In this document: piece by piece, positions 1 to 64,000 of the stretch
Layout of the letters: the number at the start of each line of letters is the position of its first letter
Numbering within the stretch: position 1 is the first letter of the stretch
Assembly (NCBI GenBank): GCA_902578315.1
Contig: CACHCL010000005.1
Location: 1-64,000, forward strand
Origin: an uncultured Pelagibacteraceae bacterium
GTDB taxonomy: Bacteria > Pseudomonadota > Alphaproteobacteria > Pelagibacterales > Pelagibacteraceae
DNA length: 64,000 nt
Direction of reading: 5' to 3'
The notes under the pieces: generated by a model
Databases searched by the model: none
Told to the model about the DNA's origin: nothing
What the model saw: only the letters and a program-made list of their open reading frames with translations
Translations under genes and position numbers: made by a program

Positions 1-282
1 AAAAATACCTACTGAAAACCACATAGGGGAGTTTTCATTTAAAAATGTATAAAAAATTGTAAATAATAAGGATATTGTAAAAATTTTTAAATTATGGTTA
101 AACTTTTTTCCAATAAATATACAAGTTATAACTAATCCGAGTGATAATAATAGATTTAGATTAAAGTTAAGATTTGTAAAACTTAAACCTTGCAAAGTTG
201 CTAATATTTTCCATATACAAATTATTATTGTAAGAAAAATTGATGATGCAAGTAAAGTTATTATTAAAGATTTAAATTTCAT
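1..282 (-). CDS. partial hypothetical membrane protein after the sugar permease
   Basis: An open frame starts with ATG at 282 and runs off the left edge without a stop (94 residues visible). Its start overlaps the stop of the MalF-like permease by 11 bases, so it is probably translated as part of the same operon. Three hydrophobic stretches are visible (about residues 4-26, 41-58 and 67-80). The expected neighbour would be a MalG-type permease, but the short loops and early run of membrane segments do not look like a MalG N-terminus. I do not recognise the family; a small multi-pass protein of unknown role in the transporter operon is the safest reading. Confidence 0.6.
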   Translation of the reverse strand, partial: MKFKSLIITLLASSIFLTIIICIWKILATLQGLSFTNLNFNLNLLLSLGLVITCIFIGKKFNHNLKIFTISLLFTIFYTFLNENSPMWFSVGIF

Positions 283-1531
283 TTGCCTTTTTTCCAATTA
301 ATTTGAAATAAATAATCATAAAAGTTATTAATAATAATACGATTACTATTGAAACTGCTGAGCCCATGCCAATATTTGATACTGCAAATCCTTGTTGATA
401 CACACTTATTGGTAACGTTAAAGTACCCGAAGCACCTCCTGTTAACAAAAATATATCTTCAAATTTATTAAAGTTCCAAATAAATCTAATCATGAATAAT
501 ATTGATAAAATTGCTGTAATTTGTGGAAGAGTAATATAAAAGAATTTTCTAAATGGCCCAGCACCATCTACATCCGCGGCCTCATAAAGATCCTTTGGAA
601 TAGCTTGTAGTCTAGCTAATATAAATAAAAAAGCTAAAGGAAAATATCGCCAAATCTCAAAAAATATAACTGTTGTCAATGCTAATCTAAGTTTCAGCTC
701 AAATCCTAAAATATTAATAATTAAATACTTTTGTCCAAGTAAATTTATAGGTTTTTCAATGACTCCGTAATTAACAAGAAGAGAATTTATCGTACCGCTA
801 TTAGGATCTAAGAGTAAAGTCCAAGTATAAGCCAAAGCAACCACAGGTCCTACATAGGGAAAAAGCAGTATACTTCGCATAAAAGTTCTTCCATAAAATT
901 TTTGATTTACAAGTTGGGCAGCGAATATGCCAAGTAAAATAGCTCCAAGTGTTCCAAAAAAAGTAAAGTAAAAAGTTGTCATTAAAAGCTCAACAAAATT
1001 GTTATTTATGAAAACATTTTTAAAATTTTTGAAAGTAAAATCAGTTGTCAATAAGATATTATTTGATTTTCCATTCAAATCTGGCTTATTAGATTTAACG
1101 TATTTAATGTTAATAGCATTGTTATTCACATCTTTAACAAAAATTTCGAAATTTTCACGATAGCCTGCCTCCCAATTTCCAAAAAAACATTTAACTTTTT
1201 GTGACTTAAATTCACATCTTTTGTCCAAGTTAACTGGTTCAACATTTTTAGGTAATTTATCTGAAAATTTAACTTCTCTAATATCTTGGATTAAAGAACT
1301 ATTTCTTAATTTATAGATAATTTTTAATTCAGAATTGCTATCTTGTATATTTTTTACAATTTTTTTTGCCCTAGGCTCGGGAATTCTTATATCTTTAAGT
1401 CCAACTTCTTTGAAACTAATCCAGACGTTTGTAAAAATTGGAAATAAAATTATTGCAAATACCAGGCATACAGCAGGTAAAAGAAGTGTATATGCAGTCC
1501 TTTTTTCTATTTTTGATAATGTGGAACTCAT
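272..1531 (-). CDS. sugar ABC transporter permease, MalF-like, with periplasmic insertion
   Basis: Inner-membrane subunit of a carbohydrate importer (binding-protein-dependent permease family, MalF/UgpA type). The first membrane segment is at about residues 12-36. The cytoplasmic EAA coupling loop is clear near residues 317-336 (EAADVDGAG then ITLP), the site that docks on the ATPase. At 419 residues it is longer than the usual 290-330 because about 120 hydrophilic residues (roughly 43-165) sit between the first two membrane segments, like the P2 domain of E. coli MalF. That insert has Cys106 and Cys115, possible disulfide partners. It follows the binding-protein gene, separated only by a strong stem-loop that ends at the base before its ATG. 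Substrate is unknown; an oligosaccharide or glucoside is a guess from family. Confidence 0.88.
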   Translation of the reverse strand: MSSTLSKIEKRTAYTLLLPAVCLVFAIILFPIFTNVWISFKEVGLKDIRIPEPRAKKIVKNIQDSNSELKIIYKLRNSSLIQDIREVKFSDKLPKNVEPVNLDKRCEFKSQKVKCFFGNWEAGYRENFEIFVKDVNNNAINIKYVKSNKPDLNGKSNNILLTTDFTFKNFKNVFINNNFVELLMTTFYFTFFGTLGAILLGIFAAQLVNQKFYGRTFMRSILLFPYVGPVVALAYTWTLLLDPNSGTINSLLVNYGVIEKPINLLGQKYLIINILGFELKLRLALTTVIFFEIWRYFPLAFLFILARLQAIPKDLYEAADVDGAGPFRKFFYITLPQITAILSILFMIRFIWNFNKFEDIFLLTGGASGTLTLPISVYQQGFAVSNIGMGSAVSIVIVLLLITFMIIYFKLIGKKANEI

Positions 1532-1566
1532 TTAAAAGCGAATAATAACCTATTATCCGCTTTTAA
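1532..1566 (-). terminator. stem-loop between sugar-binding protein and permease genes
   Basis: A near-perfect inverted repeat: 15 base pairs with one A-C mismatch (1541/1557) and a 3-base loop at 1548-1550. On the minus strand it follows the binding-protein stop and ends directly at the permease ATG (1531). It could act as a leaky terminator or 3' mRNA stabiliser for the binding protein, and it would also fold over the ribosome-binding zone of the permease. The U-run is short, so complete termination is unlikely. Confidence 0.7.
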
Positions 1567-1578
1567 GAAATAAATTTG

Positions 1579-2898
1579 CTAGAATTTTGCTAATTCTGCG
1601 TTAATTTTTTTTACTGCCTCATCAACAGTTATTTGGTCATCAATGTATTCTCTTGTAATTCTATTCAAGAATTGGGCATTGATTATTTTTGATGCTCTAG
1701 AAAGCTCCCCTTCTTTTACACCCCATCTGTTTGCAGTATCTAATCCAGCAACAATGTTATTGATTACATCAGGTGAATAAAGTTCAGTTAATGGTTTTTT
1801 TCTATCTACACCAACTGGTAATTTACTCCAAGCTTTCGTAAACGCAGCAGGATCTGAAGAATTTCCTCTTCTTACAGGAAATTTGCCCTCAGGAGCGATT
1901 GCTAACGTGCTTGTGTAACCTTCGTCCATAGAATACTCAACAAACTTTTTAGCTTCATCAGTATCTGCATCAGCTGTAATACCGAAATATCTTAAGTCTG
2001 CCCATGCAGCACCTTTCTTATTATTTGGTCCACTAAAATTCGTTATGAAACCAGTTTTAGAAGCGAGTTCAGGTGATGTTGGATCGCTGTTAATTGTTGG
2101 TGGAGCTGAGTCTCTTAGTCCAGCTAATTCATCCATAATAAATGGTGACCAAATTATCATTGGAGTTTTGCCAGCAAAGTATAGCTCTCTCGATTGTTTC
2201 CAAAATAGTTCTCCTGGAGGACTTGCTTTAGCTATAACTTTATAAAACTCTAAAGAATTTTTAAGAGCTTTTCCTTGTTTTTTTGTTCCACCCTTTTTAA
2301 CAAAGTTAACACCATTTGCTAAAAGAACATGTTCAAGAACTTGGCTCATAAAGTTTTCATCAGTTTTAGTTGCAGCTACAAATCCAAACATGTCTCCACC
2401 TGAAAGGACTTTTACAGCTTTAGTTATATTTTCATAACTTGTTGGCGGTTCAAGACCTGCTTGTTTAAATAAGTCTTTCCTATAAACTACCATTTGTGTC
2501 CATCCATCAACTGGTACAGCAGCAATTTTTCCACCCTTTTTTGCCATGTTCAATGCTCCTGGAGCAAAAGTTTTTTTTCCTAAACTTTTAACAACATCAT
2601 TATTAGCATTTACATCAAGGATACCTGCTTCAGCCCAAGGTAAAACATATTGAAGTGTGTGATAAATTACATCTGGAAGATTTCCTGCAGCTGCTGCAGC
2701 AGTAGCTCTTGATCCTAAATCTTTTTCCTCAACAGGTATAACTTCGACTTTTATTCCAGTTTTGGACTCAAATGATTTAGCCATTTCCATTTGTTTTTCC
2801 ATTCTTGCGGGTTGAACTTCTGTAGTCCAAAAAGTAATGTCAGCAAAACTATTAGACGTTAAAGTTAAAGCAAAAATGAAGGCTATAATTTTTCTCAT
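1579..2898 (-). CDS. sugar ABC transporter periplasmic binding protein
   Basis: Extracellular solute-binding protein of family 1 (MalE/UgpB type), 439 residues, which captures a carbohydrate in the periplasm and delivers it to the permease. A Sec signal peptide ends near residue 19 (SNSFA before DITFW), followed by the typical opening of an alpha/beta domain (ITFWTTE, then KTGIKVEVIPVEE). A full AGGAGG Shine-Dalgarno lies at 2903-2908, unusually strong for this AT-rich DNA, as expected for an abundant protein. It is first in a minus-strand operon and diverges from the MalK-like ATPase gene across 118 bases. The substrate cannot be named from sequence. Confidence 0.9.
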   Translation of the reverse strand: MRKIIAFIFALTLTSNSFADITFWTTEVQPARMEKQMEMAKSFESKTGIKVEVIPVEEKDLGSRATAAAAAGNLPDVIYHTLQYVLPWAEAGILDVNANNDVVKSLGKKTFAPGALNMAKKGGKIAAVPVDGWTQMVVYRKDLFKQAGLEPPTSYENITKAVKVLSGGDMFGFVAATKTDENFMSQVLEHVLLANGVNFVKKGGTKKQGKALKNSLEFYKVIAKASPPGELFWKQSRELYFAGKTPMIIWSPFIMDELAGLRDSAPPTINSDPTSPELASKTGFITNFSGPNNKKGAAWADLRYFGITADADTDEAKKFVEYSMDEGYTSTLAIAPEGKFPVRRGNSSDPAAFTKAWSKLPVGVDRKKPLTELYSPDVINNIVAGLDTANRWGVKEGELSRASKIINAQFLNRITREYIDDQITVDEAVKKINAELAKF

Positions 2899-3016
2899 TT
2901 TTCCTCCTATTAATTATTTAAATAATGGATTAAGTTTAACAATAAGGTAATGAAACTTCTATGATTAAATGCATATTGGGTTTGATAAAATTAATAAAAT
3001 TAAAAATTTTTGAATT

Positions 3017-4072
3017 ATGGCTTTTTTAAAATTTGAAGATATTGATAAATCTTTTGGTGAAAACAATGTAATTAGTAAATTTAACCTAGAGGTTGAAAAA
3101 GGAAAATTTATAGTATTGTTAGGTCCATCCGGTTGTGGAAAATCTACGCTACTAAGAATGGTAGCTGGGTTGGAAAAAATCGATAGCGGGAAAATTCTAT
3201 TAGAAAATAATCTGTTAAATGATTTATTGCCTTCAAAAAGACAGATCGCAATGGTTTTCCAATCTTACGCTTTATATCCCCATATGAATGTTTATCAGAA
3301 TATTGCTTTTGGTTTAAAGTCAGAAAAAATTCCTAAAAATCTAATTAAAGATAAAGTAATTGAGGCTGCAAAAATCTTAAAAATTGAGCAGCTTCTTGAC
3401 AGAAGGCCAAAAGAGCTTTCAGGCGGACAAAGACAAAGGGTTGCTATTGGAAGAGCAATTACAAGAAATCCCAAATTATTTTTATTTGATGAGCCACTTT
3501 CCAATCTTGATGCAGCTCTAAGGTCAGATATGAGAGTTGAAATTTCTAAATTACACAAAAAGTTAAAAAGCAATATCGTTTATGTAACTCATGACCAAAT
3601 TGAAGCTATGACTTTAGCCGACAAAATTGTAGTTATGAACAATGGAAAAATCGAACAGTTTGATAGTCCAGAAAATATCTATAAGAACCCAAAAAATATT
3701 TTTGTGGCTGAATTTATTGGAAATCCTAAAATCAATATTTTTGAGATTAAAGCTAAAGATATTATTAATAAAAATACTTTTAAATTAATGAATAAAGAAA
3801 TTAAATTAGAAAACTTTAAATTTGATGAAAATTTTTATATAGGTATAAGACCTGAAGACGTCTCATTAGAAAAAAATAGTGAAATATCAATCGATATTAG
3901 TGTCGATCTTATTGAAAATTTAGGCGCAGAAAAAATTGTATATTCACATTTAAATGACACAGAAATAAGAATAAAAACCAATAAAAATATTAAAGATAAA
4001 AATATTACAATTTACTTACCAAAAAATAAGATATATTTATTTAATAATAATAAGAATAGATTAAAAATATGA
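3017..4072 (+). CDS. sugar ABC transporter ATP-binding protein, MalK/UgpC-like
   Basis: ATPase subunit powering a carbohydrate importer, 351 residues. Visible motifs: Walker A GPSGCGKST at 36-44, Q-loop FQSY near 81, signature LSGGQ at 134-138, Walker B LFLFDE at 154-159, and the switch histidine in THDQ at 192. The C-terminal part (after about 235) has the MalK-type regulatory fold, including GIRPEDVSLE near 275. It is transcribed away from the binding-protein and permease genes, so transporter parts are split over two divergent units sharing one intergenic region. The two tRNA genes follow 28 bases downstream on the same strand. MalK-like ATPases can serve more than one permease, so the pairing is inferred from position. 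Confidence 0.9.
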   Translation: MAFLKFEDIDKSFGENNVISKFNLEVEKGKFIVLLGPSGCGKSTLLRMVAGLEKIDSGKILLENNLLNDLLPSKRQIAMVFQSYALYPHMNVYQNIAFGLKSEKIPKNLIKDKVIEAAKILKIEQLLDRRPKELSGGQRQRVAIGRAITRNPKLFLFDEPLSNLDAALRSDMRVEISKLHKKLKSNIVYVTHDQIEAMTLADKIVVMNNGKIEQFDSPENIYKNPKNIFVAEFIGNPKINIFEIKAKDIINKNTFKLMNKEIKLENFKFDENFYIGIRPEDVSLEKNSEISIDISVDLIENLGAEKIVYSHLNDTEIRIKTNKNIKDKNITIYLPKNKIYLFNNNKNRLKI

Positions 4073-4100
4073 TTCACGTCATTTTTTTATCTGAAAGATT

Positions 4101-4174
4101 GGCCACGTGGCGGAATGGTTACGCAGAGGATTGCAAATCCTTTTATCCCAGTTCGATTCTGGGCGTGGCCTCCA
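4101..4174 (+). tRNA. tRNA-Cys (GCA)
   Basis: Complete cloverleaf. The 7-bp acceptor stem GGCCACG pairs perfectly with CGTGGCC at 4164-4170, the anticodon loop TTGCAAA gives GCA at 4133-4135, the T-loop GTTCGATTC is standard, and the discriminator U is followed by an encoded CCA (4172-4174). It lies downstream of the MalK-like gene and 48 bases before tRNA-Asn. Confidence 0.96.
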
Positions 4175-4222
4175 AAATTTTCGGTTGTTTTATTCTACTA
4201 AAAAAAGTATGTTGCAAATTAT

Positions 4223-4298
4223 TCCTCGGTAGCTCAGTTGGTAGAGCAGTTGACTGTTAATCAATTGGTCGCAGGTTCGAGTCCTGCCCGAGGAGCCA
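4223..4298 (+). tRNA. tRNA-Asn (GTT)
   Basis: Complete cloverleaf. Acceptor TCCTCGG pairs with CCGAGGA at 4288-4294, the D-arm AGCTCAGTTGGTAGAGC is canonical, the anticodon loop CTGTTAA gives GTT at 4256-4258, the T-loop GGTTCGAGTCC is canonical, and CCA is encoded at 4296-4298. Its 3' end lies one base from the stop codon of the convergent HTH gene. Confidence 0.97.
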
Positions 4299-4299
4299 A

Positions 4300-4665
4300 T
4301 TAGCCAACTTTCTCAAATTTTGAAGTATTATTTAAAATTTGTAATATTTTTTCTTTTTGTACTCTTGATAAAGATGAAAAAGTTCTGCTTAAAAAAGAAT
4401 AATTCAGATCATCGTTAGTTTCATCGTTTCCACTAACATCTTTAAACTCTCTGTAGTCTTCAAAAAAATATATAATTGGAACTTTTAAAAATTGAGATAA
4501 CTGCATTAATCTATTCGAACTTACACCGTTCGTGCCTTTTTCGTACTTTTGAATTTGTTGAAATGTAACGTTTATGGCTTGAGCAACTTTAGTCTGTGTA
4601 AGTCCCAAGGACAATCTTCGCATTCTTAATTTCTTTCCTAAATGAACATTGAAATTTTCTTCCAT
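4300..4665 (-). CDS. XRE/Cro-CI family helix-turn-helix regulator
   Basis: A 121-residue DNA-binding protein with one N-terminal HTH_3 domain at about residues 8-68: LGKKLRMRRLSLGLTQTKVA, then the recognition segment VTFQQIQKYEKGTNGVS, then LMQLSQFLKVPI. The roughly 50-residue tail with its final helix SRVQKEKILQIL is typical of alphaproteobacterial single-domain XRE proteins. It stands alone, convergent with tRNA-Asn. There is no integrase or prophage gene nearby, so it reads as a chromosomal regulator rather than a phage repressor. An inverted repeat about 100 bases upstream (4766-4783) may be its own operator, but that is inference. Target genes are unknown. Confidence 0.85.
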   Translation of the reverse strand: MEENFNVHLGKKLRMRRLSLGLTQTKVAQAINVTFQQIQKYEKGTNGVSSNRLMQLSQFLKVPIIYFFEDYREFKDVSGNDETNDDLNYSFLSRTFSSLSRVQKEKILQILNNTSKFEKVG

Positions 4666-4725
4666 ATTGATCCCTAAATTTTAGTTAATAAAACCTCAAA
4701 ATGAACTCTTTGGCAATACCAATAA

Positions 4726-4742
4726 TTTTTTTTTTTGGGGGG
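4726..4742. repeat. homopolymer junction T11-G6
   Basis: Eleven T followed directly by six G, in the 143-base gap upstream of the HTH gene. A run of six G is conspicuous in such AT-rich DNA. It could be a length-variable tract affecting the HTH promoter or an assembly and sequencing soft spot. Confidence 0.6.
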
Positions 4743-4765
4743 TCAGATAAGCCAAAAAAACATAT

Positions 4766-4783
4766 ATTTAGTATTGACTAAAT
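4766..4783. promoter_or_regulatory. inverted repeat, possible operator or weak terminator
   Basis: ATTTAGT, four bases, ACTAAAT: a perfect 7-4-7 inverted repeat between the end of the DUF6134-like gene and the HTH gene. On the minus strand a run of seven T follows after five bases, so it may terminate the upstream gene. It could equally be an operator for the HTH protein. Confidence 0.35.
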
Positions 4784-4808
4784 GAAAAAAATGAAGATTA
4801 AATTTTAA

Positions 4809-5492
4809 TTATTTTACTTTTTTAAGCCTATATTCCCAATATCCTGTCTTGTCGAAGGCTGCCTTAACCCAAAGAAAAGTGTTTTCTTCATACCAAATAT
4901 CTGTGTTAAGTTTTTTATCTTTTGATAAACTTGGGTCAGATGAACTAAAATTAAAACGAAGAGTTTTGTAAGTTTTATCTCCTATCTTTACATCTTCTTT
5001 ACCTATAAACTCCACTTTTTGCTCAATTATTCTTCCTGAAACTGCACTAATTTGGGCTTTCTTTTGAACAATTTCGTGATTCCACCAAGTCCCAATAATC
5101 AAATCTTTATCAGCCTTACCTTTAAAAGAAGAACCATCAATAATTAAGTCTTTATCAGTTGCATCGATTGTAATATTAACATATTTCTCTTTTTTATTTT
5201 GATTAGTCTCTGACTCAAAGCCTGAAAAAACTCCATTTTCATACTTTTCTAGTCCTTTTGCATAATATTTATAAAGATCTATTCCTAGTTTTGTAATCGT
5301 AAATTTGACCTCATTCTCTATAATCAGGCTAGATCCGTTTCTTTTAAAATTATATTTGTGATAACCGATTGATTTGTTGTTTCTAAACAGTTCATACTCT
5401 AAATAATTATATTTTGTATAATGATCTACATGAGCATTAATTTTAAAGGACATTGTGAATGCCAAAACAATTGAAAGTAAATATCTTTTCAT
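4809..5492 (-). CDS. secreted protein of unknown function (DUF6134-like)
   Basis: A 227-residue protein with a Sec signal peptide (about residues 1-20, ending FKINA before HVDHY). The mature part is beta-strand-rich and hydrophilic, with a pattern like the uncharacterised DUF6134 family: an early GYHKYNF segment, WWNHEI near the middle, and C-terminal DIWYEENTFLWVKAAF. That family match is from memory and tentative. No catalytic motif is visible; a periplasmic location is inferred. The start is supported by the signal peptide. Its ATG lies only 12 bases from the divergent cysteine synthase ATG. Confidence 0.7.
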   Translation of the reverse strand: MKRYLLSIVLAFTMSFKINAHVDHYTKYNYLEYELFRNNKSIGYHKYNFKRNGSSLIIENEVKFTITKLGIDLYKYYAKGLEKYENGVFSGFESETNQNKKEKYVNITIDATDKDLIIDGSSFKGKADKDLIIGTWWNHEIVQKKAQISAVSGRIIEQKVEFIGKEDVKIGDKTYKTLRFNFSSSDPSLSKDKKLNTDIWYEENTFLWVKAAFDKTGYWEYRLKKVK

Positions 5493-5504
5493 ATATTTAA
5501 TGAT

Positions 5505-6500
5505 ATGGAAACTAATTCAGTAATATCTCAAATTGGAAATACACCATTAATAAGACTAAAACAAGCCTCAGAATTGACTGGTTGCAATATTTATGGAAAG
5601 GCTGAATATTTTAACCCTGGAGAGTCAGTAAAAGATAGAGCTGCATTATTTATTGTGAAAGATGCAATTAAAAGAAAACTTATTTCAAAAGGGGGCACTA
5701 TTGTAGAAGGAACAGCTGGAAATACTGGAATAGGTTTAGCTATAGTATGTAAAGAATATGACCTAAAACTAAAGATAGTAATTCCAAATACACAATCAAT
5801 CGAAAAAAAAGAGATACTTAAAAAATTAGGTGCGGAATTAATTGAAGTTGATGCTGTGCCATATTCTAACCCAAAAAATTATATTAAAAAATCAAAACAA
5901 ATCGCCGAAGATTTAAATAAAAAAAGTAAGAGAGGAGTATACTGGGCTAACCAGTTTGATAATATTGTTAATACTGACGCTCATATCAAAACTACTGCAG
6001 AAGAGATTTGGAACCAAACCGCTGGTTCGATTGATGGTTTTACTTGCGCAGTTGGCACAGGCGGAACTTTAGCTGGTGTATCTATAGGACTAAAAAATAA
6101 GAACAAAGATATAAAGATTGCTTTGTCAGATCCCATGGGCTCTTCGCTATTCTCTCATATTAAGAATAATAAATTAGAAAGCTCAGGCAATTCGATAACA
6201 GAAGGAATTGGTACTGCTAGAATTACTAAAAATTTTGAGAAAGCATTAGTTGATGATGCTTTTCAAACAGATGATACAGAGGCTTTAAATATAGTTTATG
6301 ATTTAATTGAAAAGCAAAAAATTATACTAGGTGGATCCTCCGGTATTAATATCGCTGGTGCTATTAAACTTGCAAAAAAAATGGGTCCTGGAAAAACTAT
6401 AGTTACTATACTTTGTGATCATGGGAAAAGATATGCAAGTAAAATTTTTAATAAAGAATTTTTAAAAAGTAAAAATTTGCCGATACCAAAATGGCTATAA
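5505..6500 (+). CDS. cysK: cysteine synthase (O-acetylserine sulfhydrylase family)
   Basis: PLP enzyme that makes cysteine from O-acetylserine and sulfide, 331 residues. The PLP lysine is Lys43 in GESVKDRAA; the substrate loop [10 protein letters not shown] spans about 68-77 and the phosphate-binding GTGGT is at 184-188. The TAGNTG version of the loop (rather than TSGNTG) suggests the CysK-like subgroup shared with some fungal and alphaproteobacterial enzymes. There is no C-terminal CBS domain, so cystathionine beta-synthase is less likely. SAR11 bacteria are known to depend on reduced sulfur compounds, so a sulfide-using enzyme fits. It converges with aapP, overlapping by 6 bases. Confidence 0.87.
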
Positions 6501-7226
6501 TATTTGACTTAAAAATAGTTTAGTTCGATCTGATTTTGGATTTTCAAAAAATTCTTTTGTTTTTGCTCTTTCAACTATTTTACCTTCATCCATAAAAATC
6601 ATATAATCAGCAACCTCTTTGGCAAAACCCATTTCGTGAGTAACCACTATCATAGTCATTCCACCTTTTGCAAGATCGACCATTACATCTAAAACTTCTT
6701 TAATCATTTCTGGATCTAATGCAGAAGTAGGTTCATCAAATAACATGATTTTTGGTTCCATGCAAAGTGCTCTTGCTATCGCTGCTCTTTGTTGTTGACC
6801 TCCTGAAAGTTGACCAGGAAATTTATTAGCTTGGTCATCTATTTGAACTCTAGTTAAATTTTTCATTGCAACTTCTTCAGCTTCTTTTTTAGGTAATTTT
6901 TTTACCCAAATTGGTGCCAAGGTACAGTTATCTAAAATAGAAAGATGTGGGAATAAATTAAACTGCTGAAAAACCATTCCAACTTCAGCTCTTATTTTTT
7001 CAATATTTTTAGTGTTCTCTGCTAATTCCGTGCCATCAACGATAATGTTTCCTTTTTGATGCTCTTCTAATCTATTAATACATCTAATTAAAGTTGATTT
7101 TCCTGACCCTGATGGGCCACATATAACTATTTTTTCTTGTGAAGCAACTTCAAGATCAATATCTTTTAGGACCTGAAATTTATCGAACCATTTATTTACT
7201 TTTTTTAACTCTATAATTTTTCCCAT
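6495..7226 (-). CDS. aapP: general amino-acid ABC transporter ATP-binding protein
   Basis: ATPase of a polar amino-acid importer (AapP/GlnQ family), 243 residues, the usual family length. Motifs: Walker [10 protein letters not shown] at 37-45, Q-loop FQQFNLFP, signature LSGGQQQR, Walker [15 protein letters not shown], switch histidine VTHEMGFA. It closes the minus-strand operon aapJ-aapQ-aapM-aapP and lies one base after aapM. Its assignment to a broad-specificity L-amino-acid system rests on the two long, AapQ/AapM-type permeases next to it. Confidence 0.92.
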
Positions 7227-7227
7227 T

Positions 7228-8484
7228 TTATCTCTCAGTACTTAACTTTTTTTCTAAATTTTGACTGTATCTACTCATTGCATAACATATTATCCAAAAA
7301 ACTAAACCGGCAAATACATATCCCTCCATAGCCATACCTAACCATTTTGGATTAGTTTTTGCTAAACCTATCATACCAGCTAATTCCATCAACCCCACCA
7401 CAAAAATTAAAGGTGTATCTTTTACTAAGGCCAGGAGAGTATTTGCTATCCCGGGTATTACTAATTTAAGCGCTTGAGGTAATATAATAAGAACATTCAT
7501 TCTCCAATATCCCATTCCTAAAGACTTCGCAGCTTCATATTGACCTTTTGGTAAAGCTTGTAATCCTCCTCTTACAACTTCTGCCATGTAAGCAGCTTCA
7601 AACAAAGTGATCGCTATTAAAACTCTAATTAGCTTATCAATAAAAGTACCATCTGGTAAAAACATTGGAAACATTACAGCTGCCATAAATAAAACTGTAA
7701 TTAAAGGTACACCTCTCCAAAGTTCTATGAAACCAATCGAAATATATCTTATAGCGGGCAATGAAGATCTTCTACCTAGTGCTAAAAAAACACCGATTGG
7801 AAAACAGAAAAGGATTGCAAATGCAGAAATAATAAAAGTTAATGAAAGACCTCCCCATGCAGCAGTTTCAACATATACTAATCCAAAGCTTCCGCCTGAT
7901 AGTAACTTAATACCAATAAAAGGATAAACAAAAAGTAAAAAAATGATAAAATATTTTTTAATTTTTTGAGGCACGAAAAAGGCTATTCCCACCAAAGCAA
8001 ATAACAATAAGAAGGCACTATTAACTCTCCATTGCTCTACATCAGGATAAAGCCCATACATTAGTCTATTAAACCATACTTTTATAAATACCCAACAAGC
8101 TCCATTACCAGTACAATCATCTTTTGAAGAACCTACAAAATTAGCCTCTAAAATTAACCAATTCATCAAAGGTGAAATTGCCTTGATAATTATGAATAAT
8201 ATTAGAAGAGTTAAAAAAGCATTAAAATTACTTGAGTTAATATTTTTATTTAATTTGTCTAAAAATCTATTACCACTGAACTCTATTCTTATTAGATAAA
8301 GACCGATGTAGCCTAATAATAATGGAAAAAAATAATTTAATGTTTGAGGCAAAAACCCCGTAATATTGTAATTTAAAAAAGTATTTGTCAAAACGTCTAA
8401 AAAGGCAAATATAACAAAAATACTTCCTAAGGGTAAAAATGTATTAATTTTATCTTTTGTTGGTTTTAAATTATTTAATATCAT
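7228..8484 (-). CDS. aapM: general amino-acid ABC transporter permease
   Basis: Inner-membrane subunit, 418 residues. The EAA coupling loop [11 protein letters not shown] starts at residue 317 and is followed by ILPQALK. The long N-terminal half with extra membrane segments and the extracytoplasmic motif CTGNGACW (about 124-131) is characteristic of AapM/YhdY and absent from short GlnP-type permeases. It abuts aapQ with no spacer, so coupled translation is likely. It would pair with AapQ to form the channel. Confidence 0.92.
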
Positions 8485-9660
8485 TTATTTTTCCTTGATG
8501 GCCATTTTTTTATTATACCAGTTCATTAATATAGATATCGATATGCTTAAAGATAAGTAAGTAAGCATTGTAATTGAAATAATTTCAATTGCTCTTCCGG
8601 TTTGCATTAAAGCGGTTTTTGCAAAAACTAAAACCATGTCTGGATATGCTATTGCTGCTGCTAAAGATGAATTTTTTGTTAAATTTAAATATTGATTAGT
8701 AGTTGGAGGAATAATAATCCTTAATGCTTGAGGCATCACTACTAATTTAAGAATTTGGCCTTTGTTCAATCCTATGCTCGCTGCAGCCTCTTTTTGACCT
8801 TTACCTACACCCATTACTCCCGCTCTAACATTCTCAGCTATAAAAGTTGCCGTATACATAGACAGTGCAAGAGCAAGCGCTATTAATTCTGGTATTATGC
8901 TAACTCCATTCTCATAAGTATAAGATGTTTCGGATAGTTGTTTTAATTCTGGATAATCAAAAGAAAGAGATACGCCTAGTAATAAAAAACTTAATAAAGG
9001 TATCGAAATTAAAATCCCTAAAGATAATGTAAAAGTTGGTAAAATTTTACCAAACTCTTCACGCTGTTTTTTTGCATATCGATTTAAAAAATATATAGAT
9101 ATAAAAGCTAATATGAGCGAATAACAAAATATATCAAAATTGATCCAAACAAACTTAGGAATATACCAACCTTTGATTGTCAAATAAGATACATCATAAA
9201 AATTTATTGCATTTTCTGGAGAAGGTAATGCTCTAAGTGCTGCAAAATACCAAAAAAATATTTGTAAAATTAGTGGAATATTTCTAAATATTTCTACATA
9301 CCATTCTGCAGTTTTAGCTATCAAATAATTATTAGATAATCTAGCAACACCAACAATTACACCAAGAATTGTTGCTAAGAAAATTCCTATAATTGAAACT
9401 AAAATAGTATTTAATAGCCCAACTAAAAAGGCTCTTCCATAAGAGTAAGATCCATCGAACTCAATTAATGAAAAAGCTATATCAAATGATGCCTCTTGAC
9501 TTAAAAAACCAAAACCAAATGATATTCCTCTGTTACCCATGTTGATTTGAGCATTTGTCGCAAAATAAATAATTACTGAAAGTAAAGCTAATATAGTTAA
9601 TGCTTGAGGTATTAAATCTCTAATTTTTTTGTTTTCAATGCTAAGTTTTTTAAGATTCAT
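8485..9660 (-). CDS. aapQ: general amino-acid ABC transporter permease
   Basis: Second inner-membrane subunit, 391 residues from the ATG at 9660 (MNLKKLSIENKK). An in-frame ATG at 9765 would extend the frame back over the end of aapJ and through the terminator hairpin, so the downstream start is chosen. Its length and N-terminal topology match AapQ/YhdX. The EAA loop reads KEAAASIGLNKGQ followed by VMPQALRIIIPP. It lies 62 bases after aapJ, the gap being filled by an intercistronic terminator that should lower its expression relative to the binding protein. Confidence 0.9.
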   Translation of the reverse strand: MNLKKLSIENKKIRDLIPQALTILALLSVIIYFATNAQINMGNRGISFGFGFLSQEASFDIAFSLIEFDGSYSYGRAFLVGLLNTILVSIIGIFLATILGVIVGVARLSNNYLIAKTAEWYVEIFRNIPLILQIFFWYFAALRALPSPENAINFYDVSYLTIKGWYIPKFVWINFDIFCYSLILAFISIYFLNRYAKKQREEFGKILPTFTLSLGILISIPLLSFLLLGVSLSFDYPELKQLSETSYTYENGVSIIPELIALALALSMYTATFIAENVRAGVMGVGKGQKEAAASIGLNKGQILKLVVMPQALRIIIPPTTNQYLNLTKNSSLAAAIAYPDMVLVFAKTALMQTGRAIEIISITMLTYLSLSISISILMNWYNKKMAIKEK

Positions 9661-9675
9661 TTTAAAATTAAGAGT

Positions 9676-9708
9676 AAAAAAAAGGGCCAGATAAATCCAG
9701 CCCTTTTT
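9676..9708 (-). terminator. intercistronic terminator between aapJ and aapQ
   Basis: Stem AAAAAGGGC (9679-9687) pairs with GCCCTTTTT (9700-9708) around a 12-base loop, and a run of eight T follows the stem in the minus-strand reading. This is a classic intrinsic terminator placed just after the binding-protein gene inside the operon, so it is probably partial. Confidence 0.85.
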
Positions 9709-9722
9709 AATTTTATTAGCAA

Positions 9723-10769
9723 TTATCTTGCTGGTGGTACGTAAAGAATTCCACCTTTGGTCCATAATTCATTTGGACCTCTATTTGGTAAAATTCCAGT
9801 ATCAGCTATATGTTTTTTATAGCTTTCCCCATAATTACCAACTTGCTCGATAATTCTTAAGCTCCAGTCGTTATCTAAACCGAATGCAGCACCTAATTCT
9901 CCTTCTGCACCAACTAATCTTTTGATAGCTGGGTTGTCAGAATCTTTTAGGCTTGAAGCGTTTGAAGAATTAACACCATACTCTTCAGCTTCGATCATAG
10001 TGTTAAGAGACCATCTTACAATATCTTCCCATACTGAGTCACCTTGTCTTACAACAGGTCCCAATGGTTCTTTAGAAATTGTTTCAGGCAATACTTTATG
10101 ATCATTTGGTGCGCTCAATTTTGTTCTTTGAGCAGCTAATCCAGATTTATCAGTTGTATAAGTATCACATCTTCCTGCATCATAAGCTTGAACTACTTCG
10201 TCTGCCTTTTCAAAAGCAATTGGTTCATACTTAATATTTTTAGAGTTAAAGAAGTCTCTCATATTAAGCTCGGTAGTTGTTCCTGTATTTGTACAAGCAG
10301 ATATACCATCTTTGAAATCATTCACAGAATTAATTCCAGAATTCTTTCTTACCATGAACCCTTGTCCATCATAAAAATTAACACCAACGAACGTCAAACC
10401 AATGTCAGCATCTCTTGATAATGTCCAAGTTGTGTTACGTGCTAGAACATCAATTTCACCTGATGTTAAAGCTGTAAATCTCTCTGCGGCACTTAATGGA
10501 GTATATTTAACTTTATCAGCATCACCTAATACTGCAGCTGCAACAGCTCTACATACATCCACATCAATACCAGACCAGTTTCCTGATGCATCAGCATTAG
10601 AAAAACCTGGTAGACCTTGTGAAACTCCACATTTCACAAATCCAGCTTTCTTAGTATTGTCTAAAGTTTTAGATTTTTTTGAACCAGATCCACCTCCACC
10701 TTGGCCGCAAGCAACCAATAGCAAAGAAGTAAATCCAACTAAAATCCAAGTTTTAATAGATTTAATCAT
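9723..10769 (-). CDS. aapJ: general amino-acid ABC transporter binding lipoprotein/protein
   Basis: Solute-binding protein family 3, 348 residues, capturing amino acids for the AapQMP complex. The leader ends in a lipobox-like LLVAC with Cys21 followed by a Gly-rich linker (GQGGGGSGS), so it is probably a membrane-anchored lipoprotein rather than freely periplasmic; that is inferred from the motif. Family features include VKCGVSQGLPGFS, GIDVDVCRAVAAAV and the ligand-site region GQGFMVRKNSGI. It is first in its operon. Upstream lie a promoter-like pair and inverted repeats (10787-10858). Confidence 0.92.
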   Translation of the reverse strand: MIKSIKTWILVGFTSLLLVACGQGGGGSGSKKSKTLDNTKKAGFVKCGVSQGLPGFSNADASGNWSGIDVDVCRAVAAAVLGDADKVKYTPLSAAERFTALTSGEIDVLARNTTWTLSRDADIGLTFVGVNFYDGQGFMVRKNSGINSVNDFKDGISACTNTGTTTELNMRDFFNSKNIKYEPIAFEKADEVVQAYDAGRCDTYTTDKSGLAAQRTKLSAPNDHKVLPETISKEPLGPVVRQGDSVWEDIVRWSLNTMIEAEEYGVNSSNASSLKDSDNPAIKRLVGAEGELGAAFGLDNDWSLRIIEQVGNYGESYKKHIADTGILPNRGPNELWTKGGILYVPPAR

Positions 10770-10786
10770 TTAAGATATCCTTTTTT

Positions 10787-10800
10787 TATTGTTAACAATA
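10787..10800. promoter_or_regulatory. 14-bp palindrome in the aapJ leader
   Basis: TATTGTTAACAATA is a perfect palindrome 17 bases upstream of the aapJ start codon, just before the GGA of its ribosome-binding site. It may bind a dimeric regulator, but an AT-rich palindrome of this length can also arise by chance. Confidence 0.35.
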
Positions 10801-10801
10801 T

Positions 10802-10822
10802 TTTTGAATTAAGAATTCAAAA
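10802..10822. promoter_or_regulatory. 9-3-9 inverted repeat, candidate operator for aapJ
   Basis: TTTTGAATT, AAG, AATTCAAAA is a perfect inverted repeat. It lies just downstream of the promoter-like -10 at 10830-10835, where a repressor would block initiation. No regulator gene is adjacent, so the protein that binds it is unknown. Confidence 0.45.
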
Positions 10823-10829
10823 CGAGTTT

Positions 10830-10858
10830 AATATAATTTTATTTTATTCTTTCTTCAA
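10830..10858 (-). promoter_or_regulatory. sigma-70-type promoter for aapJ
   Basis: On the minus strand TTGAAG (10858-10853), a 17-base spacer, and TATATT (10835-10830) resemble -35 and -10 boxes. The predicted start of transcription falls at the edge of the inverted repeat at 10802-10822. Read by eye only. Confidence 0.5.
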
Positions 10859-10928
10859 TTTTATGATGGTCAATATATAGATTTGCAATTATTATTTATA
10901 ACTAAATATGTGTATTTACAACCAAAAT

Positions 10929-11969
10929 TTAAGATAATTTTGATGCAGTCATTTCTTGGAGTCTACTCGTTGTTCTTTTAAAAGTTTCTGAATGTTTTTT
11001 TGAAGTTCCGATATTATTAAGACTTGTTTCCATTGAGAGAGATAGGTTTATTTTTTTTTCATAGAGAATATCTATTAGTGTAATAAATCTTAATTGTTGA
11101 TTAGAATTATATTCATTAAATACCGGCACCTCCTCGATAAAAATATGATCGCAAATCTGAGATATATTAAGGTAATCTTCAGCTCCTAAGTTTTGGTCAC
11201 ATAATTCTTTGAAACTAAATCTGGCCAAACCTTCATAATAATTATTAATTTTAAAAACTCTTCCTTTAGTTTTAATTATTTTTTCTTCTTTTTTAAAATT
11301 TTTTGTAAATATTCTAAATTTTTGATTAATTTTAAATAAAGTTTTTTCATTTATAGGGTAAAAAATTCTCTGATTATTGTCCTGATACTGAGTCCTATAA
11401 TCATCCTCTAAGATTAATTCTTTTTGCACTGATTTTTTTTCGATTAGACTGATAAAAGGGATAAATTGTTCTCTTTGTAAGCCGTCTTTATATAAATTGA
11501 TTAATCTAATATTTGTAGTAATAAGGATTTTTATATTATTTAAAAAAATATTTTCAAATAATTTGCCTAAAATCATCGCATCGACAATATTTGTCACTTG
11601 AAATTCATCTAAATATAAAAAATCAAATTTTTGTTTTAGATTTTTTACAAATTTAGAGATAGAATTATCATCTCTTTTTTTATATCTAAAATCGTGAAAG
11701 CTAATCATGAATTCATTAAAATGAAATTTAGTTTTTTTAATATTTATTTGGTCGTATACAAAATTAGCTATCATAGTTTTACCAACTCCAACATTTCCAT
11801 ATAGATAGAAACAAATAGGGTCTTCTTTTTTTGAAAAAAAATTAAGAAATTTATTTCTTGGAAAAATGAAATTTTCAAGACTGTTTAATATTTCTGTTTG
11901 TTTTTTATTAATCTCGAATTTATTTTTATTACAAAATTCACAAAAAGAGTTTTGTAGACTCAGTGGCAT
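10929..11969 (-). CDS. zapE: ZapE/AFG1-family ATPase
   Basis: AFG1-like P-loop ATPase; the bacterial member ZapE acts at the division site. Numbered from an upstream in-frame ATG at 11987, Walker A is GNVGVGKT (64-71) and Walker B FLYLDEFQ (123-130). The FHFNEFM...HDFRYKK segment between them is a family hallmark. The ATG at 11969 (MPLSLQ) is preferred because it overlaps the galE stop by one base as TAATG, giving 346 residues; the start at 11987 would add six residues and overlap galE by 19 bases. Length fits the family. The role is by homology. Confidence 0.88.
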   Translation of the reverse strand: MPLSLQNSFCEFCNKNKFEINKKQTEILNSLENFIFPRNKFLNFFSKKEDPICFYLYGNVGVGKTMIANFVYDQINIKKTKFHFNEFMISFHDFRYKKRDDNSISKFVKNLKQKFDFLYLDEFQVTNIVDAMILGKLFENIFLNNIKILITTNIRLINLYKDGLQREQFIPFISLIEKKSVQKELILEDDYRTQYQDNNQRIFYPINEKTLFKINQKFRIFTKNFKKEEKIIKTKGRVFKINNYYEGLARFSFKELCDQNLGAEDYLNISQICDHIFIEEVPVFNEYNSNQQLRFITLIDILYEKKINLSLSMETSLNNIGTSKKHSETFKRTTSRLQEMTASKLS

Positions 11970-12940
11970 TATTGTTTTTTTTCCCAACTTATACAGCTTT
12001 TAACTATTGTATTTAAGTTATTAAATTTTGGTTTCCATTTAATAAAATTCTTCAACTTATTATTCGCGGCAATAATTTTCACTAGATCACCTTTTCTTCT
12101 TTTTGAAACTAAAATTTCTACCTTTTTGGAAGTTTGCTTTTTAAATGTTTTCGCAACTTCAAGAACTGAAACACCCTTGTTATAACCGCAATTAAGTGTT
12201 TTAGAATTATTTGACTTATTAATCTTTTCCAAAACTTTGAAATGAATTTCTGCTATGTCGGACACATGGATAAAGTCTCTAATGCAAGATCCATCTTTTG
12301 TTTTATAATTATTTCCATAAATTTTCAAAATAGGTTTTTTTTTAATAATTTCTCGTGAAAAATTTTTGAATAAATGATCGCTTTTGTTTAATAGTCCAAT
12401 TTTTCCAGATGGGCTGGATCCCGCTATGTTGAAATATCTTAGAATACAATAATTAATCTGATTTCTAATACAGAATTGTTTTATAATTTTTTCAGCTTTT
12501 ATTTTTGTTTTTCCGTAAACACTTTTTGGTTTAATAGTAGATTTTTCATCTACCTTATATTGACCATCTTTATAAACAGCAGCGGTTGAAGAAAAAACAA
12601 AGTTTTTTATTGTGGTATTTTCACATGCTCTTAATAAATTTTTAGTTCCTAAAACGTTGTTTCTAAAATATTTCTTTGGATATTTTTCACCTTCACTAAT
12701 TATTAAATTTGCAGCTAGATGAATAACTGAGTCTATTTTATTTTTTACAATTATATCCCTAATTTTTTTATTTTTAAGAATATCTACTTTGAAAAATTTA
12801 GCTTTTTTATTTATCAGTCTTTTATGACCGGTAGATAAATTGTCTGCAATAAAAATTTTTTTTTTATTTTTAATTAAAACTTCTGAAATATGGGAACCTA
12901 TATAGCCAGCCCCACCAGTAATTAAAATATTTTTAATCAT
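11969..12940 (-). CDS. galE: UDP-glucose 4-epimerase
   Basis: Extended short-chain dehydrogenase/reductase that interconverts UDP-glucose and UDP-galactose, 323 residues. The NAD-binding TGGAGYIGSH lies at 8-17, the catalytic Ser/Thr in FSSTAAVY (118-119), and the Tyr-Lys pair at Tyr142 and Lys146 (YGKTK). The later motif RYFNIAGSSPSG is typical of GalE rather than dTDP-glucose dehydratases. It would supply sugar nucleotides for surface glycans. Its stop overlaps the zapE start (TAATG), which suggests translational coupling of two functionally unrelated genes. Confidence 0.9.
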   Translation of the reverse strand: MIKNILITGGAGYIGSHISEVLIKNKKKIFIADNLSTGHKRLINKKAKFFKVDILKNKKIRDIIVKNKIDSVIHLAANLIISEGEKYPKKYFRNNVLGTKNLLRACENTTIKNFVFSSTAAVYKDGQYKVDEKSTIKPKSVYGKTKIKAEKIIKQFCIRNQINYCILRYFNIAGSSPSGKIGLLNKSDHLFKNFSREIIKKKPILKIYGNNYKTKDGSCIRDFIHVSDIAEIHFKVLEKINKSNNSKTLNCGYNKGVSVLEVAKTFKKQTSKKVEILVSKRRKGDLVKIIAANNKLKNFIKWKPKFNNLNTIVKSCISWEKKQ

Positions 12941-12949
12941 AATATTGAT

Positions 12950-13026
12950 TGGCGCGCCCTGAAGGATTCGAACCTACGACCCTCGGTTTAGAAAACCGAT
13001 GCTCTATCCAGCTGAGCTAAGGGCGC
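12950..13026 (-). tRNA. tRNA-Arg (TCT)
   Basis: Complete cloverleaf on the minus strand: acceptor GCGCCCT (13026-13020) pairs with AGGGCGC (12960-12954), the D-arm AGCTCAGCTGGATAGAGC is canonical, the anticodon loop TTTCTAA gives TCT, the T-loop GGTTCGAATCC is canonical, and CCA is encoded at 12952-12950. It stands between galE and the iron transporter with no integration scar. Confidence 0.97.
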
Positions 13027-13043
13027 TTAATGATTATATTTAC

Positions 13044-14114
13044 TTAAAAACATACTAGATGGTCAATATAAATCGGTGACTTAACACCGAATTGTTCTGA
13101 CTTCTCGTGTTGATGAATGTGATGGGAGTGAACAAATACCGGTAAATGCTCACCTTTTTTAGTCTTTAAAGTATAAATAAAATTTGTTCCTCTAAATTTT
13201 CTGTCAACTACTTCTAATTTTAGTTTACTTTGATCATCGTGAATTAAGTCCTCAGGCTGTAAAAGTAATTTAACCTTTGATCCAGATGGAAAATTATTTG
13301 ATAATTTCCCTCTTATTTCACCTAGTTCCTCATGTTTAAGTCTATGGACTGCACACTCACTATCTACTACCTGAACATCAATAAAAATTCCTTTATTTAA
13401 AAAATTAGCAACATCAATTGAATTAGGTTCATGGTGCACATTATAAGGTACATCATACTGCTTTAATTCTTGGTCTAGAATAATTCCACATTTATCAGCC
13501 ATCGAAAAAGCTTCATATGAGTCGTGTGTCACGATAATAGTTGTTAAATTAATTCTTTTTAAAAGCTTCTTAACAGACACTTGTATTTCTTCTTTTAAAC
13601 TTTGATCTATATTTGAGAATGGTTCATCCAACAAAAGCAGATCAGGTTTAGACATTAATGATCTAGCTAATGAAACCCGTTGTGCCTCCCCAGCACTTAT
13701 TTGATGAGGATATTTTTCCAATATAGGTTCAATTCTTAATAGTTCAATTATTTCTTTAACATCTACACTTGATCCATGGCCATTTGCTCTTTTTTCCCCA
13801 AAGTTTATATTATCAATAACTTTATAATTTGGAAAAAGAGAATTATCTTGAAAAGAAAGAGCCACATTTCTTTTTTCTGGCTCAATATGAATATCGTCAG
13901 AAGCTAAGATCTTATCTCTAAGTTTAATTCTACCTTCGCTAAGTTTTTGTAAACCGGCAATTGTTCTTAATATAGTGGTTTTGCCGATACCAGAAGGACC
14001 CAACAAAGAGATAATCTCTCCCTGTTTTTCTATAACTAAATTTACATTATTTACTTTATTTTTTTCACTCGCAGTAAAATTACCATTTTGAATTTCAAAA
14101 AAATTGTTGGTCAT
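13044..14114 (-). CDS. fbpC: ferric-iron ABC transporter ATP-binding protein
   Basis: ATPase of an FbpABC/AfuABC-type iron importer, 356 residues. Walker A GPSGIGKTT is at 39-47, the Q-loop is in FQDNSLFPN, Walker B is LLLLDEPFSNID and the switch histidine VTHDSYEA. The signature reads ISAGEAQR instead of LSGGQxQR, a modest departure that still keeps the key Ser and Gly. A C-terminal TOBE-like region is present. It follows the permease by 13 bases as the last gene of the operon. The iron substrate is inferred from the FbpA-type binding protein and the Fur boxes. Confidence 0.87.
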   Translation of the reverse strand: MTNNFFEIQNGNFTASEKNKVNNVNLVIEKQGEIISLLGPSGIGKTTILRTIAGLQKLSEGRIKLRDKILASDDIHIEPEKRNVALSFQDNSLFPNYKVIDNINFGEKRANGHGSSVDVKEIIELLRIEPILEKYPHQISAGEAQRVSLARSLMSKPDLLLLDEPFSNIDQSLKEEIQVSVKKLLKRINLTTIIVTHDSYEAFSMADKCGIILDQELKQYDVPYNVHHEPNSIDVANFLNKGIFIDVQVVDSECAVHRLKHEELGEIRGKLSNNFPSGSKVKLLLQPEDLIHDDQSKLKLEVVDRKFRGTNFIYTLKTKKGEHLPVFVHSHHIHQHEKSEQFGVKSPIYIDHLVCF

Positions 14115-14127
14115 TTAGTAGATTATA

Positions 14128-15744
14128 TTAATTTTTTTTTGAAAGTATATATCTAGATGAAATAAGTATCAAAATTGTAGACCAGAATATTAAAAAAAGT
14201 GATGGTAATGCTGCCGCTTCTAATAAATCTTGGGATGCATAAATATAAGCCTGAGTGGCAAATGTTTCGAAATTAAAAGGTCTTAAAATCATTGTCATGG
14301 GCAATTCTTTAATTATCTCTAAAGAAATTAACAAAACTATCAAAATTATATTAGTGCTTAGATAAGGTATATGAATTTTTAAAAATGTACTTATCTTAGA
14401 GTAACCAAGAAGATAAGCGCTCTCATCAATTGAATTATTAATTTTTTCATAACTCGATTTTATCCCATTAAAAGATAAAGAAAAAAATCTTATAAAATAT
14501 GCCAATGATAATCCAAAAATAGATCCAATAAATAAACTTTTTGAACTTTTAAAATTAAAATTATTTGTAAAAAAATCACTTAAATTTGAAAAGAAAGTAA
14601 TAAAAGCAACTGCTAAGATAACACCTGGTATCGCATACCCAGATATTGAAAAAGTTGTGAGGTAATTTAGAATTTTGCTTTTTGATATTCTGCTTCCATA
14701 ATTTATGAACAGAGAAACTATTACAATTAAGGTACTAGCTAATCCCACTAGCATCAAAGTATTTAAGTTAATTTTAAATATATTAATGTCTTGAATATAT
14801 TTTGGAAATTTCACTGTCCAATAAATCATTTGAGAAACTGGAAAAATAAAACTCAATAAAAAGATCAAAGAACAAACAGCAACTGGGATTATAGACCTTT
14901 TTCCAGTTAATTTAATTTTATTAATTGACTTAAAACCTCGACCTGGTTGATGATATTTTGCTTCTTGTCTTGAATAAATTTCTATTGAAAAAAGTAAGAG
15001 GATAAAAATAAGTAATATAAAAGATATCTGATTTGCTGTATTTAAGTCATCAAAAGACAGCCACGAATTATAAATTCCAGTAGTCAATGTATTCACACTA
15101 AAAAATGATACAGTTCCAAAATCTGACAAACATTCCATTGATACTAAAGCTAAACCTGCAATAATTGCTGGTCTTGCTGAAGGCAAAACTATTCTTAAAA
15201 AAGTTTCTTTTGAAGAAAGACCAAGATTTTTTCCTACTTCAATATAATTATTCGATTGATAATAAAATGATGCTCTCGTCAATACATAAACATACGGAAA
15301 CAAAGAAAACGATATAGATGTTATAGCTCCAACTAATCCATCTATTTTTGGAATAACGGGATTGTAATTATTTTCACCAAATAAAAATGTTAATAATGAA
15401 AAAGCTGTGCCATAATTTTCAAAAAAAGCAATTATTGAAAATGCATAAATATAACCTGGAACTGCGAACGATAAGATTAGCGCCCAACTAAAAAAATTTG
15501 ACAAAGGAAAATCATAAAAAGATACAAAGTATGCAGAAAAAATTCCAAGAATAAAAGTAAATAGTATTACAAATAATAAGATTGTTATTGAGTTGAAAAT
15601 ATAATCAAGCAAAAAAGTTTCTTTTAATATATAGAAATAATTACTTGTTTCGTTAAAAAAGCTAAGAAAAACTGTAATAATAGGCATAGCAACCACTGCT
15701 GCTACAATTAGTGATCCAAAAAACCATATATTATGTTTTGTCAT
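14128..15744 (-). CDS. fbpB: ferric-iron ABC transporter permease (two fused permease domains)
   Basis: Inner-membrane channel, 538 residues, with about twelve hydrophobic segments. As in FbpB/AfuB/SfuB, two permease units are fused in one chain; each has an EAA loop (GKNLGLSSKETFLRIVLPSA and, in the second half, LGYSKISTFLKIHIPY). One polypeptide therefore supplies both halves of the channel. It lies between the small CxxC gene and fbpC. A 96-base gap with a long-stem inverted repeat separates it from the upstream small gene. Confidence 0.9.
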   Translation of the reverse strand: MTKHNIWFFGSLIVAAVVAMPIITVFLSFFNETSNYFYILKETFLLDYIFNSITILLFVILFTFILGIFSAYFVSFYDFPLSNFFSWALILSFAVPGYIYAFSIIAFFENYGTAFSLLTFLFGENNYNPVIPKIDGLVGAITSISFSLFPYVYVLTRASFYYQSNNYIEVGKNLGLSSKETFLRIVLPSARPAIIAGLALVSMECLSDFGTVSFFSVNTLTTGIYNSWLSFDDLNTANQISFILLIFILLLFSIEIYSRQEAKYHQPGRGFKSINKIKLTGKRSIIPVAVCSLIFLLSFIFPVSQMIYWTVKFPKYIQDINIFKINLNTLMLVGLASTLIVIVSLFINYGSRISKSKILNYLTTFSISGYAIPGVILAVAFITFFSNLSDFFTNNFNFKSSKSLFIGSIFGLSLAYFIRFFSLSFNGIKSSYEKINNSIDESAYLLGYSKISTFLKIHIPYLSTNIILIVLLISLEIIKELPMTMILRPFNFETFATQAYIYASQDLLEAAALPSLFLIFWSTILILISSRYILSKKN

Positions 15745-15769
15745 TAATGAATTTACTTACCATATGAAG

Positions 15770-15825
15770 TTCTCTGGCTAAAGTGGCTTGAGTGTAGAAT
15801 GTAGTTAGCATTTAAAGCCAGAGAA
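15770..15825 (-). other. 10-bp stem with 36-base loop upstream of fbpB
   Basis: TTCTCTGGCT (15770-15779) and AGCCAGAGAA (15816-15825) are perfect inverted repeats in the gap between the CxxC gene and fbpB. The stem is GC-richer than its surroundings and has no T-run on either side, so it looks more like a structured mRNA segment or processing site than a terminator. Confidence 0.6.
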
Positions 15826-15840
15826 ATTGACATCAAAGTT

Positions 15841-16011
15841 TTAATCTTTTTTAAACATTGAAGAAACAATTGTTTTTACTTCCTCAATTTTTATTTCGGA
15901 AACTTTTCTATTAGAGAGTTTCTGCTCCATTTTTTTAGCTTCCAACATACAAGGCGAACAACCTGTTTTTAACTTATTCAAGTTAATTTCTTTTTTTATT
16001 GTTCGCCTCAT
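15841..16011 (-). CDS. 56-residue CxxC microprotein in the iron operon
   Basis: A short open frame, ATG at 16011 to TAA at 15841, encoding a basic protein beginning MRRTIKKEINLNKLKTG, then a CSPC motif (Cys18 and Cys21), then a Lys/Glu-rich, probably helical tail ending FKKD. It starts 11 bases after the fbpA stop and precedes fbpB, so it must be cotranscribed with iron uptake. The Cys pair could bind a metal or [Fe-S] cluster or act in thiol chemistry, but only two cysteines are present, fewer than in Bfd-type ferredoxins. I do not recognise the family. Its exact fit into an operon gap supports a real gene. Confidence 0.65.
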   Translation of the reverse strand: MRRTIKKEINLNKLKTGCSPCMLEAKKMEQKLSNRKVSEIKIEEVKTIVSSMFKKD

Positions 16012-16022
16012 ATAATTAACAA

Positions 16023-17042
16023 TTACCTCCAGCCTGCTGCTGTCATTACTTCTAAAGCATCTGCTTGTCTTTTTCCGTAATTGACAACTTTTGTTTTTAG
16101 ATCTTGTTTAAAATCTAATCCCATATTTACAACAAGTGGATGTGGAGACACACCTTTTATCATTGGATACTCAAAAGTATTATTTACAATATGATTTTGG
16201 GCTTCCTCACTTAATAAGAACTCAACTAATTTTATTGCGTTAGCTTTATTAGGCGCACCTTTTACAAGTCCAGCACCACTAATATTCATATGAGTTCCTC
16301 TTCCATCTTGATTAGGAAAGAAAGGTTTTACTTTTTTTGCAGCTGCTTGTTGTTCTGGTCCTTTTTTTCCAGACAACATTAGTGCAAGGTAATAAGTATT
16401 AGCTACTGCTATATCAGCTTCTCCTGCTGCAACAGCAAGTATCTGAGCTCTATCATTTCCCTTGGGTGATCTAGCCATATTTGAAACCATACCTTTTGAC
16501 CAATAAGCTATTTTACCTTTTCCATTATTTTTAATTAATGAAGCTACAAGTGATTGATTGTAAATATTGTTTGAAGCTCTAATTACTAGTCTGCCTTTCC
16601 ATTTTGGATCAGCTAAACTTTCATAAGTTAAACCAGCTAACTCTGCACCACTTACTCTTTCTGGAGCAAAATATACGATTCTTGCTCTTTTAGCTATACC
16701 AGTCCATTTTGATGTTCTGAAATTGCTAGGCACAGCTGATTTTATCGCTGCACTTGTTAGTCCCGCTTGAAGGTTAGCTTCAAAAGCACCAAGTCTTCCA
16801 GCATCAGCAGTGATGTATAGATCTGCTTGACTATCAGCTCCCTCTTCGATTATCCTTTTTTCTAAAGCACCTGATTTACCTGATACAACATTTACTTTTA
16901 TTCCTGTTTTAGCAGTAAACTTTTCATAAAGTTGAACATCAGAATCATAATGCCTTGCGCTAAATATATTTACTTCGTTTGCAAATAAACTTCCTGCAAA
17001 TGCAACTAAAAATAGATAGCTAATTATTATTGTTTTCTCCAT
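16023..17042 (-). CDS. fbpA: ferric-iron periplasmic binding protein
   Basis: FbpA/AfuA/SfuA-type binding protein, 339 residues. A signal peptide ends near residue 21 (AGSLFA before NEVNIFSAR). The mature start NIFSARHYDSD and the Tyr pair in ANTYYLAL, which in the family ligate Fe(III), are present. A good Shine-Dalgarno (GAGGA at about 17047-17051) precedes the ATG. Two Fur boxes lie 16-57 bases upstream, so strong induction under iron limitation is expected. It heads the operon fbpA - CxxC ORF - fbpB - fbpC. Confidence 0.92.
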   Translation of the reverse strand: MEKTIIISYLFLVAFAGSLFANEVNIFSARHYDSDVQLYEKFTAKTGIKVNVVSGKSGALEKRIIEEGADSQADLYITADAGRLGAFEANLQAGLTSAAIKSAVPSNFRTSKWTGIAKRARIVYFAPERVSGAELAGLTYESLADPKWKGRLVIRASNNIYNQSLVASLIKNNGKGKIAYWSKGMVSNMARSPKGNDRAQILAVAAGEADIAVANTYYLALMLSGKKGPEQQAAAKKVKPFFPNQDGRGTHMNISGAGLVKGAPNKANAIKLVEFLLSEEAQNHIVNNTFEYPMIKGVSPHPLVVNMGLDFKQDLKTKVVNYGKRQADALEVMTAAGWR

Positions 17043-17057
17043 TATTTCCTCGTTAAT

Positions 17058-17072
17058 TGATAATGATTATCA
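17058..17072. promoter_or_regulatory. Fur box 1
   Basis: TGATAATGATTATCA is a perfect 7-1-7 inverted repeat matching the Fur consensus core. It lies 16 bases before the fbpA start codon. The promoter-like TATATT (minus strand, 17083-17078) lies between the two boxes, so bound Fur would block transcription. Confidence 0.88.
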
Positions 17073-17084
17073 TTTACAATATAT

Positions 17085-17099
17085 TGATAATGATTATCA
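17085..17099. promoter_or_regulatory. Fur box 2
   Basis: Second identical TGATAATGATTATCA, centred 27 bases from box 1. It lies 9 bases before the -35 element of the divergent small gene, so both directions may respond to iron. Confidence 0.88.
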
Positions 17100-17108
17100 T
17101 TAGCATAA

Positions 17109-17136
17109 TTGACGCACCTACTAGTGGGTATATGAT
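17109..17136 (+). promoter_or_regulatory. sigma-70 promoter for the 71-residue gene
   Basis: TTGACG (17109-17114), a 16-base spacer and TATGAT (17131-17136) make a strong promoter by eye, with transcription predicted near 17143 and the ATG at 17172. This supports the small divergent gene as real. Confidence 0.6.
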
Positions 17137-17171
17137 GTTGATAACTTTACAGAAATGAGGTTAATAGAGTT

Positions 17172-17387
17172 ATGTTACAAATTAATCCAAAAAAATTTAA
17201 AAAAATTCACAACAAAACAATTCCATCTCCTTTAAGACCAAAATTTAGGAATAAAGCTGAAACAAATATTTATTTTCTCTCAAAAAGAAAATTTCAGGGT
17301 GAAAAAAGACAAACATTCATTAAAAATATAAAATTTATAATTGGAATTACATTATTAGTTGTTGGTGGATATTTTCTCTCTAATTAA
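17172..17387 (+). CDS. 71-residue basic protein with C-terminal membrane anchor
   Basis: A small Lys/Arg/Asn-rich protein with one hydrophobic segment at about residues 51-68 (KFIIGITLLVVGGYF) and a short tail, so probably a tail-anchored inner-membrane protein with a cytoplasmic basic domain. It has its own promoter-like sequence and GAGG (17157-17160) 11 bases before the ATG. It diverges from fbpA next to the Fur boxes and converges on the hydratase gene with an 8-base overlap. I do not recognise a family; a link to iron is only by position. Confidence 0.6.
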   Translation: MLQINPKKFKKIHNKTIPSPLRPKFRNKAETNIYFLSKRKFQGEKRQTFIKNIKFIIGITLLVVGGYFLSN

Positions 17388-18156
17388 TCTTAGTTTTTAC
17401 AGATCCTAATCTTTCAATTCTACCTTTATAAATACCTTTGTTCAAAATTGGAACAACTCCAACAGAGGAACCCGTAAACACATAAAAATCTTTGTCATGT
17501 TTTATTTTATCTTTCTGAAGCTTATTTAAAACAAATAATAAAGAATTCATAGGATTTATATATACTGTATTAGTATTTCCATTTACAGACTGTTTAATCT
17601 TTGAATTAGAAATATTAGTTTTTAAGTTTTTAACATTGTTATTTCTAAATTTCTTTCTTGGACCAATGATAAATTTCATGTTAGCTCCAAAATCAGAACA
17701 TAAATCCCCAAAACTTTTAATCCCTTTTTTCTTTTGCCTATAACCAACAACCTCAATACAGGGTCCGATATGAGTTATGAAATTTTTCATATTTTTTATT
17801 GAAATTTTTTTCTTAAAATTAAAAAAACTTTTTTTAAGATAGTAGTAGACTTCTAATTCTATACCTAAAGTATATTTATTTATCTTGACGGATTTATTAT
17901 TTTTAAGCACATTGTGTTCATACACTGAGGCATAAAAAGGTTCTTTTTCCCTCAGTTTTTTTATAACAGGTATGCCCGTCCCGCCCGCTTTAAATCCTAT
18001 AATTGGTCTTTTAATTTTACTCTCACAAATTTTTCTAAACTTTTGAGCATTTGAGAGTTTTTTTGTATAATTGCTTGAAATAGGACTTATTATTTTATTT
18101 TTAAGAAAAGCATTTACAAGTTTGTTAGCAGCCAAATTTATATTTTTATTTTTCAT
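17380..18156 (-). CDS. MhpD-like 2-oxo acid hydratase/decarboxylase family protein
   Basis: 258 residues, related to 2-keto-4-pentenoate hydratase and 4-oxalocrotonate decarboxylase (FAH-like fold). Family landmarks: IGFKAGGTG near residues 53-61, GIELEVYYYL with the metal-binding Glu region near 97-106, and a C-terminal SSVGVVPILNKG segment. It is poorer in conserved residues than the paralogue at 62886-63665, so the substrate cannot be predicted; it may act on an unrecognised 2-oxo acid. The start codon overlaps the pfkA stop by one base, so the two are probably coupled. Confidence 0.7.
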   Translation of the reverse strand: MKNKNINLAANKLVNAFLKNKIISPISSNYTKKLSNAQKFRKICESKIKRPIIGFKAGGTGIPVIKKLREKEPFYASVYEHNVLKNNKSVKINKYTLGIELEVYYYLKKSFFNFKKKISIKNMKNFITHIGPCIEVVGYRQKKKGIKSFGDLCSDFGANMKFIIGPRKKFRNNNVKNLKTNISNSKIKQSVNGNTNTVYINPMNSLLFVLNKLQKDKIKHDKDFYVFTGSSVGVVPILNKGIYKGRIERLGSVKTKIN

Positions 18157-19244
18157 TATAAATCATCTCCCAAATATACCCCTAGTGAAAGGGCTGTTTC
18201 AACCAAAGAATCTTTTCTCTCGACATTTTTATAAGTTTTGATTCCTTCGTCAATAGGAACATCAACTACTCTTCTATCTTTCCAGGCTACCATTCGATCA
18301 AATTTTTTTTGATTTAATAAATCTACAGCATATACTCCAAAAGCGCTTGCTAGTATTCTATCGCTTGCTGTTGGAGGAGCTCCCCTTTGAACATGACCAA
18401 GTGAAGTTACTCTACATTCAACATCTGTTTTTTTCATGAGTTCTTGCGCTATGTAATCTCCAATACCACCAAGCCTTTGCTCACCGTCCATATATTTGTG
18501 TAATACTCGAGACCCATCTTCTTTTTTAACCGCCTCTGCAACTATGATTAATGAATGTGGAACATCATGTTTTTTCATTGAATTAAGTTTTTTGATTATT
18601 CCATTTATCGAATATTTAATCTCTGGTATCAAAATAATATCTGCACCACCTGCAATACCAGCATTAAGAGCTATATGTCCGGCATCTCTCCCCATAACTT
18701 CAAGTATCATAGATCTTCTATGACTGGCGGCTGTAGATTGAAGATTATCTAAAGCTTGAGTAGCAACATCAACTGCAGTATGAAAACCTATTGAACTTTC
18801 TGTTGCTCCAACGTCATTGTCAATTGTTTTTGGTATAGCTACAATTTTCATATCACCATTTTTAGCAAGCTTCTTTAATATTTGCATACTACCATCTCCA
18901 CCTATAATTACTAAACCATCAAGTTTCATTGAGTGATAACCCTCTATTATTTCTTTTGACTTATCGACGTATTTGCCATCTGGAGTGGGAATTTTAAATG
19001 GATTTCCTTTATTTGTTGATCCTAAAAAAGTTCCACCTTGTCTTAATAAATATCCCCCAAAGGTTTTATAAGTTAGTTGTATCGCATCAACTGGACGTTT
19101 TATTAATCCAGCTGTACCATCTCTTATTCCGTATACATCCATGTTATACTTATTTTTTGCTCTATAAAATATCGATCTTATTGCTGCATTAAGACCTCCG
19201 CAGTCACCACCACTTGTTAAAATTCCAATTTTTTTATTACTCAT
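18156..19244 (-). CDS. pfkA: 6-phosphofructokinase (phosphate donor uncertain)
   Basis: Phosphorylates fructose 6-phosphate in glycolysis, 362 residues. N-terminal ILTSGGDCGGLNA binds nucleotide or PPi; GGDGS at 115-119 and PKTIDND at 138-144 form the active site. The two donor-discriminating positions disagree: Gly118 (E. coli Gly104) is the ATP-type residue, while Lys139 (E. coli Gly124) is the residue of PPi-using and plant-like enzymes. Such Gly/Lys combinations occur in ATP-dependent clades, so the donor is left open. It diverges from pyk over 64 bases, pairing the two control enzymes of glycolysis. Confidence 0.88.
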   Translation of the reverse strand: MSNKKIGILTSGGDCGGLNAAIRSIFYRAKNKYNMDVYGIRDGTAGLIKRPVDAIQLTYKTFGGYLLRQGGTFLGSTNKGNPFKIPTPDGKYVDKSKEIIEGYHSMKLDGLVIIGGDGSMQILKKLAKNGDMKIVAIPKTIDNDVGATESSIGFHTAVDVATQALDNLQSTAASHRRSMILEVMGRDAGHIALNAGIAGGADIILIPEIKYSINGIIKKLNSMKKHDVPHSLIIVAEAVKKEDGSRVLHKYMDGEQRLGGIGDYIAQELMKKTDVECRVTSLGHVQRGAPPTASDRILASAFGVYAVDLLNQKKFDRMVAWKDRRVVDVPIDEGIKTYKNVERKDSLVETALSLGVYLGDDL

Positions 19245-19308
19245 TTAAATTAATTTTCTTTAATATTTTTTTTTAAGGAAAGTGGTGTTATAACATAAAA
19301 ATCTCTTA

Positions 19309-20721
19309 ATGGAAAAAAAAGCAAAAATTATAGCTACTTTAGGCCCAGCAATTTATAGTGAAAATAAGTTAAAAAAGCTTGTAGATCTTGGTGTCGATGC
19401 GTTTAGAATTAATTTTAGTCATAATACTGATGGGATAAATAAAATAATTTCAAAGATACGTAAAGTCGAAAAAAAAAAAGAAAAAAAATTATCTCTGATA
19501 GCTGATCTTCAAGGAGTAAAACTTAGAATAGGTAAAGTTAAAAATGAGAGCCAACAAATCGAATTTAAACAAACATTTGTATTTGACAGTAAAAAAATCC
19601 CCGGAGATACTAAAAGAGTAAATTTTCCTTATCCAAAAATAATAAAAAAATTAAAAAAGGGTAATAAAATTTTAATAGATGATGGAAAGTTTTTTTTTAC
19701 AGTAATTGGTAAAAAAAGAAATTCAGTAATTACAAAATGTCTAAGTCAAAATTGTGTATTAAAGAGTAATAAGAGTTTTCATGTTCCAAATTTAGATATT
19801 ACATTTAATAAACTAACAGAAAAAGATAAAAAAGATATCAAGACCGCAGTTAAACTCGGTTGTAATTGGATTGCATTATCTTATTTGCAAAATGAAAGAC
19901 TAATATTAGAAACAAGAAAACTCATAAATAAAGATATGGGCATTATCTCAAAGATTGAAAATAAACATGCGCTTAAAAATATCAAAAAAATTATTCAAGC
20001 GACAGACTCAATCATGATTGCCAGAGGAGATTTGGCCATTGATATTGGTCATAGCGAAGTTCCTAAGGTTCAATTAAGTCTTATAAAAAAATGTTCTCAA
20101 TTTTCTAAATCTGTAATAGTTGCTACTCAGATGTTAGAAAGCATGATTGAAAATAACACTGCAACTAGAGCTGAGATAAATGATATTGCAACTGCAATTT
20201 TTCAAGGTGCAGACACTGTTATGTTGTCTGCAGAAGCAGCTATTGGTAAATTTCCCACTCAAGCTGTTTCGACTATGACTCAAACTATTTTATCAACTGA
20301 AAAATATAAAAGAGAACATATAGAAGATTTTAAAAATTCAATTATTACAAATAAAGATCCAGTAAAATCTATTCTTTTGTCTGTAAAAGATATGGCTTAT
20401 AATCCAGATGTCAAAGCTATCATAGTATTTTCTAATTCTGGTAAGTCTGCAAAACTTGTTTCGGCAATGCGTCCTGCTGCAAAAATAGTAACTATATCAC
20501 CTAACATAAACGTAAGTAGACAAGTATCATTGCTTTGGGGTGTACAATCAATAAATAGCAGAGATGCAAATGGATGGAAAGATATGATGTCCATATCTAA
20601 AGTAATAATAAAAAAGCTTAAATTTATTAAAAGGAATGACTTTGTTGTTATTACTGCAGGTTTACCTTTCGGTAAGGCAGGCATGACTAATATGGTTAGG
20701 TTATACAAAGTTGGCTCCTGA
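19309..20721 (+). CDS. pyk: pyruvate kinase
   Basis: Converts phosphoenolpyruvate and ADP to pyruvate and ATP in the cytoplasm; 470 residues, the normal length. The start AKIIATLGPAI and the early RINFSH are canonical, the catalytic lysine lies in SKIENKHALKN, and the divalent-metal and substrate region reads IMIARGDLAIDIG. The C-terminal domain ends in the usual AGLPFGKAGMTNMVRL. It diverges from pfkA. Its stop overlaps the start of a 57-residue ORF as TGATG. Confidence 0.95.
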   Translation: MEKKAKIIATLGPAIYSENKLKKLVDLGVDAFRINFSHNTDGINKIISKIRKVEKKKEKKLSLIADLQGVKLRIGKVKNESQQIEFKQTFVFDSKKIPGDTKRVNFPYPKIIKKLKKGNKILIDDGKFFFTVIGKKRNSVITKCLSQNCVLKSNKSFHVPNLDITFNKLTEKDKKDIKTAVKLGCNWIALSYLQNERLILETRKLINKDMGIISKIENKHALKNIKKIIQATDSIMIARGDLAIDIGHSEVPKVQLSLIKKCSQFSKSVIVATQMLESMIENNTATRAEINDIATAIFQGADTVMLSAEAAIGKFPTQAVSTMTQTILSTEKYKREHIEDFKNSIITNKDPVKSILLSVKDMAYNPDVKAIIVFSNSGKSAKLVSAMRPAAKIVTISPNINVSRQVSLLWGVQSINSRDANGWKDMMSISKVIIKKLKFIKRNDFVVITAGLPFGKAGMTNMVRLYKVGS

Positions 20722-20894
20722 TGAAAGATAATTTTAGTATAGATGAGATACTGTCAGCAGTAAGTGATCTCCAAAATTTCAAAAAAGAAAAAAGTAATAA
20801 ATTCTCAAAAGATTCTCTTTCTAAACATGATAATTCAGATATACCAAAAAATACTCTTCGATTAATTGAAGAAGCTGAAAAATCTAAAAGTTAA
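20721..20894 (+). CDS. 57-residue hypothetical protein coupled to pyk
   Basis: ATG at 20721 overlaps the pyk stop by one base (TGATG) and the frame ends at TAA 20894, overlapping the convergent gap gene by 4 bases. The product is soluble, highly charged and probably helical: it begins MKDNFSIDEILSAVSDL, has a Lys/Ser-rich middle and ends with the helix LRLIEEAEKSKS. The SIDEIL opening faintly recalls small alphaproteobacterial scaffold-protein motifs (PopZ-type), but this is too weak to name it. The coupling and clean fit between two genes argue for a real gene. Confidence 0.55.
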   Translation: MKDNFSIDEILSAVSDLQNFKKEKSNKFSKDSLSKHDNSDIPKNTLRLIEEAEKSKS

Positions 20895-21895
20895 ATTAAC
20901 TTAGCAATTTGTAGAGCTGTATCGCACATTCTGTTTGAGAAGCCCCATTCATTATCATACCAAGAAAGTACTCTGCTAAATTTTCCTTTGATTACTTGCG
21001 TTTGTGTTACATCAAAGATAGAGCTATGGGGATTATGATTAAAGTCTTTTGATACTAAAGGTTTTTGATTTACATCTAAAATACCTTTTAATTCACCTTT
21101 TGCAGCCGTTGTCATTGCTTCATTTATACTTTCAGATGTTACATTTTTCTCAGTTACTAAAGTAAAATCAATTAAAGAAACATTAGGAGTTGGAACTCTA
21201 ATAGCCGTACCATCTAATTTGCCTTTTAGGCTTGGAAGAACTAGACTCATAGCTTTCGCTGCACCAGTTGAGGTAGGTATCATTGCACCTTCCGTTGATC
21301 TAGCTCTCCTCAAATCTTTATGCAATGTGTCTAAAAGCTTTTGATCGCCTGTATAACTGTGAATAGTAGTCATGTAACCATAATTAATACCAAAAGTTTT
21401 TTCTAAAACCATAGCAACCGGGGCTAAACAATTGGTCGTGCAAGAACCATTTGAAATAATATTGTGCTCTTTTTTTAAATCTTTACTATTAACTCCTTGA
21501 ACTATAGTAAAATCTACCTCTTTACCTGGGGCGGAAATTATTACTTTTTTTGCTCCCCCTTTTATATGTTTTTCTGCAGATGATTTGTCTAAAAATATAC
21601 CTGTACATTCTAAAACAACATCCGCACCTACTTTTGCCCAAGGGATATTAGCAGGATCTTTTTCAGCAAAAACTTTTATTTCTTGATCACCTAATTTAAA
21701 TCCTTCTTTTGAAGTATTAATTTCTTCTTTGATAATACCATGTGTACTATCATATTTAATCAAGTGTGCATTAGTTTCAATAGAACCAAGATCATTAATA
21801 GCTACAACTTTTATTTTATTTCTATAGTTCTCTAATATAGCTCTAAGAATTAATCTGCCTATTCTTCCGAAACCATTGATGCCTATGTTAATCAT
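20891..21895 (-). CDS. gap: glyceraldehyde-3-phosphate dehydrogenase, type I
   Basis: NAD-dependent glycolytic enzyme, 334 residues. NGFGRIGR at 8-15 binds NAD; the catalytic Cys152 lies in SNGSCTTNCLAP; the C-terminal SWYDNEWGFSNRM is canonical. The AINDLG segment (about 32-37) is the usual NAD-preferring version. It is not next to pgk, as it is in many bacteria. It is the last core gene before the accessory glycan cassette. Confidence 0.96.
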   Translation of the reverse strand: MINIGINGFGRIGRLILRAILENYRNKIKVVAINDLGSIETNAHLIKYDSTHGIIKEEINTSKEGFKLGDQEIKVFAEKDPANIPWAKVGADVVLECTGIFLDKSSAEKHIKGGAKKVIISAPGKEVDFTIVQGVNSKDLKKEHNIISNGSCTTNCLAPVAMVLEKTFGINYGYMTTIHSYTGDQKLLDTLHKDLRRARSTEGAMIPTSTGAAKAMSLVLPSLKGKLDGTAIRVPTPNVSLIDFTLVTEKNVTSESINEAMTTAAKGELKGILDVNQKPLVSKDFNHNPHSSIFDVTQTQVIKGKFSRVLSWYDNEWGFSNRMCDTALQIAKLI

Positions 21896-21956
21896 TTTAT
21901 AAAATTGATAATAATTTATTATTCTATTTTAATATTAGAAGCAAATAGAATATATG

Positions 21957-22877
21957 TTAGTTATTTGTTGCAATATCAAAAATTAAATCCTGAATAATTG
22001 GCCCTGGAATATATTTATTGACTGTTCCACTGCAGAAAATATTAATTTTTTTTGATTTTTTTGAAATAAACTTTCTTACTGGTTCATTATTTATTCTCAA
22101 ATTAGCTATATGGTTTGACAAAAAAAATCTTAATTTATAACTTTTCATTTTCATTAATTCCTTACATGAGATTTCAATATTTTTAGTTTTTGATGAGAAT
22201 TTTTGAAGAATTAAAGATGATTTAACTGATTTGTAATTTTTTGATTTCCTTCTAAAAAGTTTTTCAAATATATAAAATAAAGGCATTGGAATGAAGTAAT
22301 TCTTTTTTTTATCGATTAAAAGATTTGGAACATAAGTACAATTTCCGTCCTCGAAAGAAATAATATCTCTAGAGTCTATTATTTCGGAATTATACAAAAG
22401 CTTTATTAGATTAAGATTCCCAATACAAAGTGTTAATGTTTCTGTAGAATATATTTCTTTATCAGATACTAATTCTATTTTATTTTTTTTAATATTAATC
22501 TTTCTCACCTTATTTAATAAGGCTTTGTTTTTGAAATTTTCTTTTTTTATTCTAAAAATATTATCATTTTTATCTACAAGATTACACGTGTTAGAAAAAT
22601 GAGAATTCTCGCTAAATATATTTTGAATTTTGAATAATCTTTTTTCAAATAATTTTTTGTAATTTCTATTTTTTAAAAATCTTTTGTGTCTGGAAAAGTT
22701 TATATAACCGCCCCAAATATTACTATTTCCCCCTAATCCTTCAAATTCATAAAAATTTTTGCTTTTTAAAATTTTTTTTTGATCTCCAGTCAAGACTTTA
22801 GGTTTACCTTTTTTAATATGAAAATACACAAATGAACTCATTCCAGAACCTAACAAAATATTTTTGATATAAATCAT
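21957..22877 (-). CDS. FAD-dependent oxidoreductase-like protein (GMC-like), glycan cluster
   Basis: 306 residues. A short Rossmann start GSGMSS at 10-15 and the motif GLGGNSNIWGGY at 47-58 resemble FAD-binding GMC-like oxidoreductases that occur in polysaccharide loci; a late Gly-rich GPIIQD segment could close the FAD site. It is much shorter than the usual 500 or more residues and very Lys/Asn-rich, so it may be a reduced form with a changed substrate or only a cofactor-binding relic. It overlaps the GNAT gene by 4 bases. The proposed role is oxidation of a sugar or lipid-linked intermediate, by context only. Confidence 0.55.
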   Translation of the reverse strand: MIYIKNILLGSGMSSFVYFHIKKGKPKVLTGDQKKILKSKNFYEFEGLGGNSNIWGGYINFSRHKRFLKNRNYKKLFEKRLFKIQNIFSENSHFSNTCNLVDKNDNIFRIKKENFKNKALLNKVRKINIKKNKIELVSDKEIYSTETLTLCIGNLNLIKLLYNSEIIDSRDIISFEDGNCTYVPNLLIDKKKNYFIPMPLFYIFEKLFRRKSKNYKSVKSSLILQKFSSKTKNIEISCKELMKMKSYKLRFFLSNHIANLRINNEPVRKFISKKSKKINIFCSGTVNKYIPGPIIQDLIFDIATNN

Positions 22878-23440
22878 TTATAAAAATCTTTTTTTAAATA
22901 TATCAAATTTTTTACTTTATGGAGAAATGCAAAATTATTTCTTTTGTAATAATTTTGCGCTTTTTTATTCTTTTTATCAAAGCAAAGAAATAAAACTTTT
23001 GCATTATGATTATTTAGAATTTTCTTGTAAAAATTATTAAGAATATTGTCTTTTCTTTCAATAGAAATGTTAGAAAAATTTTTTTTAATAATTATTAGAT
23101 GTAATAAATGAAGGTAGTCTGTTTTAATTTTTATAGTAGATTTTTTAGACATTGAACTAAAAACTGTAATTAAATTAACAAAAAGCTGTATTGGATGTTG
23201 AAAAAAGTAATTAATCATTTTTTCATTCATAGAAATATAATTTTTGTAATCAATGACAGTAACAATAGCTGAGATATTCTTTTTTTTTTTAACACTGTAA
23301 ACATGTATTATTTTTTTAGAGACCATGTAAACAAAAAACCTAAGCCCCAATTTTTTAAAAACACTATCTTGAATATTTTCACTGATTATGTCGAAAATTT
23401 TACTTAAATGTTTGTTATTTTTTTGTAATTTATAGGACAT
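22874..23440 (-). CDS. GNAT-like acetyltransferase, glycan cluster
   Basis: 188 residues with a weak GNAT pattern: a C-terminal KKAQNYYKRNNFAFLHKV segment (about 160-177) matches the family's A-x-x-F/Y-Y-x-x-x-G/N-F end motif, preceded by a beta strand (KVLFLCFD). The pyrophosphate-binding RxxGxG/A motif is not obvious. Next to a DegT aminotransferase it could N-acetylate the amino sugar that enzyme makes, which is context-based inference. It lies one base after the aminotransferase gene. Codon composition is even more AT-rich than in flanking core genes. Confidence 0.55.
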   Translation of the reverse strand: MSYKLQKNNKHLSKIFDIISENIQDSVFKKLGLRFFVYMVSKKIIHVYSVKKKKNISAIVTVIDYKNYISMNEKMINYFFQHPIQLFVNLITVFSSMSKKSTIKIKTDYLHLLHLIIIKKNFSNISIERKDNILNNFYKKILNNHNAKVLFLCFDKKNKKAQNYYKRNNFAFLHKVKNLIYLKKDFYK

Positions 23441-23441
23441 T

Positions 23442-24653
23442 TCAAATGAAAGTATTAATTATATTGGAAATTTTTTGAATATCCTTTTTACTAATATTTT
23501 TATGAACCGGGAGACAAAATATTTTAGTTTCAACAAAGTAAGTATCTTTAAAATTTGTTTTATCATCATTTCCATCTATTAAATGGTTATTAATGTACCA
23601 AGTGTGTCTGATGTCATAACCTTCTTCCATAAGCTTTGCATGAGCTTTCTGATTATCTGTATTTTTTAAAACGATAGTATACTCTAACAATGCATTGTCT
23701 TCTGAAAAACAATCAAATTTAGTTGCTACTTGGTCACTAATTAATTGAGAATACAGCATTGCTTTATCACGTCTATCAAGATAATCAGGTTTTACTTTTT
23801 TTAAATTGTAGACTCCTACATCATTCATTATCCAATTAAAGTCATATGAATAACTTTTTGGAATCATTCTTTCATAATTATGGTAAAGTATCGGATATAT
23901 TTTTTTTAAAATAAAATTAATTTTTTTTTTGTAAACTAAAACTAAAAAGTAATGAAAAAATTGGTAAACAAAGTTATTAAAAAAAAATTTTAAAATTAAA
24001 ATTGTTAATAAAAGATTAATAGTATTTATAATTGGAAATTTTTCATATTTTTTTTCTGAAACGTATTCATCAAATAGTTGATTATCCTTTATATATATAG
24101 CTCCTCCATTAAGAGTATTTAAATTTTTCACCACATTAAAACTAAAAAAACCATAATCAGCTAAAGTACCAAGATATTTGTTATTCGATTTAGCACCAAA
24201 ATTAATTGCAGCATCCTCTATTATTGTTATTTTGTTTTTAAATCTACTCAAAAATTTTTCAATATGATTTGAGGTTGAGTATAAGTGAGTAATTATTACA
24301 CCTGCTGAATTATTATCAATTTTTTTTTCTAACTTCTCTTCACTAATCAAGCCCGTAGATTTATCTAAGTCTATATAAATAACTTCACCTCCTGCATATT
24401 TAATTGCATGAATTACAGCCGGAATTGTATAGGGAGCAATAAAAAATTTTTTCTTATTGCTTTTTTTAATTATAATTTTTACTATTTCATATAAAGCAGT
24501 TCTTCCTAAAGATGTTAGTGAAATATTTTTTGTGCCCAGGTGATTTTGAAGCTGGTTATGAAAACTTTTTTTTCTTAAAAAAAAGAATTTTATAATTTGA
24601 AAAAAATTCAATAAATTAAAATTTGTATAAAGTCTTGTTCTTTTAGAAAACAT
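23442..24653 (-). CDS. DegT/DnrJ/EryC1/StrS-family sugar aminotransferase with hydrophobic insertion
   Basis: PLP-dependent aminotransferase acting on keto sugars, 403 residues. TSLGRTALYEIVK (about 47-59) is the cofactor-phosphate region, EDAA at 146-149 the PLP aspartate, and Lys176 in SFNVVKNLNTLNGG the Schiff-base lysine, so it looks active. Residues about 209-245 are an unusual hydrophobic stretch (NLLLTILILKFFF...FHYFLVLVY) where soluble relatives have ordinary helices; it may attach the enzyme to the membrane. Sequence then continues into a normal small domain. Expected product: a nucleotide- or lipid-linked amino sugar. Confidence 0.8.
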   Translation of the reverse strand: MFSKRTRLYTNFNLLNFFQIIKFFFLRKKSFHNQLQNHLGTKNISLTSLGRTALYEIVKIIIKKSNKKKFFIAPYTIPAVIHAIKYAGGEVIYIDLDKSTGLISEEKLEKKIDNNSAGVIITHLYSTSNHIEKFLSRFKNKITIIEDAAINFGAKSNNKYLGTLADYGFFSFNVVKNLNTLNGGAIYIKDNQLFDEYVSEKKYEKFPIINTINLLLTILILKFFFNNFVYQFFHYFLVLVYKKKINFILKKIYPILYHNYERMIPKSYSYDFNWIMNDVGVYNLKKVKPDYLDRRDKAMLYSQLISDQVATKFDCFSEDNALLEYTIVLKNTDNQKAHAKLMEEGYDIRHTWYINNHLIDGNDDKTNFKDTYFVETKIFCLPVHKNISKKDIQKISNIINTFI

Positions 24654-24658
24654 TAAAA

Positions 24659-24922
24659 TTATTTTGAATTCTTTAGCTCTTTTGATATTTTTTCTAAAAA
24701 TTTATTCATAAGAATAGAGTCTTCTTTAGATAAAATTCGTTCTTTTTCTAATCCGTCTTTTATTTCGATTCTAATCTTATCTTTAAAAAAATTAATTTTA
24801 TCTTTTGAAAAGTAGTTTTTAATTTCATTTTCGTAACTTCTTAACGTATAACCGATTGTTAAGTGAAATAATACAAATATTAAAAAACAAGCTACTAAAG
24901 TTTTGTAAACAAATAATTTCAT
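24659..24922 (-). CDS. 87-residue membrane-anchored protein
   Basis: One N-terminal hydrophobic segment at about residues 7-27 (KTLVACFLIFVLFHLTIGY) followed by a charged helical tail of about 60 residues, probably on the periplasmic side. It begins directly after the stop of the GT-C gene (24923) and ends 5 bases before the aminotransferase gene, so it belongs to the same unit. I do not recognise the family. A small accessory subunit of the glycosyltransferase is possible but unproven. Confidence 0.65.
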   Translation of the reverse strand: MKLFVYKTLVACFLIFVLFHLTIGYTLRSYENEIKNYFSKDKINFFKDKIRIEIKDGLEKERILSKEDSILMNKFLEKISKELKNSK

Positions 24923-26569
24923 CTAAATATTTTTTTTATAAATTGAATATATTCTTGTACCATCAATAATTAAAGTTTTATATAACGAAAAATTCTGAGG
25001 GATTACATACTTTTTATTATAATTAGTGTTTACTTCATAATAATAATTTGAATAGATAAAATTTGCTTTTTCAAATTCTGTTCCTACAAAATTGAGTCTT
25101 TTCCAATGTTTTTTTGATATCATTGATCGTGCGTCTTCAAGAGGAGTCCATGATGCAGTGCCAATTATTAATTCACCATCTTCTTTGAGAAGCTCTTTGA
25201 TAGCATGCACTCTGGACAAAGATTGTGTATCAATTTCAAATTGATTTTTTTTTATGTCACTCACTAATTTATTAAAATAAACGCTTTGAAAAGGATGATA
25301 TTTGTATAAATCATATATGGTAAATGAACTGAAAAAAAATAAAATAAATAAAAATATTTTAAAAAATGGCTTTTTTTTACTTTTTAAATTAACTGCATTT
25401 ATAAAATAACATGCAAAAAAGACCATAAAGAAGTTTAAAAAGTAGAAATGTCTCCATCCGCTTAATAAAGCTGGATTGATGGAAAAATAAATCATTATAG
25501 TTAGTAAAAATAATATAGATATATATACATCAAAATTTTCATTTTTAGATTTCCATAAATCGTTACTAATAATTTTAGCGTCTTTTTTAATGCTTATTAA
25601 ACGGAAAAAAATCCTTCTAAAGCACGAAAAAAAACCAAATATAAAAAGAAGAAAAAGAAAAACAGGTGTACTGATAAAAATCCAAAGAGGTAAGTAAGAA
25701 TATGGTAAATATTTTGATTGGAAAAAATCACCATTGAAGTAAACAACAGGATTCATTGCATAAAAAAAAGGATCAAAAAAGTTGTGTAATGTGTGTATAT
25801 TAAGTGTCCACAAATATGGCCAATGTATTATCAAAGCAACTAAATAAGACAATAAAAAAATAAATATTCTTTTAAAAAAAAAATTAGATTTTCTAAAAGA
25901 TAGATATTCAAAAAATAAAATAAAAAAAAATGAAATAGGAATTAGTAATCCTATGATACGAGAAGAAGTTGAAAATGCACAAAATATAGAAAAGAAAATT
26001 AAGTTCAAAGATGTTTTATTATTAAGGTACCTTATAAAAAAAAACATATTTATGGTCAAAATTGATAAATAAAATATATCTTTATTATCAAAAAAAATAT
26101 TTCCATAAATTCTAGGGGTAAAAACAAAAATTAGAAATCCAAACAAAGCTAAATACACATTGTTGAATCTGAAAAGAATTATTTTGTAAAATAAAAATGC
26201 ACTAGTTAAGAAAAGCATAAAAACTGAAAAATGCCTTAAATAAAAATAATTTTTAGGTTCGTTTATCTCAAAAAAGACTTCGATAAAAGCCAAAGGTACA
26301 TCAAATAAAATTCCATAAAAACCAAAATTTTCTATAGGAAATAATCTTGGTGTAAAATTTTTTATTTCTTCCAATTTAATTTCGGTTGTTTTTTTTATGA
26401 ATTCAAAATCTGTAAAATTGAGTAAAAAATTTAACCAATAAAAACCAGATTTTCTATGGAAGTGTTCTTCAATACCAACGCCGTAATCTTTATATGTGTA
26501 AATACCTAATAAAAAAATTAAAAATATTATTACATAAATATAGATATTTTTCGAGAAAAGTTTAATCAT
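24923..26569 (-). CDS. multi-pass GT-C-type glycosyltransferase
   Basis: 548 residues, about ten membrane segments. It has the hallmark of lipid-phosphate-sugar-using transferases (ArnT/PMT, GT39-like): acidic residues in the first extracytoplasmic loop (Asp28, Glu34 and Glu35 in KDYGVGIEEHF) and a second motif PRIYGNIFFDNKD. A soluble C-terminal portion of about 100 residues follows the last membrane helix. It would take a sugar from a polyprenyl-phosphate carrier and add it to a surface acceptor in the periplasm. The divergent GT2 gene likely makes that donor. Confidence 0.78.
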   Translation of the reverse strand: MIKLFSKNIYIYVIIFLIFLLGIYTYKDYGVGIEEHFHRKSGFYWLNFLLNFTDFEFIKKTTEIKLEEIKNFTPRLFPIENFGFYGILFDVPLAFIEVFFEINEPKNYFYLRHFSVFMLFLTSAFLFYKIILFRFNNVYLALFGFLIFVFTPRIYGNIFFDNKDIFYLSILTINMFFFIRYLNNKTSLNLIFFSIFCAFSTSSRIIGLLIPISFFFILFFEYLSFRKSNFFFKRIFIFLLSYLVALIIHWPYLWTLNIHTLHNFFDPFFYAMNPVVYFNGDFFQSKYLPYSYLPLWIFISTPVFLFLLFIFGFFSCFRRIFFRLISIKKDAKIISNDLWKSKNENFDVYISILFLLTIMIYFSINPALLSGWRHFYFLNFFMVFFACYFINAVNLKSKKKPFFKIFLFILFFFSSFTIYDLYKYHPFQSVYFNKLVSDIKKNQFEIDTQSLSRVHAIKELLKEDGELIIGTASWTPLEDARSMISKKHWKRLNFVGTEFEKANFIYSNYYYEVNTNYNKKYVIPQNFSLYKTLIIDGTRIYSIYKKNI

Positions 26570-26613
26570 TAAATATATTATAATATATTTAAAAATTAAT
26601 TACTGCAAATTAA

Positions 26614-27312
26614 ATGAAGTTTTCAATTGTAATCCCAACCTATAAAGAAAAAAAAAACCTTCCTAAGTTAATTATTTCTTTAACCAAAGCATTGAAAAAT
26701 CAAAAAATTAATTATGAAATAATTTTTATTGATGATGAGTCGAATGATGGGTCATATGAAGTTTATAATAAAAATAAAACTAGTAAAACAAGGTTTATCA
26801 TTCGGAAGGAGAAACCAAGAGATTTATCAAAATCAGTTGTTTATGGTTTTAAAAAGTCAAAATATGATAATTTAATAGTTATGGACGGAGATTTGCAACA
26901 TCATCCTTTAGATCTAAAATCGATGATTAGACAATTTAAAAAAAACGATTGTGACATATTAATTGGTTCAAGAAATATGATAAATTATAAAAAAGTAAAC
27001 TTAAGCCCATTAAGATTTTATGTTTCTAAACTTTTAAATTTAATAACAAATTTTTTATTTGGACTTAGCCTTAAAGATCCAATGTCTGGTTTTTTTATCA
27101 TTAGAAAAAATATTCTTAAATTCAGTGAAAAAAAATTACTTTTAATTGGTTATAAAATTTTGCTTGATATAGTAATCTGTTCTCCAAAAACAGTCAGAAT
27201 AAAAGAATTTCTTATAAATTTTAAAAGCAGAGATAAAGGATTCAGTAAAATGAGATTAAGAATTATCTTTCAATTAATTTTATTTTTAACTTACAGATTC
27301 TTTTTTAGATAA
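26614..27312 (+). CDS. GT2 polyprenyl-phosphate sugar synthase (DPM1/ArnC-like)
   Basis: 232-residue GT-A-fold glycosyltransferase. FSIVIPTYKEKKNLPKLI, FIDDESNDGS and the metal-binding DGDLQHHP (about 92-99) match dolichol- and undecaprenyl-phosphate mannose/glucose synthases; DPMSGFFIIRK is the family signature in the second half. There is no C-terminal membrane pair, so it is the soluble DPM1 type. It is divergent from the GT-C gene across 44 bases and ends one base from the sugar-dehydrogenase gene. It would charge the lipid carrier used by the GT-C enzyme. Confidence 0.85.
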   Translation: MKFSIVIPTYKEKKNLPKLIISLTKALKNQKINYEIIFIDDESNDGSYEVYNKNKTSKTRFIIRKEKPRDLSKSVVYGFKKSKYDNLIVMDGDLQHHPLDLKSMIRQFKKNDCDILIGSRNMINYKKVNLSPLRFYVSKLLNLITNFLFGLSLKDPMSGFFIIRKNILKFSEKKLLLIGYKILLDIVICSPKTVRIKEFLINFKSRDKGFSKMRLRIIFQLILFLTYRFFFR

Positions 27313-27313
27313 A

Positions 27314-28597
27314 TCATTTTTTTTTAAGGAAACCTAACTCTCCATTTTCCTCTAATGCTAAAACTAAAGTTCTGCTTTTGTTAAAATATTTTAAATCTCT
27401 AATTCTATTATGTACAAAAACTTTTTCTAATGTAAGAATTTTTGTAAACTGATCATCAAATTTTAAGAAATATATACTTCTGCCATTTAATGATGAAAGT
27501 ATGAAGTGGTTATCATAAAATATTGAAAAATTTTTTGGGAGTTTAATAATCTCTGAAATACCAATTCCCTCAATAAAACTAAAAATAGGTTCACTAAAAT
27601 TATTTACTTTATGATCTTTTATATAAGAAATATTTTTTTGCCCATATTTAAAATCATATTTTTCTCCTAGGGAGGCTAAAGGCCATCCATAGTTACCATT
27701 TTCGTTGATAATATTGATCTCATCTCCCCCTCTCGGGCCATGTTCAGTAGAGATTACCATTTTTAAATCAGTATATAATCCTTGAACCACTCTGTGTCCT
27801 TTAGAAAAATATAAAATTTTTTTACTTGTTTCAAAGGGAATAAAAAGGATTTTGCCATAAACTGAATTATCTCTTTGGGCATTCATGCTTGGTTTGTTAT
27901 GGGTTCCGTCTGCTGTACTCATTAAAAGACCTTCTTCATTATTCCGAATATAAAACTGCATTCTTCCAGGTGCGCCATCTTCTTTGCATTCTTCAGAACT
28001 AAAAAGCTTTTCAAATAATAATGTATCACTTTCTAGATTTGCATAACTTATATTTATAGTATTACAATCATTGACTTTTTTTTTAAAAGAAACAAAAATT
28101 TTATTTTTATAAATTAAAGTATCTAATACACGATCTACTTCTAAATTTGTTTTAACAATAGTCGGTTTTATTATTTCTAAATCTGAATTAATTTTTTCAC
28201 TCAAGTTTGAAACTAAATATATTTCACCCTGATAGTCAGTTAAAATCAAATCGTTTTTATAAATATCAATATAGAATGATCCGTAAGATTTATATGAAAT
28301 AGATATTTTTTGATTTTTATTGTTATAATATTCTTCCGAGAAAATAATTTTTTTTTTTGAAAAACTTAATTCCTCAAATTGGGTATACGGCAAGAATTTA
28401 ACATTATAATCATTTTGAAACTGTTCAATAAAAGATTCTTTTTTAAAAACATATTTTCTTAATTCTATGTTCGGAAAGTTTTCATATATTTTATTTTTTA
28501 AATTTAAAAAATTAAAAGAAATAAGTACATAAGATAAAATTACTGCTGAAATAAAAAAAAGGCTTAAAAAAGAGAGCAAAACGACAAATTTTTTCAT
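27314..28597 (-). CDS. PQQ-dependent sugar dehydrogenase-like membrane-anchored protein
   Basis: 427 residues, one N-terminal membrane anchor at about residues 5-30, then a beta-propeller of the soluble glucose/sorbosone dehydrogenase family. Diagnostic motifs: EHGPRGGDEIN at 285-295 and NYGWP at 302-306, with YGKIL at 247-251. These include positions that bind PQQ and Ca in the family, so oxidation of a sugar in the periplasm is plausible. The 110-residue region before the propeller is unfamiliar. It starts 9 bases after the DUF2160 gene, so it may be cotranscribed with the glycerol operon. No PQQ synthesis genes are in the window. Confidence 0.8.
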   Translation of the reverse strand: MKKFVVLLSFLSLFFISAVILSYVLISFNFLNLKNKIYENFPNIELRKYVFKKESFIEQFQNDYNVKFLPYTQFEELSFSKKKIIFSEEYYNNKNQKISISYKSYGSFYIDIYKNDLILTDYQGEIYLVSNLSEKINSDLEIIKPTIVKTNLEVDRVLDTLIYKNKIFVSFKKKVNDCNTINISYANLESDTLLFEKLFSSEECKEDGAPGRMQFYIRNNEEGLLMSTADGTHNKPSMNAQRDNSVYGKILFIPFETSKKILYFSKGHRVVQGLYTDLKMVISTEHGPRGGDEINIINENGNYGWPLASLGEKYDFKYGQKNISYIKDHKVNNFSEPIFSFIEGIGISEIIKLPKNFSIFYDNHFILSSLNGRSIYFLKFDDQFTKILTLEKVFVHNRIRDLKYFNKSRTLVLALEENGELGFLKKK

Positions 28598-28606
28598 TAT
28601 AATAGT

Positions 28607-28966
28607 TTACACGTATCTAAAAACTATCACAGCATATCCTACACATAAAATTGTCGCTAGCCAAAGAAAGCTACCTATTAAAGCTAGCCAAAATAAATGA
28701 ATAAAAGCACTACCTAGTAATGAGATAAATAATCTGTCACCTCTTGTTGTGTCTAAACCTAAAATACCTTTTCTTGGACCGCCTCCTGGTGATTTTTTTT
28801 CCCAAATAACCATTGCTGTTAAACATAAAACTATAAAAACAAAAAATGCAGCAGTTTGCCAAGTCCATGCCATCCATGTTATAAACTCAAAATCTAAGAA
28901 TCCTTTCTCATTTTTTTTTGCCATATCACCCCACGTGGCCGCATTTAAAACATTAAACATAATCAT
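28607..28966 (-). CDS. glpU: DUF2160 small membrane protein of the glycerol ABC operon
   Basis: 119 residues with three hydrophobic segments (about 36-54, 76-92, 96-115) and the conserved EKKSPGGGPRKGILG loop typical of DUF2160. In Rhizobium leguminosarum the equivalent gene, glpU, sits in the glycerol operon glpSTPQUV; the order here (after glpQ) matches. Its molecular job is unknown; it may be an extra subunit of the transporter. The start overlaps the glpQ stop by 4 bases (ATGA), which supports this ATG over Met3 or Met15. Confidence 0.85.
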   Translation of the reverse strand: MIMFNVLNAATWGDMAKKNEKGFLDFEFITWMAWTWQTAAFFVFIVLCLTAMVIWEKKSPGGGPRKGILGLDTTRGDRLFISLLGSAFIHLFWLALIGSFLWLATILCVGYAVIVFRYV

Positions 28967-29763
28967 ACTCTTCCTAGAGCAAATCCTTTCGCTATATAGT
29001 TCCTTACAAAATAAATTACTATTGCACCGGGTATAATTGTCAAACTACCTGCAGCTGCTAGAAGACCTAATTCATAACCTGATGTACTTGCAGTTCTAGT
29101 CATCGTAGCTGCAATAGGCTTAGCTGCAACCGCTGTAAGAGTTTTAGCTAATAGTAGTTCTACCCAAGAAAACATAAAACAGAAAAACATAGTAATACCT
29201 ATCCCTGCAGTAATTGTTGGTATAAATATCTTAAAGAAAAATCTCCAAAATGAATATCCATCTACATATGCAGTTTCATCTAATTCTTTAGGCACAGCTG
29301 ACATAAATCCTTCTAAAATCCATACTGCAAGTGGAATATTAAATAAACAATGTGATAGAGCCACAGCTACGTGAGTATCGAATAAATTTACTGAGGAATA
29401 AAATTGAAAGAATGGTAAAGCAAACACTGCGGGAGGTGCCATTCTATTTGTCAAAAGCCAGAAAAATAAGTGTTTATCTCCTAAAAATTTATATCTTGAG
29501 AAAGCGTAAGCAGCTGGTAACGCTGCAGCAACAGATATGACTGTATTCATCACTACATAATAAATTGAGTTTAGATAACCTGTGTACCAAGTGCTATCTG
29601 TAAAAATCGTCTTATAATTTTCTAAAGTGAATTCTTGTGGCCATAAAGTGTAAGTATTTATGATTTCGGTAGTTGTTTTAAATGACATGTTTAATAACCA
29701 GTAAATTGGAAGCATTAAGAATATGATATAGATTGTTGGAACTACCCACTTAGCTTTTTTCAT
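28963..29763 (-). CDS. glpQ: glycerol ABC transporter permease
   Basis: Inner-membrane subunit, 266 residues, MalG-type permease with about six membrane segments. The coupling loop reads DETAYVDGYSFWRFFFKIFIP, a variant of the EAA motif. Position after glpP and before the DUF2160 gene matches rhizobial glycerol operons, and the ATGA overlaps on both sides indicate coupled translation. Not related in function to the glycerophosphodiesterase also called GlpQ in E. coli. Glycerol as substrate is inferred from the whole gene set plus glpK. Confidence 0.9.
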   Translation of the reverse strand: MKKAKWVVPTIYIIFLMLPIYWLLNMSFKTTTEIINTYTLWPQEFTLENYKTIFTDSTWYTGYLNSIYYVVMNTVISVAAALPAAYAFSRYKFLGDKHLFFWLLTNRMAPPAVFALPFFQFYSSVNLFDTHVAVALSHCLFNIPLAVWILEGFMSAVPKELDETAYVDGYSFWRFFFKIFIPTITAGIGITMFFCFMFSWVELLLAKTLTAVAAKPIAATMTRTASTSGYELGLLAAAGSLTIIPGAIVIYFVRNYIAKGFALGRV

Positions 29764-30626
29764 TGATTGCCCTCATTTCTCATCATCAAAGTGTAAAAAA
29801 CCCAACAAACTAATAATACAATAAAGAAATATATTAGTGACATTGCTGCTGCCGGACCTAAATCAAATTGGCCTAAAGCCATTTTTACAAGATCAATTGA
29901 TAAAAACGCTGTAGCATTCCCTGGTCCACCTCCAGTTAAAACAAAAGGTTCAGTGTAAATCATAAAACTATCCATAAATCTTAAAAGTATTGCGATAGTT
30001 AGCACTTTTTTCATTTTTGGTAGTTCTATTTTTGTAAATACAGCCCATCTACTTGCTCCATCAATTTCTGCAGCTTGATAGTACGCTGGCTGGATTGATT
30101 GCAAACCTGCATAAGATAATAAAACTACTAATGAAGTCCAATGCCATACATCCATTAAAATTGTCGTGAACCATGCATCTCCAATTTGTTGAGTAAAATT
30201 ATAGTCAAATCCTAATGCATTTAACGAGTGGCCTAAGAAACCTATATCTGGTAGTGCAAAAATATTCCACATAGCTCCTACAACATTCCATGGAATTAAA
30301 AGAGGCATTGACATTAGAACTAAACAAATAGGTACACCTATTCCCTCTTTAGGCATTGTAAGCGCAATGGCTATTCCTAAAGGTATTTGAATAAATAAAA
30401 TTATAAACGTAAATAAAAATTGTCTTCCTAATGATGCGTGAAATCTTTCAGATAGCATAATTTGCTTAAACCATCTTGTTCCCTCCCACATAAATACATT
30501 GTTCCCAAAAGTTTCTTGAAAAGCGTAATTCACTACTGTCATTAATGGTATGATTGCATTAAAGGCAACCAATACAAAAACTGGAATTACAAAGAACCAA
30601 GCTTTTTGATTTATTGTTTTATTCAT
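29760..30626 (-). CDS. glpP: glycerol ABC transporter permease
   Basis: Inner-membrane subunit, MalF-type, 288 residues from ATG 30626 (MNKTINQKAW). This start overlaps the glpT stop as ATGA, the same arrangement as at the next junctions; an ATG at 30638 would add four residues and a 16-base overlap. The coupling loop reads YYQAAEIDGASRWAVFTKIELP. It has about six membrane segments and no large periplasmic insert, unlike the sugar permease at 272-1531. It pairs with GlpQ. Confidence 0.9.
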   Translation of the reverse strand: MNKTINQKAWFFVIPVFVLVAFNAIIPLMTVVNYAFQETFGNNVFMWEGTRWFKQIMLSERFHASLGRQFLFTFIILFIQIPLGIAIALTMPKEGIGVPICLVLMSMPLLIPWNVVGAMWNIFALPDIGFLGHSLNALGFDYNFTQQIGDAWFTTILMDVWHWTSLVVLLSYAGLQSIQPAYYQAAEIDGASRWAVFTKIELPKMKKVLTIAILLRFMDSFMIYTEPFVLTGGGPGNATAFLSIDLVKMALGQFDLGPAAAMSLIYFFIVLLVCWVFYTLMMRNEGNQ

Positions 30627-31687
30627 TCTATAATCCAATCATCTCCATAGGCGTAGGTATATTCTTTTTTAAAACTTAAGAATGCAGATCCTGAAGGAAT
30701 ATCCTCACTTGCCTTTGCAATCATTTTAATTTTTCCACTTTGACTTTGAGTGTCTACAATTTTGTGTCTACCAGTGTTACTTACTGAAAGTACTTTCACT
30801 GGAATGCCATCCGAACTAAAATTTATGAATTCTGGTCTCACACCAATTTCGGTCTTGCTAAAATTATTTGATTTTACTTTTGTGTGAGTCTCAATTTTTT
30901 TTCCATTTAGCATAACATAGCCTTCTTTAAATTCACATGGGAGTAAATTCATACCTGGAGATCCTATAAAATATCCAACAAAAGTATGTTTTGGTTTCTC
31001 AAAAAGATCAACTGGTGTTCCTGTTTGTACTATTTGGCCTTCATGCATTACAACCACTTGATCTGCAAATGTTAATGCTTCTGTCTGATCGTGAGTAACG
31101 TAAATCATTGTTCTATTTATTTTTTGATGAAGCTCTTTAAGCTTTGATCTTAGAATCCATTTTAAATGTGGATCAATAACAGTAAGTGGTTCATCAAACA
31201 TAATAGCGTTAACATCTGATCTTACTAAGCCTCTTCCCAAAGATATTTTTTGTTTACCATCAGCGGTTAGTCCTGAAGCTCTATTATTCAATGTTGAAGA
31301 TAGTTCAAGCATATCTGCGATTTCATGGACTTTAGCTTTAATTTTGTCTTCCTCTATTTTTCTATTTTTTAATGGGAAAGCTAAATTATCGTAAACAGTC
31401 ATCGTGTCGTAAATAACTGGAAACTGAAATATTTGAGCTATATTTCGTTCTACGGGATTTAAATTTGATACCATTTTATCGTCAAATAAAATATCACCTT
31501 TAGTTGGGTTAATTAGACCTGAAATAATATTTAATAGAGTTGTTTTTCCACAACCTGAAGGGCCCAATAAAGCATAAGCTCCACCGTCTTCCCAATCAAT
31601 GTTCACATCTCTTACAGCCCAATCAAGATTGGATGATTGAGTTTTCAAATAACTATGACTTAAATCTTTTAAAGTGATTTTAGCCAT
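30623..31687 (-). CDS. glpT: glycerol ABC transporter ATP-binding protein 2
   Basis: 354-residue ATPase of the MalK/UgpC group. Walker A GPSGCGKTT is at about 39-47 and Walker B IMFDEPLTVIDPH; the switch histidine is in VTHDQTEA. The signature is TADGKQKISLGR instead of LSGGQQQR, a strong deviation in one of two paired ATPases and a known sort of asymmetry in such heterodimers. It overlaps glpS by 8 bases. It presumably forms a heterodimer with GlpS. This is not the E. coli GlpT antiporter. Confidence 0.88.
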   Translation of the reverse strand: MAKITLKDLSHSYLKTQSSNLDWAVRDVNIDWEDGGAYALLGPSGCGKTTLLNIISGLINPTKGDILFDDKMVSNLNPVERNIAQIFQFPVIYDTMTVYDNLAFPLKNRKIEEDKIKAKVHEIADMLELSSTLNNRASGLTADGKQKISLGRGLVRSDVNAIMFDEPLTVIDPHLKWILRSKLKELHQKINRTMIYVTHDQTEALTFADQVVVMHEGQIVQTGTPVDLFEKPKHTFVGYFIGSPGMNLLPCEFKEGYVMLNGKKIETHTKVKSNNFSKTEIGVRPEFINFSSDGIPVKVLSVSNTGRHKIVDTQSQSGKIKMIAKASEDIPSGSAFLSFKKEYTYAYGDDWIIE

Positions 31688-32744
31688 TAATTACCAACCT
31701 CTCATTCTCATCAAAGTAAATGAATTCATCTGCATTCATATATAAATTCATTTCATCTCCAACATCTTTTTGAAAAACACCATTAGATAGAGAAACCCAA
31801 TTCAAGTTTCCTCTGGTAAAGTGGATTAAACTCTCAGATCCACTCAATTCGGAAATTAAAACTTTCCCCTTAATTTCTAGAGAGTTATTACCTTCTTTGT
31901 AAGTTGTAATATTGTGGGGTCTTATCCCTACTTTATATTCACCGTCTTTAATATTTATCTTAGTTTTCCAATTAACCGAGTTATCTAAAAAAGAGCAACT
32001 TTCACCAGACTTTTTAATTTTTGTAATATTCATCGGAGGATCACTAAATACTTGTGCTGATACTAAAGAATTTGGTTTATTGTAAACATCCAAGGTTTTT
32101 CCATACTGAATTACTTTTCCCTCCAATAAAGTAGCTGTATTTCCTCCTAGAAGAAGAGCTTCAGATGGTTCAGTAGTAGCATACACAACTATGCAATCTC
32201 TATCCTCAAACAATTTAGGGAGTTCCTCTCGTAGCTCTTCTCGAAGTTTAAAATCTAGATTTGCAAGTGGTTCGTCCAATAATATTAAATCGGAGTCTTT
32301 AACTAAAGCTCTAGCTAAAGCGGTTCTTTGTTGTTGCCCTCCTGATAATTCATTGGGTTTTTTATTTAACATTGCAGACAATTTTAATAGTTCAGCAACT
32401 TTACCTACTCTTTGTTTAATTTCGTCTGAACCAACACCAGTTATTTTTAAAGGTGATGCAATGTTTTCATAAACAGTAAAATTAGGATAATTTATGAATT
32501 GTTGATAGACCATTGAAACATTTCTTTTTTGCACTTTCATTCCTGTTACATTCTTTTCATTAAACCAAATTTCTCCATTGGTGGGTTTATCCAAACCGGC
32601 CATGATTTGCATAAGTGTTGTCTTACCAGAAAGTGTTGATCCTAAAAGAATATTAATTGTATTTTTTTCTAATTTTAAATTTGTTGGATAAATATGAGTA
32701 TCTAACCCTATTTTTTTTTCTACATTTTTTAATTCTAAGCTCAT
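31680..32744 (-). CDS. glpS: glycerol ABC transporter ATP-binding protein 1
   Basis: 354-residue ATPase of the MalK/UgpC group with a normal signature [15 protein letters not shown] and Walker B LILLDEPLANLD. Its Walker A reads GSTLSGKTT, less usual than GPSGxGKST, and the switch region is YATTEPSEA, where the expected His (VTHD) is replaced by Thr. So each of the two ATPases lacks different catalytic parts, consistent with a GlpS/GlpT heterodimer with one composite active site. The gene lies 68 bases after glpV, the gap holding a terminator hairpin. Confidence 0.88.
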   Translation of the reverse strand: MSLELKNVEKKIGLDTHIYPTNLKLEKNTINILLGSTLSGKTTLMQIMAGLDKPTNGEIWFNEKNVTGMKVQKRNVSMVYQQFINYPNFTVYENIASPLKITGVGSDEIKQRVGKVAELLKLSAMLNKKPNELSGGQQQRTALARALVKDSDLILLDEPLANLDFKLREELREELPKLFEDRDCIVVYATTEPSEALLLGGNTATLLEGKVIQYGKTLDVYNKPNSLVSAQVFSDPPMNITKIKKSGESCSFLDNSVNWKTKINIKDGEYKVGIRPHNITTYKEGNNSLEIKGKVLISELSGSESLIHFTRGNLNWVSLSNGVFQKDVGDEMNLYMNADEFIYFDENERLVING

Positions 32745-32764
32745 ATTTTTTTGAAATCTGTTTT

Positions 32765-32796
32765 AAAAAAAGGGGGCCGTTAAGCCCCCTTTAAAT
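32765..32796 (-). terminator. intercistronic terminator between glpV and glpS
   Basis: GGGGGC (32772-32777) pairs with GCCCCC (32784-32789), extended by AAA/TTT, around a 6-base loop; in the minus-strand reading the stem is followed by seven T. The GC-rich stem stands out in this AT-rich DNA. It should cut transcription after the binding-protein gene and reduce expression of the membrane genes. Confidence 0.88.
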
Positions 32797-32812
32797 TAAG
32801 ATTAAACCTAAA

Positions 32813-34546
32813 TTACTTCCAAGCTCTTTCGAATGGAACTGTTTTACCTTTAGGTTTCTCATTTCGCTTAGCTTTTGGTGATCCTGGTTGTTTCAACCAA
32901 TAATCAGCACCTTTCGGTTTAGCTAATCTTGGACCACATCCACCGTATGTATTGTTTGCTTTATCAGCAGCTTCCATACGAGACATAACTAAGTTCATCT
33001 CTTCTGCAAGACGATCCATAGCTTGTTGTGGAGTAAACGCACCTGAGTTTACATCTCCAATTTGTTGCCACCAGATTTGTGCAAGTTTCGGATAGTCCGG
33101 AACATTAATACCTGTCGGTGACCACAATACTCTGTTTTTAGATCTGTAGAATTCTACAAGTCCGCCAAGTTTTGGAGCTCTCTTAGTAAAGTGTTTGTGA
33201 TTAATTGTACTATCTCTAATGATAGTTAAACCAACATCACTTTTCTTAAGATCAACAGTTTTTGATACTACAAACTGAGCGTATAACCATGCAGCTTTTC
33301 TTCTGTCAACTGGAGTAGACTTAAATAAAGTCCATGATCCAGCATCTTGATAACCAAGCTTCATACCTTCATCCCAGTAAGGACCTTTTGGTGAGGGTCC
33401 CATTCTCCATAAAGGATTACCGTTATCATCAACTGTTTTGTTTCCAGAACTCTTTGGAGCAACCATTGATGCCGTGAACGCTGTATACCAGAAAATTTGC
33501 TGAGCAACGTTTCCTGATGATAAAGCTGGCAGAGACTGATAGAAGTCCATCGCTGCAGCACCTGGAGGTGCATAAGCTCTTAACCACTCGTCCCATTTTC
33601 TGATTGCATATACGGCAGCAGGACCATTTGCAGCCCCACCTCTTGCTACGTCAGCACCAACTGGATTGCAAGAACCTTTTTCCATTCTTATTCCCCACTC
33701 ATCTACTGGTACTCCGTTAGGTTTACCAACTGAACCTGCACCAGCCATTGATAACCACGCGTCAGTCATTCTCCATCCTAAGTCTGGAGCTCTCTTACCG
33801 TAGTCCATGTGACCGTATACTCTAACACCGTCGATATTCTTTACGTCTTTTGTAAAGTATTCAGCGATATCTTCGTAAGCAGACCAGTTTACCGGTACTC
33901 CTAGATCGTATCCGTATTTGGCTTTGAAACCTTTTTTGATTTCAGGTCTGTCAAACCAATCTTTTCTAAACCAATAAAGGTTAGCAAATTGTTGGTCAGG
34001 TAATTGATATAAATCACCATCTGGACCTGTAGTAAATGATTTACCGATGAAATCATCGATATCTAATGTTGGTAAAGTTACATCTTTACCTTCACCTTTC
34101 ATCCACTTTGTTAAGTTTACCGCTAACTGAAGTCTTGAGTGTGTACCAATCAAATCTGAGTCATTGATATAGGCATCATACAAGTTTCTTCCAGTTTGCA
34201 TCTGAGTTTGTACTGCTTGTACTACTTCTCCTTCTCCCAATAACTGGTGATTTACTTTAATTCCAGTTATCTCTTCAAAAGCTTTGGTTAAAGTTTTTGA
34301 TTCATATACGTGAGTTGGAATTGTCTCCGATAATACGTTTATTTCCATTCCTTTGAATGGTTTTGCAGCATCATGGAACCAATTAAGTTCTTTCTCTCTT
34401 TCTTTGGCAGAAATTGTTGAAAGACTAAACTCACCATTTGACCATTTCTTAATTGCAGCTCCGTGTCCGTCTGCTGCAGCATTAGAAATAGTTATTAGAG
34501 AAATTGAAACAGCAACAGCTAAAATATTCTTTAATGTTTTAATCAT
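32813..34546 (-). CDS. glpV: glycerol ABC transporter periplasmic binding protein
   Basis: Large solute-binding protein, 577 residues, the size of the rhizobial GlpV group and well above ordinary sugar-binding proteins. The signal peptide ends near residue 24-25 (ITISNAAA before DGHG). Internal features such as GIKVNHQLLGEGEVVQ and YGHMDYGKRAPDLG fit that family. Codon use is visibly GC-richer than in neighbouring genes, and GAGGG precedes the ATG, both expected for high expression. It is first in the operon here, whereas rhizobia place glpV last. Substrate assignment comes from context. Confidence 0.9.
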   Translation of the reverse strand: MIKTLKNILAVAVSISLITISNAAADGHGAAIKKWSNGEFSLSTISAKEREKELNWFHDAAKPFKGMEINVLSETIPTHVYESKTLTKAFEEITGIKVNHQLLGEGEVVQAVQTQMQTGRNLYDAYINDSDLIGTHSRLQLAVNLTKWMKGEGKDVTLPTLDIDDFIGKSFTTGPDGDLYQLPDQQFANLYWFRKDWFDRPEIKKGFKAKYGYDLGVPVNWSAYEDIAEYFTKDVKNIDGVRVYGHMDYGKRAPDLGWRMTDAWLSMAGAGSVGKPNGVPVDEWGIRMEKGSCNPVGADVARGGAANGPAAVYAIRKWDEWLRAYAPPGAAAMDFYQSLPALSSGNVAQQIFWYTAFTASMVAPKSSGNKTVDDNGNPLWRMGPSPKGPYWDEGMKLGYQDAGSWTLFKSTPVDRRKAAWLYAQFVVSKTVDLKKSDVGLTIIRDSTINHKHFTKRAPKLGGLVEFYRSKNRVLWSPTGINVPDYPKLAQIWWQQIGDVNSGAFTPQQAMDRLAEEMNLVMSRMEAADKANNTYGGCGPRLAKPKGADYWLKQPGSPKAKRNEKPKGKTVPFERAWK

Positions 34547-34651
34547 AGATTATTTCCCTCGTTGTTGTTGTTTTTAGATTTTATATTGAACCAAAATAAG
34601 ACTAAAAAGTACAGGGCAGAAAGTTTTCAAATTACAACTCTGAGGTGTGTA

Positions 34652-36133
34652 TTAGTTGATTAAAGCGCGCTTCACAGCTTTTTCCCAGCCATTAATAAGA
34701 GTGGCTCTTGATTTTTTTTTCATTTTTGGGGAAAACTTTTTATCTAATTGCCAATTATTAGAAATATCTTTTAAAGATTTGTAAACTCCTATTTTTAAAC
34801 CTGCCATAAATGCAGCTCCTAAAGCAGTAGTTTCTTGAACTTTTGGTCTTAAAACTTTTACATTAACAATGTCAGACAAAAATTGTGAAAACCAACTGTT
34901 TGTAACCATTCCGCCATCTACTTTTATAATTTTTGGTCTTAAACCGTCATGTTTCATAGCTTCAAATAAATCATGAGTTTGGTAAGCTACTGCTTCAATT
35001 GTGGCTCTCACTATTTCTTTAGGGCTGGTATCTCTTGTAATACCACTTAAGACTCCTCTGGCATTAGCATCCCAGTAAGGTGCTCCCAAACCAGTGAAGG
35101 CCGGAACTAAATAAATATCATTGTTGTCCTCTAGTGATTTGACTATTTTTTCCGTTTCAGGTGCTTTCTTAAAAAATTTCATTCTATCTCTTAACCACTG
35201 AATACCTGCACCAGCTATAAAAATTGATCCTTCCATTGCGTAAGTTGTTTTACCTTTGATTCTATAAGCGATAGTTGTTAACAGTCGATTTTTTGAGTAG
35301 ATTTTTTTAGTACCAGTATTCAATAAAACAAAAGCTCCAGTCCCATAGGTGCTTTTTAAAGAGCCAGGTTCAAAACAGCATTGACCAATAGTTGCAGACT
35401 GTTGATCACCTACAACTCCATTAATTGGAATTGATTTACCGGTTATTGACGAATGGGTTTGACCATAATCATCCGCACAATCCTTCACCTCTGGCAAAAT
35501 ATGTTTTTTAATCTTAAGAAGATTTAATATATTGTCGTCCCATTTATTTGAGGAAATATTATATATCATTGTTCTGCTTGCATTCGTTGCATCTGTGGCA
35601 TGAACCTTTCCTTTTGTTAGTCTCCAAATTAAAAAGCTGTCAATTGTACCAAATAACAACTGTTTCTTATTCATCAACTGCCTTGCTTTTGAAACGTTAT
35701 CTAAAATCCATTTTATTTTTGTCCCAGAAAAGTATGAGTCAATCAATAGGCCAGTTTTATTAAAAACCATTGTATCTTTATTTTGTTTTCTTAATTTTTT
35801 ACAAAACTCTTCTGTTCGTCTATCTTGCCAAACAATAGCTTTATAAACTGGTTTACCTGTTTTTTTATCCCATAAAACAGTAGTCTCTCTTTGATTGGTA
35901 ATTCCAATACTTAGTATTTTTCCTTTAAGTTTTTTAGCTTTTTGAATTACATCTTTTAAAGTTTTAATTGTGGTTTTCCAAATTTCATCAGGGTTATGTT
36001 CAACCCAACCACTTTTTGGAAAGTATTGTGTAAATTCTTTTTGTGAAGAAAAAACTGGCTTACCTTTTAAATCAAACAAAATTGATCTATTAGATGTGGT
36101 GCCCGCATCAATTGAAATAATGAACTTTTTCAT
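34652..36133 (-). CDS. glpK: glycerol kinase
   Basis: FGGY-family kinase, 493 residues, making glycerol 3-phosphate from glycerol and ATP in the cytoplasm. The N-terminal SIDAGTTSNRSILFD phosphate loop, the GDQQSATIGQ motif and the FGGY-signature region (TYGTGAFVLLNTG) are all present, at typical GlpK length. It starts inside the gpsA stop (ATGA overlap) and lies 105 bases upstream of glpV, so import, phosphorylation and oxidation of glycerol are encoded together. No GlpF channel or GlpR regulator is visible. Confidence 0.95.
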   Translation of the reverse strand: MKKFIISIDAGTTSNRSILFDLKGKPVFSSQKEFTQYFPKSGWVEHNPDEIWKTTIKTLKDVIQKAKKLKGKILSIGITNQRETTVLWDKKTGKPVYKAIVWQDRRTEEFCKKLRKQNKDTMVFNKTGLLIDSYFSGTKIKWILDNVSKARQLMNKKQLLFGTIDSFLIWRLTKGKVHATDATNASRTMIYNISSNKWDDNILNLLKIKKHILPEVKDCADDYGQTHSSITGKSIPINGVVGDQQSATIGQCCFEPGSLKSTYGTGAFVLLNTGTKKIYSKNRLLTTIAYRIKGKTTYAMEGSIFIAGAGIQWLRDRMKFFKKAPETEKIVKSLEDNNDIYLVPAFTGLGAPYWDANARGVLSGITRDTSPKEIVRATIEAVAYQTHDLFEAMKHDGLRPKIIKVDGGMVTNSWFSQFLSDIVNVKVLRPKVQETTALGAAFMAGLKIGVYKSLKDISNNWQLDKKFSPKMKKKSRATLINGWEKAVKRALIN

Positions 36134-37176
36134 CTAAATGCTTCCCAATTCAACTCGAGTTTTTTATTTTCAACAATAGCATTAATCATGCTAAGCATTA
36201 AAGGTAATTGTTTTTCATCAAAATCTTCATTAACTTTTTTTGCAATTTCTTTTGCTAAGTCTGCTCCTTCAACTGTAACTTTTGCCATTTTTGTTTTTTT
36301 TGCTTCTGAAAATGTTAAACCTTCTCCAATATAAGCCCCCATTTTAGCATTTCTACCTCCTCCAGAACTTACGTATAGATCCCCTAATCCGGCTAATCCT
36401 TTAACAGTTTCTTTTTTTCCTTTTAAATGTTCCACAAATATCTCCATTTCCAAAATTGATTGTTTTATTATAGCTGAAGCAGTGTTCAAATAATTTTTTT
36501 CTCTAACCTCATCTGAAATATTTTTACTACACAATCCTTTTGCTGCGCCAACAGCCATAGAAAAAATATTTTTAATTGCAGCAGATACTTCTACGCCGTT
36601 TAAATCGTCTGAAAATGAAGTATGATAATAATTATTATTTAACATATCTGCAATTTTTTTTGCAGTTTTAATATCTTTGTTTGCTATAACAACACTGCTA
36701 TGAACTCTATTAGCTAACCCGGAGGCCAAACAAGGTCCTCCCACTGCAGAAATATTTATATTTTTTATTTCTCTTGTAGACAAAAGTCTTTCGAGTTTAT
36801 CTACTAATAACTCGTATTGATTATTATGAATACTCAATCCTTTAGTAAGCATTAATATATTTGGAATTTTTTTTTCTTTAAAAAGTCTGCTTAATTTATC
36901 AGCAACCCATTCAATTCCTTTTGAACTAATACCAAGAACTATCAAATCTACTTTTGAACTAAGCAGATTGTCAAATTTTTCAAATTTAAAAATATTAATT
37001 TCTTTTGGAATTGGAGAATTTAAGCCTGGATGAAAATTATTATTTTTTTTTAACTTTTCTATAAAATCATTTTCTAAATGAGTGCCGACTATATTTATAT
37101 CATGTTTGTTATCAAAGCATGGCAAAGCAAAAGCTGAACCCATAGCACCTGCTCCAATTACTATAATTTTTGACAT
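36130..37176 (-). CDS. gpsA: NAD(P)-dependent glycerol-3-phosphate dehydrogenase
   Basis: 348 residues. The dinucleotide loop GAGAMGSAFA is at 8-17, the catalytic lysine region is SAAIKNIFSMAVGAAKG, and GLGDLYVSSGGGRNAKMG is a GpsA hallmark. Normally the enzyme reduces dihydroxyacetone phosphate for lipid synthesis, but its overlap with glpK suggests it may also run in reverse to feed imported glycerol into glycolysis; the flavin enzyme GlpD is not in the window. It follows trkH by a single boundary base. Confidence 0.93.
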   Translation of the reverse strand: MSKIIVIGAGAMGSAFALPCFDNKHDINIVGTHLENDFIEKLKKNNNFHPGLNSPIPKEINIFKFEKFDNLLSSKVDLIVLGISSKGIEWVADKLSRLFKEKKIPNILMLTKGLSIHNNQYELLVDKLERLLSTREIKNINISAVGGPCLASGLANRVHSSVVIANKDIKTAKKIADMLNNNYYHTSFSDDLNGVEVSAAIKNIFSMAVGAAKGLCSKNISDEVREKNYLNTASAIIKQSILEMEIFVEHLKGKKETVKGLAGLGDLYVSSGGGRNAKMGAYIGEGLTFSEAKKTKMAKVTVEGADLAKEIAKKVNEDFDEKQLPLMLSMINAIVENKKLELNWEAFR

Positions 37177-38589
37177 TTAATCCTTAAAAAAAAATTTTTT
37201 TAAAATTAAAAAAATTGATATTAACTCAATTTTTCCAATTATCATGAAAATAATTAAACTTATTTTAGAAGATATTAATAAATTTGCAAAAGCAAAATTT
37301 TCTAAACCATAAATCTCCGAATTAACAGTGTTTGTAAGAGCTAGAATAGCTAATTTAAAAGAACTTTCAAAACCTATTTCATCGAAAACTAAACAACTTG
37401 ATAAAATAAAAAGACTTAGAAAAAATGAAATAAATATTAAAAACGAAATTTTAACATTTTCATCAGTAATTTTATTCTCAGAATTAAAAATTGTTTTATT
37501 AATTATGCTATTTGGGCTTATTAATTTAAGTATTTCTGCAGATGTAATCTTTAAAAGGATATAGAATCTACTAAATTTTATACCAGAGGTATTAGATATT
37601 AAGGACCCACCTATAATAGTAAGAAATAAGAAAAATAAACTGAAATTATTATTGTCTTCAATGAGTGTAATTCCTGAATTAGCTAAACTGCTTACTACAT
37701 TAATAATTATATTAAAACCGTCAAAATTATTAAAATAAATAATTAAAACAAATATAATTGATATTGATAATAAATATATATCCTCTCTATGATTTTTGAT
37801 AAAAGTTTTTCTATTAAACAAATTGAATAAAAAATAGAAATTTAAAAAAGACAAAACTAAAGAAAAAATTAAAATAATTTTTTGCAATTTAGTTGAAAAA
37901 ATATCGTTTAAATTATCTGTTGGCAAGAAACCCCCAGCAGATACTAAAGTCATTGTTAAGTTTAAAGAATTGAAAAGTCTTATATCAGAAAAACTTAAAA
38001 GAATTAGAATAGCAAAACTTAGTATACAGTAAAATATTAATATCTTTAAAATATTTCCTTTAACACTTTCTTCAGAATTGAAGTTACTCTCACTTATAAA
38101 AGTAAGATTAGTCATTTTATAATTAAATGATTTATTTGAGAAAATTAGGGTTAAAAAGATTAAAAAATATAGGCCGCCTAACCATTGAAAAGATGATCTC
38201 CATAAAATTAGGGTTGGATCAAGATACTTTACAGTTTTAAAAGTTGAAAATCCTGTTCCTGTTAAGCCTGATATTGACTCAAAAAGAGCGTTAATAAATG
38301 TTACTTGAGAATTACTCATATAGAAAGGTAAAGAGGCTAAAATTCCAACTATAAGATAAATAAATATAACTAAAATTAGTTGATCAATAAAACTTATTTT
38401 TCTGTCTACATTTTTTCCAAAAAAATAAAGGCCAGACGCTGACAACAAAGATGCGACTAATGTGGTTAAATAAGACTCTATGCTTAAAAAGTAATCAAAA
38501 TATGAGGAATAAAGAATATTTACAAATGACAGAATTGATACAGGAAAAATGAATAAACTAAGATAAAAACTAATACTCTTCAAATTCAT
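37177..38589 (-). CDS. trkH: TrkH-type potassium transporter membrane subunit
   Basis: 470 residues with about ten to twelve hydrophobic segments. The first selectivity-filter loop SISGLTGTGFST is clear near residue 105-115, and further Gly-containing pore loops follow (TLVSAGGFLPTDN, NSGITL, TVNSEIYG). It forms the K+ (or Na+-coupled K+) channel in the inner membrane, gated by TrkA, whose gene ends 6 bases upstream. The C-terminal half is Asn/Ile/Phe-rich but intact. Together they handle potassium uptake in seawater. Confidence 0.92.
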   Translation of the reverse strand: MNLKSISFYLSLFIFPVSILSFVNILYSSYFDYFLSIESYLTTLVASLLSASGLYFFGKNVDRKISFIDQLILVIFIYLIVGILASLPFYMSNSQVTFINALFESISGLTGTGFSTFKTVKYLDPTLILWRSSFQWLGGLYFLIFLTLIFSNKSFNYKMTNLTFISESNFNSEESVKGNILKILIFYCILSFAILILLSFSDIRLFNSLNLTMTLVSAGGFLPTDNLNDIFSTKLQKIILIFSLVLSFLNFYFLFNLFNRKTFIKNHREDIYLLSISIIFVLIIYFNNFDGFNIIINVVSSLANSGITLIEDNNNFSLFFLFLTIIGGSLISNTSGIKFSRFYILLKITSAEILKLISPNSIINKTIFNSENKITDENVKISFLIFISFFLSLFILSSCLVFDEIGFESSFKLAILALTNTVNSEIYGLENFAFANLLISSKISLIIFMIIGKIELISIFLILKKFFFKD

Positions 38590-38595
38590 TTTATA

Positions 38596-39969
38596 CTAAA
38601 AGGAGCCTACGCTAAAAATATTCTCAACGGCCTTTAATTGCTCTCTTTTCGCTAAAAAAACAACTAAATCATCTTTTTCAAATATAAAGTTTGATCTTGG
38701 AATTATAACTTTATCTTTTCTCACAATAGCTCCTATTCTTATATCCTCTGGAAGATTTGAGTCCCTTATTTTTTTATTTAATAAGTCTGATTTTTCTAAA
38801 ATCTTTGCTTCTATAAACTCATATTCACCATCAAGTAATGAATATACTGTTCCAATAGTTCCTTTATGAACATGTTCCATAATTCTGGATACAGTTGTCA
38901 TTCTAGGATCTACTAAGTCATCTATATTTAAAGAATCTTGTAAAAGATTATAATTCGATTTATTCACTATAGCGATTGTCCTTTTTTTAAGACCAGATTT
39001 TTCTGCTAGTACACAAGCCATCATATTATTTTCATCATCGTTTGTAAGTGCCAATACTGTTTCAGATCCCTCAAGGTTTGCTTCTTTTAATATTTCTTCA
39101 TCAAGACCATCACCATTTATAACAATTGAAGATGAAAGCTCGTTTGCTAATTCTTCGGCTCTTTTTTTATCTTTTTCAATAATTTTTACTCTTAAATCAT
39201 CGAAATTTTTTTCAAGCATTTTTGCGAGATTCAAACCAATATTACCGCCGCCTATAATTAGAACATTTTTAGAAATTTTTTCTTCATGACCAAAAGCTTT
39301 TAGAATTGCGTTTAGTTGATCACTGCTAATTACTAAGTATACATTATCGTCTTCTAAAATTTGATCATTTTTCTTTAAGTAAATAAATTTTTCCTTTCTG
39401 ACTGCACCAACAATATTTGCTTTGAAATCTGGAAATTTTTCGGTAAGTTTTTTTAGTGGAATATTTTTAATTGGACAGTTTTTTTCAATTGAAATTTCAA
39501 GCATTTTTACTTTATCTTTTCCAAATGGGACATTATCTAAAGCACCTGGGGCTTCTAATCTTCTATAAAGAGATTTCGCCACTTCGATTTCAGGAGAGAT
39601 AATAACATCTATTGGAATGTTGGATTTATTGTAAAGTTTGCCCCATTTTCCCTCTAAAAACTCTTTCGTTCTTATTCTTGCAATTTTTTTGGAAACATTG
39701 AACAATGAGCTTGCTAATTGGCATACAATCATATTTGTCTCATCATTTCTTGTTACAGCAATAATCATATCTGCTTTTTCTGCACCAGCATTTTCTAAAA
39801 CATTGGGAAGCGTTGCTCGACCAACTATTCCTTTAACATCTTGAGTATCATTGATTTTTTTAATATCTTCTGAAGACTGATCAACAACAGTTACAGAGTG
39901 GCCTTGTGCAGATAATTGTTTACTAATTGAAAAGCCGACTTTACCAGCCCCACATATAATTATGTTCAT
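38596..39969 (-). CDS. trkA: TrkA potassium channel regulatory protein
   Basis: Cytoplasmic NAD-binding regulator of TrkH, 457 residues, with two tandem RCK modules: the first starts IIICGAGKVGFSISKQL (2-18), the second VLIIGGGNIGLNLAKML near residue 235, each followed by a TrkA-C domain. It lies directly before trkH on the same strand and 1 base after ntrX. The fixed order ntrY-ntrX-trkA(-trkH) is typical of alphaproteobacteria. Confidence 0.95.
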   Translation of the reverse strand: MNIIICGAGKVGFSISKQLSAQGHSVTVVDQSSEDIKKINDTQDVKGIVGRATLPNVLENAGAEKADMIIAVTRNDETNMIVCQLASSLFNVSKKIARIRTKEFLEGKWGKLYNKSNIPIDVIISPEIEVAKSLYRRLEAPGALDNVPFGKDKVKMLEISIEKNCPIKNIPLKKLTEKFPDFKANIVGAVRKEKFIYLKKNDQILEDDNVYLVISSDQLNAILKAFGHEEKISKNVLIIGGGNIGLNLAKMLEKNFDDLRVKIIEKDKKRAEELANELSSSIVINGDGLDEEILKEANLEGSETVLALTNDDENNMMACVLAEKSGLKKRTIAIVNKSNYNLLQDSLNIDDLVDPRMTTVSRIMEHVHKGTIGTVYSLLDGEYEFIEAKILEKSDLLNKKIRDSNLPEDIRIGAIVRKDKVIIPRSNFIFEKDDLVVFLAKREQLKAVENIFSVGSF

Positions 39970-39970
39970 T

Positions 39971-41335
39971 TTAATTAATGCCTTTTATTCCAAGCTCTTT
40001 TAGTTTGCGATGCAAAGCTGATCTTTCCATCCCAATAAAGTCGGCTGTTTTAGAAATATTTCCGTGGTTTTTCTTTAGTTGTGTTGTTAAGTACTCTTTT
40101 TCAAAATGTTTCCTTGCTTCTTTTAAAGGCGATGAAAAGGATTTTTCTATTAAATTTTTATTTTGGTATGAAGATGATGGATTTAGAATATCCTCTATTA
40201 GTTTATTAATATTAGACTGTGTTTCATTAGATGAAAGAATTGTTATTCTTTCAACTAAATTTCTTAATTCTCTTACATTACCTGGCCAATCATAAGTAAA
40301 TAAATTATCATTAGTAATATCTATTATTGGTTGCTGTACTCCATTAATTTCCGAAAGTTTTTCTTTAAAATACTTTATTAATTCAGGAATATCTTCTGTT
40401 CTAGAATTGAGATCTGATAGCTCGATAGGTATTACGTTAAGTCTGTGATAAAGGTCTTCTCTAAACTTATTTTTTTTCACAAGATCATTTAAATCTTTAG
40501 ACGTGGATGATATCAACCTTATATTGACATTAATATTCTTCGATCCATTCAGTCTTTTAAATTTTTGGTCTATTAAAACTCTTAGAACATTTGCTTGTGT
40601 TTCAAAAGGGATTTCGGATACTTCGTCTATCAATAAAGTTCCTTTATTAGCTCTTTCTAGTGCGCCGTAAGAGATTTTTCCGTCATCAAACTCTTCACCG
40701 AATAGTTCTTTTTCGTATGTGGCCTCTTTAAGCAGAGCTGCATTGATTATCACAAATGGTTCTTTGGAACGTAATGAGTTTTTATGTATTTTTCTAGCTA
40801 CTAATTCTTTTCCAGTGCCTGTAGAACCAAATATAAGCACCCTGCTCTCAGAAGTTGAGAGTTTTTCAATTATTTTTTTAACTTTTAGTATAGAAGGACT
40901 TTTTCCAATAAGCTCAAATGAATGAAAAAGTTTGTCCTCTATTAAATTTTTTTCTTTTTTAAGCTTTGAGGCCTCTAGTGCTCTATTTACATAATTTAAA
41001 ATTTTCTCTTTTGTGAAAGGTTTTTCTATAAATTCATAAGCCCCAAGTCTCATCGCTTCAATTGCTATTTGAACAGTTGCATGACCAGAGATCATTATAA
41101 CAGGAGTTAACTTATCTTTCTCTGTTACTAATTTTAACAAATCTATTCCATCTTTATCGGCTCTATCTAATTTAATATCTATTATTGCTAAATCAGGTAA
41201 TTTTTTATTTAGTTCAAATACAGCTTGGTCATAATTTGCAGCTGTTCGAACGTCGTAATTACTCTCTCTCAGTATATTACTTACTAAAGAGCGAATATCA
41301 GGATTATCATCAATAACTAAAATTTCTTTATGCAT
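39971..41335 (-). CDS. ntrX: NtrX response regulator lacking the sigma-54 contact loop
   Basis: 454 residues: receiver domain with phospho-acceptor Asp53 (IIDIKL), AAA+ domain with Walker A at 170-176 (GSTGTGK), and a C-terminal Fis-type helix-turn-helix (GNISKTADFIGMERSALHRK). Where NtrC has ELFGHEKGAFTGA, this protein has ELFGEEFDDGKISYG (about 210-224): the GAFTGA loop that touches sigma-54 is absent. This fits other NtrX proteins and SAR11 genomes, which are reported to lack rpoN, so it probably works with the housekeeping sigma factor. It overlaps ntrY by 8 bases. Confidence 0.92.
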   Translation of the reverse strand: MHKEILVIDDNPDIRSLVSNILRESNYDVRTAANYDQAVFELNKKLPDLAIIDIKLDRADKDGIDLLKLVTEKDKLTPVIMISGHATVQIAIEAMRLGAYEFIEKPFTKEKILNYVNRALEASKLKKEKNLIEDKLFHSFELIGKSPSILKVKKIIEKLSTSESRVLIFGSTGTGKELVARKIHKNSLRSKEPFVIINAALLKEATYEKELFGEEFDDGKISYGALERANKGTLLIDEVSEIPFETQANVLRVLIDQKFKRLNGSKNINVNIRLISSTSKDLNDLVKKNKFREDLYHRLNVIPIELSDLNSRTEDIPELIKYFKEKLSEINGVQQPIIDITNDNLFTYDWPGNVRELRNLVERITILSSNETQSNINKLIEDILNPSSSYQNKNLIEKSFSSPLKEARKHFEKEYLTTQLKKNHGNISKTADFIGMERSALHRKLKELGIKGIN

Positions 41336-43109
41336 TAAATTTTGGAAGTGAAATAGTGATTAAAGTACCTCTTTTTTTTTTATGATTATTTATTGTAAAG
41401 TTACCTGAATGTTCATTTATAATTTTTGTTACAATTGGCAACCCAAGCCCTGTACCAGTTTTTTTTGTAGTAAAATAGGGTGTCATTGCTTTTTTAGCGT
41501 CTGTAATACCTGGACCATTATCTGTTAACCTACAAACTATATAGTCATTATTGCTGTTAATTTCTATCTCAATATTACCTTTAAAATTGCTGTTTTTTTT
41601 TATTAATTCCTCAATTGCTTCATCTGAATTCTTAATTAAATTGATAAAAACTCTATTAAGTTGATCTTCATCGCCATTTATCAAAGCATTTTTTTCTTTA
41701 ATACTTAAATTAATTGAATTTTTTGATGAGATTTTAATGAAATCAATTGAAGATTTAATAAGTTCTACTAAATTAATTTTTTTAAGTATTGGCCTAGGCA
41801 TTCTTGCAAAATTTGAAAATTCATTCACTAATTTTTCTATATCTTTAATTTGTCTATTTATAGTTTCTAAATATTTTTCAAATTCTTGGCCCTGATTATT
41901 TAGCTTATTCTTATATTTTTCTCTTAAGCTATCAATAGATAGTTGAATTGGTGTTAAGGGATTTTTAATTTCATGAGCAAGCTTTCTTGCTACTGACTCC
42001 CAAGCCTCATATCTTTCGTTAATAAGTAATTTATCTTGTTGTTCTTTTAATCTTTGAATCATTGAATTAAAATTTTTATTTAAATCTTTAAATTCCTCAT
42101 CTGTTTCAAGCTCTGGAACTTTTACATCTAAAGCGCCTTTACTTATAGAGTCTGATGCACCAATAAGGTTTATAATCGGTTTGGTCAGTCTTGAGGCAAA
42201 AGTTATGGCTATTGAGGTGGAAAGAAATAATAATAGTGTTACAACTATTATATATATTATGGCAAATGTAACTTTTATTCCGGTTTGACTATTTTCAACA
42301 GAGTAATAAAAACTTACAGCTTGTTCGGTTTCATTTAAGTATCTCAAAATTTCTGGATCTATATTTCTTGAGATATATAAATAAGTATCTACTAAAGAAT
42401 TTAATTTAGTCATTACTGTAGTCTTATTTTCTAAGCTATCTGAGATAAAAACTGGTTTACCTTCTAACACCTGATCATAATCTTCATCCGATGGCACTAT
42501 GAATTCTTCGGTTATATCTCTTACGTCAGATAACAAAATGTTTCCTAAACTATCAATCAAATATACGTCATCAATTCTTCTAAGTAATTTTTCAGATCTC
42601 ATAATATTTTTAAATCGATTTGGATTAGAATAATAAAATCCTGAAGCTCTATTGAGCCCAACACTCATTAATATTACATCAGACAATACATTTTCTTTAC
42701 TTTCCTCTAAATAATTTTTAGCTACATCAAAAGAATTATTTACTGCCTTTGTAATTTGTTTATCAAAATAATTTTGCACTCCGAAATTAAAGATAAATAA
42801 AGAAAATATTGCTACTACTAATGAAGGAATGACTGTGAATAATGAAAATACTGATATATATTTTAAATTTGTTTGGGCACCCTTTTTATTCTTTTTACCA
42901 GTATAGTAAAATCTGTAGAAATTTTTAAATATAAGACTAAAAAAAATTAAAAGTAAAACAATATCAATAATAAGCAAGGTCTGCAGGTTTTTATCAGTTA
43001 AGGGTACAAAACCTTCGTTAATAAAAGTCAAAAAAGTTACAATCCCCATAAAAATACATAAAAATGAGGATAAAATAATCCAATTAAAATTTTTAATAAT
43101 CTTAAACAT
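41328..43109 (-). CDS. ntrY: NtrY sensor histidine kinase
   Basis: Membrane sensor partner of NtrX, 593 residues. Membrane segments lie at about 10-32, 44-62, 85-110 and 280-302; the loop at 111-278 is the extracytoplasmic sensor. Then come a HAMP linker (about 303-355), the phospho-histidine His379 in LAHEIKNPLTP, and the ATPase domain with DNGPGI and GTGLGLPIV boxes. In alphaproteobacteria NtrYX responds to nitrogen or redox state; the signal here is not readable from sequence. It heads the ntrY-ntrX-trkA-trkH run. Confidence 0.94.
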   Translation of the reverse strand: MFKIIKNFNWIILSSFLCIFMGIVTFLTFINEGFVPLTDKNLQTLLIIDIVLLLIFFSLIFKNFYRFYYTGKKNKKGAQTNLKYISVFSLFTVIPSLVVAIFSLFIFNFGVQNYFDKQITKAVNNSFDVAKNYLEESKENVLSDVILMSVGLNRASGFYYSNPNRFKNIMRSEKLLRRIDDVYLIDSLGNILLSDVRDITEEFIVPSDEDYDQVLEGKPVFISDSLENKTTVMTKLNSLVDTYLYISRNIDPEILRYLNETEQAVSFYYSVENSQTGIKVTFAIIYIIVVTLLLFLSTSIAITFASRLTKPIINLIGASDSISKGALDVKVPELETDEEFKDLNKNFNSMIQRLKEQQDKLLINERYEAWESVARKLAHEIKNPLTPIQLSIDSLREKYKNKLNNQGQEFEKYLETINRQIKDIEKLVNEFSNFARMPRPILKKINLVELIKSSIDFIKISSKNSINLSIKEKNALINGDEDQLNRVFINLIKNSDEAIEELIKKNSNFKGNIEIEINSNNDYIVCRLTDNGPGITDAKKAMTPYFTTKKTGTGLGLPIVTKIINEHSGNFTINNHKKKRGTLITISLPKFNA

Positions 43110-43157
43110 CTTAAATAAGCATTAAATATTTATATAAATATAATATAAGTTAATATC

Positions 43158-44303
43158 ATGAGTTTTTGTTTAATTATTTTAGCTGCAGGTGTTAGCAATA
43201 GATTTGGGTCTAATATTGGCAAACCTTATCAAAAAATAGCTGGCAAATCATTAATAGAAATAAATGTTAATAAAGCACGTAAAATTAGACAAATAAAAAA
43301 AATTGTCCTCGTTTATAACAAAAAAGACTCAAAACGTATTAGATTACTTAATATTAAAAATGTAAAGTTGATTATTGGGGGAAAAAATAGACAACAATCT
43401 ACATTTAATGCTCTAAAGTATTTATCTGGCCAAAAAGGAGTGGCTAAAGTTTTAATTCATGACGTTGCAAGACCCAATTTTTCATCAAAACTTTTAAGTT
43501 CATTAATAAAAAATATGAGATTTGCAAGAGCAGTCGTCCCTCAAATCAAAATACAAGACGCAGTTAAACAAATTATAGATTCAAGCAAAGAAGAATATAT
43601 TGTAAGCAAAAAAAGAGATAATTTATTTTTAACTCAAACCCCCCAAGCTTTTAATCTAAAGGAAATATATCAATTACATAAAACAAACTTTAACAAATAC
43701 AAAGATGACGATATTTCTTTATATATGGATCTAAATAAAGTTAAATTTATTGAAGGTGAGAAAAGAAACTTTAAAATTACGGACAAATCAGATTTTGAAA
43801 ATCTTAAAAATTTTTATAAATCTAAGCAAAGTGTTGGAATAGGATTTGATGTTCATAGGCTGGTACCTAAAAGAAAACTTTTTTTAGGTGGATTAAAAGT
43901 TCAATCAAAACTTGGGACACTAGGTCATTCCGATGGAGATCCAGTTCTTCATTCAGTTACCGATGCAATACTAGGTGCCTGCAAAATGGGAGATATAGGT
44001 CAAATGTTTTCTGATAAAAGTAAAAAACTTAAAAATATTAGGTCAACAATTTTGCTCCAGGAAGTTATTAAAAAAATCAAATCTAAAGGTTTTCTTATTA
44101 ATAATATTGATATCAATATTATTACTCAAACACCTAAAATCAAAAATTTAAAAAAAAAAATGATTAATAATATCGCTAAACTCTGTGAAATTTCTAATAA
44201 TCAGATAAATATCAAGGGAAAAACAACTGAGAAATTAGGAGTTGTAGGAAAAGAAAAGGCAATAGCATGTGAAGTGATATGTTCTGTAGTAAAATATGAT
44301 TAA
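43158..44303 (+). CDS. ispDF: bifunctional IspD-IspF isoprenoid synthesis enzyme
   Basis: A natural fusion, 381 residues. Residues 1-225 are IspD (MEP cytidylyltransferase: LAAGVSNRFG at 8-17, HDVARP at 101-106). Residues 226-381 are IspF (MECDP synthase: GIGFDVHRL with metal ligands Asp231 and His233, and His265 in DPVLH). It catalyses two non-consecutive steps of the MEP pathway to IPP. The same fusion is common in alphaproteobacteria. It overlaps pgpA by 8 bases and diverges from ntrY. Confidence 0.96.
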   Translation: MSFCLIILAAGVSNRFGSNIGKPYQKIAGKSLIEINVNKARKIRQIKKIVLVYNKKDSKRIRLLNIKNVKLIIGGKNRQQSTFNALKYLSGQKGVAKVLIHDVARPNFSSKLLSSLIKNMRFARAVVPQIKIQDAVKQIIDSSKEEYIVSKKRDNLFLTQTPQAFNLKEIYQLHKTNFNKYKDDDISLYMDLNKVKFIEGEKRNFKITDKSDFENLKNFYKSKQSVGIGFDVHRLVPKRKLFLGGLKVQSKLGTLGHSDGDPVLHSVTDAILGACKMGDIGQMFSDKSKKLKNIRSTILLQEVIKKIKSKGFLINNIDINIITQTPKIKNLKKKMINNIAKLCEISNNQINIKGKTTEKLGVVGKEKAIACEVICSVVKYD

Positions 44304-44799
44304 AAATTTAAATTATTTATTTGTTACATGTTTTGGTATCGGATCTTTTAGGTTTGCTCCAGGTACAATTGCATCTTTGGTTACAACTGTTTTTTTATAC
44401 AGTTTATTTCATATTGTTAATCTATCAAACAACTCAATACTTATAATCTTATTAATAGTTTTTATTTTTTCATTTTATGCTGTATCAAAATATATAAAAT
44501 ATAATAAAAACAAAGATCCTAAAGAAGTTGTTGTAGATGAATTCATTGGACAATCTATCCCAATTTATATTTATGAGGTTTCTCACGGTACATCAAAAGA
44601 CTCGAGTGAGGCAGTTTTGTTTTATTTATATATTTTTATCTTATTTAGATTTTTTGATATAAAAAAACCATTCCCAATTAATTTCTTTGATAAAAAATTT
44701 AAAAATAGTTTTGGTGTAATATTTGATGATGTAATTGCAGGTTTTTATGTTGTTCTTACATTAATCATTTTTATGATATTTAAATCTAAGTTTTTATGA
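44296..44799 (+). CDS. pgpA: phosphatidylglycerophosphatase A
   Basis: Membrane phosphatase for phosphatidylglycerol synthesis, 167 residues, with about four hydrophobic segments. PgpA motifs are in place: GSFRFAPGTIASL near the start, VVDEFIGQ in the middle, FRFFDIKKPFPI and FDDVIAGFY near the end. It is overlapped by ispDF upstream and by the CinA-domain gene (4 bases, ATGA) downstream, forming a tight three-gene unit. Confidence 0.92.
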   Translation: MIKNLNYLFVTCFGIGSFRFAPGTIASLVTTVFLYSLFHIVNLSNNSILIILLIVFIFSFYAVSKYIKYNKNKDPKEVVVDEFIGQSIPIYIYEVSHGTSKDSSEAVLFYLYIFILFRFFDIKKPFPINFFDKKFKNSFGVIFDDVIAGFYVVLTLIIFMIFKSKFL

Positions 44800-45275
44800 T
44801 GAATTTAAACAAAAAAATAGTTTCATTACTTAAAAGAAAAAAACTAAAAATTGCTCTCGTTGAGTCTTGTACTGGAGGGATGCTATCTAGTGCAATAACT
44901 TCTATTAGCGGTTCCTCAAAAGTTTTTACAATGGGTTTAGTTACTTATTCTAATCAAGCCAAAATAGATGTATTAAAAGTTCCACGAAAAACAATACAAA
45001 AATTTGGCGCTGTAAGTGTCCAATGTTGTTTAGCTATGGTTAATAATCTTTATAAAATTAGTAAATCAAAAGTCTGCGTTTCAATAACAGGAATAGCTGG
45101 TCCAAAAGGAGGATCTAAAAAAAAACCAGTTGGAATGGTTTATATTGGAATTAAAGTTGGAAAAAAAGTTGTTGTCAATAAATGTAATTTTAAAAATAAA
45201 GGAAGGGCCTATATTCAGAAACAGACAGTAAAAAAATCACTCAATTTATTATTGAGGTTAATTGGTTATAATTAA
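44796..45275 (+). CDS. pncC: CinA C-terminal-domain protein (nicotinamide-nucleotide amidohydrolase type)
   Basis: 159 residues, a stand-alone CinA C-terminal domain. VESCTGGMLSSAITSISGSS (about 23-42), the following GLVTYSNQAK and CVSITGIAGPKGGSKKKPVG match the family, whose tested members deamidate NMN for NAD recycling. There is no N-terminal molybdopterin-binding domain, as is usual in proteobacteria. It is the last gene of the ispDF-pgpA unit; the gene beyond it is convergent. Confidence 0.9.
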   Translation: MMNLNKKIVSLLKRKKLKIALVESCTGGMLSSAITSISGSSKVFTMGLVTYSNQAKIDVLKVPRKTIQKFGAVSVQCCLAMVNNLYKISKSKVCVSITGIAGPKGGSKKKPVGMVYIGIKVGKKVVVNKCNFKNKGRAYIQKQTVKKSLNLLLRLIGYN

Positions 45276-45282
45276 ACCTTTG

Positions 45283-45315
45283 TTTAGCTACTAAAATTTA
45301 AACAGGGTAGCTAAA
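45283..45315. terminator. inverted repeat between convergent genes
   Basis: TTTAGCTAC (45283-45291) and GTAGCTAAA (45307-45315) form a perfect 9-bp stem around 15 bases, placed where the pncC unit and the opposite-strand 103-residue gene converge. There is no good T-run, so it is only a possible bidirectional terminator. Confidence 0.4.
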
Positions 45316-45609
45316 TTCAGGGTTAACAATTACATCCAAAACATGAGCAGTAAAACTGTTTAGAAGTAAAAAGATACCAAAAGCTGTTAAATAAAGAATA
45401 AAAACTAAAAAGTTTCTAGCTCGTTTTCTTTTTAATAGTTGTTTGTCTTCAGGAACCCATTCTTTGGTTTTAGACTTAAAATCATATGAAAACATCCAAT
45501 AAGTTAGGTTAGTTTCATTAGGATCGCCTGTTCTAATTGTTTTAATATAAGATGATAAAAATTTAAAAGTTAAAATAAATAAAATTAATAAAGATGATAT
45601 TGTAAACAT
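45298..45609 (-). CDS. 103-residue two-helix membrane protein, unknown
   Basis: Hydrophobic segments at about residues 3-22 and 67-90 with a charged cytoplasmic-looking loop between (TGDPNETNLTYWMFSYDFKS...VPEDKQLLKRKRARN). I do not recognise the family. It begins exactly where ratA ends (one-base overlap), so it is probably the tail gene of the eno-to-ratA operon. Confidence 0.75.
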   Translation of the reverse strand: MFTISSLLILFILTFKFLSSYIKTIRTGDPNETNLTYWMFSYDFKSKTKEWVPEDKQLLKRKRARNFLVFILYLTAFGIFLLLNSFTAHVLDVIVNPEFSYPV

Positions 45610-46052
45610 TATTTATATAATTTAACTGCTCTTTCTTCAAAAGCTTTTGCAATTTTATTTAAACCAAGCTCAAAAGATTTCTTCATTATCCCATTCAAAA
45701 TTGGATTTTTCAATTCAAAATCGATAAAAAACTCCAGTTGTGTCGAATTGTTTACCTCCTTAAATTTCCACTCATTTTTCAAATGTTTTAACGGCCCATC
45801 AAGATTAGTTACTATAATTGTGTCTTTCTCTTTATAATAAGATACGTGACTAGAGAAAGTTTCGTTCAGGATACTCTTCCCTACTTTTAAATCTCCGTTA
45901 AAAGTAATTAAATCCATACTTTCACTTCTATCGAACACTTTACCTTCTATACACCAAGGAACAAATTCTGGATATTTTTCAATATCAAGAACCATTTCTA
46001 CTAATTGTTCTTTTTTACATGAAATAATTTTTTTTATTGATGCGGAGGACAT
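45609..46052 (-). CDS. ratA: RatA/COQ10-type START-like lipid-binding protein
   Basis: 147-residue SRPBCC-fold protein. [14 protein letters not shown] near residues 22-35 is the family signature, with ISCKKEQL before it and hydrophobic core strands after. Eukaryotic COQ10 relatives bind ubiquinone and assist respiration; bacterial RatA was first described as a toxin, but the neighbouring lipA location is the common housekeeping one in alphaproteobacteria. Its start lies 19 bases inside lipA. Confidence 0.87.
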
Positions 46053-46978
46053 TCAAGCTGTTTGTTTCTTGCATCTTGTAATTTTCTAAAATCTTCATCT
46101 GCGTGATAAGAAGATCTTGTAAGAGGTGATGAAGAAACAAGTAAAAAACCTTTTGTTTTAGCTATTTGCTCGAACTCTCTAAATTCATCTGGATGGTAGT
46201 AACGATTTAGTGGATGATGTTTTGGAGAAGGTTGCAAGTATTGACCCACAGTAATAAAATCAACCTCCGCAGATCTTAGATCATCCATTACTTGAATAAC
46301 TTCCTCTTTATTTTCACCTAAGCCAACCATGATTCCAGATTTTGTAAAAACTTTTTTATTAGATTTTTTTGCATTCTTTAAAAGCTCTAATGAAGCGAAA
46401 TAACGTGCCCCTGGTCTAACTGTAGTATATAGTCTAGGAACTGTTTCTATGTTGTGATTAAATACATCAAGATCAGCTTTTAAAACTTTTTTATAAGCAT
46501 CACCTTTTCTCAAAAAATCAGGCGTTAAAACCTCGATTGAAGTTTTAGGATTTTTTTCTCTTGTGGCTTTTACCACTTTGTAAAAATGTTCTGATCCACC
46601 ATCATCAAGGTCATCTCTGTCTACTGACGTAATGACTACGTGTTTTAAATTTAAATTTTTGACAGCATTGGCAATTTTAGTTGGTTCAAAAATATCTAGG
46701 TCAGTTGGTTTCCCTGTTTTAACATCGCAAAATGCACATGCCCTGGTACACGTATCTCCCATGATCATAAATGTTGCATGTTTTTTACTCCAGCATTCTG
46801 TTATATTTGGGCAGTTTGCTTCTTGACAAACTGTTACTAAATTATTTTGGTTTACAACCTGTTTAGTTTGAAAAAAAATTTGTGAATCTAACATTTTTGA
46901 CCTTATCCACTTTGGTTTTCTTTTAATCGGATTAAAAGGTTTGTTGACTTTTTCTGGGTGTCTTGGTTTTTGACTCAT
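46034..46978 (-). CDS. lipA: lipoyl synthase
   Basis: Radical-SAM enzyme inserting two sulfurs into octanoyl groups on lipoyl domains, 314 residues. Both iron-sulfur sets are intact: the auxiliary cluster Cys51, Cys56, Cys62 ([13 protein letters not shown]) and the SAM cluster Cys77, Cys81, Cys84 (CTRACAFC). The C-terminal RSSYHADE includes the serine that ligates the auxiliary cluster. It sits between ftsB and ratA; pdhABC and lpd genes that often lie here in other alphaproteobacteria are absent. It overlaps ftsB by 4 bases. Confidence 0.96.
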
Positions 46979-47268
46979 TTTAGTTTAATAATAATTTCGT
47001 CTTTTGTTCCATACCTAAATTTTTCTCTATACAACATATCTATATAATCTAAATCATTATTTTTTATCAATGATATTTTATGCTCTAAATTCTGTATTTT
47101 GCTGGATAATTTTTTGTCTTTGTTTACCAGCTCTTCATAAATTTTTTTTTTATCAAAATATGAAATCAATCCTCTTTCGCCTCCTATTAGATTGATTGCA
47201 ATATAAAGAGTAAAAAAAATATTAAATAATATAAATTTTTTTTTCTTTAAACTTTCAATAAGTCGCAT
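46975..47268 (-). CDS. ftsB: FtsB/DivIC-family cell division protein
   Basis: 97 residues: a short cytoplasmic start, one membrane helix at about 11-29, then a coiled coil (about 40-68) and a short tail with the Tyr-Arg-Glu region [10 protein letters not shown] typical of the family. It acts with FtsL and FtsQ at the septum. Its place right after eno is conserved in alphaproteobacteria, which supports the call despite low sequence identity in such small proteins. Confidence 0.85.
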
Positions 47269-47271
47269 GTG

Positions 47272-48528
47272 CTAGATTCTAGCCATTTTAGCTTGTTTTC
47301 CAAGTTCTTCTTCTATGCGCAATAACCTGTTGTATTTAGCTACTCTTTCAGATCTAGCTAAAGATCCTGTTTTAATTTGAGAAGCCATTGTCGCCGTAGC
47401 CAAATCAGCGATAAAAGTATCTTCAGTATCACCTGATCTGTGTGAGATGATAGTATTAAAATTGGCAGCTTTAGCTGTTGAGATTACTTCTAAAGTCTCA
47501 GTAAGGGTTCCTATTTGGTTTGGTTTAACCAGAATACAATTTGCTGATTTTTCTTTAATACCCTTATTCAATCTTTCTGAATTGGTAACAAACAAGTCAT
47601 CACCAACTATTTGCACGTTTTTACCTATTTCTTTTGTGATTTTGTTCCAGGAATTCCAATCTTCTTCAGCGAAAGGATCTTCGATTGATTTGATTGGATA
47701 ATTAGAAGTTAGTTTTTTATAATAATTAATATTGTCCTCGATTGATGTAAAATTTTTAGATTGAATAGCATATTCTCCTTTTTGATTTGTAAGTTCATTA
47801 GCAGCTACATCTAAACAGATAACCATATCTTTTCCTGGCTTTAAATTTGATTTTTCGATCGAATTGGTAATCAACTCTAATGCTTGCTCATTAGTGTTAA
47901 TAGACGGAGCGAACCCTCCCTCATCTCCAACATTAGTAAGCATTTTTTTAGATTTTAATATTTTTTTTAAATTTTGAATTACTATGTAGCACTTTTCGAT
48001 AGCATCCATAAAGTTTCTTGCCGAGTCTGGTCTAATCATAAATTCCTGGATATTTAAATCATTATCAGCATGGGCTCCTCCATTTATGATATTCATAAGT
48101 GGAATAGGTAATGAAAAATCATTTCCTAAATATTTATATAAAGATTTCTTTTGAGATAGTGCTGAACATTTTGAATTTGCAAGAGAAACTGCAAGGGTGG
48201 CGTTTGCTCCTAAATTAGTTTTATTTTCACTACCGTCTAAATCTAATAAAACTTGATCGATATTTTTTTGATCGTTTGAGTCTAAATCTTTTAATTTTTT
48301 AGAAATTTTACCATTAATATTTTCTACAGCAATATTTACACTTTTTCCTAAAAATTTATTTTTATCATTATCTCTTAACTCATGTGCCTCAAATGCACCT
48401 GTAGATGCTCCAGACGGAGAAATCGCAGTAGCAGAAATATTATTTTCTAAAAAGACTTCTGCTTCTACTGTAGGATTTCCTCTACTGTCAAAGACTTGTC
48501 TGCCTTTTATATTTTTGATTTTTGCCAT
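47272..48528 (-). CDS. eno: enolase
   Basis: Glycolytic enzyme converting 2-phosphoglycerate to phosphoenolpyruvate, 418 residues. RQVFDSRGNPTVE near the start, the metal-binding SIEDPFAEEDW and GDDLFVTN, and the signature ILVKPNQIGT plus SHRSGDTEDT with the catalytic lysine region are intact. It is followed 3 bases later by ftsB and preceded by kdsA. Confidence 0.97.
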   Translation of the reverse strand: MAKIKNIKGRQVFDSRGNPTVEAEVFLENNISATAISPSGASTGAFEAHELRDNDKNKFLGKSVNIAVENINGKISKKLKDLDSNDQKNIDQVLLDLDGSENKTNLGANATLAVSLANSKCSALSQKKSLYKYLGNDFSLPIPLMNIINGGAHADNDLNIQEFMIRPDSARNFMDAIEKCYIVIQNLKKILKSKKMLTNVGDEGGFAPSINTNEQALELITNSIEKSNLKPGKDMVICLDVAANELTNQKGEYAIQSKNFTSIEDNINYYKKLTSNYPIKSIEDPFAEEDWNSWNKITKEIGKNVQIVGDDLFVTNSERLNKGIKEKSANCILVKPNQIGTLTETLEVISTAKAANFNTIISHRSGDTEDTFIADLATATMASQIKTGSLARSERVAKYNRLLRIEEELGKQAKMARI

Positions 48529-48530
48529 TA

Positions 48531-49352
48531 TTATTTTACTATCTTGTCAATCTCTGTAAGTTGTTTTAATAAACTTTTCACTTGATTTAATGGAACCATG
48601 TTTGGGCCATCTGATGGTGCGTTATCTGGATCCTGATGTGTTTCCATAAAGATTGCTCCTACACCAACTGCTATTGCTGCGCGAGCTAAGAAAGGAACAA
48701 ACTCTCTCTGTCCTCCACTTTTCTCACCCATTCCACCCGGTTGTTGAACCGAATGAGTTGCATCAAATACAATTGGAAAACCAAATTTTGACATTATAGG
48801 TAATGCTCTCATATCTGAAACAAGAGTATTGTATCCAAAACTTGCCCCTCTTTCAGTTATCAAAATATTTTTATTTCCCGAGTCTTCAATTTTTTTTATT
48901 ACATTAGCCATATCCCAGGGAGCTAAAAATTGTCCTTTCTTAACATTAATTATTTTACCTGTTTTTGCTGCAGCGATTAAAAGATCAGTTTGTCTACATA
49001 AAAAAGCTGGAATTTGTAAAACGTCAACGTGATTTGCAACTATAGAGCATTGTTCAGCCGTGTGAATATCTGTTAAGATCGGAACTTCAACCTCTTTTCT
49101 AATTTTATCAAAAATTGGAAGTGATTTTTCTAAGCCCAAACCCCTTTTTCCTTTTAGGCTTGTTCTATTAGCCTTATCAAAAGAAGTTTTGTAAATGAGA
49201 TTAATATTTAATTCACTAGTTATTTTTTTTAGTTCTGTTGAAATCTTAATAGCGTGTTCCTCGCTTTCAAGTTGGCAAGGTCCCGCGATCAAAGTAAATG
49301 GTTTGTTATTAGCAATTTCAAAATTGTGGCATTTTACTTTATGATTTTTCAT
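48531..49352 (-). CDS. kdsA: 3-deoxy-D-manno-octulosonate 8-phosphate synthase
   Basis: Makes KDO-8-phosphate from arabinose 5-phosphate and PEP for lipopolysaccharide, 273 residues. Landmarks: [48 protein letters not shown] and the final [16 protein letters not shown]. It shows the cell makes an LPS core. It overlaps pyrG by 4 bases and lies 2 bases from eno; the pyrG-kdsA-eno order is common in proteobacteria. Confidence 0.96.
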
Positions 49353-50971
49353 TTTCTTGAACTGGTTTTTGCGGCCTTTATAAAAGACGAGAATAATGGA
49401 TGCGGTGCTAAAGGTCTAGATTTAAATTCAGGATGAAATTGAACTCCAATAAACCATGTATGGTCTTTTAATTCTATGATTTCTGGTAATTTGTTATCTG
49501 GTGATAAGCCTGAAAAGATCATACCTTTTTTTTCAAACTCCTCTTTATAATTAATGTTGACTTCATATCTATGACGATGTCTTTCTTGTATTCTTAATGA
49601 GTTATAAATTTTGCTTATTTTTGTGTCTTTTTTAAGTCTAGCTTCATAACTACCTAAACGCATCGTTCCACCAAGATCTTTATCAGTGCCTTTTATTAAT
49701 TTACCGTCTTTCGTCCATTCGCTCATCAAGCCAACGACTGATGCTTTAGAAGGTCCAAATTCGCTAGAGGTAGCTTTTTTCATGTTCAGTTTATTTCTTG
49801 CAAATTCTATTACTGCCATTTGCATGCCAAAGCAAATACCGAGGAACGGAATATTATTTTTTCTTGCAAAATTTATTGCAGCTATTTTTCCTTCTGTACC
49901 TCTTTTGCCAAACCCACCTGGTATTAATATTCCAGAGGCTTCTTTTAATTTATTTTTAATTTCAGATTGTTTTAAAAAATCTGACTCTATTCTAATTAAA
50001 TTTACTTTTAAATTATTTGCTATTCCGCCATGGGTTAAAGCTTCATCCAATGACTTATAAGCATCTTTAAGCTCAACATATTTTCCAATAATGGCAATAT
50101 TAACCTTATTTCTAGTATTTAAAACTAAAGAGGTGATTTTTTTCCAAGGTTTCAAGTTCACTTTTTTTCTAGATTTGATTTTAAAGTATTTTAGCACCCG
50201 ATCGTCTAATTTCTCTTTATTAAAACTGATTGGGGCTTCATATATTGTTTTGACATCCACAGTTTCTATAACGTCTTCTATTCCAACATTACAAAATAAT
50301 GCGATTTTTTTTCTTTGATCTATTGGAATAGTTCTTTGTGACCTACAAATTATTATATCTGGTTGAATCCCTATGCTTCTAAGTTCTTTAACAGAATGTT
50401 GGGTTGGTTTTGTCTTAATTTCATCAGAAGCTTTCATATAGGGTACCAATGTTAGATGAATAAAAAGAGTATTTTTTCTTCCAGTTTCGTTAGAAAATTG
50501 TCTGATTGCCTCTAAAAAAGGTAGACTTTCAATATCTCCAACGGTTCCTCCTATTTCGCAAATAACAAAATCTTCTTTAGCTACATCGTTTTTAATAAAC
50601 TCTTTAATTCTATTAGTAATATGTGGAATAACTTGTACTGTCTTTCCTAGATATTTTCCTTGTCGCTCTCTTTTTAATACGTCATTATAAATTCTACCTG
50701 TTGTGATATTATCTGTTTTTTTTGCAGAAATTCCTGAAAATCTTTCGTAATGACCTAAATCCAAATCGGTTTCAGCTCCATCATCTGTTACAAAAACTTC
50801 GCCATGTTGAAACGGGCTCATAGTTCCTGGATCAACATTTAAATATGGATCTAATTTTCTAATTCTAACTTTATAACCTCTTGATTGTAAAAGGTAAGCT
50901 AATGATGCTGAAGATAATCCTTTACCTAAAGATGAAACCACGCCGCCAGTAACGAAAATATATCGCGCCAT
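49349..50971 (-). CDS. pyrG: CTP synthase
   Basis: 540 residues: N-terminal synthetase domain starting [16 protein letters not shown], then a class I glutamine amidotransferase domain with catalytic Cys in [12 protein letters not shown] and His/Glu in QFHPEFKS. It converts UTP to CTP using glutamine ammonia. Its start codon is abutted by a small hairpin (50973-50989) with no clear Shine-Dalgarno, hinting at leader-based control. It is followed by kdsA with a 4-base overlap. Confidence 0.97.
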
Positions 50972-50972
50972 G

Positions 50973-50989
50973 GAAGTATGTTATACTTC
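50973..50989 (-). promoter_or_regulatory. hairpin abutting the pyrG start codon
   Basis: GAAGTAT, GTT, ATACTTC: a perfect 7-bp stem with a 3-base loop, one base before the pyrG ATG (50971). It occupies the usual ribosome-binding position, so it may lower or control translation. No T-run follows, so it is not a terminator for secG. Confidence 0.45.
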
Positions 50990-51015
50990 ATTAATTAATT
51001 ATTACAAAGTCTTAA

Positions 51016-51315
51016 TTACTTAGATTGTGGAATTTGTGGAAGATTTGAATTTTCTTCCTCCTCTTTTTCTAAAACTGACTGAGTTTCACGAAACTCATCT
51101 CTAGAAATAGCAACAATCGCAATGCTACAAATGATAAATAAAGTAGCAACAATTGATGTGAATTTAGTTAAGAAAGTACCAACAGATCTTGCAGACGTGA
51201 AATTATCTTGTGAAACGCCTAATCCAAGTGCGCCGCCCTCAGATCTTTGTAAAAGAACTGCAATAATTAATATTACTGCAAGGATTATGTTGATAAAAAT
51301 GAGTAAATCTTCCAT
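51016..51315 (-). CDS. secG: preprotein translocase subunit SecG
   Basis: 99 residues with two membrane helices (about 3-19 and 53-71) and the hallmark VLLQRSEGGALGLG (21-34) between them, followed by an acidic, glutamate-rich tail. It is the small accessory subunit of the SecYEG channel. The gene follows tpiA by 5 bases, the classic tpiA-secG pair. Confidence 0.94.
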   Translation of the reverse strand: MEDLLIFINIILAVILIIAVLLQRSEGGALGLGVSQDNFTSARSVGTFLTKFTSIVATLFIICSIAIVAISRDEFRETQSVLEKEEEENSNLPQIPQSK

Positions 51316-51320
51316 TACAT

Positions 51321-52064
51321 TTATCTATAGTAATTCTTTATTATATCAATAAATTTTTTTGAAGATTTTGATGCTCCGCCAATTAGAAATCCGTCTATTT
51401 CTTTAATTTTTTTGAATAAAGCAGAATTTTCACCATTAACTGAACCCCCATATAAAACTGCTGGGCTTTTACCTTTAAAAATACCTCTTAAAATTTTTTT
51501 AATATACAAAGTTGTTTTTTTAAGATCATCAGAAGTTGGTATCTTTCCTGAACCTATAGACCAGACAGGTTCATATGCAACTATGATTTTATTTTTTTTA
51601 ATTTTTTTGTCTAATACTTTTTTAAGTTGTCTTTTAAGAACACTGAATGTTCTTTTATTTTTTTTTTCTGACTTACTTTCGCCAATGCAATAAACGACTG
51701 TGAGGTTATTTTTCAAGGCAAGCGACACTTTGTTTCTTAACATAAAATCTGTTTCCCCTTCGCTTCTATTGTCAGAGTGCCCAACCAAAGTGTATTCAGC
51801 TCCCACACTTTTAATCATGTATGGGCTCACAGCTGCAGTGTCAGATGAAAATCCATCTTTTTGGTAACAATTTTGTGCTCCTATAGTTATTTTCTTACCT
51901 TTAAAATACGCTGAATAAGCCTGAATAAGAGTATATGGAGGGGTAACAATTACTCTATATTTATTACGATTTTTGTCTTTAGAATAAAAAGAATTAATTT
52001 TTTTTAATATATTTATTGAATTTGGAACACCAAACATTTTCCAATTTCCGATAAAATATCTCAT
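51321..52064 (-). CDS. tpiA: triose-phosphate isomerase
   Basis: TIM-barrel glycolytic enzyme, 247 residues. FIGNWKMFG with the catalytic lysine at the start, the histidine in LVGHSDNRSEG, and the catalytic glutamate in VAYEPVWSIGSGKIP are all present; the phosphate loop GGSVNGEN is in place. The usual GHSERR is GHSDNR here, a minor change seen in other reduced genomes. First gene of tpiA-secG, divergent from ppiD across 66 bases. Confidence 0.95.
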   Translation of the reverse strand: MRYFIGNWKMFGVPNSINILKKINSFYSKDKNRNKYRVIVTPPYTLIQAYSAYFKGKKITIGAQNCYQKDGFSSDTAAVSPYMIKSVGAEYTLVGHSDNRSEGETDFMLRNKVSLALKNNLTVVYCIGESKSEKKNKRTFSVLKRQLKKVLDKKIKKNKIIVAYEPVWSIGSGKIPTSDDLKKTTLYIKKILRGIFKGKSPAVLYGGSVNGENSALFKKIKEIDGFLIGGASKSSKKFIDIIKNYYR

Positions 52065-52130
52065 TATTTGCCTTAATATTAAATTTAATCTATAGGTGTA
52101 TAATTTTTAAAAACTTATTAGAGTATAATT

Positions 52131-53585
52131 ATGTTAACATCAATAGGAAAATTTTCTAAGTCTTTTTTTGTTAAAGTTCTAGTTGGTATAATAATCCTTC
52201 CGTTTGTTTTTTGGGGTATGGGGGATGTTTTTCGGGGCGGTAATCAAAATGTAATTGCATCTGTTGACTCGGAGAAAGTAAGTACTCAGGAGTTCGTAGA
52301 TTATTTAAGAAGATTAAATTTGAGCGAAGAACAAATTAAAAATTTACCAAAAACAGATTTAATCGAAAAAATATTATCAGAATATATTGGAAAAAAAGTT
52401 ATGGCATTAGAAATTTCAAAGCTTGGAATTGAAGTTACTGATAACTCTCTTAGAAATATAATTAAAAATGACAAAATATTTTTTAAAGAAAACAAATTTT
52501 CAAGAACCGAGTATGAAAAATTTCTTATCAAAAGCGGTATTACAGCTCCACAGTTTGAGTCAAATATTGTAGAACAAGAAAAAAGAAGGCAATTTTTGAG
52601 CTCTTTATCGGGAGGAATAGTCATCCCTGAAATTTTAGTCAAAAAGGAATACAGAAAAGAAAATCAATCAAAAACCATTCAATATATAGATTTAGAAAAA
52701 TATCATTCTAAAAACAAACCTTCAGAGAAAAGTAAAAAAGAACTCTATGAAAGAAATAAGAATATTTTTTTTAGCGAATTTAAAAAAATTCGTTATGCAG
52801 AAATTACTCCTGAAAAAATAAGTGGAGGTAAAGAATTTAATGAAAACTTCTTTATACAGCTAGATGTTATTGAAAATAATGTTTTAGATGGACAATCTTT
52901 TGATGATACGACTGAAATAAATAATTTAAAAATTGTTTCAATAAAAAATATTAATTCTAAAAAAGAGGATAAAAATAAAAACAAAATAGAAAATTTATCT
53001 GATCAACTTTTTAAAAAGATTTATAATTTGAAAACTGTTAAATCTCCAGAGATTATAAATATAGATAACAAGTATTACATAGCTGAAATAACAAATATTG
53101 AAAAAGAGAACAGGCCTTTCAATGATCCAGACGTACAAGAAGCTTTAAAATCTCAGATATCTTTTAAAAATAAAATTGAGAGCAATACATCAATTTTAAA
53201 AGATATTAATATGGGTGGTTTTGACAAAGAAAAAATGAGTAAATTTGCATCGGATAATAATTTGGAATTAAAAAACTATGTGATTAACAATTTAAAGCAA
53301 AACGAAATTTTTTCTGAAAGTATAATTAAAAGAATATTTTTGACTAAGGATAACGAAATAGATTTGATTACAAATAATACTTTAACAAAAAACTATCTAG
53401 TTTTAGCTATAAAAACTCAGTATAAAGATTTAAAAAAGGATAGTAATGAATATGAAAAATACGAAGCTAAAGCGCGGTTGAACATCATAAATAAGATTTA
53501 CCAAATATACGATAATAGCTTAAACAAACAGTATAAAGTAGAATTAAATCAAAGAACAATTGAACGAGTTAAAAATTCATTTTAA
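52131..53585 (+). CDS. ppiD: PpiD/SurA-like periplasmic folding factor
   Basis: 484 residues with one N-terminal membrane anchor (about 14-31, VKVLVGIIILPFVFWGMG) and a periplasmic SurA-N-like chaperone region (about 40-190, including VASVDSEKVSTQEFVDYLR). The parvulin isomerase domain expected in PpiD is not obvious: the middle is Lys/Asn-rich and lacks clear active-site motifs, so it may act only as a chaperone for envelope proteins. Its position before trpE is typical of alphaproteobacteria. It overlaps trpE by one base. Confidence 0.82.
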   Translation: MLTSIGKFSKSFFVKVLVGIIILPFVFWGMGDVFRGGNQNVIASVDSEKVSTQEFVDYLRRLNLSEEQIKNLPKTDLIEKILSEYIGKKVMALEISKLGIEVTDNSLRNIIKNDKIFFKENKFSRTEYEKFLIKSGITAPQFESNIVEQEKRRQFLSSLSGGIVIPEILVKKEYRKENQSKTIQYIDLEKYHSKNKPSEKSKKELYERNKNIFFSEFKKIRYAEITPEKISGGKEFNENFFIQLDVIENNVLDGQSFDDTTEINNLKIVSIKNINSKKEDKNKNKIENLSDQLFKKIYNLKTVKSPEIINIDNKYYIAEITNIEKENRPFNDPDVQEALKSQISFKNKIESNTSILKDINMGGFDKEKMSKFASDNNLELKNYVINNLKQNEIFSESIIKRIFLTKDNEIDLITNNTLTKNYLVLAIKTQYKDLKKDSNEYEKYEAKARLNIINKIYQIYDNSLNKQYKVELNQRTIERVKNSF

Positions 53586-55042
53586 TGCAGATTAATATAG
53601 GCCTTCAAGAATTTAAAATAAATCATACTAAAAAAAAACATCAAATTTTATTTAGATCTCTAGATTGTAGGAACTATTACAAAATCGAAAATTTGTATAA
53701 ATTTTTATTAGCAGAAAAAAATAGTTTTATTTTTGAATCAGTTGAAAAAGGAACTGTTAGAGGGAGGTATACGATTATAGGTCTTAATCCAGATAAAATT
53801 TGGGATTTCAATAATAACTTTGTTACATTAAATACAAACGGGAAAAAAGTTAAAATGAAGGTCAATCCTCTTAAATATTTAAACAAACTTATCGAAAATT
53901 TTAAGATAGAAATACCTAAATCGCTTCCATCAATGGCGTCAATGTTGGTTGGATATTTTTCATACGATATAATTAGATATATAGAAAAAGTTCCAAATAA
54001 TTGTAAAGATGATTTAAAAATTCCTGATGTAAGGCTTTCTCGTCCAAAAAATTTAGTAATATATGACAATTTGAAAAAAAAGATTTTCTATATTGAAAAC
54101 GTTTACGCGGATACAAAAATTAAGAATTATAAGGAAACATATAACTCAATTCTTAAAAAATTCGAATTGTATGAAAACTTTGAAAATATAAAGCTACCAA
54201 CTAAATTTTCTTTTAAAGCAAATAAGAATTCAATTAAATCTAATATTTCTAAGAAAAAATTTAAATCTTTAGTTCTAAAAGCAAAGAAATACATAAAAAA
54301 AGGAGATATTTTTCAAGTTGTATTAAGTCAAAGATTTGAAAGAAAAATTACAAAAACTCCAATAGAAATTTATAATCATCTTAGAAACTCAAATCCATCT
54401 CCCTTTATGTTTTATTTTAATTACGATGATTTTAATGTTTTAGGAAGTAGTCCAGAGATATTGGTAAGGCTTCGTAAAGGTGAAGTTACAATTAGACCTA
54501 TAGCAGGAACAAGACCAAGAGGAAAAAATGCTAAGGAAGATAAAAAATTTGTAAATGATTTGTTAAAGGATAAAAAAGAATTAGCTGAGCATCTCATGCT
54601 TCTAGATCTTGGTAGGAACGATGTTGGAAAGGTTTCTAGATTAAACTCTGTACGAGTTACTGAAAAATTTAAGGTAGAAAAATATTCTCACGTAATGCAC
54701 ATAGTTTCAAATGTAGTAGGAAAATTTAATAATAAATTTTCTATATTTGAAACACTTTTATCAGGATTTCCAGCTGGAACAGTTAGTGGAGCGCCTAAAA
54801 TAAGAGCAATGGAAATTATTGATGAACTCGAAAAAAATAGAAGAAAACTATACGCCGGTGGTATTGGTTATTTTACATCTAATAATGAGTTCGACACCTG
54901 TATTGCTTTAAGAACAGCACTTGTTAAAAAAAACAAATTTTATGTACAAGCTGGAGCGGGAATAGTGGCTGATAGCAAACCTGAAAAAGAATATGCAGAA
55001 ACAATAAACAAGGCTAAAGCTTTGATGAGAGCTGTAGATTAA
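53585..55042 (+). CDS. trpE: anthranilate synthase component I
   Basis: Converts chorismate to anthranilate with ammonia from TrpG, 485 residues. The chorismate-binding core contains DIFQVVLSQRFE, PIAGTRPRGK, LLDLGRNDVGKVS and the signature FPAGTVSGAPKIRAMEII. It begins at the last base of ppiD and is followed directly by trpG, so trpE-trpG-trpD-trpC is one operon. No leader peptide is seen before it, so attenuation is unlikely unless upstream of ppiD. Confidence 0.96.
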   Translation: MQINIGLQEFKINHTKKKHQILFRSLDCRNYYKIENLYKFLLAEKNSFIFESVEKGTVRGRYTIIGLNPDKIWDFNNNFVTLNTNGKKVKMKVNPLKYLNKLIENFKIEIPKSLPSMASMLVGYFSYDIIRYIEKVPNNCKDDLKIPDVRLSRPKNLVIYDNLKKKIFYIENVYADTKIKNYKETYNSILKKFELYENFENIKLPTKFSFKANKNSIKSNISKKKFKSLVLKAKKYIKKGDIFQVVLSQRFERKITKTPIEIYNHLRNSNPSPFMFYFNYDDFNVLGSSPEILVRLRKGEVTIRPIAGTRPRGKNAKEDKKFVNDLLKDKKELAEHLMLLDLGRNDVGKVSRLNSVRVTEKFKVEKYSHVMHIVSNVVGKFNNKFSIFETLLSGFPAGTVSGAPKIRAMEIIDELEKNRRKLYAGGIGYFTSNNEFDTCIALRTALVKKNKFYVQAGAGIVADSKPEKEYAETINKAKALMRAVD

Positions 55043-55609
55043 ATGAAAATTTTACTAATAGATAATTACGATAGCTTTACTTATAATTTGTTCCATTATA
55101 TTTCCAAATTTAAGAAAAATGTTGACGTTATCAGAAATGATAAAATTGACGGTAAAACTATTTTAAAAAAAGGATATAATAAGATAGTTATTTCACCTGG
55201 TCCTGGAAACCCAAATCAAGCTGGAAATTGTCTTAAAATTGTAAAAGAAGTTTACAAAAAAATCCCAATTCTTGGTGTTTGTTTAGGTCATCAAATAATA
55301 GGTCAAGTTTTTGGTGGTAAGATTATTAATGCAAAAAATTTGATGCACGGAAAAATAAGCAAAATCAGGCATAGCAAAAAGGGTTTATTTAAAAATGTTC
55401 AAAATAACTTTGATGCTACTAGGTATCACAGTTTAGTGGTAGATCGCAAAAAATTACCAAAAAATCTATTAATTACTGCTGAAACCAAAAACAAAACAAT
55501 TATGGGAATAATGCACAAAGAATATGATATTCATGGGTTTCAATTTCATCCTGAGAGTATAAGTACTAGAGTGGGTATGAAATTAATTAAAAACTTTATA
55601 ACTAATTAA
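55043..55609 (+). CDS. trpG: anthranilate synthase component II (glutamine amidotransferase)
   Basis: 188 residues, class I amidotransferase supplying ammonia to TrpE. IDNYDSFTYNL at the start, nucleophile Cys in GVCLGHQIIGQ, and catalytic His/Glu in FQFHPESI are all intact. It starts at the base after the trpE stop and touches trpD. In some bacteria this subunit also serves folate synthesis (PabA); the context here favours tryptophan but dual use is possible. Confidence 0.95.
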   Translation: MKILLIDNYDSFTYNLFHYISKFKKNVDVIRNDKIDGKTILKKGYNKIVISPGPGNPNQAGNCLKIVKEVYKKIPILGVCLGHQIIGQVFGGKIINAKNLMHGKISKIRHSKKGLFKNVQNNFDATRYHSLVVDRKKLPKNLLITAETKNKTIMGIMHKEYDIHGFQFHPESISTRVGMKLIKNFITN

Positions 55610-56605
55610 ATGTTTAATTTTGTAGAAAGTTTAAAAAAAGGCCAAAACCTTTCTTTTGAAGAAAGCAAAGCTCTATTTGACGAACTTATGGAGGGAAAAT
55701 ACGATGAAAGTTCGATTATAGAAATTTTAGAGTCTTTTCTGAAAAAAGGTGAAACTAAAGATGAGCTAGCTGGAGGAATTTTTGTTTTAAGAGAAAAAGC
55801 TACTAAAGTTAAAGCTGATGATAATACTATAGATACATGTGGAACAGGAGGTGATAGGCAAAATTCTTTAAATATTTCTACCGCAGCAGCTATAGTTTTA
55901 GCGAGTATGGGTGTAAAAGTTGCAAAGCATGGCAATAAAGCTGTTTCTTCAAACTGTGGTTCTGCAGACGTATTAGAAGCTTTAAGAATAAATATTAATT
56001 TGAAACCAAGTGAAGCTGAAGAAAGTATAAAAAACTTTAATTTCGCCTTTATGTTTGCACCTAATTATCACTCAGCAATGAAGCATGTGGGACCTGCTAG
56101 AAAAAAAATGGGAAAGAAAACAATCTTTAACTTAATTGGCCCTTTAAGTAGTCCAGCACAAGTGAAAAGACAGGTTATAGGAGTATTTGACAAAAAATGG
56201 ATGAAACCTTTCGCTGAGGCACTAAAAGAAAACGGGGTAATTCACGCATTTATCGTTCATAGCGAAGATGGAATGGATGAGATATCTCCGTTTGCAAAAA
56301 CAAATGTGGTAGAACTTAAAAACTCAATGATCAAAGAATTTATAATCGATCCAAAAACTTTAGGAATTAACACTGCAAATAAGGAAAATTTAAAAGGGAA
56401 AAATGCGGAATATAATTCTGAAAAAATTATTGAAATATTTAAAGGAAAAAATAATGAATTCTCTCAATCTGTTGCTCTTAACGTAGCAGCAGGTTTAATA
56501 GTTTCTGGTAAAGAAAGCGATTTTAAGACTTCTTACGAAAAGGCTACCAAACATTTAAATTCAGGAAAGGTATTTCACCACTTAGTGAAAATTCAATCAA
56601 ATTAA
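55610..56605 (+). CDS. trpD: anthranilate phosphoribosyltransferase
   Basis: 331 residues. The PRPP-binding DTCGTGGDRQNSLNIST (about 81-97) and KHGNKAVSSNCGSADVLE (about 111-128) motifs are canonical, as is the later HVGPARKKMGKKTIFN. It transfers phosphoribose to anthranilate, the second step of tryptophan synthesis. Stop and start overlap with trpC by one base (TAATG). Confidence 0.96.
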   Translation: MFNFVESLKKGQNLSFEESKALFDELMEGKYDESSIIEILESFLKKGETKDELAGGIFVLREKATKVKADDNTIDTCGTGGDRQNSLNISTAAAIVLASMGVKVAKHGNKAVSSNCGSADVLEALRININLKPSEAEESIKNFNFAFMFAPNYHSAMKHVGPARKKMGKKTIFNLIGPLSSPAQVKRQVIGVFDKKWMKPFAEALKENGVIHAFIVHSEDGMDEISPFAKTNVVELKNSMIKEFIIDPKTLGINTANKENLKGKNAEYNSEKIIEIFKGKNNEFSQSVALNVAAGLIVSGKESDFKTSYEKATKHLNSGKVFHHLVKIQSN

Positions 56606-57396
56606 TGACAAATATTTTAGAAAAAATTATCGAGGAAAAAAAATACTCTTTGGACCTGATTAAAAAAGAAAAATCTTTAGATATTTTAGAAAAAAACATT
56701 AAAGAGCAAAGTTTTTTAAATTTCAAAGAAACAATCCAAAAAAATCGGAGTGTTTCTTTAATTACCGAAATCAAAAAAGCTAGCCCATCTTCTGGCGTTC
56801 TTGTAAATAATTTTGATCATTTGGAGATAGCAAAAATGTATGTAAGTAATGGTGCTACTTGCCTCTCAGTTTTGACGGAAGAAAAACATTTTTTAGGAAA
56901 ACTAGATTATATTCAAGACATAAAAAAACAATTTAAAATACCCATTTTAGCTAAAGATTTTTTTATAGACCCTTATCAAATCGCTTTATCTAAAAGCTAT
57001 GGTTGTGATTGTATATTGATAATAATTGCAGCGCTTAATGGAAATCAGGCAGATGAGATTTATTCTGAGGCATTAAAACATAATCTATCGGTCATAGTAG
57101 AAGTGCATGATCAAAAAGAAGCTGAAATAGCCTTAAAATTTGATCAAGCACTAATTGGAATTAATAATAGGAATTTGAAGACTCTTGATGTATCTTTAAA
57201 TAACTCTATTTCAATTTTTGAAGTTATTAAATCACACAAAGGCCCTATTATTTCTGAAAGCGGAATTAAAACTGCTAATGACGCAAAATATATTTACGAA
57301 AAAACTGGTATTAAAAATTTTCTTATTGGAGAATCACTTTTAAAATCCGGCAATCCAAGTGAATTAATGAAAAAATTAATTCAAATTACTCAATGA
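56605..57396 (+). CDS. trpC: indole-3-glycerol-phosphate synthase
   Basis: 263-residue TIM-barrel enzyme. LITEIKKASPSSG contains the catalytic lysine region, LAKDFFIDPYQI the next conserved block, and the phosphate-binding IGINNRNLKTL and ISESGIKTAND are in place. It is not fused to TrpF. Last gene of the trpEGDC block; trpF, trpB and trpA are elsewhere. Confidence 0.96.
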   Translation: MTNILEKIIEEKKYSLDLIKKEKSLDILEKNIKEQSFLNFKETIQKNRSVSLITEIKKASPSSGVLVNNFDHLEIAKMYVSNGATCLSVLTEEKHFLGKLDYIQDIKKQFKIPILAKDFFIDPYQIALSKSYGCDCILIIIAALNGNQADEIYSEALKHNLSVIVEVHDQKEAEIALKFDQALIGINNRNLKTLDVSLNNSISIFEVIKSHKGPIISESGIKTANDAKYIYEKTGIKNFLIGESLLKSGNPSELMKKLIQITQ

Positions 57397-57429
57397 ATCA
57401 GCCATTTATTTGAAGTTGTAATTCAAAAA

Positions 57430-57444
57430 GAACTTTTATAGAAC
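57430..57444. promoter_or_regulatory. SOS (LexA) box upstream of lexA
   Basis: GAAC, seven bases, GAAC: an exact match to the alphaproteobacterial LexA box GTTC-N7-GTTC on the opposite strand. It overlaps a TATAGA element at 57437-57442 that could serve as the -10, as expected for autorepression of lexA. Confidence 0.82.
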
Positions 57445-57450
57445 ATAGAT

Positions 57451-57465
57451 GTACAAGGTTTGTTC
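57451..57465. promoter_or_regulatory. second, degenerate SOS box overlapping the lexA ribosome-binding site
   Basis: GTAC-N7-GTTC differs from the alphaproteobacterial LexA box at one base. It covers the AAGG before the lexA start. It lies 21 bases, two DNA turns, from the first box, so two LexA dimers could bind the same face. Confidence 0.5.
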
Positions 57466-57466
57466 T

Positions 57467-58141
57467 ATGCTTACAAAAAAACAAAAAAACTTATTAATAT
57501 TCATCAATAAGAAGATTAGATCTTCAGGTATTTCTCCGTCTTACGAAGAAATGAAAAATTCACTCAACCTTAAGTCGAAATCAGGAATACATAGATTAAT
57601 TTCTGCATTAGAAGAAAGAGGTTTTGTTAAACGATTAGCACATAAAGCTAGAGCATTAGAGGTAGTAAAATTACCAGAAAACGCCAGCGCTAACGATATA
57701 TTTAATTCTTTCACTCCAAGCGTTATCAAAGGAGGATTAGATAAGAATAATAATAAATCTACTGATGTTTCGGTATTAGGAAGTATTGCCGCTGGTACAC
57801 CAATTGAAGCTATTCAACAGGAAGTTGATAGAGTTGCTTTACCAGAGGATCTTCAAAATAATGGTGAGCACTATGGTCTTAAAGTAAAAGGTGACTCAAT
57901 GATTGAAGCAGGTATTGCCGACGGTGATACTGTTATTATAAAAAAAGTTTCCAATGTAGATAACGGTCAAATTGCAGTAGTCTTGATAGACGACCAGGAA
58001 GCTACTTTAAAAAGAGTTAGAAAAAAAGGAAACACTATCGCTCTTGAAGCAGCAAATCGAAACTACGGAACTAAAATTTACGCTGCAAATAGAATAAAAA
58101 TTCAAGGTAAACTTGTTTCTTTATATAGAAACTTTCATTAA
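57467..58141 (+). CDS. lexA: SOS repressor LexA
   Basis: Transcriptional repressor and self-cleaving protease of the DNA-damage response, 224 residues from the ATG at 57467 (MLTKKQKNLL, the normal LexA start); an ATG at 57449 would add six residues and run through the operator. Winged helix-turn-helix at 1-65, cleavage site Ala109-Gly110 (SIAAGTP), catalytic Ser144 in GDSMIEAG and Lys182 in ATLKRV. AAGG 8 bases before the ATG is the ribosome site. It is preceded by a perfect SOS box. The lexA-to-gltX neighbourhood is alphaproteobacterial, with comEC missing. Confidence 0.95.
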   Translation: MLTKKQKNLLIFINKKIRSSGISPSYEEMKNSLNLKSKSGIHRLISALEERGFVKRLAHKARALEVVKLPENASANDIFNSFTPSVIKGGLDKNNNKSTDVSVLGSIAAGTPIEAIQQEVDRVALPEDLQNNGEHYGLKVKGDSMIEAGIADGDTVIIKKVSNVDNGQIAVVLIDDQEATLKRVRKKGNTIALEAANRNYGTKIYAANRIKIQGKLVSLYRNFH

Positions 58142-58160
58142 AATAGTCTAATTAATATTA

Positions 58161-59549
58161 ATGTCTTTTAATTGTAGGTTTGCGCCCTCTCCTACCGGGC
58201 CTCTTCATATCGGCGGAGTTCGAACAGCCTTATTCAATTGGCTTTTAGCTAAAAAAAATAAAGGCAAATACTTTCTAAGGATAGAAGACACTGATAAAGA
58301 AAGATCTAAAAAGGAATTCAAAAAACAAATTATTACATCTTTAGCTTGGCTTGGAATTGAACATGATGGCGATGAATATATCCAATCTAAAAATATATCT
58401 AAACACATTACAGTTGCAGAGGAACTGCTTAAAAAAGGTTTTGCATATAAATGTTATTGCTCTGAGGAAGAAATTAATGAACAAAAAGAAAAATGTAAAA
58501 AACAAGGTATACCATATGTTTATAATAGAAAATGGAGAGATGCCAAAGATTTAAAAATTCCAGAAGGAATAAAACCGGTAATAAGATTTAAAAGTAAAAT
58601 ATCTGGAAATACGATTATAAAAGATTTAGTTCAAGGGGATAGAAACATTTCAAATTCTACTATTGAGGATTTTATAATTCTAAGAAAAGATAATACACCA
58701 ACATACCAGCTATCAGCTACGGTTGATGATCATGAAATGAAAATAACTCATGTTATTAGAGGAGACGATCATATGATTAACTCTTTTAAACAAAGACAAA
58801 TTTACGAAGCAATGGGTTGGGAGGTTCCAAACTTTGCACACATTCCTTTAATTCATAGTGAGCAAGGAAAGAAATTGTCAAAAAGAGATAATGCTTCCAC
58901 TCTTGAAGATTATATTAAAATAGGAATTATTTCAGACGCTTTAAGGAATTATTTGTTAAGATTAGGATGGTCATACAAAGATAAAGAAATTTTTACTAAG
59001 CAAGAAAGTATTGATTTATTTGATTTAAGTGGTGTTGGAAAATCACCTTCAAAATTAGATATGAATAGGATTTATTCAATTAATGAGACATATATAAAGA
59101 GTATCGATCAGAAAGATCTTTTTAATTTTTTTAAAGAATATGTTTCAAAATACAAAAAACCTTTAAATCAATCAAAAGAAAACATTCTTTTAAAATCTAT
59201 GGGTTTTTTAAAAAATAAGGCAAAAACTTTAGAGGATATTTGGAATAATGCTCAATACATTATCAAAGATAAAATTGAGATTAGCGCAGATGATAAAAAG
59301 TTAATTGATGATTTATCCAAAAAAATAATAACTGAATTTATTTATGAATATGAAAAACTTTCCTCATTATCTAGAGAAACTTTAGAACCTTTAATAAAAT
59401 CTCTAATTGATAAACATAAAACTAATTTTAAAGGTGTAGGACAACCTTTAAGGATAGCGCTAGTTGGCTCAAGATTTGGGCCTGGTCTTTATGATGTTGT
59501 TCTCTCATTAGATAAGGCTGAAGTACTTAAAAGACTAAAACAAATTTAA
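58161..59549 (+). CDS. gltX: glutamyl-tRNA synthetase
   Basis: Class I aminoacyl-tRNA synthetase, 462 residues. FAPSPTGPLHIGG holds the HIGH-type motif and KLSKRDNAST the KMSKS-type loop. A CYCSEEEINEQKEKCKKQG segment (about 97-115) has cysteines of the zinc-finger region in GluRS, partly reduced. It is shorter than E. coli GltX but complete. It overlaps the nuclease gene by one base (TAATG). Confidence 0.95.
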   Translation: MSFNCRFAPSPTGPLHIGGVRTALFNWLLAKKNKGKYFLRIEDTDKERSKKEFKKQIITSLAWLGIEHDGDEYIQSKNISKHITVAEELLKKGFAYKCYCSEEEINEQKEKCKKQGIPYVYNRKWRDAKDLKIPEGIKPVIRFKSKISGNTIIKDLVQGDRNISNSTIEDFIILRKDNTPTYQLSATVDDHEMKITHVIRGDDHMINSFKQRQIYEAMGWEVPNFAHIPLIHSEQGKKLSKRDNASTLEDYIKIGIISDALRNYLLRLGWSYKDKEIFTKQESIDLFDLSGVGKSPSKLDMNRIYSINETYIKSIDQKDLFNFFKEYVSKYKKPLNQSKENILLKSMGFLKNKAKTLEDIWNNAQYIIKDKIEISADDKKLIDDLSKKIITEFIYEYEKLSSLSRETLEPLIKSLIDKHKTNFKGVGQPLRIALVGSRFGPGLYDVVLSLDKAEVLKRLKQI

Positions 59550-60316
59550 TGAAAGACGCTGTATCTTTCAGAACAAGAAAAACTTCTATTTACGATAAAA
59601 AATCTAATACTCCTTTTAAAATAAGTAGATCTAAATTTTTCAACTTTATGAGCTGTAAAAGGTGCTTTTATTTAGATCGTGTAAAAGGACTAAAAGAACC
59701 CTCAATGCCTGGATGGGCTCTCAACGTTGCGGTCGATGAGTTATTAAAGAAAGAATTTGATCAGTATAGAAAAGAACAAAAACCCCATCCAATTATGGTT
59801 AAACATAATTTAAACTTTGTACCTTATCAGCACAAAGACTTAGATAACTGGAGAAATTCTTTAAAGGGTGGAATTTCATATTTAGATGAAAAAACTAATC
59901 TTATAATTCACGGAGGTGTTGATGATATTTGGTTTGATTTAAATGAAAAAAAATTAGTTGTTGTAGATTACAAAGCCCAATCGTCTACTTATCCCGTAAC
60001 AGTATCTTCTTATCTCGATGCTGAATGGCATCTAAGTTATAAATTACAGATGGACATTTATGTTCATATCCTAAGAAAAATGAATTTTAAAGTTTCAGAC
60101 CGAACCTTTTTTTATGTTTGTAATGGAGAAAAAACAAATAGCAAATTTGATAATAAAATAGATTTTAAAACTACACTAATCCCATATCGAGTAAATACTG
60201 ATTGGATAGAGAAAAAATTAATTGAAATGAAAGATGTTCTAAACTTAGATGAACCGCCTAAAATTGAAAAAACTTGTGAAAAGTGTGCTTATCTTGAAGG
60301 TGGAAAAAAATTTTAA
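59549..60316 (+). CDS. PD-(D/E)XK nuclease, Cas4/RecB-like, with four cysteines
   Basis: 255 residues. The nuclease core is readable: GGVDD at 122-126, DYKAQ with catalytic Asp140 and Lys142, and QMDIY at 167-171 (the QxxxY motif). Two N-terminal cysteines (Cys36, Cys39 in SCKRCFYLDR) and two C-terminal ones (Cys243, Cys246 in CEKCAYL) occur where Cas4 and AddB carry the ligands of a [4Fe-4S] cluster. No CRISPR genes are near, so a role in DNA repair is more likely than adaptation. It is coupled to gltX and convergent with the Glu-Pro protein gene, one base apart. Confidence 0.82.
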   Translation: MKDAVSFRTRKTSIYDKKSNTPFKISRSKFFNFMSCKRCFYLDRVKGLKEPSMPGWALNVAVDELLKKEFDQYRKEQKPHPIMVKHNLNFVPYQHKDLDNWRNSLKGGISYLDEKTNLIIHGGVDDIWFDLNEKKLVVVDYKAQSSTYPVTVSSYLDAEWHLSYKLQMDIYVHILRKMNFKVSDRTFFYVCNGEKTNSKFDNKIDFKTTLIPYRVNTDWIEKKLIEMKDVLNLDEPPKIEKTCEKCAYLEGGKKF

Positions 60317-60317
60317 T

Positions 60318-60977
60318 TTATCTGTTATTATTTTCATCATCATTATTAGATGATTGATCTGTATCAGATGATTGGTCTGTGTTTTCTGTTTGAGTTTCTT
60401 CTTGAGTAGTTTCTGTTGGTGTTTCCTCTTGAACTGGCTGTTCAGGTTCTGGTTGTGGTTCAGGTGTTGGTTCCTGTGATTGAGCTCTCGCAATATCTGC
60501 TGCACTTTGTGGAGACGGTTCTCTTCTCATAAAGAAATATATTCCAGCAGCAATAACTGCAATAGCACCTAGAATGTACAACATGATGTTTACAATACTT
60601 AATCCTTCTTTTTCTTCTTCAATTGGTGTTTCTTCTGTAACTGGTTTCACTTCCTCTTCTTCAGGTTTAGCGTCTTGTTCTTGGTTGGCTTCAGCGTTAA
60701 CTTGTTCTTTTGGCTCTTCAGTTTGAGGAGCTTGCTCAGGTTCTGTTTCCGGCTCAGGTTCTTTAGCTGGTTCTGGTTCTGGTTCTGGCTCAGGTTCTGG
60801 TTCCGGCTCAGGTTCTGGTTCTGTTTCCGGCTCTGGTTCCTTTTTAGGCTCGGGAGCAGGCGTTGAAACTTCAGTTTTAGGCGCTTGAGCTACGTCTTCT
60901 TTATCTTTAATTAGTGGATCTATGGCCCCTGTTACCACAAGAATTATTCCGGCAGCTAGAACTATAATTGGATCCAT
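60318..60977 (-). CDS. Glu-Pro repeat membrane protein
   Basis: 219 residues of low complexity with two hydrophobic segments at about 3-24 and 126-149 and long acidic linkers. Residues about 41-82 are an almost pure Glu-Pro/Glu-Thr repeat, resembling the stiff linker of TonB; the C-terminal 65 residues are Gln/Glu/Pro/Thr and end in an Asn/Asp-rich tail. The last membrane helix is followed by MRREP, suggesting a cytoplasmic C-terminus. I know no function; spanning the periplasm or acting as a spacer is a guess. The encoding DNA is a short tandem repeat prone to length change. Confidence 0.75.
   Translation of the reverse strand: MDPIIVLAAGIILVVTGAIDPLIKDKEDVAQAPKTEVSTPAPEPKKEPEPETEPEPEPEPEPEPEPEPEPAKEPEPETEPEQAPQTEEPKEQVNAEANQEQDAKPEEEEVKPVTEETPIEEEKEGLSIVNIMLYILGAIAVIAAGIYFFMRREPSPQSAADIARAQSQEPTPEPQPEPEQPVQEETPTETTQEETQTENTDQSSDTDQSSNNDDENNNR
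60734..60840. repeat. degenerate hexamer tandem repeat encoding Glu-Pro
   Basis: Repeated GGTTCT/GGCTCA/GGTTCC units read as alternating Glu-Pro codons on the minus strand. Variation in third positions shows selection to keep the protein pattern. GC is far above the surrounding DNA. Confidence 0.85.
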
Positions 60978-61111
60978 GAGTCGGATTCTAAACTTTTGGT
61001 TTATTAAATCACCTTTATATGTGAACGATTTGGGTGCTGTGTGAATAAAAAAATACGAAAATATTGAGATTTTAATGATAAAATTTACTCAAAATTTGAT
61101 AATATCAAATA

Positions 61112-61234
61112 ATGAATTCAATTTTTCTATTTTTTTTGACGGCATATATTATTTATTATCTTTTTAGACCTGTAACAAAAAAAGAAATAGAGAAATTTGA
61201 AGATCCTGATAATTGGTCAAATATGGGTCTTTAA
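61112..61234 (+). CDS. 40-residue single-span membrane peptide
   Basis: ATG at 61112 to TAA at 61234. The product begins with a hydrophobic helix (MNSIFLFFLTAYIIYYLFRP) followed by a hydrophilic tail ending EDPDNWSNMGL. It lies in the gap between two opposite-strand genes and overlaps the end of the deacetylase-like gene by 18 bases. The hydrophobic-then-polar design and clean reading frame suggest a real small protein, but I recognise no family and see no strong ribosome site. Confidence 0.42.
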   Translation: MNSIFLFFLTAYIIYYLFRPVTKKEIEKFEDPDNWSNMGL

Positions 61235-62146
61235 TCCTCTAAGGTGCTCAATTATACTTTCAGATAAAGCTTGTAGATCATAACCGCCCTCCAAAAAAGA
61301 AATTACTCTTCCTTTTGAATGAATATTAGCAATTTCAATTATTTTTTTTGTAATCGTAAAAAAATCACTAGATTCTAAGTTTATATTTGCCAAAGGGTCT
61401 CTTTTGTGGGCATCAAAACCAGCAGAAATTAAAATAACTTCTGGTTTAAATTTTTCTACAGGAGTTAAAACTTTTTTATCGAAAGTATCGATAAATTCTT
61501 CACTTTTTATACCAGCTTTTAAAGTAGCGTTATAAATATTACCTACACCTGTTTCATTTTCAGCTCCAGTTCCAGGAAATAATGGAAATTCATGAGAAGA
61601 TCCATAAGCAACGGACTTATCTTTATAAAATATTTCTTGGGTTCCATTGCCATGGTGAACATCAAAGTCAATAATGGCTACTTTTCCTATATCATATTTT
61701 TTTTGTAAATATCTTGCTGCAACTGCTACATTATTTATAAAACAAAAGCCGTTAGCACGAACAGTTTCTGCATGATGTCCTGGCGGTCTTACTGCACAAA
61801 AAACTCGCTCATTATTCTTAATTAAATCATCACACGCAGCAATACCAGAGCCGCAAGATCTTAAAATTGCGTTCTCACTATTCGGGCATAACATTGTATC
61901 TGCGTATGGCTCTTTCTCAACACCAATAATTCCTTCTTTTGGTATATTTGCAAATATCTGTTCAATATGTTTCTTAGGATGTACTAAGGAAACTAGTTCT
62001 AAATCTACCTTAGGAGCCTCTTTAAACTCTACTTTTAAATCGGATGATTTTATAGATTTTAGAATGCTATCTAATCTTTCTTTTCTCTCTGGATGACCTT
62101 GTCCATTAAATTTTAGTAAACAATCTGGATGACTGTATACAATCAT
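61217..62146 (-). CDS. histone-deacetylase-family (AcuC/class II HDAC-like) amidohydrolase
   Basis: 309 residues of the zinc-dependent deacetylase fold. VRPPGHHAE carries the active-site His pair, VAIIDFDVHHGNGTQEIF the zinc Asp and His, ISAGFDAHKRDPLA the second zinc Asp, and FLEGGYDL the C-terminal Gly-Gly-Tyr. Bacterial relatives deacetylate acetylated amines, polyamines or acyl-lysine. It overlaps the SDR gene by 4 bases and is last in the hydratase-SDR-deacetylase operon. Substrate unknown. Confidence 0.9.
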   Translation of the reverse strand: MIVYSHPDCLLKFNGQGHPERKERLDSILKSIKSSDLKVEFKEAPKVDLELVSLVHPKKHIEQIFANIPKEGIIGVEKEPYADTMLCPNSENAILRSCGSGIAACDDLIKNNERVFCAVRPPGHHAETVRANGFCFINNVAVAARYLQKKYDIGKVAIIDFDVHHGNGTQEIFYKDKSVAYGSSHEFPLFPGTGAENETGVGNIYNATLKAGIKSEEFIDTFDKKVLTPVEKFKPEVILISAGFDAHKRDPLANINLESSDFFTITKKIIEIANIHSKGRVISFLEGGYDLQALSESIIEHLRGLKTHI

Positions 62147-62889
62147 CTTAAATTTTTAATTTTTCCGCCATCTATTGAAAAGTTTTTGAAATTTGAATTT
62201 TGATCTTTAATCAGCTTATAAACTAAATTTGCAACTTCTTCAGGTTTTGTAGGTCTTTTTATTTTCTCAATTTTGCACCTTTGTTTTAAAATTTGTTTAA
62301 CGCTTCTTTTAAATATTTTTGCGTCTGTTTGTAGAAGTTTTTCTAGTCTGCTTGTTAAAGTCATACCTGGATGAATTATCGATACAGAAACTTTATCAAT
62401 TTTACCTTGCATAGCTAAAGCTTTTGAAAAATTATTTAACGCTGAATTAACAGCGCCACCTATCATAAATGTATTTGAAGGATTTCTAGCGGCCCCTCCT
62501 CCAATATTAATAACTTTTCCTTTGCTTCTTTTGAGGGCAGGCCAAAAAGCTCTGCTTAATCTTACTGCAGCTTTAAATTTTAAATTAAATCCATCTTCCC
62601 AGACATTATCATTTAAATTTAAAAATTTTCCTCCCTTTGTCGCCCCTGCTACATTTATAAGGAAATCCAATTTTTTAATTTTTTTACCAATTGAATTACA
62701 TGCAGATAATGATCTCAAGTCTTTAGAAATGATTAAAGAATTTTTAGGAAATTTTAAATTCTTTTGAAAAGTTTTTAATTTACTTTTTGATCTTGAAACT
62801 AAAATAACTTTAATTTTTTTAACATTAAGCTTATCAGCTATTGCTGCTCCGATGCCTTGGCTAGCCCCTGTGATTAATGCTGTTTTCAT
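62143..62889 (-). CDS. short-chain dehydrogenase/reductase lacking the catalytic triad
   Basis: 248 residues with a clear Rossmann start TGASQGIG at 7-14 and NVAGATKGG (79-87). But the classical catalytic Ser, Tyr and Lys are missing: the strand reads VINIGGGAARN, and the place of YxxxK holds Gly144-Gly-Ala-Val-Asn148 (MIGGAVNSALNNF). It may be a non-classical SDR subgroup or a nucleotide-binding protein without normal activity. It sits between hydratase and deacetylase genes with 4-base overlaps, implying a shared pathway. Confidence 0.85.
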   Translation of the reverse strand: MKTALITGASQGIGAAIADKLNVKKIKVILVSRSKSKLKTFQKNLKFPKNSLIISKDLRSLSACNSIGKKIKKLDFLINVAGATKGGKFLNLNDNVWEDGFNLKFKAAVRLSRAFWPALKRSKGKVINIGGGAARNPSNTFMIGGAVNSALNNFSKALAMQGKIDKVSVSIIHPGMTLTSRLEKLLQTDAKIFKRSVKQILKQRCKIEKIKRPTKPEEVANLVYKLIKDQNSNFKNFSIDGGKIKNLR

Positions 62890-63665
62890 AAGATCTTAAT
62901 ATTAATATCTCTTAAATTTTCGTAAGTCACAATAATTTTATCTTTCATATTAATTTTGTACGGTTGAGTCAAAGAACCACAAAGTAGATAATCTCCCTTT
63001 TTAAAGCTTATATTTTTATCTTTAAACTCATCAACAAAAGCTTTTAATGAGTCTCTAGGATCTATTCTCTTTGTTCCAGTGAAATAGGGTTCAGTAACTT
63101 TGTCGTTGATTTTTAATTTTATCTTAATTTTATTAATGTCTGTAGTTTGCCAATTCCTTATCTCCTCTCCGATAATAATCTTACCTCCATTTCCATGGTC
63201 AGAAATTCCAAGATACATTTGAACTAGTTTATCAAATTTATTTTTTGAACTTTGTAAATATCTAGAAGATGTAATATCAATAGCTGTATATAATTTAAAA
63301 TTATTTATCTTATTAAGTAATTCGCCATCAATTTTAACATCTTGATCAATTTCAAATGCATATTCACATTCCAAGTTGGAGTGAGGGATTTCTGAATATT
63401 TTATTGAGCAATTAGAAGGTAAAATAGTTTCTTTAAAAATTTTTCCTGGAACAGGCCCATCAAAGCCTTCCTCTTTTTGAACTTCTTTTGCAACTGCCCC
63501 TATTTTCCAACCTACTGTTTTTTTATCCAATTCTTCATAAAATAAATTTAAAGCTTTGTATGCTTCATCTCGATTTTTTGGAATTTCATTTTCGCTGAAC
63601 CCATTTAGATCAACTAAAGTTTTCCTCATCCATGCATTAGCTAGTTCTGTGCCCAACTTGTTCAT
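62886..63665 (-). CDS. MhpD-family 2-oxo acid hydratase/decarboxylase
   Basis: 259 residues, 2-keto-4-pentenoate hydratase family. VGWKIGAVAKEVQKEEG and DGPVPGKIF near 54-80, LECEYAFEID with the metal-site glutamates (about 107-116), and SLTQPYKINMKDKI near the end are family landmarks. It is closer to textbook members than the paralogue at 17380-18156. First gene of the operon and divergent from the DUF1907 gene by 51 bases. Probably in breakdown of an unsaturated 2-oxo acid. Confidence 0.82.
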   Translation of the reverse strand: MNKLGTELANAWMRKTLVDLNGFSENEIPKNRDEAYKALNLFYEELDKKTVGWKIGAVAKEVQKEEGFDGPVPGKIFKETILPSNCSIKYSEIPHSNLECEYAFEIDQDVKIDGELLNKINNFKLYTAIDITSSRYLQSSKNKFDKLVQMYLGISDHGNGGKIIIGEEIRNWQTTDINKIKIKLKINDKVTEPYFTGTKRIDPRDSLKAFVDEFKDKNISFKKGDYLLCGSLTQPYKINMKDKIIVTYENLRDINIKIL

Positions 63666-63716
63666 AACAAAAATTATATTTAATTGATAAACTTCTTTAA
63701 ATGATATTAATAGATT

Positions 63717-64000
63717 ATGGAATTAACAATCGAAAAAGCCAAGTTTCATCAAATTTCCTTAAAACAAGTAAGCGAAGCTTTAAAAAAAGGTTTATCTAAA
63801 AACTATGTTGAAGTTGATGTTTCGATTGTTGAATGCCCTGATCTAAGAAAATGGGATTGCCCTGCTGAAGGTATAAGTGGAAACCAAAGAATTGTTGATG
63901 TTGGAGGCGAACCATACATGCACGATAAAAGGTTCATAGGTACAGAATTTGATTATGAAGAAATAGCAAAAAGAATAGGCTCTGAAAAATCATATGCTTT
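63717..64000 (+). CDS. DUF1907 (C11orf54-type ester hydrolase-like) protein, partial
   Basis: Starts with ATG at 63717 and runs off the right edge (94 complete codons). The N-terminus matches the DUF1907 family known from human C11orf54: a KGLSKNYVEVDVSIVECPDL segment, then AEGISGNQRIVDVGGEPYM. Full proteins are about 300-350 residues and bind zinc through a conserved HxHxH later in the chain, not visible here. It diverges from the hydratase operon. Confidence 0.75.
   Translation, partial: MELTIEKAKFHQISLKQVSEALKKGLSKNYVEVDVSIVECPDLRKWDCPAEGISGNQRIVDVGGEPYMHDKRFIGTEFDYEEIAKRIGSEKSYA

Follow-up and report, generated by a model that had tools for sequence, protein, structure and literature searches.

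The window analysed here is a stretch of 64,000 nt from an uncultured bacterium of the Pelagibacteraceae. Its minus strand carries the genes of a ferric iron importer, encoding the binding protein, the permease and the ATPase, all adjacent and co-oriented, with an additional small frame inserted between the first two. In the order of transcription, the features of the locus are as follows:

17085–17099, minus strand: Fur box 2, exact TGATAATGATTATCA
17058–17072, minus strand: Fur box 1, exact TGATAATGATTATCA
16023–17042, minus strand: fbpA (sfuC), periplasmic Fe(III)-binding protein of the SBP family, assigned by domain search and synteny
15841–16011, minus strand: CxPC microprotein gene, 56 aa, MRRTIKKEINLNKLKTGCSPCMLEAKKMEQKLSNRKVSEIKIEEVKTIVSSMFKKD, with cysteines C18 and C21
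15770–15840, minus strand: intercistronic RNA element, a GTTTGACGTCAAT-like start followed by a hairpin
15816–15825 and 15770–15779, minus strand: arms of the hairpin, TTCTCTGGCT and AGCCAGAGAA, z −3.17
14128–15744, minus strand: fbpB (sfuB), permease, BPD_transp_1
13044–14114, minus strand: fbpC (sfuA), ABC ATPase

A preliminary description of this DNA had reported a 56-residue frame with a CSPC motif between fbpA and fbpB, 11 bases past the fbpA stop, and the coordinates agree: the fbpA stop codon occupies 16023–16025, the microprotein begins with an ATG at 16011 after an 11-base spacer, and CSPC falls at residues 18–21. The same description had the frame filling the space between the two genes. 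It does lie between them, but 96 nt (15745–15840) holding a strong hairpin are left between its stop and fbpB. The FbpABC/SfuABC importer, sfuCBA in SAR11, shares the three transporter genes, their order and the Fur boxes upstream; unlike it, the window operon has an extra CxPC gene between the binding protein and the permease, which HTCC1062 lacks. What is new here is a ferric importer operon that carries the gene of an additional, lineage-specific CxPC protein.

Fur control of the operon, predicted beforehand, is well supported. Both boxes upstream of fbpA are perfect matches to TGATAATNATTATCA, and a box with at most one mismatch precedes fbpA in 68 of 68 relatives examined; moreover, Fur-family genes are present in the window genome. 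The gene order shows the microprotein gene to be placed for reading from this putatively Fur-controlled fbpA message. In four loci (L064, L068, L105 and L108), the microprotein copy overlaps the start of fbpB, a pattern of co-translated genes. In strain HTCC1062, iron limitation raises sfuC mRNA 16-fold and the level of its protein up to 27-fold, the values for sfuC, sfuB and sfuA, 16, 10 and 5, being ratios of induction and not amounts (PMC2864753). Divergent to fbpA, beyond the Fur boxes, lies a frame of 71 aa, hydrophobic over a C-terminal segment (17172–17387, plus strand), found by tblastn in 61 of the 70 related loci, in some of them maybe cut short. It is possibly a second small iron-responsive protein.

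Coding status, distribution and loss of the microprotein gene

From a scan of named genomes (records titled Pelagibacteraceae, Pelagibacterales or Ca. Pelagibacter), we obtained 70 related loci, of which 67 hold an intact microprotein and 69 the CxxC; the three exceptions have an early stop (L070), a frameshift before the CxxC (L102) and a frameshift after it (L087). The preliminary description had proposed looking for purifying selection, and this is what we observed. The median pairwise dN/dS is 0.15 (1769 pairs), and substitutions are concentrated at third codon positions (350, 248 and 976 at positions 1, 2 and 3). Together, the ratio and the third-position excess argue for a genuine protein-coding gene under purifying selection, and, judged from sequence, the microprotein gene is real, distinct from the three importer genes and selectively maintained. 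Apart from its short length, nothing speaks for a chance open frame, an explanation whose probability is negligible and which we consider ruled out by the dN/dS and by intact homologs conserved at the same position across genomes. Selection on the microprotein is nevertheless weaker than on fbpA, whose last 150 codons show a dN/dS of 0.02, and it evolves far faster.

We found a match to the microprotein in 247 of 397 sampled genomes of the order, belonging to four of 13 genus codes; the one genus outside the family is represented by a single marginal match (E 0.003), which was not counted. A search between fbpA and fbpB in SAR11 genomes, as suggested beforehand, located homologs at the same place of the Fur-controlled operon in one family, under three genus codes. 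Wherever a locus was read out, the gene lies between fbpA and fbpB, about 30 nt or less from fbpA, with the single exception of one locus at 219 nt. Among 385 sampled genomes of Alphaproteobacteria, we found no convincing homolog outside the family, the matches being the window genome, one genome of the sister genus and two marginal ones with internal stops, and no relative was found among the IMG/VR viral contigs searched. Since neither the class sample nor the viral contigs yielded real relatives, a wide family was rejected.

Within the window genus, 34 of 50 sampled congeners have a match (one of them, G328, marginal and without fbpA) and 16 have none. As fbpA was detected in nine of these 16, about 33 of about 42 fbpA-bearing congeners keep the microprotein, an estimate that assumes fbpA in those matching genomes that were not checked one by one, and that the loci read out support. 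The sister genus (Pelagibacter-type; 114 genomes, minimum completeness 90%) has fbpA in 103 genomes, the microprotein in 94 and both, adjacent, in 93. Had most operon-bearing relatives carried a frameshift or lost both cysteines, this would have spoken against the gene, but it is not what these genomes show (about 33/42 congeners; 93/103 in the sister genus). In the other seven of the 16 congeners that lack the microprotein (for example G077, G130 and G006), no match to fbpA was found at E ≤ 1e-40, although some of them are 94–98% complete; part of the window genus may lack the importer altogether.

Congeners without a microprotein match have short fbpA–fbpB junctions. In L152, L153 and L156, the beginning of the gene is still recognisable as a remnant, and L157–L160 hold divergent copies that retain the CxxC. 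In G067 of the sister genus, the copy is frameshifted ahead of the second helix. On a tree of fbpA, the present/absent label needs eight changes, at least four of them forced by well-supported branches; rates are unreadable from this tree, as its loci were chosen by presence. One sister-genus genome without the gene, G066, we take to be Ca. P. ubique HTCC1062, because its fbpA match ends at 1,181,968 on the minus strand, in agreement with the intergenic region reported upstream of sfuC in that strain (1181972–1182071; PMC2704228). Its junction of 80 nt holds only a hairpin, and the contiguous tags SAR11_1236–1238 of sfuA, sfuB and sfuC (PMC2864753) fit the absence of the microprotein. Several lineages, G066 included, keep fbpA and fbpB without the microprotein, which is therefore not required for import; it is an accessory gene, an optional helper and not a part of the transporter.

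The hairpin and neighbouring genes at the junction

The GTTTGACGTCAAT-like block ahead of the hairpin is almost unchanged. Across 36 aligned sequences from the window genus, 97.2% of the cells of the hairpin are paired, with covariation in four pairs, as compared with 28–55% in sliding controls. The hairpin is single-copy, no second copy having been found in the genomes searched, so a dispersed repeat was rejected. Rfam returned no match at E ≤ 1 for the window hairpin stretch, and the hairpin of L098 gave chance microRNA-type hits far below the cut-off. In the sister genus, this junction likewise bears strong hairpins, unrelated in sequence, also in some genomes without the microprotein. We infer that the hairpin would stabilise or process the message and so separate fbpA, along with the microprotein, from the permease. 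The order of induction in HTCC1062, with sfuC above sfuB and sfuB above sfuA (PMC2864753), agrees with such a role and does not prove it.

With a strong conserved hairpin immediately downstream of it, the frame could in principle be leader-like, not a functional protein, and its translation would then act only on the hairpin and, through it, on the permease gene. This we regard as very unlikely: the selection acts strongly at the amino acid level, so that the dN/dS largely refutes the idea, and gene and hairpin occur independently of each other, the gene without the hairpin in L042, L045, L064, L084 and L085 and the hairpin without the gene in L215 and L220–L222.

Further genes have settled at the same junction. 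About 500 nt separate the microprotein gene from fbpB in nine of the 70 loci, and all nine hold a flavodoxin-like frame of about 148 aa, one of them confirmed by Pfam (E 5e-25), with the hairpin preceding it. These loci (L039, L043, L044, L047, L060, L062, L066, L071 and L076) are scattered across the fbpA tree (nine changes). In L136 and L142 of the sister genus, a peroxiredoxin-type gene, Pfam-confirmed in one case, lies at this junction, while in L164 and L166, from the other family of the order, such a gene, read from its translation, comes just after fbpA. The redox setting of these neighbours is suggestive only.

We also looked, by co-occurrence, for a Bfd-like role together with ferritin, which was discarded as the PF00210 hit proved to be a rubrerythrin-like gene. 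In 24 genomes of the sister genus, this gene occurs more often in those lacking the microprotein than in those with it (9/10 versus 5/14; Fisher p 0.013), but the association fails on the tree (four independent pairs, sign test p 0.5) and is treated as confounded by descent; the pattern was not seen in 15 genomes tested of the window genus. The rubrerythrin-like gene adjoins a Fur-family gene, for example in L229 (G066), and is patchy, being present in 14 of the 24 sister-genus and one of the 15 window-genus genomes.

Protein features and possible functions

Across genera, C18, C21 and R35 are the sole invariant columns, with P20, S38 and E44 nearly invariant. Conserved cysteines had been named in advance as support for a metal role, and they are the best-conserved feature, with the CxxC, a potential pair of metal ligands, retained across genera and in all intact sister-genus copies read out. 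The proline of CxPC is not always kept, as CPAC, CKTC and CSTC occur. A third cysteine, giving CxxCxxxC, is present in nearly all sister-genus copies that were read out (one of the readouts comprised the 29 best-scoring copies and is hence biased); L228 has a valine there, and the position is alanine in the window genus and valine in the third genus code. Positions i, i+3 and i+7 of this motif lie on one face of a helix. An all-helical AlphaFold model of low confidence (mean pLDDT 68, pTM 0.32) places helices at residues 19–33, starting at the CxxC, and 42–54; a PDB fold search with it gave no match. No membrane segment or export signal was seen, which suggests that the microprotein resides in the cytoplasm. 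The preliminary description supposed it to be possibly undescribed. Searches of Pfam, NCBIfam and PDB sequences gave no family match, only weak and inconsistent hits, and we found no description in the library of open-access literature on SAR11 iron and small proteins that we consulted, so the microprotein is apparently undescribed.

On sequence grounds, a metal or redox role is plausible. The CxxC alone cannot separate metal binding from redox chemistry or a structural zinc site. The reading we favour, to which we give somewhat less than an even chance, is that of a cytosolic dithiol handling iron or another metal during iron starvation. Under iron shortage, Fur would release the operon and the microprotein would be made together with the binding protein, the two genes lying on the upstream side of the hairpin, with the permease gene beyond it. 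The pair of invariant cysteines where the helix starts, three on one face in the sister genus, would form a metal-binding dithiol, its site probably completed by the pairing of two microprotein chains. After import, the protein may receive, hold or pass on iron, or shield it from peroxide, in an auxiliary role that lineages can do without. Its location, its co-expression with fbpA, the dimer-completed site and the helper role after import are all what we infer. Metal handling is suggested by the selection and the conservation of the CxxC, by CxxCxxxC, by the strict linkage to fbpA and fbpB, by the Fur boxes and overlaps with the fbpB start, by the induction of sfuC (PMC2864753) and by the flavodoxin and peroxiredoxin genes at the junction. 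Against it stand the weak structure model without a PDB match, the fast evolution relative to fbpA, and the dispensability of the gene, absent from the very strain used for the iron-limitation study.

The main rival is a small thiol-redox protein that binds no metal. Its CxPC dithiol would alternate between the reduced state and a disulfide, and so give electrons to, or take them from, iron reduction, a peroxiredoxin or chemistry linked to flavodoxin. We consider it fairly unlikely. CxPC does resemble redox motifs, genes for potential partners lie nearby (flavodoxin in 9/70 loci, peroxiredoxin in four), and five of 25 members gave weak NCBIfam hits of the MTH895/ArsE thioredoxin-like type (TIGR00412; best E 0.0014), which likewise has a CxxC followed by a helix. 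However, the window protein scores 14.7 bits against a cut-off of 62, it is shorter than the profile, the weak model shows helices only and none of the beta strands of thioredoxin, the proline is variable, and metal binding better fits the third cysteine found in the sister genus.

Bfd (bacterioferritin-associated ferredoxin) and FeoC are likewise very small proteins of the cytosol that have cysteines and a link to iron, and in these respects the microprotein is alike. A single chain, with two cysteines, could not build the four-cysteine site of Bfd, no Bfd or FeoC hit at E ≤ 1 is among the Pfam families listed for 25 members, and the window genome, 83.8% complete, gave no ferritin-family hit.

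Small, basic, Fur-regulated proteins also act in iron sparing, namely FbpA, FbpB and FbpC of Bacillus subtilis. Like them, compared here by description, the microprotein is small, predicted to be Fur-controlled and often basic, and it might be a regulator of iron starvation that binds RNA or protein, its cysteines holding structural zinc or sensing iron. We judge this improbable. The basic flanks noted in the preliminary description hold for the window genus (net charge +5 to +13, median +8) but are not general: in the sister genus, charge ranges from −1 to +10, with copies at about 0 or −1, so that, unlike the cysteines, basicity is not a conserved property. Nor is the hairpin simply the target of the microprotein, as it exists without the gene. 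This precedent is among the works cited in the reference list of PMC2864753.

A further step from the metal-handling reading, and a doubtful one, is that the microprotein founds a new family of cytosolic iron-accepting proteins, encoded by most SAR11 within the ferric importer operon, that are produced alongside the binding protein and take over iron at or after the membrane. That the cultured model strain lacks it would account for its having been overlooked. SAR11 cells, among the most abundant in the ocean, live at very low iron, and few iron-handling proteins are known from them. HTCC1062, as a model strain, does not represent the full operon, and the extra conserved gene in most SAR11 ferric-import operons is a concrete candidate for a step still missing from the picture of iron handling.
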